A stretch of 47,460 bases of DNA from Caulobacteraceae bacterium (lineage in GTDB: Bacteria; Pseudomonadota; Alphaproteobacteria; Caulobacterales; Caulobacteraceae). Below the pieces are notes generated by a model. It saw only the letters and a list, made by a program, of their open reading frames with translations, had not been told where the DNA came from and made no database searches. The stretch spans positions 1 through 47,460 of the forward strand of contig DAIDGR010000039.1 of the NCBI GenBank assembly GCA_027452265.1, given 5' to 3'. This document shows positions 1 through 47,460 of this stretch, piece after piece. The translations under genes and the position numbers were made by a program. Within the stretch, counting starts at the first letter, position 1. Each line of letters begins with the position of its first letter.

Positions 1-708
1 TCAGGGCGTCTCACAGAAGGCGCGGCGCGAGGCCATGGTCGCGGCGGACAGGTGCAGGTTGGGATCGCGGCGGCTGTCGACCCCGAGCTGCATCGCGCGA
101 AGACCCATGAACGAGCGGTTGGCGCGATCTCCACCGTCCGCCGGCTCATTCTGGGAAAACTTGTCCGCGATCGCCTTGGCGTGGGCCAGGGTCGGCAGAA
201 GCTGGGCCTGAAGCATCGGCGTGACCGGAGCGCCCAGATCGAGGGCGGACAAGGCGGCCCAGTCCGACCTTTCCTCGTCGATCCGCGCCCGCGTCCAGTC
301 GAGCTCGGTATAGATGAGGCGATAGATATGGGCTTCCTCCGGGTCCATATGCATCAGCACGCCCGAGGCCCGGGCCGCCTCCCAGGCGTTGCTGGAGAAG
401 TTGGGGAACTGGGGTTGCCCCATGGGCCGCCGCAGGGGCGGGGCGCCCGGAACGCCAAGCGCGCCGCCGACTTCCGCCAGACGCCGGGCGATGCAGGGCT
501 CTTCGGCGATCACGAAGTCGAGGCTGTCGAGATTACGGCCGACCTCGGTGCGCAGAGCAATCCGGGCCTCGGCGACCTCGTGCCGCCAGTGAAGCCACTC
601 CAGAACCTGCTCGCCCGACAACGCGATGGCGATGCCCACCACCACCACCAGAATCTCGGACAGGAACTCGCGCCAGCTATGCACCGGCTTTGGCTTGTGA
701 ATATCCAT
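1..708 (-). CDS. Membrane-anchored protein of unknown function
   Basis: 235 residues. I chose the ATG at 708, not the in-frame upstream start at 807, because a GGGGAG ribosome binding site precedes it and the protein then begins MDIHKPKPVHSWREF, directly ahead of a single hydrophobic helix (about residues 16-32, rich in V, I, A and G). The rest is soluble, with a charged helical stretch after the membrane segment (HWRHEVAEAR). A one-helix anchor with most of the chain on one side is what can be seen; no catalytic motif is visible. The TGA stop is at the very edge of the window (1-3), so the gene is complete. It shares strand with the TauE-type permease gene upstream but is 120 bp away, so co-transcription is uncertain. 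Function unknown. Confidence 0.8.
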   Translation of the reverse strand: MDIHKPKPVHSWREFLSEILVVVVGIAIALSGEQVLEWLHWRHEVAEARIALRTEVGRNLDSLDFVIAEEPCIARRLAEVGGALGVPGAPPLRRPMGQPQFPNFSSNAWEAARASGVLMHMDPEEAHIYRLIYTELDWTRARIDEERSDWAALSALDLGAPVTPMLQAQLLPTLAHAKAIADKFSQNEPADGGDRANRSFMGLRAMQLGVDSRRDPNLHLSAATMASRRAFCETP

Positions 709-828
709 ACGCGCTCCCCGGCGAGGCCCTGGAGACGAGGCCATATCCGTCAGGTCGGGACTTGAGAAGATGCGGGCGCCTTGGGCGGGGCCACTCACCC
801 GGATCACCGCGACCGTCCTCGCCGCCGC

Positions 829-1647
829 TTACCCGTAGGCGCGCCAGAAGAGGCCCACGGTGAGCGCCACGCCCAGAACCACCACGAAGATGCGGATAGC
901 GCGCTCGGGCGCCCGGCGCAGGAGCTGCGCCCCCAGCCAGCCGCCCAGAATGGCGCCCGCGCCCAGGATGACGATACGCGGCCAGGGGGCGTGGGGCGTG
1001 AAGACGAACACGGCCACGGCGGCGGCGTTCATCATGGCGGCGAGGACGTTCTTGGTCGCGCCGGCGGGCCGGACCGACAGGCCCGCGGCGGTGAGCGCGG
1101 CCAGCATCAAAAACCCGATCCCGCCGCCGAAATACCCGCCATAGATGGAAATGGCGAACTGCGCGGCCATGGCCCCGCGCCGGCCCAGGCGCGGCCCGGC
1201 GCCCGTCCGCTTGGGGCCAAAGCTTCCCCAGGCGAAGAGGGCCGTGGCGAAGAGGACGAGGAAAGGCACCATGCGGCCGAACACGTCCGAGGGGGTGAGC
1301 AGCAACACCCCCGCCCCGATCAGGCCGCCCACCAGACTGATGAGCGCGAGGCTGCGAAAGCTCAGCCCCTCGGCCCCGCTGACCAGGCCGCGACCGAACC
1401 AGCCCGTGGTGGCCTGGCCGGGGAACAGCGCCAGGGTCGAGGCGATATTGGCCGCCCGGGCGTCGAGCCCGCTCAGCATGAGCGACGGCAAGGTGACGAA
1501 CGAACCGCCTCCGGCCAGGGCATTCTGCACCCCCGCCCAGAGGCCCGCGGCAAACAGCAGGCCCAGCATCCCGGGCGAGGGCGTCAGGGCGGCCAGATTC
1601 CCTGGGGCCAGACTCCCCATGGCGATGCTAGCGACGCCCAGGCTCAC
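829..1647 (-). CDS. TauE/SafE-family membrane permease (DUF81)
   Basis: 272 residues, almost entirely hydrophobic with about eight membrane segments. Two internal repeats each carry a glycine-rich motif ([15 protein letters not shown] near residue 43 and [17 protein letters not shown] in the second half), which is the signature of the TauE/SafE sulfite/organosulfonate exporter family. Members move small anions such as sulfite or sulfoacetate across the inner membrane; the substrate here cannot be told. The GTG at 1647 overlaps the TGA of pccB (GTGA), suggesting translational coupling. An ATG at 1620 would remove nine residues and is also possible; neither has a clear Shine-Dalgarno sequence. 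A link to propionyl-CoA metabolism rests only on this overlap. Confidence 0.85.
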
Positions 1648-3176
1648 AGGGGAATGTTGTCATGCTTCTTGTAGGGGTTCTGGACGCTCTTGTTGCGGAG
1701 CGAGGCCAGGGCGCGCACCAGGCGCCGCCGGGTGCCGTGGGGCATGATCACGTCGTCGATATAGCCCCGCGAGGCGGCCACGAACGGGTTGGCGAAGTGG
1801 GCCTTGTACTCGGCCTCACGCGCCGCGATGCGTTCCGCGTCGCCGATATCGGCGCGGAAGATGATCTCCACCGCCTGCTTGGGGCCCATGACGGCGATTT
1901 CGGCCGTGGGCCAGGCATAGTTGAGATCGCCCCGGATGTTCTTTGAGCTCATCACGTCGAAGGCCCCGCCATAGGCCTTGCGCGTGATCACCGTCACCTT
2001 GGGCACGGTGGCCTCGGCATAGGCAAAGAGCAGCTTGGCGCCGTGCTTGATCAGGGCCCCCTGCTCCTGGCGCGTGCCCGGCATGAAGCCCGGAACGTCG
2101 ACGAAGGTCACCAGGGGAATATTGAACGCGTCGCAGAAGCGCACGAAGCGCGCGGCCTTGCGCGAGGCGTCGATATCGAGGACCCCGGCAAGGACCTGAG
2201 GCTGGTTGGCCACCACGCCCACCGTGGCTCCGTCGAGACGGGCGAGGCCGATGATGATGTTCTTGGCGTAGTCCGGCGAAATCTCGAAGAAATCCGCCTC
2301 GTCCACGACCTTCAGGATCAGCTCCTTCATGTCATAGGGTTTGTTCGGGTTCAGCGGGACGAGGGTGTCGAGCGAGGCTTCCTGGCGCTCGGGATCGTCA
2401 AAACTGTCCCGAAGCGGCGGCTTTTCGCGACTGGAGAGCGGAAGGAAGTCCACAAGGCGACGCACCTGGGTCAGGGCTTCGAGGTCATTCTCGAAAGCGC
2501 CGTCGGCGACGCCCGATTTCAGGGCGTGGACGCGATAGCCGCCCAGCTCCTCATGGCTGACATCCTCATTGATGACCGTCTTCACCACGTCCGGGCCGGT
2601 CACGTACATGTAGGAGGTATCCTTCACCATGAAGATGAAGTCGGTGATCGCCGGCGAATAGACATCGCCCCCGGCGCAGGGGCCCATGATCACGCTGATC
2701 TGCGGCACGACGCCCGAGGCCAGGACGTTCTGCAGGAAGATGTCGGCATAGCCGGCCAGGGAATCCACGCCTTCCTGGATGCGCGCGCCGCCGGCGTCGA
2801 ACAGCCCGATGACCGGCGCGCCATTGCGCATGGCCATCTCCTGAACCTTGACGATCTTTTCGGCGTGGGCCTTCGAGAGCGAGCCGCCGAACACCGTGAA
2901 ATCCTTGGAGAAGACATAGACCAGGCGGCCGTTGATGGCGCCCTGGCCGGTGACCACGCCATCGCCGGGCACACGGTTGGCCTGCATGCCGAAGTCGTGG
3001 CTGCGGTGCTCCACGAACATGTCGAACTCCTCGAAGGAGTCCTCGTCGAGCAGGAGGCTGAGACGCTCGCGGGCGGTCAGCTTGCCCTTGGCGTGCTGAG
3101 CGGCGATGCGCTTCTCACCGCCTCCGGCGCGGGCCCCCGCGCGCCGGCGCTCCAGCTCCTCGAGAATGGTGTTCAT
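1644..3176 (-). CDS. pccB: Propionyl-CoA carboxylase beta subunit (carboxyltransferase)
   Basis: 510 residues, normal length for PccB. It transfers the carboxyl group from biotin (on PccA) to propionyl-CoA, giving methylmalonyl-CoA in the breakdown of odd-chain fatty acids, branched amino acids and propionate; cytosolic. Family features are the start [12 protein letters not shown], the [17 protein letters not shown] segment, the acyl-CoA and biotin carboxyltransferase halves with glycine-rich loops ([31 protein letters not shown]) and the C-terminal [15 protein letters not shown] block. The ATG at 3176 is preferred because the upstream in-frame extension looks non-coding. The alpha subunit (pccA) is not in the window. 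The 12-bp palindrome CGCACGCGTGCG lies 18 bp upstream. Related acyl-CoA carboxylase beta subunits (acetyl- or methylcrotonyl-CoA) are less likely given the ends of the protein. Confidence 0.92.
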
Positions 3177-3193
3177 GCCCTGGTTCCTGAATT

Positions 3194-3205
3194 CGCACGC
3201 GTGCG
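3194..3205. repeat. 12-bp perfect palindrome upstream of pccB
   Basis: CGCACGCGTGCG is a perfect dyad about 18 bp ahead of the pccB start codon, in the 106-bp gap between pccB and atp12. It could be an operator, or a chance palindrome in G+C-rich DNA. It does not resemble the TTTGCAAA-type site known for the propionate regulator PccR. Confidence 0.3.
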
Positions 3206-3282
3206 GCGCGCAAGCCGGCGCCGATCCGTCGGGGTAGCGGGGCGGGCCGCGCAAGACAAGCGCGAGGGCGCGTCAGGACCGG

Positions 3283-4002
3283 TCAGTCCAGGGCGCGGAA
3301 ATAGGCCTCCAGCCGGTGGGCCTCGTCGGCGAGGCGCCGCGCCTTGGCGGCGGCTTCGTCATCCACGCCCCAGACCTCTTCCTGGAAGGCCTCATCGAGG
3401 CGGGCGGCGGCGAAGGCGGCGTCCGCGTCGAGCCGGCCCTCGGCGAGCGCCAGGGCCAGAAGCGTCGAACCGAACAGGGCCGCCCCAAACGCCAGTCCCG
3501 CCAGAGTAAAGGCGTCGCGCGCGGCGACCGCTTCGCCAAGGCGCGCCAGCATGGCCTCCGACTGCGGCTGGTGGATGATTCCCCTGGCGCGGCGAAAGGC
3601 CAAGCCATGGGTCTCGCGCGCCCAGTCGAGAAGCCCTCCCCAGACCTCCTCCTGGCGGCGCACCAGCGCCTCGGGCCCATCGGCGAAATAGCAGAGGAGA
3701 TCCGCCCCGGCATATTCGAGAAGGCTCGCCACATTCCGGGCGCGGCCGGCCTCACCCTCATCGATCGCCGCCGCGGCCAGGCGCGTCAGGGGAAGGGCCG
3801 CCCAGTCGAGCCGGTCGCCCAGGCCCGACCATTCCTCGACCAGACGCTCGGCCAGGGCCCGACGCGGAACGACCAGAGCCCCGCCCGCGGGCGTGCGCGC
3901 CCGACGTCCATCCAGGGTCAGGCCAAACCCGGCGTCCGGGACCGAGACGGCCGCAATGGCCGTGAAGAGGCGTCGGGGCGGCGGCGCGGACGAGGAGGTC
4001 AT
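3283..4002 (-). CDS. ATP12-family chaperone for F1-ATPase assembly
   Basis: 239 residues. ATP12 proteins bind the F1 alpha subunit before it joins beta in the alpha3beta3 ring; they occur in mitochondria and Alphaproteobacteria. Family features: an N-terminal beta region with LDGRRARTPAG and VVPRRALAERLVEEW, the middle DLLCYFADGP...LVRRQEEVWGGLLDWA block with the typical YFAD and WGPLLDW-like signatures, and a helical C-terminus ending in EVWGVDDEAAAKARRLADE. The ATG at 4002 is 37 nt from a predicted transcription start. The gene heads a same-strand run with pccB (106-bp gap) and the TauE-type permease. The F1 genes themselves are not in the window. Confidence 0.9.
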   Translation of the reverse strand: MTSSSAPPPRRLFTAIAAVSVPDAGFGLTLDGRRARTPAGGALVVPRRALAERLVEEWSGLGDRLDWAALPLTRLAAAAIDEGEAGRARNVASLLEYAGADLLCYFADGPEALVRRQEEVWGGLLDWARETHGLAFRRARGIIHQPQSEAMLARLGEAVAARDAFTLAGLAFGAALFGSTLLALALAEGRLDADAAFAAARLDEAFQEEVWGVDDEAAAKARRLADEAHRLEAYFRALD

Positions 4003-4045
4003 GGCAGGCGGTCTTTGGCTCGCGGATGGCGCACGGCGCGACGGG

Positions 4046-4075
4046 CTATAGCGGAACGCGCGTATAATCGGTCAA
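4046..4075 (-). promoter_or_regulatory. Predicted sigma-70 promoter for atp12
   Basis: On the minus strand TTGACC (4070-4075) is followed after 18 bp by CTATAG (4046-4051), close to the alphaproteobacterial TTGAC-N17/18-CTATA pattern. The predicted start near 4039 gives a leader of about 37 nt to the atp12 ATG. A TATAAT at 4063-4068 on the plus strand inside the same element has no good -35 and is only a weak candidate for the divergent DUF1800 gene. Confidence 0.5.
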
Positions 4076-4076
4076 C

Positions 4077-4110
4077 GGGGCAAGGCGCGCGGGGGGGCAA
4101 GGCGCGCGGG
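4077..4110. repeat. Perfect 17-bp tandem duplication
   Basis: The unit GGGGCAAGGCGCGCGGG occurs twice, head to tail without a gap (4077-4093 and 4094-4110), between the divergent atp12 promoter and the DUF1800 start. It may be slippage in G-rich DNA or a doubled protein-binding site. Confidence 0.85.
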
Positions 4111-4132
4111 GACAGGTCTGGAGGCTCGGGTG

Positions 4133-5575
4133 ATGACCGCGGAAGTCTCGAAGAACAAGAGCCTTTACGCCGCCCTGGCGGTGACGCGCCTGGGTCTGGG
4201 CGCGCAGCCGGGCGAAATCGCCGCCGTCAGCGCCGACCCGCAAGCCTGGCTGATGAACCAGATCACCGCCCAGGGCGCGGCCCCCTATCGCCCGGACATG
4301 CCCACCAGCGCCGCGCGTTTCACACAGTTCGCCGCCCTGCGGGCAAGCCGGCGGATGCGGGCCGCCGAGGCCGCCAAGGCCGCCGGCGGCGTCAAATCCG
4401 CGCCCGACCCGGTGACCGAAATCGGCGCGTTGATCCGCCAGGACGCCGGCCTCGACTTCCTCAGCCGGATTGAATTCGCCGCCGCCACAAAGTCCGGGTT
4501 CGCCGAGCGCTGGGCCCTGTTCTGGTCCAACCACTTCACCGTCTCGGCCCTCAAGCCGCAGGCGGCGACCCTGATCGGACCGTTTGAGCAGGAAGCGATC
4601 CGGCCGCACGTATTCGGGCGGTTCGAGGATATGCTGGTGGCCTCGACCACCCATCCGGCGATGCTTCTCTATCTCGATCAGGCCCAGTCGATCGGGCCCA
4701 ACAGCCGTGCAGCCACATTCTTCGCGCGGCGCGGCGGCGGAAGCGGCGTTCCCCGCGGGCTGAACGAAAACCTGGCCCGGGAGATTCTCGAGCTGCACAC
4801 GGTGGGGGTCGAGGCGGGCTATAGTCAGGCCGACGTGACGGAATTCGCTCGCGCCCTGACCGGCTGGAGCCTGGCCGGGCCGAACATGCCCGACCGTGAG
4901 GGCCAGTTCCTGTTCCGCGCCAATGCACATGAGCCGGGCGTCCGAACCCTCCTCGGCCGGCGCTATGCGGAGAATGGCTTCTTCCAGGCGCGCGAGGTGC
5001 TTCACGACCTGGCGGCCAATCCGCACACGGCCCAACACCTGGCGACCAAGATCGCCCGACACTTCGTCTCGGACACGCCGCCCGAAAGCCTGGTGACCCA
5101 GCTCCGCGCGGCCTATCTCAGCACAGGCGGCAACCTGGGCGAGGTTGCCCGGACGCTGGTCCTGGCGCGCGAGACCTGGGACCCCGAGCCGGCCAAGTTC
5201 AAAACGCCCTATGAGTTTCTGGTCTCGAGCGCGAGGCTCGGCGGTGGCTTTGGCGTGCGACCGGGACGGCTGGGCCCCACCCTCGCGGCCCTGGGTCAGA
5301 GGCCCTTCGCGGCGCCGTCACCCAAGGGGTGGCCTGACGAGGCCTCCGCCTGGGCCGACGGGGACGCCCTGGTCAAGCGCATGTCCTGGTCGGAAGCCTT
5401 CGCGGCCCGGACCTATGGCGCGTTTGCGACCGACGCCCGCGATCCCCTGACCCTGGCCGACGCGGCGCTCGGTCCGCGGCTCAGCCCTGCCGCGGCCCAG
5501 GCGATCTCCCGCGCCGAGACCCGCACCGAGGGGCTCGCCATTCTCCTGATGAGTCCGGAGTTCCTACGCCGATGA
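4133..5575 (+). CDS. DUF1800 domain protein
   Basis: 480 residues. DUF1800 proteins are almost always encoded next to a DUF1501 protein, as here, and have no established biochemical role. Recognisable family segments: the opening ALAVTRLGLGAQPGEI, the WALFWSNHFTVS block near residue 125, PAMLLYLDQAQSIGPN, the GLNENLAREILELHTVGV signature and VTEFARALTGWSL. No signal peptide is evident. The ATG at 4133 lies 8 nt after GGAGG; an overlapping GTG at 4130 is also possible. The TGA overlaps the ATG of the next gene (ATGA, 5572-5575), so the two are probably translated together. Confidence 0.9.
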   Translation: MTAEVSKNKSLYAALAVTRLGLGAQPGEIAAVSADPQAWLMNQITAQGAAPYRPDMPTSAARFTQFAALRASRRMRAAEAAKAAGGVKSAPDPVTEIGALIRQDAGLDFLSRIEFAAATKSGFAERWALFWSNHFTVSALKPQAATLIGPFEQEAIRPHVFGRFEDMLVASTTHPAMLLYLDQAQSIGPNSRAATFFARRGGGSGVPRGLNENLAREILELHTVGVEAGYSQADVTEFARALTGWSLAGPNMPDREGQFLFRANAHEPGVRTLLGRRYAENGFFQAREVLHDLAANPHTAQHLATKIARHFVSDTPPESLVTQLRAAYLSTGGNLGEVARTLVLARETWDPEPAKFKTPYEFLVSSARLGGGFGVRPGRLGPTLAALGQRPFAAPSPKGWPDEASAWADGDALVKRMSWSEAFAARTYGAFATDARDPLTLADAALGPRLSPAAAQAISRAETRTEGLAILLMSPEFLRR

Positions 5576-6873
5576 CACCCTGGCGCATCACCCGACGACA
5601 CGCCCTCGCCTCAGCCCTGGCCTTCGGGGTTTCGGTGGAGTTTCTCGGCCGCCAGGCCCTGGCGGACCCATCCAGCCAGGCCAACAAGCTGGTGGTGATC
5701 GTTTGCCGCGGAGGCCAGGATGGCCTGTCCGTCTCCCCGCCCGTGGGCGATCCGGCCTATGCGGCCTTGCGCAAATCGATCGCCATTCCGGGCTTTGGCG
5801 CCCCCGGTGGGGCGCTCAAACTGGACGACACCTTCGGCCTTCATCCCGCCCTGACCCACGTCCACGACCTGGCGATGCAGGGCCAGGCGCGCATCGCTCC
5901 GGCCATCGCCACCCCCGACCGCGAACGCTCGCACTTCGAGGCGCAGGACGTGCTGGAGAACGGCGCGGCCACGCCCTACGCCAGCGCCACCGGCTGGCTC
6001 AACCGGGCCCTGACCGCGCTCGGGCCACAATCGGGCGTCAAGGCCATCGCCGTCGCCGCCACCGCCCCCCTGATCCTGAAAGGTCCGACCCCGGTCGAAT
6101 CCTGGACGCCGGGCGGCGGACCCGAGCCCGACCACCGCCTGCCTGGCATCCTGCAGGACCTCTACGCGAAGGATCCCTTGCTCGGCCCAGCCCTGGCCGA
6201 GGGTTTGACGACCGACGCCATGGCCCGCTCGGCGAGCGCTTCGGTCGCCCGGGAGATGGCCGCCTCGGAGACAACAGACTCGATGGCCCTGGGGTCGGCG
6301 TCGGACGCCGGGGACATGACGGGCGCGAATGCCGCGGCCGCCTTTGCGCGGCGCGGCGCCCCCGAGGCGCGTAAGATCGGTCTCACCCTCGCCGCCCTGA
6401 TGAGCGCCAGGGGCGGGCCTCAGGTGGCGGCCGTATCGGTGGAGAACTTCGACACCCACGCCAATCAGGGCGCGGCCACCGGCCAGCTCGCCACGCGCCT
6501 CACCTATCTCGACGCCCTGATCGAGGGCTTGCATGAGGGGCTGGGGCAGGACTGGGCCCGGACCTTGGTGGTCTCAGCCACCGAGTTTGGCCGCACGGCG
6601 CGGGTCAATGGCACGGGCGGCACCGACCACGGCACGGCCTCCACGGCCCTGGTTCTGGGCGGGGCGCTGAGGCGCGGCGGCCTGATCGGCGACTGGCCGA
6701 CGCTTCAGGCCTCGGCCCTGTTCGAGAACCGCGACACCCGCCCGACGCTGGACATGCGCAGCCTGTTCAAGGGCGTCCTGCGCGACCACCTGGGCGTGGA
6801 TCGCCGGGCTTTGGATACGGTGGTCTTTCCCGAAAGCGCCAGCGCGCCGCCATTGAACGGGATCGTCGCGTAG
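5572..6873 (+). CDS. DUF1501 protein with twin-arginine signal
   Basis: 433 residues. The N-terminus has a twin-arginine signal (RITRRHALASALAF, then a hydrophobic stretch ending in RQALA around residue 31), so export of a folded protein by Tat is likely. The remainder resembles DUF1501 proteins, which are distantly related to the alkaline phosphatase/sulfatase fold; family segments are LVVIVCRGGQDGLS, FGLHPALTHVHDLAMQG, SATEFGRTARVNGTGGTDH and the closing Gly-Asp-Trp region. The gene overlaps DUF1800 by four bases. Substrate and role are unknown. Tat export of this partner while DUF1800 lacks an obvious signal raises the question of whether both are exported together. Confidence 0.9.
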   Translation: MTPWRITRRHALASALAFGVSVEFLGRQALADPSSQANKLVVIVCRGGQDGLSVSPPVGDPAYAALRKSIAIPGFGAPGGALKLDDTFGLHPALTHVHDLAMQGQARIAPAIATPDRERSHFEAQDVLENGAATPYASATGWLNRALTALGPQSGVKAIAVAATAPLILKGPTPVESWTPGGGPEPDHRLPGILQDLYAKDPLLGPALAEGLTTDAMARSASASVAREMAASETTDSMALGSASDAGDMTGANAAAAFARRGAPEARKIGLTLAALMSARGGPQVAAVSVENFDTHANQGAATGQLATRLTYLDALIEGLHEGLGQDWARTLVVSATEFGRTARVNGTGGTDHGTASTALVLGGALRRGGLIGDWPTLQASALFENRDTRPTLDMRSLFKGVLRDHLGVDRRALDTVVFPESASAPPLNGIVA

Positions 6874-6927
6874 GGCGCCTGGCGCCCGAACCGGTCGGCT
6901 CCGTTCGAATTCGGCGCATTCGAACCC

Positions 6928-7698
6928 TCAGAAGTTGACCCGCCGGCTGGTGGCGCCGTCGACCACGAGGTTGACGCCTGTGGTGTAGGACGAGGCCGGG
7001 CTGGCCAGGAAGACCGCCGCATTGGCGATCTCCTGCGGCGCGCCAAAGCGGCCCAGCGGAATGCGCTCCAGCATGCCCTTGAACATGGCCGGCATGTTGG
7101 TCTCGATCATGTTCCAGACCCCACCCTGAAAATAGATCGCGCCCGGCGAGACCACATTGGCCCTCAGGCCGCGCCCGGCATATTGCCGCGCCACGCCCTT
7201 GGCCCAGTGGATCAGGGCCGCCTTGATCGGGCCATAGCTGCTGGCCGAGTCCGACTCCGCCGCCGAAACCGAGGAGATCAGGACCAGGGCGGCGTCACCC
7301 CTGGCGGCCGCCGATTGCAACAGGTGCGGCTTGGCGGCGTCGAAGGCGTTGACCGCGGCCAGAACATCGAGCCGGAAGTTCTGCTCCCAGGAAGCTGGAT
7401 CGCCGCCCTGGGCCATGGCGCCGGCGTTAGAGACCAGGATGTCGATGCCGCCGAGTTCACCGGCGACCTGGTCGATCCAGGCCCGCACCGCCTCGCCATC
7501 GGTGACATCGACCGCCGCGCCCGTGGCTGTCACGCCCCGCGAGGCGAGCGCCGCGACAGCCTCGGCCACCTGCTCAGCGTTCCGCGCACAGACGGCCACA
7601 TGGGCGCCCTCGGCGGCGAAGGTGTCGGCGATGGCGCGGCCAATGCCCCGCGTGCCGCCGAGGATCACGGCCTTGCGGCCGGAGAGGTTCAAGTCCAT
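6928..7698 (-). CDS. Short-chain dehydrogenase/reductase (SDR)
   Basis: 256 residues, a classical SDR. The NAD(P)-binding glycine motif is GGTRGIG (residues 14-20, a variant of TGxxxGIG), NAG is at 91-93, the catalytic Ser is about 142, and Tyr155-x3-Lys159 is in SYGPIKAAL. The C-terminus ends in the common GVNLVVDGATSRRVNF. The substrate-binding part (around GAIYFQGGVWNMIE) resembles SDRs acting on hydroxy or keto compounds, but the substrate cannot be assigned. The ATG at 7698 is preceded by GGGAGCGCGCGC. A triple 15-bp repeat lies just upstream (7725-7769). It is convergent with the DUF1501 gene, with a 54-bp gap. Confidence 0.9.
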   Translation of the reverse strand: MDLNLSGRKAVILGGTRGIGRAIADTFAAEGAHVAVCARNAEQVAEAVAALASRGVTATGAAVDVTDGEAVRAWIDQVAGELGGIDILVSNAGAMAQGGDPASWEQNFRLDVLAAVNAFDAAKPHLLQSAAARGDAALVLISSVSAAESDSASSYGPIKAALIHWAKGVARQYAGRGLRANVVSPGAIYFQGGVWNMIETNMPAMFKGMLERIPLGRFGAPQEIANAAVFLASPASSYTTGVNLVVDGATSRRVNF

Positions 7699-7724
7699 GC
7701 GCGCGCTCCCTCGCTCTTGTCTCT

Positions 7725-7769
7725 GGAGAAATCGTCCCAGGCGAAACCGTCCTTGGCGAAATCTTCCCT
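7725..7769. repeat. Three 15-bp imperfect tandem repeats upstream of the SDR gene
   Basis: Three head-to-tail 15-bp units: GGAGAAATCGTCCCA (7725-7739), GGCGAAACCGTCCTT (7740-7754) and GGCGAAATCTTCCCT (7755-7769). They fill most of the 107-bp gap between the end of the epimerase-fold gene and the SDR start, 27 bp from the SDR ATG. They could be repeated regulator sites or a small tandem expansion. Confidence 0.75.
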
Positions 7770-7805
7770 GGCCTCTAGCCCAGCTCCGCGCGCCGGCCCA
7801 GAGGC

Positions 7806-8966
7806 TCAGGCCTTGGCCGCTGGCTTCGCCTCGTGCGCGCGCCAGGCGGCGAGCAGGGCCGCTTCCCGCTCTGGAGCGAGGCCGGCTCGCAGCTTGGCTT
7901 GGCGCGTCGCGGGCAGAGTTCTGAACCAGGCCAGGGTGTCGCGCGCCGTAACGGGAAGCGGCCGAAACGTCAGGCCGGCGGCGAGGGCCGCCCGAATGTC
8001 GCGGCGGGCGAACCCGGCCGTCTCGCCCTGGCCGGGAATCCAGACCGGCATGTCGCTCCAGGCCTCGACCTTCTGCCCCTTGAGAAAGTCCGTCGGGATC
8101 CAGGCGAGCCGGGGCCGTAGGCCAATCCCCTTCGCGACTTCGCCCAAAAGGCCCTTCATGGTCAGGGGTCGGGACGGGCCGGTGGCGTTGAAGGTTCCCA
8201 GGGTCCCGTTTTCAGCCAGGCGGACGATCCAGGCGCCCAGGTCGCGGGCGTCGATCACCTGTACGGGATCGGTCCCATCGCCCGGAGCGGCGATCGTCCC
8301 GCCACGGCTCAGACGCACGGGCCAATAGGTGAAGCGGTCTGTGGGATCCTCCGGCCCGACGATCAGGCCTGGCCGCACAATGGTGGTCCGACCGGGGAAC
8401 TGGATCTCGGCCTGGGCCTCGCTGAGCGCCTTGAGCGGCCCGTAAAGCTCCGCATGCCCCTTGGCCTGGGTCGCGGGCGTCTCGCCCATGGGATCATCGC
8501 CCGAATAGGTCGCCAGCGGCGCCGTCTCGTCGGCGTCAGGCCGGTCATTCTCGCGATAGACCGAGAGCGTCGAGACGAAGATGTAGTGCTTCACCCTGCC
8601 CGCCAGGACGCGGCCGGCGTCGCGGACCCAGAACGGGAAGGTGGTGGGGTTGTCGATGCAGACGTCCCAGTCCTGCCCCTCGAGAGACTTGAGGTCGCCG
8701 ATGCTGCGGTCGCCAAGCAGCTCCTGCACGTGACCCGGCCAGGCGCGGGGCGAGCGGCCGCGATTGAACAGGGTGAGGCTGTGGCCCCGGGCCAGGGCGT
8801 ATTCCACCTCGCAGGGCCCGATGAACCCGGTGCCGCCGAGAATCAGAATCCTCAAGGGGCGCCGCGCCTTTCCGATCGGCGCCGCCGCCGAGGCTTGGGT
8901 CGCGCCCAGGGCGCTCAGAGACGCCAGCCCCGCCGCCAGCCCAGCCGTCACCTCGCGTCTGTTCAC
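7806..8966 (-). CDS. Exported NAD-dependent epimerase/dehydratase-fold protein
   Basis: 386 residues. The GTG at 8966 follows a GGGGGAG ribosome binding site. Residues 1-27 (MNRREVTAGLAAGLASLSAL...) look like a Tat-type signal with an early Arg-Arg and cleavage after ATQASA. The mature part is an extended-SDR Rossmann protein: ILILGGTGFIG (about 40-50), VSTLSVY, and the YGPLKALSE motif carrying the Tyr-x3-Lys pair. RTTIVRPGLIVGPEDPTDRF and DPVQVIDARDLGAW are typical of NAD-epimerase relatives. An exported member must carry its cofactor out folded, which suits Tat. Substrate unknown; it may act on a periplasmic sugar or be mis-signalled. Same strand as the SDR gene, 107 bp away. Confidence 0.85.
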   Translation of the reverse strand: MNRREVTAGLAAGLASLSALGATQASAAAPIGKARRPLRILILGGTGFIGPCEVEYALARGHSLTLFNRGRSPRAWPGHVQELLGDRSIGDLKSLEGQDWDVCIDNPTTFPFWVRDAGRVLAGRVKHYIFVSTLSVYRENDRPDADETAPLATYSGDDPMGETPATQAKGHAELYGPLKALSEAQAEIQFPGRTTIVRPGLIVGPEDPTDRFTYWPVRLSRGGTIAAPGDGTDPVQVIDARDLGAWIVRLAENGTLGTFNATGPSRPLTMKGLLGEVAKGIGLRPRLAWIPTDFLKGQKVEAWSDMPVWIPGQGETAGFARRDIRAALAAGLTFRPLPVTARDTLAWFRTLPATRQAKLRAGLAPEREAALLAAWRAHEAKPAAKA

Positions 8967-9158
8967 CGCGTCACTCCCCCCAAAGGTCCGGGCGCAAGCA
9001 TGGCACGGCAGGCCGGGCGAGGCGAACCCGCCCGATGGGGGGCTGTCTGGGAGGGTGGTGGCCGCACGGCGCTTCCTCTTGCCCCCCCGTCGCGGCTAGA
9101 TGAGGCGGGGGCGCCGGTCGTGACGCCCGCCGCAGGGGAAGAGGCCGCCGCCGCGCGC

Positions 9159-10865
9159 ATGCCACTCGCCGAATCTCAGAATGAGCCCGCCGCCGAGGGG
9201 CGTGCGCCCCAGATTCTGGCGTCGCAGACCTTGGCGGACGAAGCGCGTGCGCAGGAGGCGCAGGGCCGGCCCGATCTCGCGGCGCGGACCTGGCTTCAGG
9301 CGCTCGACGCCGCCCCGGACGACGACTCCCTGCTGGCCGAGGCGGTCGCCGCCCTCAGACGCCAGTCGCGCTTCGTCGAGGCGTTCGAGGCCTGCGCCCG
9401 GGCGATGGCCGCCGATCCCCCCTCGTCCCTCGCCTATCAGCTTGGCGCCGAGATCGCCTTCAACCATCTGAACGATCCGGATGCCGCCGCCGAGGCGCTG
9501 GCCCGCGGCGTGGCCCGCTTTCCGCGCGATCCTGGCCTCGTCTCCATGGCGGCCCAGGCCGCCTTTTTCCGCGAGGATTTCGCCCTCGCCCGCGATCTCG
9601 CCCGCCAGGCCCTTGAGACAGCCTCGACGCCCCTGGCGGCGCGGATCCTTCAGACCCTCCTGGCCGATCACGAGGGCGCCCTGACCCTGGCCCTTGAGGC
9701 GCTGGAGCGATCCCCGGACGATGGCGACATGTGGCTCACCGCCGGGCTTGCGGCGCACCAGCTGGGCCGGCTTTCGGAGGCCGGCGCCTGCTATGATCGG
9801 GCCGAAGCCCTGTCCCCAGGCCGCGCTGACCTGACCTATCCCCGGGCCGATGCCGCCATGCTTTTGGGCGACCACGCGCGCGCCTGGCGGGTGTTCGAGG
9901 CCCTGGCCTCCGAGGCGGTGATCGCGGACGCCGCGCAGCGCTTACCGCACTTTGGCGCCTATTGGCGCGGCGAGCCCCTGGACGGAAAGAAGATCCTGGT
10001 TCTCAGCCATGTGGGGCTGGGCGACAGCCTGATGTACGCGCGCTATGCCCAGGCCCTGAAGGCCCACGGCGCGGCCAAGGTGACCTGGTGCCCGGCGCCG
10101 GCCCTGACGCGCCTCTTCGCCGGAGTCGCGGGGGTGGATGAGGTTCTGGCGGCTCAGCCCATGTCGCCCGACGACACGCCCTCGGCGCCGTTCGACCACT
10201 GGATCTTCGAGATCGGCCTGCCGCCGCGATTTGGCGCCGCCGAGGGTCTGATCCTCGACCCCGGCGAGGGCTATCTCCGCCTGCCGGATGATCTGACCCC
10301 GCCTGGACTTGGATCGCCGGGCCAGGCGCCTCGGGACCTGACCCTGCCGCCGCTCGACGACGCCCGGCTTCAGGTGGGGATCTGCTGGTCCTGCGCCCCG
10401 ACGCACTATTCGCGCGACGCCCGGCTTCTGCAGCCCGAAGACCTGCGCCCCCTGGCGGCCCTTGGCGATGTGACCTGGCATGTCTTGCAACGGCGTCCGC
10501 GCCCGGCGGATTTCGAGGCGCGCAGCGGGCTGATTCTGACCGACAGCTCCGGCCAATGGGCCGATATGGCCGACACCGCGCGCTTCGCCGCGCGGCTGGA
10601 TCTCTGCCTCTCGATCGACTCCGCCCCGGCCCACCTGGCGGGCGCGCTTGGCCTGCCCACGTGGGTCATGATTCCCGAGCCGCCGGAATGGCGTTGGGGA
10701 CGCGCGGGCGAGGCCTCGCCCTGGTACCCCCGCACGCGGATCTTCCGGCAGAGCCGGTCGCGCGACTGGCTTGGCGTGGCCACCAAGGTCGCGCGGGCGC
10801 TCGATGCGGCGCGAGGGTCCCTGCGGGCCGCGCGCCTGGCGCGGGTCCCGGCCCGAGCCGACTGA
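9159..10865 (+). CDS. TPR protein with GT9-like glycosyltransferase domain (copy 1)
   Basis: 568 residues. The N-terminal half is a tetratricopeptide array (paired helices, for example RPDLAARTWLQALDAAPDD and GRLSEAGACYDRAEALSPG). The C-terminal half, from about residue 270, resembles GT-B family 9 (ADP-heptose) transferases: RILVL-like KKILVLSHVGLGDSLMYAR, QVGICWSCAPTHYSRDARLL, and SIDSAPAHLAGALG with the Asp (487) and His used in nucleotide-sugar binding. The SPWYPRTRIFRQ ending is typical of TPR-linked members, which modify surface glycans or proteins, probably from the cytosol. The start is uncertain: GTG at 9120 has a better-spaced G-rich site (GAGGCGGGGG), whereas the ATG at 9159 is far from one. 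The stop is 3 bp before a paralog. Confidence 0.85.
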   Translation: MPLAESQNEPAAEGRAPQILASQTLADEARAQEAQGRPDLAARTWLQALDAAPDDDSLLAEAVAALRRQSRFVEAFEACARAMAADPPSSLAYQLGAEIAFNHLNDPDAAAEALARGVARFPRDPGLVSMAAQAAFFREDFALARDLARQALETASTPLAARILQTLLADHEGALTLALEALERSPDDGDMWLTAGLAAHQLGRLSEAGACYDRAEALSPGRADLTYPRADAAMLLGDHARAWRVFEALASEAVIADAAQRLPHFGAYWRGEPLDGKKILVLSHVGLGDSLMYARYAQALKAHGAAKVTWCPAPALTRLFAGVAGVDEVLAAQPMSPDDTPSAPFDHWIFEIGLPPRFGAAEGLILDPGEGYLRLPDDLTPPGLGSPGQAPRDLTLPPLDDARLQVGICWSCAPTHYSRDARLLQPEDLRPLAALGDVTWHVLQRRPRPADFEARSGLILTDSSGQWADMADTARFAARLDLCLSIDSAPAHLAGALGLPTWVMIPEPPEWRWGRAGEASPWYPRTRIFRQSRSRDWLGVATKVARALDAARGSLRAARLARVPARAD

Positions 10866-10868
10866 GCC

Positions 10869-12386
10869 GTGGCGGACGTGGTGAGCGGGGCGGAGGGGGC
10901 GCAGGACGACGAGGACGCCCTGGGCGCGCGGGTGGCGAGCCTGCGTGGCGCCGGTCAGGCGCGGGCGGCATGGGAGGCCTGCATGACCGTGATCGCGACG
11001 GGCGCAGGTTCATCCTTTCCCTATCGCCTCGCCGCGGAGATCGCCTTCAACGACCTGAACGACGCGCAGGGCGCGGCCGACATTCTCAATCAGGCCGTGG
11101 CGCGGTTTCCCGACGACGCCGAGGCCGGCTGGATGGCGGGGCTGGTCGCGTTCCAGCGCCTGGACCTCGACGCCGCGCGCCGCTTTGGCGAACAGGCCCT
11201 GGCGACAGCGGCGCCGCGTCTGGCCCTGCGCATCCGCCAAAGCGTTCTGGGCGACTATGCCGGGGCCCTGGCCCTGGCCGAGCCCCTGCTCGCGGCCAAC
11301 CCCGAGGACATTGATCTTCTGATCCAGGCAGGCCTTTGCGCCCATCTGAGCGGCGATCTGGCGAGCGCCGAGGCCTTTTACGAGCGGGCGCGGCGGGTCG
11401 ACCCGGACCGCGGAGACATCATCTACCCCCTGGCCGACGTCATGATGCTGCAGGGCCGCCCCGGCCCTGCCTGGACCCTTCTGCAATCGCTCACCACGCC
11501 GGGCCTTGTCGCCAGCCACGAGGCGCACTGGCCGCATCTGGGCCGCTATTGGCGGGGCGAGCCGCTGGCGGGGCGGCGGATCCTGGTTCTGAGCCGCCTG
11601 GGCCTGGGCGACGCGCTGATGTACGGCCGCTATGCCGCACGCCTGAAGGCAGCGGGCGCCTTTGTCGCCTGGGCCCCGCCCGCCCCCCTCGCCCGCCTGT
11701 TCAAGGGCCTGACCGGCCTCGACGCGGTGGTGGAGGACATCGGCGCGCCCCAGGATGCGCCCTTCGATCACTGGGTGCACGACCTCGACCTGCCGGCCCG
11801 GTTCGGCGCGTCTGACGGTCGCATCGAGGATCCAGGGAGCGGCTATCTCACCCTGCCGAGGGACGCGCAGCGCCCGGGCCTCACCCTCCCCGACCCCGAC
11901 ACGGACCGGTTGCAGGTCGGCCTGTGTTGGACGACCACCCCCTCACACTTCAGCCGCGACACGCGCCTTCTGGCGCCCGAGGATCTCGCGCCCCTGGCCG
12001 CTTTGGAAGGGGTCGACTGGCATGTGCTGCAGCAGCGCCCGATCCCGACGGACTTTACCGCCCGCAGCGGTCTTGAGCCCAAGGACACCTCGCACGAGTG
12101 GAGGGATCTCGCCGACACCGCGGCTTTCGTGATGAACCTCGACTTGGTCATCTCGATCTGCTCGGCTCCGGTGCACCTCGCCGGCGCCCTGGGACGGCCG
12201 GTCTGGGCCCTGATCGCCTCGCCCCCGGAATGGCGCTGGGGCCGCCAGGGCGAGACCTCGCCCTGGTACCCTGCGACCCGGATCTTCCGTCAGCCGCGCC
12301 CGCGCGACTGGCGCGCGGTCACCCGCGCCGTCGCGGACGCGATCCGCGCCCAGCACGGGGCCCTGAAGTCAGGGAGAAGGGCCTAA
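10869..12386 (+). CDS. TPR protein with GT9-like glycosyltransferase domain (copy 2)
   Basis: 505 residues, clearly a tandem paralog of the preceding gene: shared segments include AAEIAFN.LND, YWRGEPL, VLS..GLGD.LMY.RYA, FDHW and SPPEWRWGR.GE.SPWYP.TRIFRQ. It has one fewer N-terminal TPR. The GTG start at 10869 is 3 bp after the previous stop, so both are almost certainly one transcript. The nucleotide-sugar motif reads SICSAPVHLAGALG: Cys431 replaces the Asp found in copy 1 (and usual in the family), while the His is kept. This could change donor use or mark a non-catalytic partner. The stop TAA overlaps the convergent rluC-like stop by 3 of its bases (CTAA, 12383-12386). Confidence 0.85.
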   Translation: MADVVSGAEGAQDDEDALGARVASLRGAGQARAAWEACMTVIATGAGSSFPYRLAAEIAFNDLNDAQGAADILNQAVARFPDDAEAGWMAGLVAFQRLDLDAARRFGEQALATAAPRLALRIRQSVLGDYAGALALAEPLLAANPEDIDLLIQAGLCAHLSGDLASAEAFYERARRVDPDRGDIIYPLADVMMLQGRPGPAWTLLQSLTTPGLVASHEAHWPHLGRYWRGEPLAGRRILVLSRLGLGDALMYGRYAARLKAAGAFVAWAPPAPLARLFKGLTGLDAVVEDIGAPQDAPFDHWVHDLDLPARFGASDGRIEDPGSGYLTLPRDAQRPGLTLPDPDTDRLQVGLCWTTTPSHFSRDTRLLAPEDLAPLAALEGVDWHVLQQRPIPTDFTARSGLEPKDTSHEWRDLADTAAFVMNLDLVISICSAPVHLAGALGRPVWALIASPPEWRWGRQGETSPWYPATRIFRQPRPRDWRAVTRAVADAIRAQHGALKSGRRA

Positions 12387-13336
12387 AGGGCCTCCGAAAG
12401 CTCGAAGCCGAAGCGGGCGAATCCGGCCTTCATTTCCGGGCTCAGAGGCGCCTCGATATCGATCATGCCGCCCGAGGGGTGAGGCGTGCGCAAACGCCGC
12501 GCATGGAGTTGTAGCTTCAGGTCCGCCGCCGCCGCGACCGCCGCCTCGGTGCGATATTTCGGATCGCCCAGAATGGGATGGCCGATCGCCAGGAGGTGGG
12601 CGCGAAGCTGGTGGGTGCGTCCCGTGAGCGGTTGAAGCTCCAGCCAGGCGGCGCGAGGCCCGGCCCGCGAGAGGGTGCGATAGAGCGTCGTCGCCGGCCG
12701 GCCATGGGGATCCTTCGGCGTGGTCGGAACCATGCGCTCGCGGTCGTCGACCCCGACCTTCGCCAAGGCCAGCTCGATGCGGCCCTCGGCGGGCTTGGGG
12801 TTGCCCTCCACCAGGGCCCAGTAGGTCTTTTCCGCGCGCCGCCGCGCAAACCCTCCCGCAAGGAAGGCGGCCGCATCCGGCGTCTTGGCCAGGAGCAGCA
12901 CGCCCGAGGTGTCGCGATCCAGCCGATGGGTCAAACGCGGCCGTCGCTCATCCTCGCCCCAGGCGCTGAGCAGCCGATCGATATGGCGCGTGGTCTTGGT
13001 GCCGCCCTGAACCGCCAGGCCGGCGGGCTTGTTGAGGATCAGGACCTCGTCGTCCTCATAGATCACCAGGCTATAGGCCAAGGCGCGGTCGGCGCTGGAA
13101 AGGGTCTGGCGGGCCGCAGGGGGCGGCCCCTCGGGAAGGGGCGGTACGCGGATCATGGACCCGGCGGAGAGGCGCGTATCGGCTTTCACCCGCGCCCCGT
13201 CCTGGCGGAGCTGGCCGCTGCGGGCGAGTTTCTGGATCTGGACCTGGTTGAGGTGTGGCCAGCGACGGCGCAGCCAGCGGTCGAGCCGCATACCGTCCTC
13301 CGCCGGGGCCACGGGCAGGGTGCGAACCTCGGCCAT
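12383..13336 (-). CDS. RluC/RluD-type 23S rRNA pseudouridine synthase
   Basis: 317 residues, full length for the family. It has an N-terminal S4 RNA-binding domain (about residues 12-65, GMRLDRWLRRRWPHLNQVQI) and a RluA-type catalytic domain with HRLDRDTSG at 137-145, Asp142 being the nucleophile, then LTGRTHQLRAHL and GHPILGDPKY. It would convert specific uridines to pseudouridine in 23S rRNA; RluC is the best guess but the target is not proven. The ATG at 13336 overlaps the previous TGA by one base (TGATG); a GTG one codon earlier is possible. It is the third gene of rarA-rluA-type-rluC-type and ends against the TPR-glycosyltransferase stop. Confidence 0.88.
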   Translation of the reverse strand: MAEVRTLPVAPAEDGMRLDRWLRRRWPHLNQVQIQKLARSGQLRQDGARVKADTRLSAGSMIRVPPLPEGPPPAARQTLSSADRALAYSLVIYEDDEVLILNKPAGLAVQGGTKTTRHIDRLLSAWGEDERRPRLTHRLDRDTSGVLLLAKTPDAAAFLAGGFARRRAEKTYWALVEGNPKPAEGRIELALAKVGVDDRERMVPTTPKDPHGRPATTLYRTLSRAGPRAAWLELQPLTGRTHQLRAHLLAIGHPILGDPKYRTEAAVAAAADLKLQLHARRLRTPHPSGGMIDIEAPLSPEMKAGFARFGFELSEAL

Positions 13337-14094
13337 CACACCGACTCCAGGTCGAGCGGCGCCGCGAGGCCCAGACGTGTGGCCAGGGCGCGGAAATCGA
13401 TCGGCGGAGGCGCCTCGATCCGCGTCGGCGCCCCGCCCTCAGGATGCGGAAACACCAGGGCGCGGGCATGGAGCATCAGGCGCGCCACCGCCTCGCCCTC
13501 GATCGCCAGGGCCCCGCCGTAGCGCGCGTCGCCCAGGATCGGCCGACCGATATGGGCCAGGTGGACACGGATCTGGTGCATCCGGCCCGTCCGGGGTTCA
13601 AGCTCCAGAAGCGCCGCCGCCTCGCCGGCGGCCAGGGTGCGATAGGTCGTCTCCGCCGCCTTCGCCTCAGGGTGATCGTCCGGAGCGACGAGGACGCGAG
13701 AGTCCCGGCCGATATCCTCGCGCCGCAGGGCCGCCCGCACGATCCCTTGCCGGGGATCGGGCGCCCCGCCGCCCACGATGGCGAGATAGGTCTTACGGAC
13801 CCGCCGGGCCATCATCGCCTTTCCCAGATAGGCCGCCGCAGGCTGTGAGCGCGCCGCCAAGAGGACGCCGGAGGTATCCCGATCCAGCCGATGCACGAGG
13901 CGCGGGCGGGAGCCGCTGGGCTTGGCGAAGGCGGCGAGCAACTCGTCCAGGGTGTTCACGTCGATCCGTCCACCCTGACTGGAAATGCCCGAGGGCTTGT
14001 TGAGCGCCAGGAGTTGGGCGTCCTTATGGATGACGAGGCCGGTGACGAAGGCGACCTCCTCGGGGCTGAGAGACTGCGGTTTGGTGCGGGGCAT
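13336..14094 (-). CDS. RluA-family pseudouridine synthase lacking the S4 domain
   Basis: 252 residues. The catalytic domain matches the neighbouring enzyme: LALNKPSGISSQGG (30-43), VHRLDRDTSG with Asp73, EPRTGRMHQIRVHLAHIGRPILGD and LMLHARALVFPHP. There is no N-terminal S4 domain, so it belongs with the short RluA type, which can act on rRNA or tRNA. The ATG at 14094 ([16 protein letters not shown]) overlaps the rarA TGA by one base; a longer start at 14157 inside rarA is unlikely. Two family members side by side suggests an old duplication with loss of S4 in one copy. The target base cannot be read from sequence. Confidence 0.87.
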   Translation of the reverse strand: MPRTKPQSLSPEEVAFVTGLVIHKDAQLLALNKPSGISSQGGRIDVNTLDELLAAFAKPSGSRPRLVHRLDRDTSGVLLAARSQPAAAYLGKAMMARRVRKTYLAIVGGGAPDPRQGIVRAALRREDIGRDSRVLVAPDDHPEAKAAETTYRTLAAGEAAALLELEPRTGRMHQIRVHLAHIGRPILGDARYGGALAIEGEAVARLMLHARALVFPHPEGGAPTRIEAPPPIDFRALATRLGLAAPLDLESV

Positions 14095-15428
14095 CAGGCC
14101 TCGGCCCCTTCCCTGTCGCCCGTCATTCCGGCCGGGCGGCCGCGCAGCGCCGCCCAACGATCCAGCCGCACGCGCACCTCGCCCTCGGCCCCCTCGCCGC
14201 GAGGGGCGTAAAGCCGGCGCCGCGCCATGCCGTCGGGAAAATAGGACTGGCCAGAGAACCCCTCGGGCGTGTCGGGGTCGTAGACATAGTCGCGGCCATA
14301 GCCCAGTTCCTTCATCAGCCGGGTCGGGGCGTTGAGGATGTGGGCCGGCGGGTTGAGCGAGCCGGTCTCCCGCGCCAGGGCCATGGCCGCGCCAAAGGCC
14401 TTGTACACGGCGACGGATTTGGGCGCGCAGGCCAGATGCACGCAGGCCTGGGCCAGGGCCAGCTCGCCCTCCGGACTGCCGAGAGCCTCATAGGCGTCGC
14501 GGGCCGCCAGGGTCAGGGGCAAGGCCGTGGGATCGGCGCCGCCGATATCCTCGCTGGCCATGCGGATCAGGCGCCGGGCGATGAACAGCGGGTCCTCGCC
14601 CCCGGCGAGCATGCGCGCCAGCCAGTAGAGGGCCGCGTCGGGATCGGAGCCGCGCACCGATTTGTGCAGGGCGGAAATGAGGTTGTAGTGCCCCTCGCGA
14701 CCCTTGTCGTAGGCGGGGCTGCGCGTCTGCATCACCTGGGTAAGACCCGCCACCGAGAGCGGCGCGGCCGGCGCCAGGGTGTAGAGCGCCTCAACCAGGG
14801 TCAGCAGATAGCGTCCGTCGCCGTCGGCCATGGCGATCAGAGCCTCCCGCGCCGCCGCCTCCAGGGGCAGGGCCCGGCCCTCGCCGGCTTCCGCCCGCTC
14901 CAGAAGCCCGCCCAGGGCCTCCGCGTCGAGGCGGCGCAGGACGAAAACCTGGCAGCGCGAGAGCAGCGCACCGTTCAGCTCGAAGGACGGATTCTCGGTG
15001 GTCGCCCCGATCAGGGTGACGTCGCCGGATTCGACATAGGGCAGAAAGCCGTCCTGCTGAGCGCGATTGAAGCGATGGATCTCGTCGACGAACAGCAGGG
15101 TCGCGCGGCCCTGAGCGCGGCGCGCGCGGGCCGCATCGAAGGCCTTGCGCAGATCCGCCACGCCGGAAAACACGGCCGAAAGCTGGGCGAAGTCATAGCC
15201 CGCCTGGTCCGCCAGGAGCCGCGCGATGGTCGTCTTGCCGGTCCCCGGCGGTCCCCAGAGAACCATGGAGGTCAGCCGTCCGGCGGCGGCCATGCGTGCA
15301 ATGGGCCCGTCCGGGCCCAGAAGATGATCCTGGCCCACCACCTCCGATAGCGCGCGCGGACGCAGGCGCTCGGCCAAGGGGCGTGGCTGGGCCGGACCAA
15401 GGCCGGCAGACTCAAAGAGGTCGTTCAT
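14094..15428 (-). CDS. rarA: Replication-associated recombination protein A (AAA+ ATPase)
   Basis: 444 residues, normal for RarA/MgsA. It acts at stalled replication forks and single-stranded DNA ends, related to clamp-loader ATPases. Walker [10 protein letters not shown] begins at residue 59, Walker [10 protein letters not shown] is at 111-119, sensor 1 is [12 protein letters not shown], and the C-terminal tetramer region includes [35 protein letters not shown], highly conserved in the family (described here in parts). The closing [11 protein letters not shown]-like segment and YDPD.P.GFSGQ.YFPD are also typical. It is first in the operon with the two pseudouridine synthases (one-base overlaps) and divergent from the MerR gene, 111 bp apart. 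Confidence 0.93.
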
Positions 15429-15482
15429 ACGCCCTTGAGCTTATCAGAGCCGCCTTGCCCGGTGGGGCGCGATTTTTGCCGC

Positions 15483-15513
15483 TTGACCTGGACCCAGGGG
15501 CCGGCCCGATCAC
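15483..15513 (+). promoter_or_regulatory. Possible MerR-type promoter/operator
   Basis: TTGACC (15483-15488) is followed by the palindrome CCTGG-AC-CCAGG (15487-15498) and, with a 19-bp spacer, a weak GATCAC (15508-15513). A dyad lying inside an over-long spacer is the usual architecture of promoters controlled by MerR proteins, and the MerR start is at 15540. Autoregulation is inferred; the -10 match is poor. Confidence 0.4.
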
Positions 15514-15539
15514 CGTGCGGTCGCAAGTTGAGGATGGCG

Positions 15540-16346
15540 ATGAGCGAGACTTGGCATCTGGCGGGAGAGATGGCGCGGCGCCTGGGCGTCAGCGTCAAGG
15601 CGCTGCGGGTCTACGAACGCCAGGGCCTGGTGACGCCGCTTCGCACGGCGAACGGCTGGCGGGCCTATGGCCCCGACCAGGCCGCGCGCCTGCATCAGGT
15701 CCTCGCGCTCAAGGCCCTGGGCTTTTCCCTGTCACAGGTCGCCGCCTTGCTGAGGGGCGATCTCGCCCGTCTCGATGCGGTGCTTGCCCTGCAGGAGGAG
15801 GCCCTGAAGCTCAGGCGGGTGGAGGTGGGGCGCAGCCTCGCCCTTCTCGCCTCGGCCCGGGCCACCCTGGCGCGGCACGGCGTCCTCACCCTCGACGTCC
15901 TGACCACCCTGACCAAGGAGACCGCCGTGAACGACAAGCTGAAGATGACCGATCCGGCGACGGGCGCCGTATTCAAGCCCCTGATCGACCAGCACTTCTC
16001 GAAGGCCGACCAGGACAAAGCCGCCGCCCGGCAGGCTGAGGTCGTCGATCCCGCGGGCTATGACATGGCGGCTATCGGCGCGGAGTGGGAGGCCCTCTTC
16101 GTCGAGGCCAAGACCCTCTACGCGCGCGGCGACGAGACCTCGCCCCGCGCCCAGGAGCTGGCCCGGCGCTGGGGTCATCTCGTGGCGCTGTTCAGCGGCG
16201 GCGATGCGGCGATGGCGGGCAAGGCCCGCGCGGTCTGGAGCGACGCCATGGCCGATCCCGACCTTGCCCCGCGCCTCCCTGTCGGCCCGGAGATCTTCGC
16301 CTTTGTCGGCCGGATCACGGCGCGAATGGGCGCGGCGGCGGGCTGA
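15540..16346 (+). CDS. MerR-family regulator with TipAS-type ligand domain
   Basis: 268 residues. Residues 4-72 are a MerR winged helix-turn-helix (LAGEMARRLGVSVKALRVYE, then GWRAYGPDQAARLHQV), followed by the usual dimerisation helix (QEEALKLRRVEVGRSL). The C-terminal half, from about residue 140, has the helical layout of TipAS domains (EWEALFVEAKTLYARGDE, QELARRWGHLVALFSGGD), which bind thiopeptides or other drugs. The start is the ATG at 15540 because GAGG at 15530-15533 sits 6 nt ahead; the ATG at 15534 has no room. It is followed by the P450 gene 101 bp downstream on the same strand and may control it. No effector is known. Confidence 0.88.
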   Translation: MSETWHLAGEMARRLGVSVKALRVYERQGLVTPLRTANGWRAYGPDQAARLHQVLALKALGFSLSQVAALLRGDLARLDAVLALQEEALKLRRVEVGRSLALLASARATLARHGVLTLDVLTTLTKETAVNDKLKMTDPATGAVFKPLIDQHFSKADQDKAAARQAEVVDPAGYDMAAIGAEWEALFVEAKTLYARGDETSPRAQELARRWGHLVALFSGGDAAMAGKARAVWSDAMADPDLAPRLPVGPEIFAFVGRITARMGAAAG

Positions 16347-16354
16347 GCCTCCCG

Positions 16355-16366
16355 CGCACCGGTGCG
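16355..16366. repeat. 12-bp perfect palindrome between the MerR and P450 genes
   Basis: CGCACCGGTGCG lies 9 bp after the MerR stop codon and about 80 bp before the P450 start. It may be an operator for the downstream gene or part of a stem at the end of the MerR transcript; there is no T-run after it. Confidence 0.35.
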
Positions 16367-16447
16367 GAGAGACGCGCACAGCCCGACGCTTGATCTTTCC
16401 GCCCCATCGGGTCGATGCTCTTGTCCTGACCACAGGGAGAGCGCCGC

Positions 16448-17746
16448 ATGGTCGCCGCCGCCGCGAGCCGGGCCGAAGAGCGTCGCGAACTCTGGCGGCG
16501 CCGCGCCTATGAAACGCCGCTGGAGGTGCTGAACCCCGCCTGGGCCTCGGCCTTTCGCGACGACGCCCATTGGCCCTTCTTCGCCCGCCTCCGGGCGGAG
16601 GACCCGGTCCACTGGACCCCGGACAGCAATTACGGCGCCTTCTGGTCGATCACCCGCTATGACGACATCATGGCCGTGGACACGGACCACGCGAGCTTTT
16701 CCTCAGCCAAGGGCATCGGTCTGCCGCCCAAGGCGAGCGTCCTGCCGCCGGACGCCTTTCTCGAGGAGGCGGCGGAGACCCCCGCCCCGAGCTTCATCGG
16801 CATGGACCCGCCGTTGCACGATGTTCAGCGCAAGACGGTCAGCCCGGTGGTGGCCCCGGCCAATCTCGCCCTGATGGCCCCGCAGATCCGCGCGCGCGCC
16901 GGGGCGATCCTCGACTCGCTGCCGATCGGCGAGCCCTTCGACTGGGTTGACCGGGTGTCCAAGGAACTGACCACCATGACCCTGGCGACCCTGTTCGACT
17001 TTCCCTTCGAGGAGCGCCGCAAGCTGACCTTCTGGTCCGACGCGATGACCACCGCGCCGGGTGTGGGCCCGGTGGCCAGCTATGCCGAACGGCGCGCCGC
17101 TCTGGCCGACTGTAAGGCCTATTTCGTCCGGCTGTGGAACGAGCGGGTCAATGCCGAGCCAAAGGGCGATCTCATCTCCATGCTGGCCCATGGCCCGGAG
17201 ACGCGCGGCTGCACCATGGAGGAATTCTTCGCCAACGTGACCCTGCTGATCATCGGCGGCAACGACACGACGCGAAACACGCTGTCGGGCAGCGTCTACG
17301 CCCTCAACGCCTTTCCCGACCAGGAGGCGAAGCTGCGGGCCGACCCTGGCCTAATCCCGTCCATGGTGTCCGAGACGATCCGCTGGCAGACGCCTCTGGC
17401 GCATATGACGCGCTGCGCCACGCGCGATATCGCGTTTCGGGGCAAACGCATCCGAGAGGGCGACCGGGTGGTCATGTGGTACGTCTCGGGCAACCGCGAC
17501 GAGACCTCTATCGCCGAGCCTGACGCCTATCAGATCGATCGCCCACGGCCGCGTCAGCATCTGTCCTTTGGCTATGGCATCCACCGCTGTGTCGGCAACC
17601 GCCTGGCGGAGCTGCAGCTGGCCATCGCCTGGGAGGAGATCCTCAAGCGGTTCCCCGCCATTCGTCTCCTGGAAGAGCCCAAGCGGAGCTATTCGATCTT
17701 CATCAAGGGCTATGAAGAGATGAAGGTGCTGATCCCGCGCGCCTAG
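16448..17746 (+). CDS. Cytochrome P450, CYP153-like (terminal alkane/fatty-acid hydroxylase type)
   Basis: 432 residues, soluble bacterial P450. I-helix oxygen-binding GGNDTT at 270-275, ExxR at Glu309-Arg312, heme loop FGYGIHRCVG with Cys381 as the heme thiolate. Several segments are those I associate with CYP153: LDSLPIGEPFDWVDRVS, TLATLFDFPFEERRKL, RWQTPLAHMTR and VVMWYVSGNRDE. CYP153 enzymes hydroxylate the terminal carbon of medium-chain alkanes, alcohols or fatty acids, using a ferredoxin and ferredoxin reductase; neither partner is encoded in the window. A GGGAGA site precedes the ATG. Downstream on the same strand are a diiron protein, a GST and a carboxylesterase. The substrate is inferred from family only. 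Confidence 0.9.
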   Translation: MVAAAASRAEERRELWRRRAYETPLEVLNPAWASAFRDDAHWPFFARLRAEDPVHWTPDSNYGAFWSITRYDDIMAVDTDHASFSSAKGIGLPPKASVLPPDAFLEEAAETPAPSFIGMDPPLHDVQRKTVSPVVAPANLALMAPQIRARAGAILDSLPIGEPFDWVDRVSKELTTMTLATLFDFPFEERRKLTFWSDAMTTAPGVGPVASYAERRAALADCKAYFVRLWNERVNAEPKGDLISMLAHGPETRGCTMEEFFANVTLLIIGGNDTTRNTLSGSVYALNAFPDQEAKLRADPGLIPSMVSETIRWQTPLAHMTRCATRDIAFRGKRIREGDRVVMWYVSGNRDETSIAEPDAYQIDRPRPRQHLSFGYGIHRCVGNRLAELQLAIAWEEILKRFPAIRLLEEPKRSYSIFIKGYEEMKVLIPRA

Positions 17747-17851
17747 GCCGCGGTCTCCTTGTGCGGCGCCGCGTGACAGATCTCTCCAGGGGCGTATCAA
17801 TTCGCTTCAAGAGCGCCCTCCACGTCGGGAGCGCCGCCGAAGGGAGCGAAC

Positions 17852-18940
17852 ATGGCCAGTCTTCGCGACATCTACACCATCGACCCGGACGGCTCGACCT
17901 ATGCCGTGCCGCAGGGCTTCGATGTCCAGTTCAACTGGGATTATGACGACGGCCGCGCGGCCATGATGGGTCTCTATCGCAAGGGCGTGGAGATGCAGTG
18001 GAACGCCGACACCCGGATCGACTGGAGCCAGGAGCTCGACGAGGACAATCCCGAGGAGCTGCCCGAGGCGATGCTACCGATCTCGGGCATGGCGCAGTAT
18101 GAGGCCATGTCACGCGCCGAGAAGGCCACGGTGCGCCGCCACTTCCAGGGATGGCAGATCTCGCAGTTCATGCAGGGCGAGCAAGGCGCCCTGATCTGCG
18201 CCGCCAAGATCGTTACCCAGGTTCCCGATATGGACTCCAAGTTCTACGCCTCGACCCAGGTGATCGACGAGGCGCGGCACGTGGAGAGCTATAAGCGCCT
18301 GCTCGAGAAGTTTCGCGTCGCCTATCCGATGACCGCGCCCCTGCAGGAGCTGATCGACCAGGTGCTGCGCGACAGCCGCTGGGACATGACCTATCTGGGC
18401 ATGCAGGTGGTGATCGAGGGCCTGGCCCTGGCGGCCTTCCAGCAGATCCGCGATCACGCCCAGAACCCCCTGGCGGCGGCGGTCAACGCCTATGTCATGC
18501 AGGACGAGAGCCGCCACGTCGCCTTCGGCCGTCTGGCCCTGCGCGACTACTACCCGCACCTGACCCAGGCTGAACGGGACGAGCGCGAAGCCTTCCTCCT
18601 GGAGGCCTGCTACCTGATGCGCGACCGGTTCGATGCGGTGGAGGTCTGGCGGCGGCTGGGCCTCGACCCGGCCAAGTGCGCCGAGCACATGTACGATTCC
18701 GGCTTCATGCATCAGTTCCGTTCGAGCCTGTTCACCCGCATCGTCCCGATCGTGAAGGACGTGGGCCTGTGGGGCCCGACCATCCGCAAGGGCTACGAGG
18801 AGATGGGCATCATCGGTTATGCCGACGCCGACGTCGCGGCCCTGCAGGAGGCCGACAACGACATCGCCAAGGAGTTCGACGCCCGGCGGGCCTACGTCGC
18901 CAGCGTCGCCGAGCGCGCCCGGGCCCTGGAAAGCGCCTGA
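17852..18940 (+). CDS. Ferritin-like diiron protein, candidate oxygenase
   Basis: 362 residues. A four-helix ferritin-like core carries a complete set of candidate diiron ligands: Glu110 (GEQGAL), Glu140 and His143 (DEARHVE), Glu189 (VIEGLAL), Glu219 and His222 (DESRHVAFG). This E/ExxH/E/ExxH pattern is that of oxygen-activating diiron enzymes such as ribonucleotide reductase R2, fatty acyl desaturases and AurF. The protein belongs to a conserved family I know only as ferritin-like proteins without assigned reaction. No signal or membrane helix. AAGGGAG precedes the ATG by 6 nt. It sits 105 bp after the CYP153-like gene, suggesting a role in oxidising a lipid-like substrate (inference). Confidence 0.85.
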   Translation: MASLRDIYTIDPDGSTYAVPQGFDVQFNWDYDDGRAAMMGLYRKGVEMQWNADTRIDWSQELDEDNPEELPEAMLPISGMAQYEAMSRAEKATVRRHFQGWQISQFMQGEQGALICAAKIVTQVPDMDSKFYASTQVIDEARHVESYKRLLEKFRVAYPMTAPLQELIDQVLRDSRWDMTYLGMQVVIEGLALAAFQQIRDHAQNPLAAAVNAYVMQDESRHVAFGRLALRDYYPHLTQAERDEREAFLLEACYLMRDRFDAVEVWRRLGLDPAKCAEHMYDSGFMHQFRSSLFTRIVPIVKDVGLWGPTIRKGYEEMGIIGYADADVAALQEADNDIAKEFDARRAYVASVAERARALESA

Positions 18941-18986
18941 CGCCCCGCCCCCAGGCTTCGCCCGACCCCAGGTCATACCCGGCGCC

Positions 18987-19913
18987 ATGTCCATCAGCCC
19001 GGACGAGATCGTCCTGCACCACTATGACGCCTCGCCCTTCTCGGAGAAGGTGCGGGCCTTCCTTGGCCTGAAGGGCGCCGCCTGGCGCTCAGTGGTCACG
19101 CCCAACATGGCGCCCAAGCCGGACCTGACGCCGCTCACCGGCGGCTATCGCCGCGCCCCGGTCATGCAGATTGGCGCGGACATCTATATCGACAGCCAGA
19201 CAGCCCTCGCCGAGATCGCCCGCCGCTGGCCGGGCGAAGAGGATGCCATCGGGCCGCCCTTCGCCGTCAATCTGTGGGCCGACCGGCTATGGTTCGGGGT
19301 CACCGTGGCCGTGGTCTTTGGTCTGATCGGCGACCGGATTGACCCGGCCTTCGTCGCCGACCGCGAAAAGCTGTCGGGCCGACCGTTCGACGTCGCGGCG
19401 ATGAAGGCGGCCTCGACGCCCATGCGCGCCCAATGGCGCGGCCACGCCGCCTGGATCGATCAGGCGCTGAAGGAGGGCGGGACGCCGTTCCTCGCCGGCG
19501 CGCGACCGGGGCTCGTGGACATTTCCGCGTACATGAACATCTGGTGGCTGGGCGGCGCCTTTCCCAAGGTCGCCGACGCCTTGTTGTCAGGGTTCAACCA
19601 ACTTGGCCCCTGGCGTGAACAGATCGCCGCGATTGGCCACGGCCGGCGTATCGAGGCCACTGGCGCGGAGGCCCTGGACCTGGCGCGGCGGACCGAACCG
19701 GGACCGGCCCCGATGCACGACGCGCACGATCCCCTTGGCCTTGAGCCCGGCGCGGCGGTGCGCATCGCCGCCGACGACTATGGTCGCGACCCCATGGCCG
19801 GGACCCTGGTGGCCGCAACCCCCGACCGGATCGTCATCGCCCGCGAGACGCCCGAGCTTGGCCGCCTGCATCTGCACATTCCGCGGATCGGCTATGTGGT
19901 CTCGCCGGATTGA
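18987..19913 (+). CDS. Glutathione S-transferase family protein with C-terminal extension
   Basis: 308 residues, longer than the usual 200-230. The N-terminal thioredoxin-like domain (EIVLHHYDASPFSEKVRAF; GGYRRAPVMQIG; IDSQTALAEIA, the last giving the glutathione-binding Asp-Ser-like pair) is followed by the helical GST domain (FLAGARPGLVDISAYMNIWW). About 70 extra residues at the end, rich in beta-type sequence (PGAAVRIAADDYGRD...LHLHIPRIGYVV), form an added small domain. The ATG at 18987 is 46 bp after the diiron gene stop and opens the protein at the expected place. It may conjugate or isomerise a reactive product of the neighbouring oxidases; this is inference from position. Confidence 0.85.
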   Translation: MSISPDEIVLHHYDASPFSEKVRAFLGLKGAAWRSVVTPNMAPKPDLTPLTGGYRRAPVMQIGADIYIDSQTALAEIARRWPGEEDAIGPPFAVNLWADRLWFGVTVAVVFGLIGDRIDPAFVADREKLSGRPFDVAAMKAASTPMRAQWRGHAAWIDQALKEGGTPFLAGARPGLVDISAYMNIWWLGGAFPKVADALLSGFNQLGPWREQIAAIGHGRRIEATGAEALDLARRTEPGPAPMHDAHDPLGLEPGAAVRIAADDYGRDPMAGTLVAATPDRIVIARETPELGRLHLHIPRIGYVVSPD

Positions 19914-20105
19914 GGCGCGCGAACGAACCTCAGATCCCGAGGCCGCGCCTCGCCACGCCCGCTCATCCGATACGAAGCGCAATCGAAGACGCGTGTCGGC
20001 CCCCTTCGCGACGGAATCGCGGCCCCGCGTCTTGCCAGGGCGGGTTGGCGGCGGTCTGATGCGCCTTAAGCGTCCCCAGCGACGCGCAGGATGAGGAGGC
20101 GCTCC

Positions 20106-21626
20106 ATGGCCGACGATCTGGCGGCGGTTCGCACGGCGACGGTGGCGACAGGCAACGGACCGGTCGTAGGCCTCGAGGAGTCCGGCCTGAAGGTCTTCAA
20201 GGGACTGCGCTATGGGGCCCCGCCCACGGGACTGGCGCGTTTTCGTCCGCCCTCTCGCCCCCTGCCCTGGAGCGAACCGGCCCTGGCCCTCGCCTATGGG
20301 GCCCCGGCCATCCAGTCCGGTCTGGCGCCGGGCGAGCGGCGCACCTCGCCAGGCGATCCGCCGGCGCCGGACGAGCCGGCCTCGTCCGAAGACTGCCTGT
20401 TCCTCAATGTCTGGACCCCAGGTCTCGACGCGGCGCGGCGCCCGGTCATGGTCTGGCTGCACGGCGGTGGCTTCGCCAACGGCTCGGGCGGGGCGGCCAT
20501 GTATGACGGCGGGGCCCTGGCCCGGAAAGGCGATGTCGTCACCGTCACCGTCAACCATCGGCTCAACGTATTCGGCTATCTCCACCTGGCCGACGCGTTC
20601 GGCGCCGCCTACGCCGCCTCGGGCATGGCCGGCATGCTCGACCTCGTCCTGGCCCTGGAATGGGTGCGGGACCATATCGCCGCGTTCGGCGGGGATCCGA
20701 ACAATGTGACGATCTTCGGCGAGAGCGGTGGCGGCTGGAAGGTCTCGCTCCTGATGGCCATGCCGTCCGCAAAGGGCCTGTTCCATAAGGCGATCATCCA
20801 GAGCGGCCCGGGCCTGCGGGGCAAACCGGCGGCGGATGCGGCTCAGGTGGCCCGCGCGCTTCTCACCGCGCTCGGCGTGTCCACCCCCGAAGAGCTGGCC
20901 GACGTCCCCACCGATGCCCTCTCGCGCACCAGCGCCGCCCTCGACGGCGATGTCATGCGCCTCTTCGCCCCGGTGGTGGACGGCGTAGCCCTGCCGCGCG
21001 ACCCGTTCGAGCCCGACGCCTCGCCCCTGGCGGCCGACATTCCGGTGATGATCGGCACCAACAAGGACGAGTCGACCCTGTTCATGTTCACTCATCCCCG
21101 CTTTGGCGCCTTCACCGAGGAGGATGCCCTTCGCCACGCCGAGACCGCGGCGCCGGGTCGGGGGGTGGAGCTGCTGGAGGCCCTGCGTCGCGCGTTCCCC
21201 GACTATTCACCGACCCATCTCGCCACGGCGGCGGCCACGGCTGGGGGCATGTGGAAGGGCTCGATTACCCTCGCCGAACGCAAGGCGGTCCAGGTTGCGC
21301 CCGTCTTCATGTACCTCCTGACCTGGGAGACGCCGGTGGCGCGCGGACGTCTGCGCTCGCCCCACGCCATCGAGATTCCGCTGGTGTTCGACAATGTCGA
21401 AGCGGCGCGCAATTTCGTGGGGCGCGGAGAGGCGCCTCAGATCCTGGCCGATCAGATGTCGAGCGCGTGGCTGGCCTTCGCCCGCACCGGCGATCCCAAT
21501 GGGCCAGGGATTCCGTCCTGGCCTCCTTACGACGCCAAGCGGCGGGCGACCCTGGTATTCGACCTGGAAAGCCGCGTGATCGACGATCCCTATGACGAGG
21601 TCCGCACGATCCTGCAGAGGGCTTAG
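20106..21626 (+). CDS. Type-B carboxylesterase
   Basis: 506 residues, alpha/beta hydrolase of the cholinesterase/pNB-esterase type. EDCLFLNVWTP is at 95-105, the oxyanion HGGGF at 119-123, and the nucleophile elbow GESGGG has Ser207 (the common form is GESAGG). The acid Glu is expected in GTNKDESTLF and the catalytic His in SPHAIEIPLVF near residue 420. Hydrolyses carboxylic esters; no signal peptide is seen, so probably cytosolic. The ATG at 20106 is preceded by AGGAGG 7 nt upstream, which decides against the earlier in-frame start. It is 192 bp after the GST gene, so may have its own promoter. Its stop is 6 bp from the convergent HtrA gene. Confidence 0.92.
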   Translation: MADDLAAVRTATVATGNGPVVGLEESGLKVFKGLRYGAPPTGLARFRPPSRPLPWSEPALALAYGAPAIQSGLAPGERRTSPGDPPAPDEPASSEDCLFLNVWTPGLDAARRPVMVWLHGGGFANGSGGAAMYDGGALARKGDVVTVTVNHRLNVFGYLHLADAFGAAYAASGMAGMLDLVLALEWVRDHIAAFGGDPNNVTIFGESGGGWKVSLLMAMPSAKGLFHKAIIQSGPGLRGKPAADAAQVARALLTALGVSTPEELADVPTDALSRTSAALDGDVMRLFAPVVDGVALPRDPFEPDASPLAADIPVMIGTNKDESTLFMFTHPRFGAFTEEDALRHAETAAPGRGVELLEALRRAFPDYSPTHLATAAATAGGMWKGSITLAERKAVQVAPVFMYLLTWETPVARGRLRSPHAIEIPLVFDNVEAARNFVGRGEAPQILADQMSSAWLAFARTGDPNGPGIPSWPPYDAKRRATLVFDLESRVIDDPYDEVRTILQRA

Positions 21627-21632
21627 GCGCCC

Positions 21633-23021
21633 CTATCCGCCAAACCGGGCCGTGATCATCTGATCGCCGCGCTGAATGGTCAGGGCCCAGCCCTGAGGCC
21701 GCCCCGCGAGGATCGCCGCCAGGGTCGCTGTGGTCTCGACCGGGGTTCCATTGACCGCGCGGATGATGTCGCCGACCCGAAGGCCGATGCGCTGGGCGAA
21801 ACCGTCGCCGAGCGCGGTGACGATCACCCCGTGGGCCAAGGGATCGACGCCCTCTTCCTGCGCGGTCAAGGGCGAGAGATTGATCACCGTCGCTCCGGCC
21901 AGAGGGTTCTCGCCCTTCAGCGTGCGCGCGTCGCGCGGCGGGACGGCCCTGGGCCGCGCGATGGGCAGGCTGACAAAGCGGGTCGCGGCGCCGCGCCGGA
22001 TCTTGAGGCTTGCGTGGTCGCCCGGGGTGCGTGTGGCGATCAGATAGTTGAGGGCTCCGGCGTCATCCACCGAGGCGCCGTCGACGCTGAGGATGACATC
22101 GCCCGCCTGCAAGCCGGCCTCAGCCGCCGGGCCGCCCGGCCAGACCTCGGAGACCACCGCGCCGGTGGCCGCGGCCATGCCAAAGCTCTGGGCCATCTCG
22201 GCCGTCAGGCTCTGGGTCCGCGCCCCCAGCCAGGGCCGCACCACCTGGGTTTCGCCCGCCAGGGCGGCGTCGAGCACCTGCTGCGCCATGGCGGCCGGAA
22301 TCGCGAAGCCGACCCCCGCCGAGGCGCCCGAGCTCGACAGGATGGCGGTATTCACGCCGATCAGATCGCCCTTCATGTCCACCAGCGGACCGCCGGAATT
22401 GCCCGGATTGATGGCCGCATCGGTCTGGATGAAGAAGGCGTAGTCGTTGATCCCCACGTCCGAGCGAGCCAGGGCCGAAACGATGCCGTTGGTCACGGTC
22501 TGGCCAACCCCGAACGGATCGCCGATGGCGAGAACCAGATCGCCCACCTGGGGATGGCCCTTGGCGTCGATGGGGATGGTCGGAAGGGCTTCGCCCTTGG
22601 GATCGATCTTGAGGACGGCCAGGTCGGCGCGCGGATCATCGAGAAGCACCTTCGCCGGCCATTCCCGACGGTCGGCGGTCACGACGCGGATCTCCTGCGC
22701 CCCTTCGATATTGTGGTGATTGGTCAGGATCACGCCGTCGGCGCGGACGATGGAGCCCGATCCAAGGGACTGCTCGATGCGTGAGCGCGCCAGACCGCCG
22801 CCGGTGAACAGCGACCAGAAGGGGTCAAGCTGGGTTCGCACCATGCGCTTGGAATAGACATTGACCACCGCCGGCGCGTCGGCGCGGACCAGCGGCGCAA
22901 AGCTGAGCGCCATCTGCGGTCGACTGGAAGGCACAGCCGTCGCCTGGGCGAGGGCCGAACCTGCCATGGCGGTCAGGAGCAGCCCCGCCAGGCTCGCCCC
23001 GCACAACATCTGTCGTCTCAT
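21633..23021 (-). CDS. Periplasmic HtrA/DegP-type serine protease with two PDZ domains
   Basis: 462 residues. An N-terminal signal peptide (MRRQMLCGASLAGLLLTAMA, cleavage after SALA) sends it to the periplasm. The trypsin-like domain has His103 (TNHHNIEGA), Asp133 (DPRADLAVLKID) and Ser209 (NPGNSGGPLVD). PDZ1 begins near residue 260 (GARTQSLTAEMA) and PDZ2 near 390 (DPLAHGVIVTALGDG). HtrA proteases degrade or refold misfolded envelope proteins; which of the several DegP/DegQ paralogs this is cannot be fixed. In some relatives an HtrA gene lies beside rarA, but here it is 6 kb away, convergent with the carboxylesterase. Confidence 0.93.
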   Translation of the reverse strand: MRRQMLCGASLAGLLLTAMAGSALAQATAVPSSRPQMALSFAPLVRADAPAVVNVYSKRMVRTQLDPFWSLFTGGGLARSRIEQSLGSGSIVRADGVILTNHHNIEGAQEIRVVTADRREWPAKVLLDDPRADLAVLKIDPKGEALPTIPIDAKGHPQVGDLVLAIGDPFGVGQTVTNGIVSALARSDVGINDYAFFIQTDAAINPGNSGGPLVDMKGDLIGVNTAILSSSGASAGVGFAIPAAMAQQVLDAALAGETQVVRPWLGARTQSLTAEMAQSFGMAAATGAVVSEVWPGGPAAEAGLQAGDVILSVDGASVDDAGALNYLIATRTPGDHASLKIRRGAATRFVSLPIARPRAVPPRDARTLKGENPLAGATVINLSPLTAQEEGVDPLAHGVIVTALGDGFAQRIGLRVGDIIRAVNGTPVETTATLAAILAGRPQGWALTIQRGDQMITARFGG

Positions 23022-23093
23022 GGCCCGCTCATCCCTGCTGACGCGCGGCGCCCCGCCGACGCGATGACGAGCCCCCCGGCCCCACGGCCTTTC

Positions 23094-24356
23094 TTAGCTC
23101 ACCTCCACCATGCCTGAGGAGGGGCGCGCGACCACGAGACTGACGCAAAAGGCCAGGGCGAACAGCGCCGAGGAGGCGAGGATCGGCAGGCCCGGCAGGT
23201 GCACGGTTCGGTCATGGCGCACGGCCCAGGCGAAGGTCAGGCCGAAAAAGGAAGGCGCGAGGCTGGAGGCGATGCCCTGAAGGCTCTGCAAGGCGCCTTG
23301 CAGGCGCCCCTGGTGGGTGGCGTCGATGCGCGCGCTCATCAGGCCCAGGAGGCCGGGTTGCAGAAAGCCGGACATCGCATAGATGGGAATGCCGATCAGA
23401 TAGATGAGACCGTTGGGCGCAAACGCGTAGATGGCGAAGGCGAGCGAGCCCATGGCCGCGCCGAGCAGCACCGCGCCGCGCTCGCCGATGCGCGCCACCA
23501 CAGGACCCACCAGCACCGCCTGGACGAAAATCTGGCTGGCCCCCGTGGCCATGAACACGAAGCCCAGCGTCCGAGGCGTCCAGCCATAGCGATAGCCCGT
23601 GTAGAGCACGAAAATGGTCGGCAGGACGTTGAAACCGAGCTGCTGGAAGAGACTGACTGAGGCGAGACCCCGCAGGCCCCTGGCCCTTCGCAGGAAGTCG
23701 AGCGCCCCCAGCGGATTGGCCCTCGCCCAGGCGATGCGGATCGGGCGCCGCTCCGGCGGCAGGGATTCGGGCAGGACGAGGAGACCGTAGAGCCCGTTGA
23801 TCAGGCACAGCCCCGCCCCGGCCAGGAACGGCAGGCGCAGATTGTGCTCACCCAGAAGCCCCCCCAGGGTCGGGCCGATAATGAAGCCGACGCCAAAGGC
23901 CGAGCCCAGGAGGCCAAACAGCCGCGCGCGCCCCTGGGGCGGGGCGATGTCGGCGACATAGGCGTTGGCCGTGGAGAAGCTCGACGCGGTGATCCCATTG
24001 AGCACCCGGCCCAGGAACAGCCAACCCAGGGTCGGAGCGAAGGCCATGAACAGGAAATCGCCGAACAGGCCGAAGATGGAGATCAAGAGAACCGGGCGGC
24101 GGCCATAGCGGTCGGAGAGCGCGCCCAGCACCGGGCCGCAGACGAATTGCATGAGCCCCCAGACCGAGGCGAACAGGGCGTTCCACGTCGAGGCCGCGGC
24201 CGTATCGCCCCCGCTCATGGCCTTGATCAGGTTGGGCAGGATCGGAATGACGATTCCGAACGAGATCGAATTGATCAGCGCCGCGGCGAAGATGAAACCG
24301 AACGCCGCGCGGCGGCGCCCGCCTCGCCCGCCCTGATCGCTCTCGATGGCTGTCAT
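23094..24356 (-). CDS. MFS transporter, Tet (TCR) type multidrug/tetracycline efflux family
   Basis: 420 residues with about 12 membrane helices. The loop between helices 2 and 3 has the MFS signature [14 protein letters not shown] (near residue 84), and the first helix carries the TetA-like [30 protein letters not shown] and [10 protein letters not shown] are also shared with Tet-type antiporters. These exchange a drug-cation complex for a proton across the inner membrane; whether tetracycline is a substrate cannot be inferred and chromosomal homologs often are not resistance genes. No TetR gene is adjacent. It is divergent from the S9 peptidase gene, with a 222-bp gap containing a G-quadruplex motif. 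Confidence 0.88.
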
Positions 24357-24468
24357 GGTCCCCTCCGCCCGCCTTACCCGACATGCGGGCTTTCGGGCGG
24401 ATCAGCAAGTCCCGCCCCCGCGCGAGGCCTGCGACCGGGGGCGAGCTGAACGGAACGATCGCCCGCCC

Positions 24469-24497
24469 GGGGGTCGGGGTCAGGGGTCAGGGGGGGG
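24469..24497 (+). other. G-quadruplex motif in a divergent intergenic region
   Basis: Four G tracts of 5, 4, 4 and 8 residues (24469-24473, 24476-24479, 24483-24486, 24490-24497) are separated by loops TC, TCA and TCA. Short loops and tracts of at least four G match a strong quadruplex pattern. It lies 112 bp upstream of the MFS start and 81 bp upstream of the S9 peptidase start. In vivo folding is not shown. Confidence 0.8.
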
Positions 24498-24578
24498 TAT
24501 TCCGTCGACGCGCGGACCATGCCAGCTTCACCTGCGCGGGACGGGCCGCGATCCGGACAGATCCAGTTAGGGCAATTG

Positions 24579-26648
24579 ATGCAGACGTCGCGCAGAACCA
24601 TCACCTTGTGCGGCGCGACCAGCGCGCTTGCGCTGGCGTCAGGCCTTGCCGGGGCGCCGAGCCACGCCGTGGCGGCGCAGCGGGGATTCCAACTGGATGA
24701 CGTGGCGCGCATTGTCGCCCTGCAGGACCCGCAGATCTCTCCAGATGGCCGCTATGTGGCGGTGATCGTCGCGCGGCCGAACGTCAAGACCGACAAGCCG
24801 GATGCGGAGATCGACATCCTCGACACGAAAAGCGGCGCGGTGCGCGTCTTCACCCAAGACCGAAGCGGCCTCGCCTCCCCACGCTGGTCGCCCGATGGCC
24901 GCCGCCTCGCCTTCATCGCCGAGGCCGAGGCGCCGCCCGAGCCCAAATCCGGCGCCGCGAATTCCAGCCCCGGCAATTCCAGCCCAGACGGGGCCAAGCC
25001 CTTCGGGAAGGCGCAAATCTTTGTGGCGCCCATGGACGGCGGCGACCCTCAGCGCATCACAGCGGCCGCCAAGGCGGTGTCCGCCTTCGCCTGGAGCCCC
25101 GACGGCGCTTCGATCGCCTATATCGCAGCCGAGCCAGACCCGAAGCTGGAGGATCCGCACGACGACGCCTTCGAGGTCACCGACAACAACTTCCTGGTGC
25201 GCAAGCCCGAGACTTCGTCTCAGCTCTGGGTGGTCCCCGCGGCCGGGGGTGAGGCCAGAGAGCTGACCCATGGCCCGACCAGCCTGGATACCGACCAGGG
25301 CGATGGGGCGGCGCCAACCTACGCGCCGGACGGCGCGACGATCGCGGTGACCCGCTTTCCTGGCCCCTGGTTTGGCCCAGCCTTCCGCTCCACCGTCGTC
25401 AGCGTCCCCACCTCGGGCGGCGAGGCCCGAAACCTGGCGCCGGACCGCGGATCACGGGAGCTGAAATTCGCGCCGAGCGGGAGTCTGGCGGCCTATCTGA
25501 GGCCACGCGGCGGCGATCAGAACAATGGCGACGCGGTCTATGTGCTGAGCGGGGGCAAGAGCAAGGACGCGACCGCCGCCCTGGCGCGCCATGTCAACGC
25601 CTTCGCCTGGCTGCCCGACGGCCGCACTCTGCTGTTGCACGGAGAGGATGGGACAAGGTCCTATTTCTGGGTACAGCCGGTCTCGGGCGACGCCCAGCGG
25701 CTGGACCTCGGCGAGGTTCAGCCCAGAACCTTCAGCGTGGCCCGCAACGGGGCTGTGGCCTTTGTCGGAGTCACCCCGACCCACCCCGCGGAGCTGTACG
25801 TCCTCGACCGTCCCGGCGCCGCGCCGCGCCGCATGACCCATCTCAACGATTTCATCGACCAGATCGCGCTCGGCCGGCGCGAGGGGGTGGACTGGAGAGG
25901 CCCCGGCGGCTTCGCCGAGGATGGCGTGCTGACCTATCCCGCCGACGACAAGATCGGCGCGCATTACCCGCTGGCCCTGGTCATCCATGGCGGCCCAGCG
26001 GCGGGATCGACCACCGCATTTGATCCCCTGCCCGCCTTGCTGGCGTCCAAGGGCTTCCTCGTCTTCGAGCCCAATTATCGAGGCAGCACCAATCTCGGCG
26101 ACGCCTACCAGCACGCCATCTTTCGGGACACAGGCCCCGGCCCGGGCGCGGACGTCATGGCGGGGCTGGCCAAGGTCGAATCCCTGGGCGTGGTGGACCC
26201 GGCGCGGATCGTGGTCAGCGGCTGGTCTTATGGCGGCTACATGACCACCTGGCTCACCGGCCATTACGGGGGGTGGAGAGCCGCCGTGGCGGGCGCGCCC
26301 CTTACCGACTGGATGCTCGACTACACGATCGCCTTCTATCAGGAGGGCGACGTCTACATGTTCGGCGACACGCCCTGGCGGCCCTCGGGAAAGCGGAACC
26401 TGTGGCGCGACCAGTCGCCCATCGCCTCAGCGGCCCATGTCACCGCCCCGACGCTGCTCATGGGGGATGTGGGCGACCCCAACGTGCCCTTGGTGAATGC
26501 CTATGAATGGTATCACGCCCTGCGCGACCACGGAGTCGCGGTGAAATTCGTGGCCTATCCCGCCGACACCCACTTTCCGCACGACATCGTGCGCACCCTC
26601 GACGTCTATCGGCGCTGGACCGACTGGCTGGTCACGCACGACCGCTGA
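24579..26648 (+). CDS. Exported S9-family (prolyl oligopeptidase/acylaminoacyl) peptidase
   Basis: 689 residues. A signal peptide (MQTSRRTITLCGATSALALA, cleavage after AVAA) indicates periplasmic location. The middle is a WD40-like beta-propeller with repeated SPDG motifs (ISPDGRYVA, WSPDGRRLAF, WSPDGASIAY, YAPDGATIAV). The C-terminal alpha/beta hydrolase domain has HGGPAAG, the nucleophile GWSYGGY with Ser550, Asp633 in VGDPNV and His665 in DTHFPHD. It would cleave short peptides after substrate entry through the propeller. The ATG at 24579 is used because it begins the signal peptide and follows TTAGGG; an upstream start at 24519 would put 20 polar residues ahead. It converges on rplQ. Confidence 0.92.
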   Translation: MQTSRRTITLCGATSALALASGLAGAPSHAVAAQRGFQLDDVARIVALQDPQISPDGRYVAVIVARPNVKTDKPDAEIDILDTKSGAVRVFTQDRSGLASPRWSPDGRRLAFIAEAEAPPEPKSGAANSSPGNSSPDGAKPFGKAQIFVAPMDGGDPQRITAAAKAVSAFAWSPDGASIAYIAAEPDPKLEDPHDDAFEVTDNNFLVRKPETSSQLWVVPAAGGEARELTHGPTSLDTDQGDGAAPTYAPDGATIAVTRFPGPWFGPAFRSTVVSVPTSGGEARNLAPDRGSRELKFAPSGSLAAYLRPRGGDQNNGDAVYVLSGGKSKDATAALARHVNAFAWLPDGRTLLLHGEDGTRSYFWVQPVSGDAQRLDLGEVQPRTFSVARNGAVAFVGVTPTHPAELYVLDRPGAAPRRMTHLNDFIDQIALGRREGVDWRGPGGFAEDGVLTYPADDKIGAHYPLALVIHGGPAAGSTTAFDPLPALLASKGFLVFEPNYRGSTNLGDAYQHAIFRDTGPGPGADVMAGLAKVESLGVVDPARIVVSGWSYGGYMTTWLTGHYGGWRAAVAGAPLTDWMLDYTIAFYQEGDVYMFGDTPWRPSGKRNLWRDQSPIASAAHVTAPTLLMGDVGDPNVPLVNAYEWYHALRDHGVAVKFVAYPADTHFPHDIVRTLDVYRRWTDWLVTHDR

Positions 26649-26667
26649 GGCCCGGCGGATATGCGAA

Positions 26668-26692
26668 CGGCGCGCCGGGATCCGGCGCGCCG
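26668..26692. terminator. Perfect 11-bp hairpin between convergent genes
   Basis: CGGCGCGCCGG (26668-26678) and its exact complement (26682-26692) enclose the loop GAT, in the 72-bp gap between the S9 peptidase and rplQ stops. It could end transcription from both sides, but no T-run follows on either strand, so it is not a canonical intrinsic terminator. Confidence 0.5.
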
Positions 26693-26720
26693 CAGCGAAA
26701 CCATCAAAGGTGAGGCGGCC

Positions 26721-27131
26721 CTATTCGGCCGTCGCCGCCTGAACCGGGCCAGAGTCCTTGCCCTTGGCGCTGACGTCACGATCGACGAATTCGATCACCG
26801 CCATGGCGGCGTTGTCGCCGTGGCGGAAGCCCGCCTTCAGCACGCGGATATAGCCGCCATTGCGGCCCTGATAGCGCGGACCCAGGGTGGCGAAGAGCTT
26901 GCCCACCTGATCCACGTCACGGACGCGGGAAATGGCGATGCGGCGCGCATGCAGATCGCCGCGCTTGGCCAGGGTCACCAGCTTTTCGACGAAGGGGCGA
27001 AGCTCCTTGGCCTTGGGCAGGGTGGTGACGATCTGCTCGTGCTTGATCAGGCTCGCCGACATGTTGGCGAACATGGCGGTGCGGTGGGCCGACGTGCGGC
27101 CGAGTTTGCGGTGCGCATAGCCATGGCGCAT
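26721..27131 (-). CDS. rplQ: 50S ribosomal protein L17
   Basis: 136 residues. Begins [20 protein letters not shown], the hallmark L17 start, and continues with [24 protein letters not shown] in the conserved core. L17 binds near the peptide exit tunnel of the large subunit. The ATG at 27131 is chosen over an in-frame ATG at 27191 because nothing upstream matches the family. Last gene of the S10-spc-alpha supercluster. It is separated from rpoA by an unusually long 202-bp gap with stem-loops. Confidence 0.97.
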
Positions 27132-27220
27132 GTTGGTCTCTCCACAGTCCCGCCCCTGTCCCACGCGGGCCAGGTCGAAAGGTCGCGTCATATACTCCAG
27201 GAATAGCCGTTCGGCGACCC

Positions 27221-27321
27221 TGGAGCGGGCCGGAAACGGATCCGGCCCCCCGAAGGCGACCTTCCCGCTCCAAATTCACGTCGTGAGGCGTTCACCCAGC
27301 AACCAGACGGCTCCCGTCTGG
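27221..27321 (-). promoter_or_regulatory. Structured rpoA-rplQ intergenic region
   Basis: Two elements lie in the 202-bp gap. ACCAGACGG/CCGTCTGGT (27302-27322) is a 9-bp perfect stem with loop CTC, 12 nt past the rpoA stop. TGGAGCGGG (27221-27229) pairs with CCCGCTCCA (27264-27272), enclosing two smaller stems (CCGG/CCGG at 27230-27245 and AAGG/CCTT at 27253-27263), a three-way junction. It could be an attenuator, RNase site or L17-related leader. No promoter for rplQ is evident. Confidence 0.45.
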
Positions 27322-27333
27322 TCGGGCGGCGCC

Positions 27334-28350
27334 CTAAATCTGGTCTTCGAACTTCTTGGCCAGTTCCTCGATGTTCTCGGGCGGCCAGTTGGGCACGTCC
27401 ATGCCGAGATGCAGGCCCATATTGGTCAGGACCTCCTTGATCTCGTTGAGCGACTTGCGCCCGAAGTTCGGCGTGCGGAGCATCTCCGCCTCGGTCTTCT
27501 GGATCAGGTCGCCGATATAGACGATGTTGTCGTTCTTCAGGCAGTTGGCCGAGCGCACGGAGAGCTCGAGCTCGTCGACCTTCTTCAGGAGCGCCGGGTT
27601 GAAGGGCAGGTCAGGCTTGGCCTCGCCTTCCAGCTTCTTCTTGGGCTCTTCGAAGGTGATGAACACCTGGAGCTGGTCCTGCAGGATGCGCGCGGCATAG
27701 GCCACCGCGTCCACCGGAGAGACCGCGCCGTTGGTCTCGACCTCCATGATCAGCTTGTCATAGTCGAGGCTCTGGCCCTGGCGGGTCGGCTCGACGCGAT
27801 AGGCCACGCGCTTGACCGGGCTGTAGAGCGCATCGACCGCGATCAGGCCAATCGGCGCATCCTCAGGCCGATTCCGCTCGGACGGCACATACCCCTTGCC
27901 CGTCTGGACGGTGAACTCAATGCGCACCGAGGCGCCTTCGTCCAGCGTCAGCAGCACGTGCTTGGGATTGAGGATCTCGATGTCCGACGGCGCCTCGATC
28001 TGACCGGCGGTCACCGGACCGGGGCCGGTGGCGCGCAGGGTCATGCGCTTAGGACCCTCGGCGTGCATGCGCAGGGCGAGCTGTTTGATGTTGAGGACGA
28101 TGTCCACCACATCCTCACGCACCCCCTCCAGGGAGGAGAATTCGTGCACCACGCCATCGATCTGCACCGCGGTGACGGCCGCGCCCTGCAGCGAGGACAG
28201 CAGCACGCGGCGCAGGGCGTTGCCCAGCGTGACGCCAAAGCCCCGCTCGAGGGGCTCGGCGATGATGCGCGCACGGCGCGCGCTGTCCCCGCCCGCTTCG
28301 ATGAGCGGCTTTTCGGGACGGATCAGTTCGTTCCAGTTGCGTTCAATCAC
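27334..28350 (-). CDS. rpoA: DNA-directed RNA polymerase alpha subunit
   Basis: 338 residues, normal length. The N-terminal domain (to about 230) dimerises and assembles beta and beta'; it contains the conserved [20 protein letters not shown] segment near residue 34. The C-terminal domain (from about 255) includes [15 protein letters not shown] and [12 protein letters not shown], for UP-element and activator contact. The start codon is GTG at 28350 (GTGATTGAACGC). It lies between rpsK and rplQ in the alpha operon, 92 bp after rpsK, where two stem-loops occur. Confidence 0.98.
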
Positions 28351-28396
28351 GGATCGATTCCCTCGTCGCGGGCTCGAAGAGACGCCTCAGGGCGGA

Positions 28397-28441
28397 TCGC
28401 CAGGGACGAGGCTGGCGAGCCTTCAAGACGGTGACTTGAAG
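28397..28441. repeat. Two stem-loops in the rpsK-rpoA gap
   Basis: TCGCCAG/CTGGCGA (28397-28403 and 28412-28418) and CTTCAAG/CTTGAAG (28421-28427 and 28435-28441) are perfect 7-bp inverted repeats, side by side, the second one starting at the base next to the rpsK stop. They may set the relative expression of rpsK and rpoA. No T-run follows. Confidence 0.55.
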
Positions 28442-28442
28442 A

Positions 28443-28832
28443 TCAGACGCGGCGACGCTTGGGCGGGCGGCAGCCATTGTGAGGCATGGGCGTCACGTCG
28501 CGAATGGTCGTGATCGTCATGCCCACGGCCTGGAGGGCCCGAAGCGCCGATTCCCGTCCCGAACCCGGGCCGGACACGTTCACTTCAAGGGTGCGGACCC
28601 CGTGCTCTTGCGCCTTACGACCCGCATCCTCGGCCGCCATCTGGGCGGCGAACGGGGTCGATTTGCGCGACCCCTTGAAGCCCATCGCCCCGGCGCTGGA
28701 CCAGGAGATCGCGTTCCCCTGGGCGTCGGTGATGGTGATCATCGTGTTGTTGAACGAGGCGTTCACGTGCGCCACGCCCGAAGTGATGTTCTTACGCTCG
28801 CGTTTCTTAACGCGGGCCGGCTCCCTGGCCAT
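28443..28832 (-). CDS. rpsK: 30S ribosomal protein S11
   Basis: 129 residues, full length. The core [16 protein letters not shown]-like segment (residues 20-36) and the closing [18 protein letters not shown] are diagnostic. S11 sits on the platform of the small subunit near the E site and contacts mRNA next to the Shine-Dalgarno helix. ATG start at 28832. It is 12 bp after rpsM in the alpha operon and 92 bp before rpoA. Confidence 0.98.
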
Positions 28833-28844
28833 GCGACGCCTCTC

Positions 28845-29213
28845 TTACTTCTTCTTGCCGGCGATCGGCTTCGCCGGACCCTTGCGGGTGCGGGCGTTCG
28901 TGTGAGTTCTCTGACCGCGAACCGGCAGCCCCTTGCGGTGACGCAGGCCGCGATAGCAGGCCAGGTCCATCAGCCGCTTGATATTGACCGAGGTCTCGCG
29001 ACGCAGGTCCCCCTCCACGACATAGTCGCGGTCGATGACCTCTCGAATCTGGATCACCTCCTGATCGGTGAGCTGATTCACGCGACGGTCGTCGGGAACG
29101 CCCACGCGACCCACGATCTCCCGCGCCTTCGCCGGGCCGATGCCGTGGATATATTGGAGGGCGATGACGACACGCTTGTTCGTCGGAATATTGACGCCTG
29201 CGATACGGGCCAA
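28845..29213 (-). CDS. rpsM: 30S ribosomal protein S13 (TTG start)
   Basis: 122 residues from a TTG at 29213, giving the expected [19 protein letters not shown] after the first residue and normal family length. AAGGAGA lies about 9 nt upstream of this TTG. The in-frame ATG at 29297 would add 28 residues unlike any S13 and lies over the leader, so it is rejected. S13 binds the 30S head and contacts L5 and P-site t[23 protein letters not shown] is the conserved C-terminal region. First gene after the predicted promoter at 29319-29346. Confidence 0.95.
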
Positions 29214-29318
29214 GCTCTCGTCTCTCCTTGGGCGGGCTTCCAGACACGACAATGCGTGAACGCGTCCTTCGGGCCATTCGAGCCGGACGTCATTCACGCC
29301 TTAATCGCGGAAGGCGCG

Positions 29319-29346
29319 TTTATAAGCTTCGCGACCATAAGGTCAA
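29319..29346 (-). promoter_or_regulatory. Predicted internal promoter for rpsM-rpsK-rpoA-rplQ
   Basis: On the minus strand TTGACC (29341-29346), a 16-bp spacer and TATAAA (29319-29324) form a good sigma-70 site in the 182-bp adk-rpsM gap. A start near 29312 gives a leader of about 100 nt to the rpsM TTG. This would allow the alpha operon to be transcribed apart from spc. Confidence 0.6.
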
Positions 29347-29395
29347 TGCCGCGAACGGATTTTTTCCCGCACCCCGGGCGGGTTGAACGGGCGCG

Positions 29396-29965
29396 TCAGA
29401 GGTCCCGCGAAAGGGCCCCGGCAATCAGCCCGGAGACCGCGTCGATGTCGGCCATTCCATCCACCTCCACCAGCTTCCCCTGGGCCTGATAGTAGGGGAT
29501 CAGGGGCGCGGTATCGCGGTTGTAGGCGTCCAGCCGCCGGGAGAAGGACTCGGGGTTGTCGTCGGGGCGGCCCAACTCGCGGAATCGGCCCTCGACCCGC
29601 TGGGTCAGCGCTGCATCGTCCACGACCAGACGGATCACGACATCGATCTTCTGCCCGGCGGAGGCGAGCATGGCGTCCAGCGCCTCGGCTTGGGCCAGCG
29701 TCCGGGGAAAGCCATCGAAGATCGCCCCGCCCGTCCCCTCAAGGCCCGGCAGGCGCTCCTGGATCAGGGCGATGACGATCTCGTCTGAGACCAGGCCGCC
29801 GCTCTGCATGATCCCTTCGACCTTACGGCCGAGATCCGAGCCGCTGGCGATCGCCGCCCGAAGCATGTCGCCGGTGGAGAGCTGCACCATGCCACGCCCG
29901 GAGACCAGACGTTGGGCCTGGGTGCCCTTGCCCGCCGCCGGCGGTCCGAACAGAATCAGATTCAA
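29396..29965 (-). CDS. adk: Adenylate kinase, short form (TTG start)
   Basis: 189 residues. Converts ATP plus AMP to two ADP. P-loop GPPAAGKGTQ begins at residue 7 (Ala where many enzymes have Gly), then STGDMLRAAI and FDGFPRTLAQAEALD for AMP binding. The LID region is short (VEGRFRELGRPDDNPE) and lacks zinc-finger cysteines, the usual alphaproteobacterial short type. The start is TTG at 29965 (TTGAATCTG..., protein NLILFGPP), with GGGGGGAG about 7 nt upstream; the in-frame ATG at 30007 adds residues foreign to the family. Between secY and rpsM, the typical order for this group. Confidence 0.95.
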   Translation of the reverse strand: MNLILFGPPAAGKGTQAQRLVSGRGMVQLSTGDMLRAAIASGSDLGRKVEGIMQSGGLVSDEIVIALIQERLPGLEGTGGAIFDGFPRTLAQAEALDAMLASAGQKIDVVIRLVVDDAALTQRVEGRFRELGRPDDNPESFSRRLDAYNRDTAPLIPYYQAQGKLVEVDGMADIDAVSGLIAGALSRDL

Positions 29966-30058
29966 GCTCAGCTCTCCCCCCAACGCGTGTCCGACATGGT
30001 GACGCAACGCGCCGCGACGTCCAGATGTCTTGCGAAATCGAAGATTGCGCCGGAGGCT

Positions 30059-31402
30059 TCAGCGACGGGCGCCGCGCAGGCGCGACTTTCGGATCAGGCC
30101 TTCATATTGGTGCGCCAGGAGTTGCGCCTGGATCTGCGCCACGATGTCCATCATCACCGAGACCACGATCAGGATCGAGGTCCCCCCGAACATGTAGGAC
30201 CCGCTGGGCCCCGCCAGAAACTCAGGCACGAGGCAGACCACGCAGATATAGATCGCACCGATCACGGTCAGCCGGGTCAGGACATAGTCGATATATTCCG
30301 CCGTGCGCCGTCCCGGTCGGATCCCGGGCAGATTGCCGCCATACTTGCGCAGGTTCTCCGCCGTGTCCTCGGGGTTGAACACCACCGAGGTGTAGAAGAA
30401 GCAGAAGAACAGGATCCCAGCCCCGTAGAGCACCATGAACGCGGGTTTGCCGTGGGTCAGCTGGCCCACCACCAGAGGCAGCCACTGGGCCCAGGCGGGC
30501 AACTTGGCCGTAGCCAGGAAGCCCATGGCGGTGGCCGGCAGAAGGAGCAGCGAGGACGCGAAGATCGGCGGAATCACGCCCGCGACATTGATCTTGAGCG
30601 GCAGGAAGGAGTTCTCGCCTCCGGTCATCCGGTTGCCCACCTGACGCTTGGGATAGACCACCAGGAGCCGCCGTTGCGAACGCTCCATGAAGACGATGCA
30701 AAGGATCACCGCCATGGCCAGGATGGCGTAACCGAAGATCGCGGTCGTCTTGGACGGATCGAGCCGCGCCTCCTGAAGCATGTCCCAGAGGGCCGCGGGC
30801 AGGCGCGCGACGATGCCGGCGAAGATGATCAGGGACGAACCGTTGCCGATGCCCCGGCTGGTGACCTGCTCGCCCAGCCACATCAGGAAGATCGTGCCGC
30901 CGGTGAGCGTGATCATGGTCGAAATGATGAAGAAGATGCCGGGGTCGTCGACCACGTGCTGGGCGTTGGAGAGCCCCACCGCGATGCCGAACGACTGGAA
31001 CAGCGCCAGGACCACGGTCAGATAGCGGGTATACTGGTTGAGCTGCTTGCGCCCCGCCTCGCCCCCTTCCTTGCGCAGCTTCTCCCAAGGCGGATAGGCC
31101 GAGCCGAGCAGCTGCACGATGATCGAAGCGGAGATGTAGGGCATCACGTTCAGCGAGAAGATCGCCATGCGCTGCACGGCGCCGCCGGAGAACATGTTGA
31201 ACATGCCCAGAATGCCCTTCGACTGTCCTTCGAAGGCCTGGGTGAAGGCGGCGATATTGATGCCTGGAATGGGGATATAGGTGCCCAGGCGGAAGATCAG
31301 CATCGCCACAAGGGTGAAAACGATGCGCTTCTGAAGCTCCGTCGCCTTCTGAAAGGCGGAGAAGTTCATGTTCGCGGCGAGCTGTTCGGCGGCCGAGGCC
31401 AT
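30059..31402 (-). CDS. secY: Protein translocase channel subunit SecY
   Basis: 447 residues with ten membrane helices. It forms the inner-membrane protein-conducting channel with SecE and SecG, used by SecA and ribosomes. Family segments: IPIPGIN near residue 45, FNMFSGGALQRM-like (FNMFSGGAVQRM), PYISASIIVQLL, GIGNGSSLIIFAGI and the late YGGNLPGIRPGRRTAEYID loop that contacts SecA and the ribosome. The ATG at 31402 is normal. It is 114 bp downstream of rplO and 93 bp upstream of adk. No rpmJ (L36) follows, as is usual in Alphaproteobacteria. Confidence 0.98.
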   Translation of the reverse strand: MASAAEQLAANMNFSAFQKATELQKRIVFTLVAMLIFRLGTYIPIPGINIAAFTQAFEGQSKGILGMFNMFSGGAVQRMAIFSLNVMPYISASIIVQLLGSAYPPWEKLRKEGGEAGRKQLNQYTRYLTVVLALFQSFGIAVGLSNAQHVVDDPGIFFIISTMITLTGGTIFLMWLGEQVTSRGIGNGSSLIIFAGIVARLPAALWDMLQEARLDPSKTTAIFGYAILAMAVILCIVFMERSQRRLLVVYPKRQVGNRMTGGENSFLPLKINVAGVIPPIFASSLLLLPATAMGFLATAKLPAWAQWLPLVVGQLTHGKPAFMVLYGAGILFFCFFYTSVVFNPEDTAENLRKYGGNLPGIRPGRRTAEYIDYVLTRLTVIGAIYICVVCLVPEFLAGPSGSYMFGGTSILIVVSVMMDIVAQIQAQLLAHQYEGLIRKSRLRGARR

Positions 31403-31516
31403 GCTCTATCTCACCCTTTCGCGGCGTCTATGACGGACAAGATCGTCATGTAGGAGGTTGGCCGGGTCGGCGCGAGAGGGCAAGCCCGCCCTGCCCGCGC
31501 CCAAGGCGCGGCGCGC

Positions 31517-32011
31517 TCAGGCTTGCGACGCGTCCGCGGCCTCAGCCGGCGCGGGACGGGTCTGAACGACCTTGCCCCCCGCAGCCTCGACAGCGGCGAC
31601 GGCCGACTGCGAGGCGGCGTAGACGGTGATCTCAAGCTTGCTCTTCAGCTCACCCTTGGCCAACAGCTTCACGCCGTCCTTGGCGCGGCGGATGACCCCG
31701 GCGGTCACCAGGGCGGCGGCGTCGATCGGCGCGGAGGCGTCGAGCTTGCCCGCGGCGATGGCCTGCTCCAGGCGCCAGAAATTGACTTCGGCCAGGTCGG
31801 CGTTGGGCGCATGCCGGAACCCGCGCTTGGGCATGCGCATGTGCAGCGGCATCTGGCCGCCTTCAAACCCGGCGATGGCCACGCCGCTGCGCGCCTTCTG
31901 GCCTTTCACGCCGCGGCCGCCGGTCTTGCCCTTGCCGGACCCAGGGCCCCGGCCGATGCGCATACGCCCCTTGGTCGAGCCCGCGCGGGGGGACAGTTCG
32001 TTGAGTTTCAT
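31517..32011 (-). CDS. rplO: 50S ribosomal protein L15
   Basis: 164 residues. Start [20 protein letters not shown] and the glycine-rich [18 protein letters not shown] loop are diagnostic; [18 protein letters not shown] follows. L15 organises 23S rRNA late in large-subunit assembly. An alanine- and acid-rich tail of about 12 residues ends the protein. It is 79 bp downstream of rpmD and precedes secY. Confidence 0.97.
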
Positions 32012-32090
32012 GATTCGCCTCTCCGGATCGGATGGTCAGGCGCCGGACAAGGTCCGACTCGGCTGGAAGACTTTTGGCGCGGCGCAGGGC

Positions 32091-32267
32091 CTACGACACC
32101 ACCTCGATGAGGTGGGCGACCTTGGCGATCATACCGCGCACGGACGGGGTGTCCTCGAGAACGGCGGTGCGGCCGATCCGGTTGAGACCCAGACCCACGA
32201 GGGTCGCGCGCTGATCCGACTTGCGGCGGATCGGGCTGGCGACCTGACGGACAGTGACTTTCGACAT
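32091..32267 (-). CDS. rpmD: 50S ribosomal protein L30
   Basis: 58 residues, a small gene identified by translating the gap between rpsE and rplO. The protein starts [15 protein letters not shown] and contains [20 protein letters not shown], then a C-terminal helix [10 protein letters not shown], all typical of bacterial L30. Position (rpsE-rpmD-rplO) is also as expected. ATG at 32267 preceded by GAGGCTCCTC; stop TAG at 32091. Spacing is 17 bp from rpsE. Confidence 0.95.
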
Positions 32268-32284
32268 GAGGAGCCTCGTTCGGG

Positions 32285-32878
32285 TCAGGCGTCGGCCTCG
32301 GCCATGGCCGAGTCGGTACGGCGCTCGACAATGTCGCTCACCTTCTTGCCGCGCTTGGCGGCCACCTGGCGGGGCGACGACTGCTTCTTCAGCGCTTCGA
32401 AGGTGGCGCGCACCATGTTGTAGGGGTTGGACGAACCCACCGACTTGGCGACCACGTCCTGAACGCCCAGGGTCTCGAGCACGGCGCGCATCGGGCCGCC
32501 CGCGATGACGCCGGTGCCGGGAGGCGCGGCGCGCATCATGATCTTGCCGGCGCCCCAGCGGCCTTCGCCGTCGTGGTGCAGGGTGCGGGATTCGCGCAGC
32601 GCGACGCGGATCATCGACTTCTTGGCTTCCTCGGTGGCCTTGCGGATCGCCTCGGGCACTTCGCGCGCCTTGCCGTGGCCATAGCCCACGCGACCCTTCT
32701 GATCGCCGACCACCATGAGGGCGGCGAACGAGAAGCGCCGGCCCCCCTTCACGGTCGCCGCGACGCGGTTGATGTGCACCAGCTTTTCGACGACGTCGCT
32801 CTCGACGCGCTCTTCGGGTTTGGCGCGATCCCGCCGATCCCGACGCTCGCCGCCGCGCTGTTGTTCGCCACGGGCCAT
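32285..32878 (-). CDS. rpsE: 30S ribosomal protein S5
   Basis: 197 residues. The conserved [20 protein letters not shown] region (about 29-48) is the RNA-binding start of S5, followed by [20 protein letters not shown] and the [16 protein letters not shown] domain. S5 lies at the mRNA entry tunnel and affects decoding fidelity. Arg-rich N-terminus ([14 protein letters not shown]) and a 30-residue C-terminal tail are extras, as in other Alphaproteobacteria. 18 bp after rplR. Confidence 0.98.
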
Positions 32879-32896
32879 GGTTGTTCCTAACCTTCC

Positions 32897-33250
32897 TTAG
32901 AAGTTGAGGCCGGCTTCACGAGCCGCCTCGGCCAGGGCCTTGACCCGGCCGTGATAGATGTATCCGCCGCGATCAAAGACGACGTCCTTGCACCCCTTGT
33001 CGAGCGCACGCTGAGCCACGAGGGCGCCGACCTTGGCCGCCGCCTCACGATCCGAACCCTTGGCGATGTCCGCCTCCAGCGAGGAGGCGGCGGCCAGGGT
33101 CACGCCGCGCGTGTCATCAATGATCTGGGCGTAGATGTTCTTGGACGAGCGGAACACCGACAGGCGCGGACGGCCGCCCGACACCGCCTTGAGGCGGCGG
33201 CGGACGCGCTCGGCGCGCTTCTTGGCTGAGTCGTGAGGAGAGAGGGCCAT
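32897..33250 (-). CDS. rplR: 50S ribosomal protein L18
   Basis: 117 residues. Begins [20 protein letters not shown] and carries [18 protein letters not shown], then the closing [20 protein letters not shown] motif. L18 binds 5S rRNA in the central protuberance. ATG at 33250, only 3 bp after the rplF stop and 18 bp before rpsE. Confidence 0.98.
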
Positions 33251-33253
33251 GGC

Positions 33254-33787
33254 TTACTTCTTCTTGCCTTCCTTGCGACGCACGACCTCGCTGGCGTACC
33301 GCACGCCCTTGCCCTTGTAGGGCTCAGGCGGACGCAGCTTGCGAATCCGCGCGGCGATCTCACCCACCAGTTGCTTGTCGACGCCGGCGATCTTGATCTC
33401 GACCGGACGGGGAACCGCAAAGGTGATTCCGGCGGGCGGATCGAAATCGATCTCGTGCGAGTAGCCGAGCTGCATATTCAGAGCCTTGCCCTTCATCGCC
33501 GCCCGATAGCCGACGCCGACGAGTTCGAGGGTTTCCTCGAAGCCATCGGTCACGCCGACCACCATATTGTTCACGAGCGTGCGCGAGAGGCCCCACATGG
33601 CCCGGGCGCGGGTCGTGTCCGAACGCGGCGAAAGGCTGAGGGATCCGGCGTCCTGGGCGATGGCGATCTCGTCGCTGACCGTCCAGGAAAGCTGGCCCTT
33701 GGGGCCCTTCACACTGACCGTCTGGCCATCCACCGTGACGGTGACGCCGGACGGAATGACCACGGGTTTCTTGCCGATGCGGGACAT
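33254..33787 (-). CDS. rplF: 50S ribosomal protein L6
   Basis: 177 residues from ATG 33787 ([17 protein letters not shown]), the standard start; an in-frame ATG 12 codons earlier overlaps rpsH and is rejected. [20 protein letters not shown] and the C-terminal [17 protein letters not shown] are diagnostic. L6 lies at the base of the stalk near the factor-binding site. 1 bp after rpsH. Confidence 0.98.
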
Positions 33788-33788
33788 C

Positions 33789-34184
33789 TCAGTACACCTG
33801 ACAGAGGACTTCGCCGCCGACATTGGCCGTGCGGGCGGCGGAGTCGGACATCACGCCCTTTGGCGTGGACAGGATCGAGATGCCGAGGCCGTTCTTGACC
33901 GGCTTCAGATCGGCGATCGAGGCGTAGACCCGGCGGCCCGGCTTGGAGACCCGACTGATCTCCGCGATCACCGGCTGGCCGTCAAAGTACTTCAGCTCGA
34001 CTTCGAACTGCGGAAAGGCGCCCGGCTCCTGAACCAGGGCGTAGCCCCGGATGTAGCCTTCGGACAGCAGCACATCGAGAACCCGTTCGCGCATGCGCGA
34101 GGCCGGCGTGCGGACCTTGCCCCGGCGACGCTGCGCCGCGTTACGGATGCGGGCGATCATATCGCCCAAGGGGTCGTTGACCAT
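33789..34184 (-). CDS. rpsH: 30S ribosomal protein S8
   Basis: 131 residues. [20 protein letters not shown] and the closing [20 protein letters not shown] mark S8. It binds 16S rRNA helix 21 and in E. coli represses the spc operon through a mimic in the rplE leader; whether such a mimic exists here was not found by eye. 11 bp after rpsN. Confidence 0.98.
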
Positions 34185-34195
34185 CTGTCCCTCCC

Positions 34196-34501
34196 CTACC
34201 AGCTCGACTTGACGAGACCGGGGATCTGCCCGGCTGAACCGAGTTCGCGCAGGGCGATCCGGCTCATCTTCAGCTTGCGATAGAAGGCGCGCGGACGCCC
34301 CGTCACCTCGCAGCGGTTGCGAATGCGGCTCGGCGCGGAGTTGCGCGGCAGCTTGGCGAGCGTCAGGCGAGCCTGGAAACGCTCCTCAAGGGACAGCGCG
34401 TCGTTCTCGGCCGTCGCCTTCAGCGCGGCGCGCTTTGCGGCGTACTTCGCCACCAGCTGGCGAACTCGAGCGTTGCGGTTCACGGCGCTTTTCTTGGCCA
34501 T
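34196..34501 (-). CDS. rpsN: 30S ribosomal protein S14 (zinc-free type)
   Basis: 101 residues, the longer zinc-independent form (only one Cys, in [20 protein letters not shown]). It ends GLVKSSW, as most bacterial S14. S14 sits in the 30S head. ATG at 34501, 27 bp after rplE. Confidence 0.97.
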
Positions 34502-34528
34502 GGTTCTCTCCGATATCCGTCCGCGGCC

Positions 34529-35092
34529 TTAGGCGGAGAACGGGAACTGGAAGCCGCGAAGAAGCGCGCGCGCCTCGTCATCGGTCTTCGCCGTGGTGCA
34601 GACGATAATGTCCATGCCCCAGATCTGGTCGATCTCGTCGTAATTGATTTCCTGGAAAACCAGGTGCTCGCGCAGGCCCATGGCGTAGTTGCCCCGGCCG
34701 TCGAAGCTGGTGGGCTTGAGGCCCCGGAAATCCTTCACCCGCGGCAGGGCCACGGTGACCAGACGGTCGAGGAACTCGTACATGCGATCCTTGCGAAGGG
34801 TGACCTTCGCGCCGATCACCATGCCCTCGCGGACCTTGAAGCCGGCGATCGACTTGCGCGCCTTGGTCGGCACGGGCTTCTGGCCGGTGATGGCGGCCAG
34901 GTCCTTCATCGCCGCCGCGCTCTTCTTGGAGTCGCCCACAGCCTCGCCGATGCCCATGTTCACCACGATCTTGTCGAGGCGCGGGATCTGCATCTCGTTG
35001 CTATAGTTGAACTCGGCCTTCAGGGCGGGCCGGATGCGGTCGAGATACTCAGACTTCATCCGGGGCTTGTAGGCGGTTTCGGTCTTAGCCAT
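34529..35092 (-). CDS. rplE: 50S ribosomal protein L5
   Basis: 187 residues from ATG 35092 ([20 protein letters not shown]). [20 protein letters not shown] and [20 protein letters not shown] are conserved L5 blocks. L5 holds 5S rRNA and contacts P-site tRNA. Its start overlaps the rplX stop by 8 bases, so translation is probably coupled. A longer in-frame start at 35122 lies inside rplX. Confidence 0.98.
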
Positions 35093-35399
35093 CGATGACG
35101 TCTCCGGTGGTCTTGGCCACACGAACCTTCTTGTCGCCGTCGATCCGGAACCCGACGCGGGTCGGCTTGCCGTTGGCGTCGACGATGGCGACGTTGGACA
35201 GATGAATGGCGGCGGACAGGGTCTTCTTGCCGCCCTGCGGATCGCTCTGGCTCGGACGGGTGTGGCGCTGAACGAGGTTCAGACCCGCCACAACCACGCG
35301 CTGCTCTTTGGGGAACACGCGCTCGACCTTGCCGGTCCGCCCCTTGTCCTTGCCGGTCAGGAGAATGACCTGATCGCCCTTCTTGATCTTGGCGGCCAT
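35085..35399 (-). CDS. rplX: 50S ribosomal protein L24
   Basis: 104 residues. [20 protein letters not shown] is the KOW motif at the start; [18 protein letters not shown] follows. L24 is an assembly initiator at the tunnel exit. ATG 35399 overlaps the rplN TGA by one base (TGATG); a GTG one codon earlier is possible. Overlaps rplE by 8 bases. Confidence 0.97.
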
Positions 35400-35767
35400 C
35401 ACAGCACCTCAGGGGCGAGGGAAATGATCTTCATGTGGCTCTTGGCGCGCAGCTCCCGCGGCACAGGGCCAAAGATCCGGGTGCCGATCGGCTCGGCCTG
35501 CTTGTTGACGATCACCGCGGCGTTGCGGTCGAACCGGATCACCGAGCCGTCCTTGCGCTTGATCGGCGCGGAGGTGCGCACGACCACGGCCTGCAGGACG
35601 TCGCCCTTCTTCACCCGGCCGCGCGGAATGGCTTCCTTCACCGAGACGACGATCTTGTCGCCGACGCCGGCATAGCGACGCTTGGCGCCGCCCAGCACCT
35701 TCACGCACATCACCCGCCGGGCGCCGGAATTGTCGGCCACGTCGAGATTGGTCTGCATCTGGATCAT
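35399..35767 (-). CDS. rplN: 50S ribosomal protein L14
   Basis: 122 residues, exactly the usual length. [20 protein letters not shown] and [20 protein letters not shown] are diagnostic. L14 forms part of the intersubunit bridge B8 and binds the silencing factor RsfS. 6 bp after rpsQ; stop overlaps rplX start. Confidence 0.99.
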
Positions 35768-35773
35768 GGCGCG

Positions 35774-36031
35774 TCAGGCTCCTTGAGCGGTCGCCTGGGC
35801 GTCCTTCGGAAGGACCTCCCAGGTCTTGAGCTTGGAGCGCGGGGCGCACTCGATGATCCGCGCCATTTCCCCCTCATGATAGGCGTTGGCCTCATCATGT
35901 GCGTGATAACGCTTGGACCGGCGGACGGTCTTCTTCAGCAGCGGGTGCAGGAAGGTGCGCTCGACGCGCACGATCACCGTCTTGTCCCCTTTGTCGGAGA
36001 CCACCACGCCTTCAAGGATTCGCTTCGGCAT
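35774..36031 (-). CDS. rpsQ: 30S ribosomal protein S17
   Basis: 85 residues. [20 protein letters not shown] and the [19 protein letters not shown] block are typical. S17 is an early binder of the 5' domain of 16S rRNA. ATG at 36031, 27 bp after rpmC and 6 bp before rplN. Confidence 0.98.
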
Positions 36032-36058
36032 CGTCTTTACTCGCGATCTCGTTCCGGC

Positions 36059-36256
36059 TCAGCTCGCCTTGACCTGCTTGGCGCGCATCACCGTCTTGAT
36101 GCGGGCGATGTCACGACGGACCTCGGCCACGCGGTGGGTCTTCTCCAGCTGCCCTGTCGCGCCCTGAAAGCGCAGGTTGAACTGCTCCTTCTTGAGCGAG
36201 AGCAGTTCGTCGCCGAGCTGGTCAGCGGTCATGCGACGGATGTCCTCAATGGTCAT
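36059..36256 (-). CDS. rpmC: 50S ribosomal protein L29
   Basis: 65 residues, two antiparallel helices. [20 protein letters not shown] and [15 protein letters not shown] are family segments. L29 lies at the tunnel exit beside L23 and helps form the docking site for SRP and trigger factor. ATG 36256 overlaps the rplP TGA by one base. Confidence 0.97.
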
Positions 36257-36684
36257 CAGGCGGCCTCCACCGCTTCGCCGAGGCGGGTGACGATACGGGT
36301 CTTCACGGGCAACTTGGCCGCGCCCAGGCGCAGCGCCTCACGCGCCACGTCATCGGGGACACCGTCCACCTCGAACATGATCCGGCCCGGCGCCACGCGC
36401 GCGGCCCAGTATTCCACCGCGCCCTTGCCCTTGCCCATGCGGACTTCGGCGGGCTTGTCGGTCACCGGAAGGTCCGGGAAAATCCGGATCCAGACCCGGC
36501 CCTGGCGCTTCATCTGACGCGTGATGGCCCGCCGGGCGGCCTCGATCTGACGCGCGGTCACCCGCTCGGGCTGCAGCGACTTGAGGCCGTGCGAACCAAA
36601 GTTCAGGGAAAAGCCGCCCTTGGACACGCCATGAATGCGGCCCTTGAACTGCTTACGGTGCTTGGTTTTCTTCGGGGAAAGCAT
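36256..36684 (-). CDS. rplP: 50S ribosomal protein L16
   Basis: 142 residues. [39 protein letters not shown] and [16 protein letters not shown] are diagnostic. L16 contacts A-site tRNA near the peptidyl transferase centre. 17 bp after rpsC. The KxRKQFKG-type start and length fit the family well. Confidence 0.98.
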
Positions 36685-36701
36685 GACCAGATCCTAAGGC
36701 G

Positions 36702-37460
36702 TCAGGCGGCCGTGGCTTCACGGCGGTCACGGCGGGGGCCGCGGTCGCTGCGGCCCGGACCCTCACGGCCGGGGCCGTCGCCGGCCGGGCCGGACTCGCT
36801 GGCCAGCCGCTTGTCGAGCGCCATCGGGTCGTGCTCCAGAACCTCGCCTTTGAAGATCCAGGTCTTGACGCCGATGATGCCGTAGGTCGTGCGCGCCTCG
36901 GCGAAGCCAAAGTCGATATCGGCGCGCAGGGTGTGCCGCGGCACACGTCCCTCATGATAGCTTTCCGCGCGGGCGATCTCCGCCCCGCCCAGACGACCCG
37001 CCACCTCAACCCGCACGCCCTTGGCGCCCAGGCGCATGGCCGACTGCATGGCCCGCTTCATGGCCCGGCGGAAGGCGATGCGGCGCTCAAGCTGCTGGGC
37101 GATGTTCTCGGCCACCAGCTGGGCGTCCGTCTCGGGCTTGCGCACCTCGACGATGTTCAGGTGCACCTCGCCCTCGGTCATGGCGGCGAGGTCCGAGCGC
37201 AGCTTCTCGATGTCCGCGCCCTTCTTGCCAATGATGACGCCGGGGCGGGCCGAATAGATCGTCACCCGGCACTTCTTGTGCGGGCGCTCGATGATGATGC
37301 GCGAGACGCCGGCCTGGGCCAGGCGCTTCTTCAGCTCCTTGCGCAGACGGATGTCGTCGTGCAGCAGGCGCGAATAATCGTCGCCGCTCGCGAACCAGCG
37401 GCTGTCCCAGGTGCGGTTGATGCCCAGGCGCAGGCCGATCGGATTGACCTTCTGACCCAT
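36702..37460 (-). CDS. rpsC: 30S ribosomal protein S3
   Basis: 252 residues. [20 protein letters not shown], the KH domain [17 protein letters not shown] and the [20 protein letters not shown] block identify S3, which lines the mRNA entry channel. About 30 residues of Gly/Arg/Asp-rich tail ([20 protein letters not shown]) extend the C-terminus. ATG 37460 overlaps the rplV TGA by one base. Confidence 0.98.
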
Positions 37461-37840
37461 CAGACCGCCTCGCCCATTTCACGCACCACGATCGTGATCT
37501 CCGAGAACGGCTTCTCAATCCGCGAGGCGCGGCCGCGCGCCCGCGCCGAGAAGCGCTTCATGACCAGGTTGCGGCCGACATAGGCCTGGGCGACGACCAG
37601 ATTGTCGATGTCCAGACCGTGATTGTTCTCCGCGTTGGAGATGGCCGCATAGAGCGCCTTGCGCACATCGCTGGCGATGCGCTTGGGGCTGAACTCCAAT
37701 TCGTTCAGGGCCCGCTGGACCTTGAGCCCGCGGATCGACTGGGCGACGAGATTGAGCTTGCGCGCACTGGTGCGCAGGCTGCGCACCTTGCTCATGGCCT
37801 CGCTCTGGCCCACGCGGCGCGGATTGACCGGCTTGCCCAT
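37460..37840 (-). CDS. rplV: 50S ribosomal protein L22
   Basis: 126 residues. [20 protein letters not shown] near residue 24 and the tunnel beta-hairpin region ([20 protein letters not shown]) are diagnostic. L22 lines the exit tunnel, where its hairpin takes part in macrolide action and stalling. 2 bp after rpsS. Confidence 0.98.
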
Positions 37841-37842
37841 GG

Positions 37843-38121
37843 CTACTTCCTCTTGGCCTTCTTGTCCGCGGCGTGACCCGGGAAATACCGGGTGGGCGCG
37901 AACTCGCCGAACTTCATGCCCACCATGTCCTCGCTGACGAGGACCGGGACGTGCTTCTGGCCGTTGTGAACGCCAAAGGTCAGGCCGACGAACTGCGGCA
38001 TGATGGTCGAACGGCGCGACCAGGTCTTGATGACCTCCTTGCGGCCAGACGCCTGGACGGCGTCCGCCTTCTTCAGGAGGTAGCCGTCGACGAACGGGCC
38101 TTTCCAGACGGAACGGGTCAT
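37843..38121 (-). CDS. rpsS: 30S ribosomal protein S19
   Basis: 92 residues, standard length. [20 protein letters not shown] and [20 protein letters not shown], then [20 protein letters not shown], are all diagnostic. S19 forms a complex with S13 in the 30S head near the A site. ATG at 38121, 4 bp after rplB. Confidence 0.99.
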
Positions 38122-38125
38122 GGAC

Positions 38126-38962
38126 TTAGCGGGCCTTCTTCACGTGGCGAGAGCGGATGATGAACTTGTCCGTGGTCTTGTTGACGCGGGTCTTGCGTCC
38201 CTTGGTGGGCTTGCCCCACGGCGTCACCGGGTGACGACCGCCGGAGGTGCGCCCCTCGCCCCCGCCGTGCGGGTGATCGATCGGGTTCATGGCCACGCCG
38301 CGGACGTGCGGACGACGGCCCTTGTGACGCACGCGGCCAGCCTTGCCGAGCACCTCGTTCATGTGATCGGGGTTGGACACCGCGCCGACCGTCGCCATGC
38401 AGGTGTCCGGCACCATACGCAGTTCGCCCGAGTTCAGGCGGATCTGGGCGTAACCGGCGTCGCGGCCGACCAGTTGCGCGTAAGCCCCGGCCGAGCGGGC
38501 GATCTGCCCACCCTTTTGCGGCTTCAGCTCGACATTGTGGATGATCGTGCCGATCGGCAGTCCGCGCAGCGGCGAGGCGTTGCCCGGCTTCACGTCCACC
38601 TTCTCACCGGCGACGATCTCGTCGCCCACCTTCAGGCGCTGAGGGGCCAGGATATAGGCCAGTTCGCCGTCCTCATACTTGATGAGGGCGATGAAAGCGG
38701 TGCGGTTCGGATCATATTCCAGCCGCTCGACGACGGCGCTGACGCCCCACTTGCGACGCTTGAAATCGACCACGCGATACAGGCGCTTGGCGCCGCCGCC
38801 GCGGAAGCGTGTCGAGATACGTCCACCGCCACCCCGGCCGCCGGACTTGGTCAGCCCCTCGACGAGGCTCTTCTCGGGACGACCCTTGTGCAGCTCCGAA
38901 CGGTCGACCAGCACAAGGCCGCGACGCGAGGGAGAGGTCGGGTTGAATTGCTTGAGCGCCAT
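38126..38962 (-). CDS. rplB: 50S ribosomal protein L2
   Basis: 278 residues. L2 is needed for subunit joining and peptidyl transferase activity. Conserved [20 protein letters not shown], the His in [20 protein letters not shown] (equivalent to the E. coli His229) and the Lys/Arg-rich end [11 protein letters not shown] are all present. It has the full three-part structure (OB fold, SH3-like, C-terminal extension). 5 bp after rplW, 4 bp before rpsS. Confidence 0.99.
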
Positions 38963-38967
38963 CGACC

Positions 38968-39264
38968 TCAGAGCCCCGTGGTGATGTCGATCGACTGGCC
39001 CTCTTGCAGGGTCACGATCGCCTTCTTGATGTCCGACCGCCGGCCCGGACGGCCGCGGAAGCGCTTGGTCTTGCCCTTCTGGACGAGGGTGTTGACCTTC
39101 ACCACCTTGACCTTGAACAGCTCTTCAACGGCCACGGCGATGGTCTCCTTGTCAGCGTCGAGCGCGACCTTGAAGACCACCTTGTTCTGCTCGGAGAGCT
39201 GCGTCGCCTTCTCGGTGATGAGGGGCGCCAGAATGGTGTCGTAATGACGGGGTGTCGCGGCCAT
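38968..39264 (-). CDS. rplW: 50S ribosomal protein L23
   Basis: 98 residues. [40 protein letters not shown] and [20 protein letters not shown] are diagnostic. L23 is the tunnel-exit docking protein for trigger factor and SRP. ATG 39264 is 2 bp after the rplD stop; rplB follows after 5 bp. Confidence 0.98.
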
Positions 39265-39266
39265 GG

Positions 39267-39905
39267 TCAGGCGGCCTCTTTCGCCGGGAAGCGCGCCTCG
39301 ATCGCCTCGACCGCTTCGCGCGTAAGCACGAGAGTCTGACGACGCAGCACGTCGTAAACGTTGAGCCCCGCATTGGGCAGGACATCGATATTGGGGATGT
39401 TGCGCGCGGCGAGGCCGAAATTGGCCTCCACCTGGCTGCCCGCGATGATCAGGGCATTGGTCAGGCCGAGCTTGGCCAGGCTGCCCTTGAGCGAAGCGGT
39501 CTTGGGGGCGTCGAGCGCGGCCGCCTCGAGCACCATGAGCTGGCCGTTCTTGGCCTTGGCCGAGAGGGCATGGCGCAGAGCCAGGGCCCGGACCTGCTTG
39601 GGCAGGGAGAAGGCGTGGCTGCGGACGACCGGGCCGTGCGCCTTGGCGCCGCCGACGAACTGAGCCGCCCGCCGCGAACCGTGGCGGGCCCCGCCGGTGC
39701 CCTTCTGCTTATACATCTTCTTGCCGGTGCGCGAGACCTCGTTGCGCACCTGGATCTTGTGCGTCCCGGCGCGGCGCTTGGCGAGCTGCCAGGTGACGCA
39801 GCGCTGCAGGATATCGTCACGGATATCGGCAATGCCGAAGATGTCGTCGCGCAACTCGACCGTCTTGGCCTGAGCGCCGTCCAGAGTGATGGCCTTGAGC
39901 TTCAT
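39267..39905 (-). CDS. rplD: 50S ribosomal protein L4
   Basis: 212 residues. [20 protein letters not shown] (around 64-83) is the long loop that reaches the exit tunnel; [20 protein letters not shown] follows. In E. coli L4 also represses the S10 operon by acting on its leader; here the leader is different (see the rpsJ leader). ATG 39905 overlaps the rplC TGA by one base (TGATG). Confidence 0.98.
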
Positions 39906-40702
39906 CAGGCGTCTCCCTCGGTGGCGTCGTTCGGCGCGGCGGCTTGGGTTTCAGACGCAACGGCCTCGGTCACGGCGACTTCAGGCGCGGCGTTCTCTTC
40001 GACGACGGCCTCAGGCGCGGCGGCGCCCCGCGCCTTGATGGCGCCCGGATGAGGCGCCTCGGCCGGGAGAGGAGCCTTCACCGCATCGCGAATGCGCACA
40101 TAGCCGCCCTCGGCGCCGGGCACCGCGCCCTTCACCAGGATCAGCCCGCGCTCCACGTCGACCTTGTAAATGGTCAGGTTGAGGGTCGTGACCGTGTCCT
40201 GGCCCATATGGCCGGCCATCTTCTTGTTCTTGAACACCTTGCCAGGATCCTGGCGCTGGCCCGTCGAGCCGTGCGCCCGGTGCGACACAGACACCCCGTG
40301 GGTGGCGCGCATGCCGCCGAAGTTCCAGCGCTTCATGGCGCCAGCGAAACCCTTACCCACCGTGACGCCGGCGATATCGACCTTCTGGCCCGGCACGAAG
40401 TGGTCGGCGGTGAACTCGGCGCCGACATCGATGAGGTTGTCTTCGGAGACGCGGAACTCGGTGACGAAACGCTTGGGCTCGACCTGGGCCTTGGCGAACT
40501 GGCCGCGCAGGGCCTGATCGGTGTTCTTCGGCTTGCGCGAGCCCGCGCCGAGCTGGAGAGCCACATAGCCGTCGCGGGCCTTGGTGCGCTGACCGGTCAC
40601 CTGACAGCCGTCGAGGCTGAGCACGGTGACAGGCACGTGTGACCCGGCTTCGTCGAAGAAGCGGGTCATTCCGAGTTTCTTGGCGATGATGCCGGTACGC
40701 AT
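39905..40702 (-). CDS. rplC: 50S ribosomal protein L3 with long C-terminal extension
   Basis: 265 residues, about 55 more than E. coli L3. The core has [20 protein letters not shown], the [20 protein letters not shown] loop near the peptidyl transferase centre and the [20 protein letters not shown] block, including the Gln that PrmB methylates in E. coli (QRQDPG). Residues from about 215 on are an Ala/Glu/Pro-rich acidic tail. L3 is an assembly initiator. ATG at 40702, 12 bp after rpsJ. Confidence 0.98.
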
Positions 40703-40714
40703 GTTCGGCGGCCC

Positions 40715-41023
<309 letters not shown>

Positions 41024-41129
41024 CTCGTGTGACTTCACCTTTGCCCAGGCCGACCGAGCCCTGAAGCGCCCAACTTTTCAAAGACCAACTCGCTGCCCCC
41101 TTTTGGAGGGGCGGCCGAACGCGAGAGTC

Positions 41130-41222
41130 CGCAAAAACGAATGGCCCGCGCGGAAAGCCGCGAGGGCCCAAATCGCGAGGGATCGGCGGGTTTCCACCGC
41201 CAGAGCTCCGATTCGTTTTGCG
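41130..41222 (-). promoter_or_regulatory. Candidate structured leader RNA of the S10 operon
   Basis: Minus-strand RNA, 5' to 3': P1 strand (41222-41211), then hairpin P2 (GGCGG/CCGCC, 41201-41185), then hairpin P3 (41168-41143: ten pairs, one C-U mismatch, loop CUUU), then AUUCGUUUUUGCGG. The last stretch (41142-41130) pairs with the first P1 strand over 12 bp with one bulged base. So P1 closes a junction around P2 and P3, and it includes the U-rich run after P3 that would make P3 a terminator. A further small stem (41097-41111) and a pair that could cover the ribosome binding site (41062-41066 with 41033-41037) lie downstream. Attenuation or autoregulation is inferred. Confidence 0.55.
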
Positions 41223-41284
41223 AACCGCGTCTGCTCCGTCCCTTCTCAAGGTGAAGCACAGCCGGTTCTCATCAAGAGGCGCGG

Positions 41285-41313
41285 TTACTAGTCGCCACTG
41301 GGGGCCGCGTCAA
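41285..41313 (-). promoter_or_regulatory. Predicted promoter of the S10 operon
   Basis: On the minus strand TTGACG (41308-41313), a 17-bp spacer and TAGTAA (41285-41290) give a near-consensus sigma-70 site, predicting a start near 41278 and a 255-nt leader to rpsJ. The rest of the 420-bp gap between rpsJ and the next gene (41024-41443) holds the structured element and, at 41349-41365, a small inverted repeat CGCTGC/GCAGCG; no gene was seen. Confidence 0.6.
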
Positions 41314-41443
41314 GGGCGAGCGGGCGGCGCGCGAGAGCCTGCCAACACGCTGCGACTTGCAGCGCGGCCCGGCCCATGATCAGACTTCCCTCACGGGAGT
41401 TCGCGTCAGACGAACCCCAGACATTTCGAGGGAGCGATCGCGC

Positions 41444-41872
41444 ATGGCCATTTGGCGCGGAGTCTTGCGACGCCTGGGAACGGGCCTTGGGCTGGCGGTC
41501 GTGATCGCCGGGCCGGCCTTGGCGGCGAGCCCCCGCGCGCCTGAGGATCTGGCCCTTGATCCTTCCGCGGCGGGCGCGGCGGCCGCACAGGTGCAGGCCG
41601 CCCGCACAGCGGGTCTCAGCGCCGCCTTCTCCGCCGCCGTCGCCTGGCGCGCGGCCGGGTTCCTGACCCCGGCCCTGCGAAGGCCCATCGCGGACGCGGA
41701 GATCCCGGTGGCGGCGCAGGCCTCCGCCACCCTGGCGGCTGACCCCCTGCACAAGGCCAAGGACCTGCGCGGCGCCGATCCGGCGCTGCGCCACCTGATG
41801 GATCACTATGACGGCGGCGCCCCCCTGGCCCTCGCCGCACGCGCCACGAGCGGCCATCCGCACCGGGGCTGA
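41444..41872 (+). CDS. Exported protein of unknown function
   Basis: 142 residues. The N-terminus is a classical signal peptide (WRGVLRRLGTGLGLAVVIAG, cleavage near PALAA), so the mature protein of about 115 residues should be periplasmic or secreted. It is Ala-rich, has no cysteine or metal motif and was not recognised. The ATG at 41444 follows GAGGGAG (41428-41434) at 9 nt. It is the first of three consecutive exported proteins on this strand, which face away from the S10 operon. The 277-bp gap after it shows no gene, tRNA or clear promoter. Confidence 0.65.
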   Translation: MAIWRGVLRRLGTGLGLAVVIAGPALAASPRAPEDLALDPSAAGAAAAQVQAARTAGLSAAFSAAVAWRAAGFLTPALRRPIADAEIPVAAQASATLAADPLHKAKDLRGADPALRHLMDHYDGGAPLALAARATSGHPHRG

Positions 41873-42149
41873 GCCCCTTAAGCGCGCACAGCCCGCGGCG
41901 CGGCGCGTCGAGCGCTGGACAAGACGGGATCGTCCGGGCCACGACTTGGCCGCATTGGTCGCGGCGAGTGAAACGTGTGAGCCAGAGTCCCTATCGCCGC
42001 CCCCGATCTCCCGCAGGCTTTTCAGGGCGTTGCGTCTGGACGGAACCCACCCGGCGCTTCGCAATGCGCTCAAGGCGTTTGAGACGGGATACGATCCAAC
42101 GTCTTCGCCGGCTCCACGAACACGCATCGCGCTCTGGGACTGACCGGGC

Positions 42150-43100
42150 GTGAGTGCGATCCGCACGAGGCGCGCAGCCCGCCGTAACGGCCTTGCCCTA
42201 GGGCTTTCGGCCCTGGCCCATTTGGCGGTCGTGCTTCTGGTGATGGGCGAATCGGTGCGGCCCTATGACCTGCCCGCGCCCGAGGCCCCGCCAATCCAGA
42301 TGGAGATCACTCCGCCGATTGAGCCGGTGGAGATTCCCCCGCGCCTGCGCGAGAAGCTCAGACAGGACGAAACGCCCCAACCGCTCAAGCCGGTCCCGAC
42401 GCCGACTGAGATCCCCCAGAAAACGCCGGCCCCGACCACGGCGACGCCTGCCATCAAGCTCAGCCCAGTCAAGGCCGCCTCCGCCCGTCCAAGCCCGACA
42501 GTCACCAGCCGGGCGCCGATCAGCGCCCAGCTCAACGCCACGGCGATTCCCGACCTCGCGCCCACGCCGGCGCCGCCCGCGCCCCTCGCCGCGGCCACGC
42601 CCGCCCCAATCGCCATGCCCAAGCTCAACCTGCACAAATCGGAGAAGCAGGCGCCTGCCGGGGTGCCGACCCTGCCCCTGGCCCCTCCCCCGCCGCCGGG
42701 AGGCGCGCAGAGCGGCGGCGGCGCCCCGTCGTTCGGCGGATCGCGTCTTCAGGGCCTTTCACCCTATCCTGGCGGCGTGATGCCAGGCGGTGGGGCGGGG
42801 CTGCGCGGCTCCCTGGTGGGCTGCGCCAATGCCGAGGCGGCGCATCTGAGCGCGGTGGAACGGGCGCGCTGCGCCACCATGTTCGGCGCGGATATCGCCC
42901 ACGCGCCCCGGTTCGACGGCATCTCCGCCGAGAAGCGCGCCGGGTTCGACGCCCAGGTGCAGAAATCCAACGCCTGGAAACAATATCGCGACGGCGTTCC
43001 GGCCAACGGCTCGGCGCACGACCCGATCTCCATGGAGAAGAACAGCGGTCCGCCCCAAGGGCTCTATCAGGACTATAAGGATGCCACCCAGCCCAAGTGA
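42150..43100 (+). CDS. TonB-like N-terminus, Pro-rich periplasmic protein of unknown function
   Basis: 316 residues, GTG start at 42150 (no strong ribosome binding site). Residues 1-33 are Arg-rich then one hydrophobic helix (LALGLSALAHLAVVLLVM), like the anchor of TonB. Then comes a Pro/Ala-rich span (about 40-195) with PxxP repeats, long enough to reach across the periplasm, and a small C-terminal domain of about 90 residues holding two Cys (VGCANAEAAHLSAVERARC) and ending YQDYKDATQPK. This is not the TonB C-terminal domain, so an energy-transducer role is not supported. Family not recognised. Overlaps the next gene by 20 bp. Confidence 0.75.
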   Translation: MSAIRTRRAARRNGLALGLSALAHLAVVLLVMGESVRPYDLPAPEAPPIQMEITPPIEPVEIPPRLREKLRQDETPQPLKPVPTPTEIPQKTPAPTTATPAIKLSPVKAASARPSPTVTSRAPISAQLNATAIPDLAPTPAPPAPLAAATPAPIAMPKLNLHKSEKQAPAGVPTLPLAPPPPPGGAQSGGGAPSFGGSRLQGLSPYPGGVMPGGGAGLRGSLVGCANAEAAHLSAVERARCATMFGADIAHAPRFDGISAEKRAGFDAQVQKSNAWKQYRDGVPANGSAHDPISMEKNSGPPQGLYQDYKDATQPK

Positions 43101-43551
43101 CCCGCGGCGGTTCGCCGCCCTCGCCCCGGCCCTCATCTTGCTTCTCGCGCCCGCCGTCCGGGCCGCGCCGGAGACCATCCGGCCTGGCTATTGGGAAGCC
43201 CATGAACGGGTCCTCTCGCCGATCCATGAGGACAAGACCGAACGGCGCTGCATCGCCGCCAAGGACGTGGCCCGATTCATGACCTGCTACATCAACCATC
43301 ATTATAGCTGTCAGTGTACGGATCAGTCCTACGCCGACGGCAAGATCCGCTATCAGGGCGTCTGCGTCGACGCCAAGGGCCGGCAGGTGCAGATCCAGGG
43401 CCAGGGCGCCTACACCCCGGACACGCTTCACCTCGAGGCCGAAGTGACCTTCAGCCTGGCGGGCCTTCCCATCATCGGCCGCGCCGCCACCGACGCGCAC
43501 CGCATCGCCGACCAGTGCCCGGTTGACAGCCCCGAGACGCCCAAACCCTGA
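43081..43551 (+). CDS. Periplasmic DUF3617-like protein
   Basis: 156 residues. Signal peptide (ALAPALILLLAPAVRA, cleavage before APETIRPG), then the IRPGYWE opening seen in DUF3617 proteins (PGLWE-type). Six cysteines (in RRCIAAK, FMTCYIN, YSCQCTD, QGVCVDA and DQCPVDS) suggest disulfides in the oxidising periplasm. DUF3617 members are small exported proteins without known function. The ATG lies inside the end of the previous gene (20-bp overlap), suggesting coupled translation. Confidence 0.7.
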   Translation: MPPSPSDPRRFAALAPALILLLAPAVRAAPETIRPGYWEAHERVLSPIHEDKTERRCIAAKDVARFMTCYINHHYSCQCTDQSYADGKIRYQGVCVDAKGRQVQIQGQGAYTPDTLHLEAEVTFSLAGLPIIGRAATDAHRIADQCPVDSPETPKP

Positions 43552-43676
43552 CGGCGCACGTCGTCCTTTAGGCCAGCGCCGGTTTCAGAGGCTTGCCGCC
43601 GGGCGAGGACGTCCCATTCTGACCCATCGGCGATTCCCGATCCCACCGGCGTCGCTGCGCCCCGACCCGCCCGGAC

Positions 43677-44261
43677 ATGACCATGCAAACCTATCTCGTC
43701 TCGGCCGCCCTCGTTGCCCTGGCGGAGATGGGCGATCGCACCCAGCTGCTGGCGATCATGCTGGCGAGCCGCTATCGCGCGCCGGTCCCGATCCTGGCCG
43801 GCATCCTGGCCGCAACCCTCGCCAACCATGCTCTGGCGGCCCTGGCCGGCTTCTATCTTTCGAACCTGCTCTCGGCGCCGTGGTTCAGGTACGCCGTGTC
43901 GGCCTCCTTCGTCGCCATGGCCGCCTGGGCCCTGATCCCGGACACGGCCGGCGACGAGGCGGAGGGGCCCGCCCCATCGCGCCGGGGCGTGTTCTGGGCC
44001 ACGGCCATCGCCTTCTTCCTGGTGGAAATGGGCGACAAGACGCAGATCGCGACGGCCGCCCTGGCCGCGCGCTTTCATGAGGTCATATGGGTCGCAGCGG
44101 GCACCGCCAGCGGAATGATGCTGGCCAATATCCCGGCCGTGTGGCTGGGCGAGCGCGTCACCCGTATCCTGCCGATGGCCGCCCTGCGCATCGCGGCTGC
44201 CGCCGTCTACCTCATCCTTGGCGTCCTGGGCCTCGCCCAGACCGCCGGCTGGATCCGATAG
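43677..44261 (+). CDS. TMEM165/GDT1 family membrane transporter
   Basis: 194 residues, six or so membrane helices in two halves. Each half has the family signature: EMGDRTQLLAIMLASRY near residue 17 and EMGDKTQIATAALAARF near 121 (E-x-G-D-[KR]-T). Members move Mn2+ or Ca2+ against protons; bacterial relatives are manganese exporters, but the ion here is inferred. No manganese (yybP-ykoY) riboswitch was found upstream. ATG 43677 (another at 43683). Converges on rpoC with a strong hairpin in the gap. Confidence 0.9.
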   Translation: MTMQTYLVSAALVALAEMGDRTQLLAIMLASRYRAPVPILAGILAATLANHALAALAGFYLSNLLSAPWFRYAVSASFVAMAAWALIPDTAGDEAEGPAPSRRGVFWATAIAFFLVEMGDKTQIATAALAARFHEVIWVAAGTASGMMLANIPAVWLGERVTRILPMAALRIAAAAVYLILGVLGLAQTAGWIR

Positions 44262-44271
44262 GACGTCGAGC

Positions 44272-44302
44272 CGTGAGGGTCGCGGCGGCCGCGACCCTCA
44301 CG
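44272..44302. terminator. 14-bp perfect hairpin between rpoC and the GDT1 gene
   Basis: CGTGAGGGTCGCGG (44272-44285) and its exact complement (44289-44302) with loop CGG lie in the 67-bp gap between convergent stops. It is the longest perfect stem noticed in the window and can serve both directions, but neither side has a T-run, so it may be a barrier to decay or a Rho-linked stop. Confidence 0.55.
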
Positions 44303-44328
44303 CGCCCAGGAACGCGGTTGGCGCCGGA

Positions 44329-47460
<3,132 letters not shown>

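Follow-up and report, generated by a model that had tools for sequence, protein, structure and literature searches.

In Escherichia coli, the S10 and str operons are textbook examples of feedback control, and ribosomal protein (r-protein) leaders work by feedback. In the E. coli S10 operon, L4 is described as attenuating transcription with NusA (PMC10931766). The rpsL motif of Candidatus Pelagibacter ubique, in the published description, consists of a P1 with a bulge that leads into a three-stem junction whose J2-3 is conserved, and is given there as restricted to Pelagibacter and marine metagenomes (PMC2704228). Terminators in rpsL leaders of diverse bacteria have been proposed to act as attenuators, with Listeria, Xanthomonas, Pseudomonas, Rickettsia and streptococci as the genera shown and with no globally conserved sequence or structure in that account (PMC2965389). 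boxA has been placed upstream of rpsJ in three gammaproteobacterial genera, with sites taken within 50 bp, and suhB in E. coli is the case of boxA and Nus-factor autoregulation described in the same source (PMC5725501). Structured RNAs in the rpsJ 5' UTR are also represented by the Firmicutes S10 r-leader (PMC7247131) and the Peptostreptococcaceae rpsJ motif (PMC11109978). For Caulobacter crescentus NA1000, a global 5'-RACE and RNA-seq survey has been published (PMC4117421).

Here we analyzed a 47,460-nt stretch of DNA (the window, meaning that whole stretch), in which the leader of the S10 operon consists, in order, of a promoter, a hairpin (Pa), a P1 domain enclosing P2 and a terminator-like P3, a further hairpin (P4), a boxA-like GGUCUUUGAAA and rpsJ (Table 1). 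This leader is best read as an autogenous-type r-protein leader that is spread through a class and has an unusual build, with a boxA-like element placed here at the gene for NusE. The class-wide part would be an element with an invariant loop and an attenuator-like hairpin, joined by the boxA-like element in the family of Caulobacter and Brevundimonas.

The leader resembles that controlled by L4 in E. coli in standing before the same operon, in having a hairpin and U-run before rpsJ and in the r-protein feedback by attenuation proposed for it; in E. coli, attenuation with NusA is accompanied by translation control. By description, it is unlike the E. coli leader in that the likely binding hairpin is promoter-proximal and precedes the attenuator, that a three-way junction is closed by P1, that a boxA-like element comes after it, and that joined operons carry the same element ahead of rpsL. 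A difference from the L4 leader had been noted in the preliminary description, and it agrees with the absence of any Rfam 15 match at the gathering score in the window, eight relatives and twelve rpsL-type loci, although the two are set apart by description. Matches obtained at loose thresholds were far below the gathering scores and were discarded. The Pelagibacter motif, as described, is alike in being a structured RNA between rpoC and rpsL that heads a joined str-S10-spc operon in an alphaproteobacterium, and is set apart by description in that Pa is a hairpin with an internal loop, although the two may be remotely identical. The attenuators proposed for rpsL leaders share a terminator before rpsL, and differ in that the account of them reports nothing conserved globally. 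The two rpsJ leaders from Firmicutes and Peptostreptococcaceae, alike in their position in the 5' UTR, belong to another phylum and are likewise distinguished by their published descriptions. In the openly accessible papers searched, we found no such rpsJ or rpsL leader in alphaproteobacteria other than Pelagibacter.

Table 1. Features of the rpsJ leader in the window
Feature	Coordinates	Strand	Basis or remark
-35 element TTGACG	41308..41313	-	sequence; TTGACG in 34/38 family leaders
-10-like TAGTAA	41285..41290	-	sequence; spacer to -35 of 17 nt
Pa, hairpin nearest the promoter, internal loop GGCUGU/AGACGC invariant, proposed to bind a protein	41222..41268	-	covariation; R1 and R3 searches
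P1 5' strand CGCAAAACGAAU	41211..41222	-	fold; alignment A4
P2, hairpin of variable length	41170..41210	-	fold; alignment A2
P3, GC-rich hairpin, candidate attenuator or pause hairpin	41143..41168	-	alignment A4; terminator-like by scan
U-rich tail AUUCGUUUUUGCG, doubling as P1 3' strand	41130..41142	-	sequence; alignment A4
P4, hairpin adjoining boxA, weakest named hairpin	41089..41125	-	fold, -15.1 kcal/mol
boxA-like GGUCUUUGAAA	41076..41086	-	sequence; family comparison
Candidate Shine-Dalgarno AGGUGA	41035..41040	-	sequence
rpsJ (S10 = NusE; Pfam PF00338), first gene of the S10 operon	40715..41023	-	ATG 41023-41021

Downstream of rpsJ, Pfam matches in the window give L3, L4, L23, L2, S19, L22 and S3. 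Upstream, the ORFs with Pfam matches lie on the opposite (plus) strand, so that rpsJ likely has its own promoter; on the minus strand, a 292-aa ORF that ends at 41288 lacks a Pfam match and is unlikely to be a gene. Of the promoter previously suggested, TTGACG-N17-TAGTAA, the position and the -35 element hold up, as 34 of the 38 family leaders examined at the outset have an exact TTGACG 243-325 nt 5' of rpsJ, and the remaining 4 have TTGACT or TTGACC instead. TAGTAA, however, is a poor match to a -10 element, and a promoter scan of the window called no sigma-70 site at the rpsJ leader. Transcription from this promoter would start at about 41278, giving a predicted leader of about 255 nt. The interval between rpsJ and rpoC (the latter recognized by eye) is occupied on the plus strand, at 41357-44261, by two small ORFs and a 316-aa ORF without a Pfam match; the same stretch encodes a DUF3617 protein (43081-43551) and, at 43677-44261, an antiporter of the GDT1 family.

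We found rpsJ in 58 of the 60 relatives searched, and within the window's family (f1) the rpsJ upstreams share one plan, with the exception of a single genome (G031). Its named carriers include Brevundimonas as well as records labeled uncultured Caulobacter and Caulobacteraceae, which identifies the family as Caulobacteraceae or a close neighbor of it. With a covariance model built for Pa (R1), we obtained matches in 276 of 299 family genomes at E<=1, covering 21 of 22 genera; without four weak matches, whose fetched loci hold neither rpsJ nor rpsL, the count is 272/299 at E<1e-4. Some of the genomes missed by R1 (G011, G033 and G016) have rpsJ broken or missing in the assembly. Among 18 weak R1 loci, none has rpsJ, two (L178 and L189) lie directly 5' of rpsL, and 16 are without either gene. 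A second model, of P1 and P3 (R2), matched 98 of 100 family loci at E<=1e-7, 38 of the 100 having been used to build it. In the exceptional genome G031, tuf precedes rpsJ, and R1 matches 4.4 kb upstream of rpsJ and directly 5' of rpsL, in a leader (L328) with promoter, Pa, P1, P3 and U-run in which no boxA was seen by eye.

The most conserved parts of the leader are Pa and the boxA-like element, both of which had been missed in the preliminary description. The internal loop of Pa is invariant as GGYNGU/ARACGC, and its stems covary. In a MAFFT alignment (A1), 96.1% of the Pa cells are paired and 7 of 11 pairs show two-sided changes, with a covariation score of 0.529 compared to at most 0.144 when the strands are slid; in a model-fitted alignment (A5, which includes one extra match of E 0.014, L146, that is probably due to chance), 96.9% are paired and two-sided changes occur in 8 of 11 pairs. 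A tree-aware count, using parsimony states and a tree built from the leaders themselves, gave 21 pair-to-pair branch changes versus 1.0 (sd 1.05) for change-matched random column pairs. The Pa strands also pair better with their own partners than with foreign ones in 2601 of 2970 comparisons. Because covarying stems flank invariant bases near the 5' end, we read Pa as a protein site, a candidate protein-binding hairpin and the likely position of the ligand, in preference to P1 or P2, where a ligand had been placed earlier. Mimicry of an rRNA site is common, though not universal, in autogenous r-protein leaders; among the 16S and 23S loci compared with Pa, there was no convincing match. The general mark of an r-protein leader, a conserved and covarying RNA structure within the 5' UTR of its operon, was found here, and the presence of a conserved structured leader before rpsJ is almost certain.

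The distribution of Pa across the class bears on the identity of the ligand. We compared 234 distinct rpsJ upstreams for the end of a tuf gene within 400 nt: it is present in 103 of the 120 that lack Pa and in 1 of the 114 that carry it, counts that include 43 upstreams in which the fetched stretch was short and no tuf was seen. The Pa core is present in 24 of 73 rpsL upstreams versus 3 of 1460 shuffled sequences that keep single-base composition only; three of the 73 had been picked for an R1 match, and the core is present in 21 of the other 70. After Pa, a terminator-like site (a hairpin, then a T-rich stretch) follows in 22 of these 24 rpsL leaders versus 31 of 120 shuffles of the same composition-only kind, and since two of the loci (L189 and L350) come from the same genome, the 24 and 22 leaders represent 23 and 21 genomes. 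From 40 rpsL- and rpsJ-type elements (alignment A6), we built a class-wide model, R3. The covariation score of Pa in A6 is 0.694 compared to at most 0.199 when slid, where the rows were chosen for pairing, so that only the pair types count, and where one row (L366) is out of register. R3 matched 70 of 385 alphaproteobacterial genomes at E<=0.01 under strict filters; the 315 without a match include the window's own genome, a certain carrier, which means that the search misses much. Of 30 R3 loci that were fetched, 26 have rpsL and 4 have rpsJ, and the strict core lies just upstream in 28. Applied to 70 class-wide rpsL upstreams, R3 matched 27 at E<=0.01, 19 of them sources of the model and eight new. 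Among the rpsL loci inspected (L336-L435 and L328), the element was seen to head rpsL of joined str-S10 operons in many alphaproteobacteria.

In three genomes in which the operon is split (G000, G017 and G373), Pa is at rpsJ, while their rpsL upstreams hold neither the Pa core nor an R3 match. The element thus stands first in the ribosomal operon in many alphaproteobacteria, at rpsL where rpsL-rpsG-fusA-tuf-rpsJ form one unit and at rpsJ where, as in the window, the S10 half is on its own; in the three split-operon genomes checked, it remains with that half. That it goes with this half after the split points, from these few genomes, to a ligand encoded there, and we consider an origin of the ligand in the S10 half quite likely.

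Outside the family, the Pa core with both stems occurs in 7 of 113 rpsJ upstreams of at least 250 nt (112 from outside the family and that of G031) versus 16 of 2260 shuffled sequences, again with single-base composition alone preserved. The seven belong to members of the order in families f2, f3 and f4, to Azospirillum halopraeferens (L100) and to a further locus, L235, whose family was then represented by 39 searched genomes. In the 31 loci examined from that group, 30 from the search together with the A. halopraeferens locus, nine have less than 250 nt upstream, and Pa is present in 8 of the other 22. All 8 of these Azospirillum-type leaders carry a canonical terminator at the position of P3, 159-164 nt before rpsJ, in which the hairpin GAACAUCC..GGAUGUUC has a folding energy of -21 to -27 kcal/mol and runs into U5-U7. 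Their P1, compared by eye with the version in the window, encloses the terminator using other sequence, for example CCGAUAACGAA with UUCGUAUCGG. Six f2 rpsJ upstreams (L036, L037, L040-L042 and L044) have a shorter conserved leader, with a TTGACG promoter and a Pa-like GGCNG..RACGC core; no P3 or boxA was evident in f2 rpsJ upstreams by eye. The f4 leaders, also by eye, have a Pa-like core without an evident P3. In Aminobacter, the match (L111) lies about 680 nt before rpsJ.

The boxA-like GGUCUUUGAAA is the sole exact GGTCTTTGAMA in the window's assembly. Its core is found in 100 distinct family leaders, for which the motif [GA][GA]TCTTTGA was the extraction condition; 111 of 112 loci satisfied that condition, the one failure (L166) being without rpsJ. 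In the family, the element lies 35-91 nt from the ATG, mostly 53-67 nt. The form in the window, GGTCTTTGAAA, has two mismatches to GYTCTTTAANA, the gammaproteobacterial consensus. Two f2 genomes (L137 and L138), relatives from the same order, carry TTTGACAT in their 16S leaders, and we infer that it is boxA there. The core UUUGAMAU of the boxA-like element is shared with these two f2 16S leaders, which read TGTTTGACATCG, and with two f3 rpsJ leaders, which read GATGTTTGACATG. A near-identical TGTTTGACAT was also observed in the f3 rpsJ leaders (L045 and L047) and the f2 16S leaders. The resemblance to the described boxA/Nus-factor systems (PMC5725501) lies in the placement of a boxA-like element 5' of the gene for NusE itself; unlike the cases described there, the consensus match here is imperfect, the element stands mostly 53-67 nt from the ATG, and it is joined to an attenuator-like leader. 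We consider it somewhat likely, on motif and position, that the element would be bound by NusB-S10.

P4, which precedes the boxA-like element, has a mean z of -1.4 across 100 leaders, only 26 of which fall below -2, and it appears in the consensus fold of genera g7 and g32 but not of g1. A long-range helix enclosing P4 and boxA (P5, GCGU/ACGC) was tried and rejected: only 1808 of 2970 comparisons favored its own strands over foreign strands, and it is absent from the window. P5-type helices GCGU..ACGC and lineage variants of them nevertheless seem to be present in several f1 genera, for example in L018, L017 and L022.

The near invariance of GGUCUUUGAAA in the family, its place 3' of a hairpin, which it shares with the two rRNA leaders from f2, its uniqueness in the assembly and the Nus-factor precedent (PMC5725501) could all be taken to mean that boxA is the center of the leader, loading NusB-S10 and SuhB-type factors that repress rpsJ translation or give polymerase Rho resistance along the long operon, with P3 as an insulator or pause site. 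We find this unlikely, as Pa is older and more widespread, being kept in Azospirillum-type, f2 and rpsL-type leaders that have no clear boxA by eye, and as boxA lies 3' of P3, so that it would be no help in bringing polymerase past P3.

The preliminary description had proposed a 12-bp stem with one bulge that pairs with a U-rich run and closes a domain of P2 and the terminator-like P3 before the S10 operon, and this structure was confirmed. P1 in the window comprises 12 pairs and one bulge, U41137, with the U-rich AUUCGUUUUUGCG as its 3' strand; the stretch 41225-41120 folds at -53.4 kcal/mol with a z of -3.76, and none of 200 shuffles folds as well. For the whole 255-nt leader the signal is smaller, with a z of -1.88 and 12 of 200 shuffles folding equally well. 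The arrangement is conserved in relatives, the P1-P3 core having a mean z of -4.5 in 100 distinct family leaders, with 94 of the 100 below -2. P2 is absent from two leaders in A2 (L015 and L024).

Compensatory changes, which had been anticipated throughout P1-P3, were found in P3 and not in P1. In the model-fitted alignment A4 (38 of whose 100 sources also built R2), P3 shows two-sided changes at 7 of 9 pairs, and a tree-aware count over P1 and P3 gave 18 double changes versus 0.9 expected, all 18 of them within P3; for P1, that count found no two-sided change within the family. P1 was nonetheless not lost in close relatives: 91.6% of its cells in A4 are paired, with one-sided changes only, and these counts are lower bounds, since the inner P1 pairs are missed in 23 of 91 rows, apparently through an extra base in the purine run. 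The U-run is nearly constant and the opposite strand swaps A and G, 388 of 396 bases being purine, a pattern that fits pairing but also fits selection on the U-run itself. P1 strands favored their own partners over foreign ones in 1865 of 2970 comparisons.

As a terminator, P3 is a plausible attenuator that looks weak in the window. The hairpin GGCCCUCGCGG-CUUU-CCGCGCGGGCC is followed by the tail AUUCGUUUUUGCGGAC, and the five bases (AUUCG) between stem and U-run make for a weak intrinsic terminator, here as in many relatives; a terminator scan of the leader region in the window gave 2 overlapping sites versus 1.0 expected. In the family, at least five U in the next eight bases follow only 62 of the 97 P3 hairpins detected by script (some over-extended, and with three leaders giving none), and in L200 the terminator scanner did not call P3. 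In 72 of the 97 leaders, the distance from the end of P3 to the end of the U-run is 8-11 nt, a spacing that would also suit a hairpin pause. With the canonical terminators of the 8 Azospirillum-type leaders at the same place, we judge attenuation at P3 to be reasonably likely.

The switch proposed in the preliminary description, in which P1 forms first as an antiterminator and a ligand on P1 or P2 frees the terminator, is by comparison very improbable. The pairing of P1 with the U-run, its retention in the family with purines opposite, and a P1 extension (41225-41223, optional) that shares bases with the 3' strand of Pa would suit such a switch. P1, however, spares both arms of P3, and since its 3' strand is the U-run and beyond, the stem would hardly form before the termination decision, at which a fresh U-run is still in the RNA-DNA hybrid and the bases beyond it are not yet made. 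Because this strand is unavailable until the U-run leaves the polymerase, P1 is better read as a structure of the read-through RNA. The extension into the Pa 3' strand, examined as a switch, is 93% paired, but 116 of 500 shuffles scored as high, and it was rejected. We also rejected a pairing between Pa or P3 and ACCGCG at the 5' end of the leader, as it is not kept in several genera by eye.

It is similarly hard to credit that the leader is a passive stable 5' UTR, folded to protect the mRNA or to space the promoter from the first gene without any ligand, for although strong folding in a GC-rich genome and a P2 that varies and can be missing would agree with this, the invariant loop bases of Pa are kept class-wide and are unneeded for stability.

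These data favor, with fair likelihood, an autogenous r-protein leader in which a protein of the S10 operon binds Pa and attenuates transcription, and in which NusB-S10 may bind boxA. We propose that an S10-half r-protein in excess over rRNA, L4 by precedent, would bind Pa while polymerase is still in the leader. The bound protein would make polymerase more prone to pause or to terminate intrinsically at P3 and the U-run after it, the presumed stop or pause point for transcription, and the operon would thereby be attenuated. In transcripts that read through, P1 would close the P2/P3 domain, and boxA could then take up NusB-S10, resulting either in feedback by S10 (NusE) on rpsJ translation or in an antitermination complex for the long operon.

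A broader version of this autogenous model is tentative, and we regard it as possible rather than probable: Pa may be an ancestral alphaproteobacterial sensor of ribosome supply, which stands first in the joined str-S10 operon, goes with the S10 half upon splitting, since its ligand would be encoded there, and acts by attenuation, while the Caulobacteraceae-type leader would be a two-input switch in which S10, as NusE, also acts via boxA. If this were true, ribosome assembly and the antitermination machinery would report to one leader. The leader thus raises the questions of which S10-half protein senses ribosome supply and whether NusE regulates itself.

Where rpsJ lies directly 3' of tuf (L093, L103 and similar loci), hairpins with T-runs can occupy the short gap, and rpsJ genes directly after tuf may also be set by partial termination.
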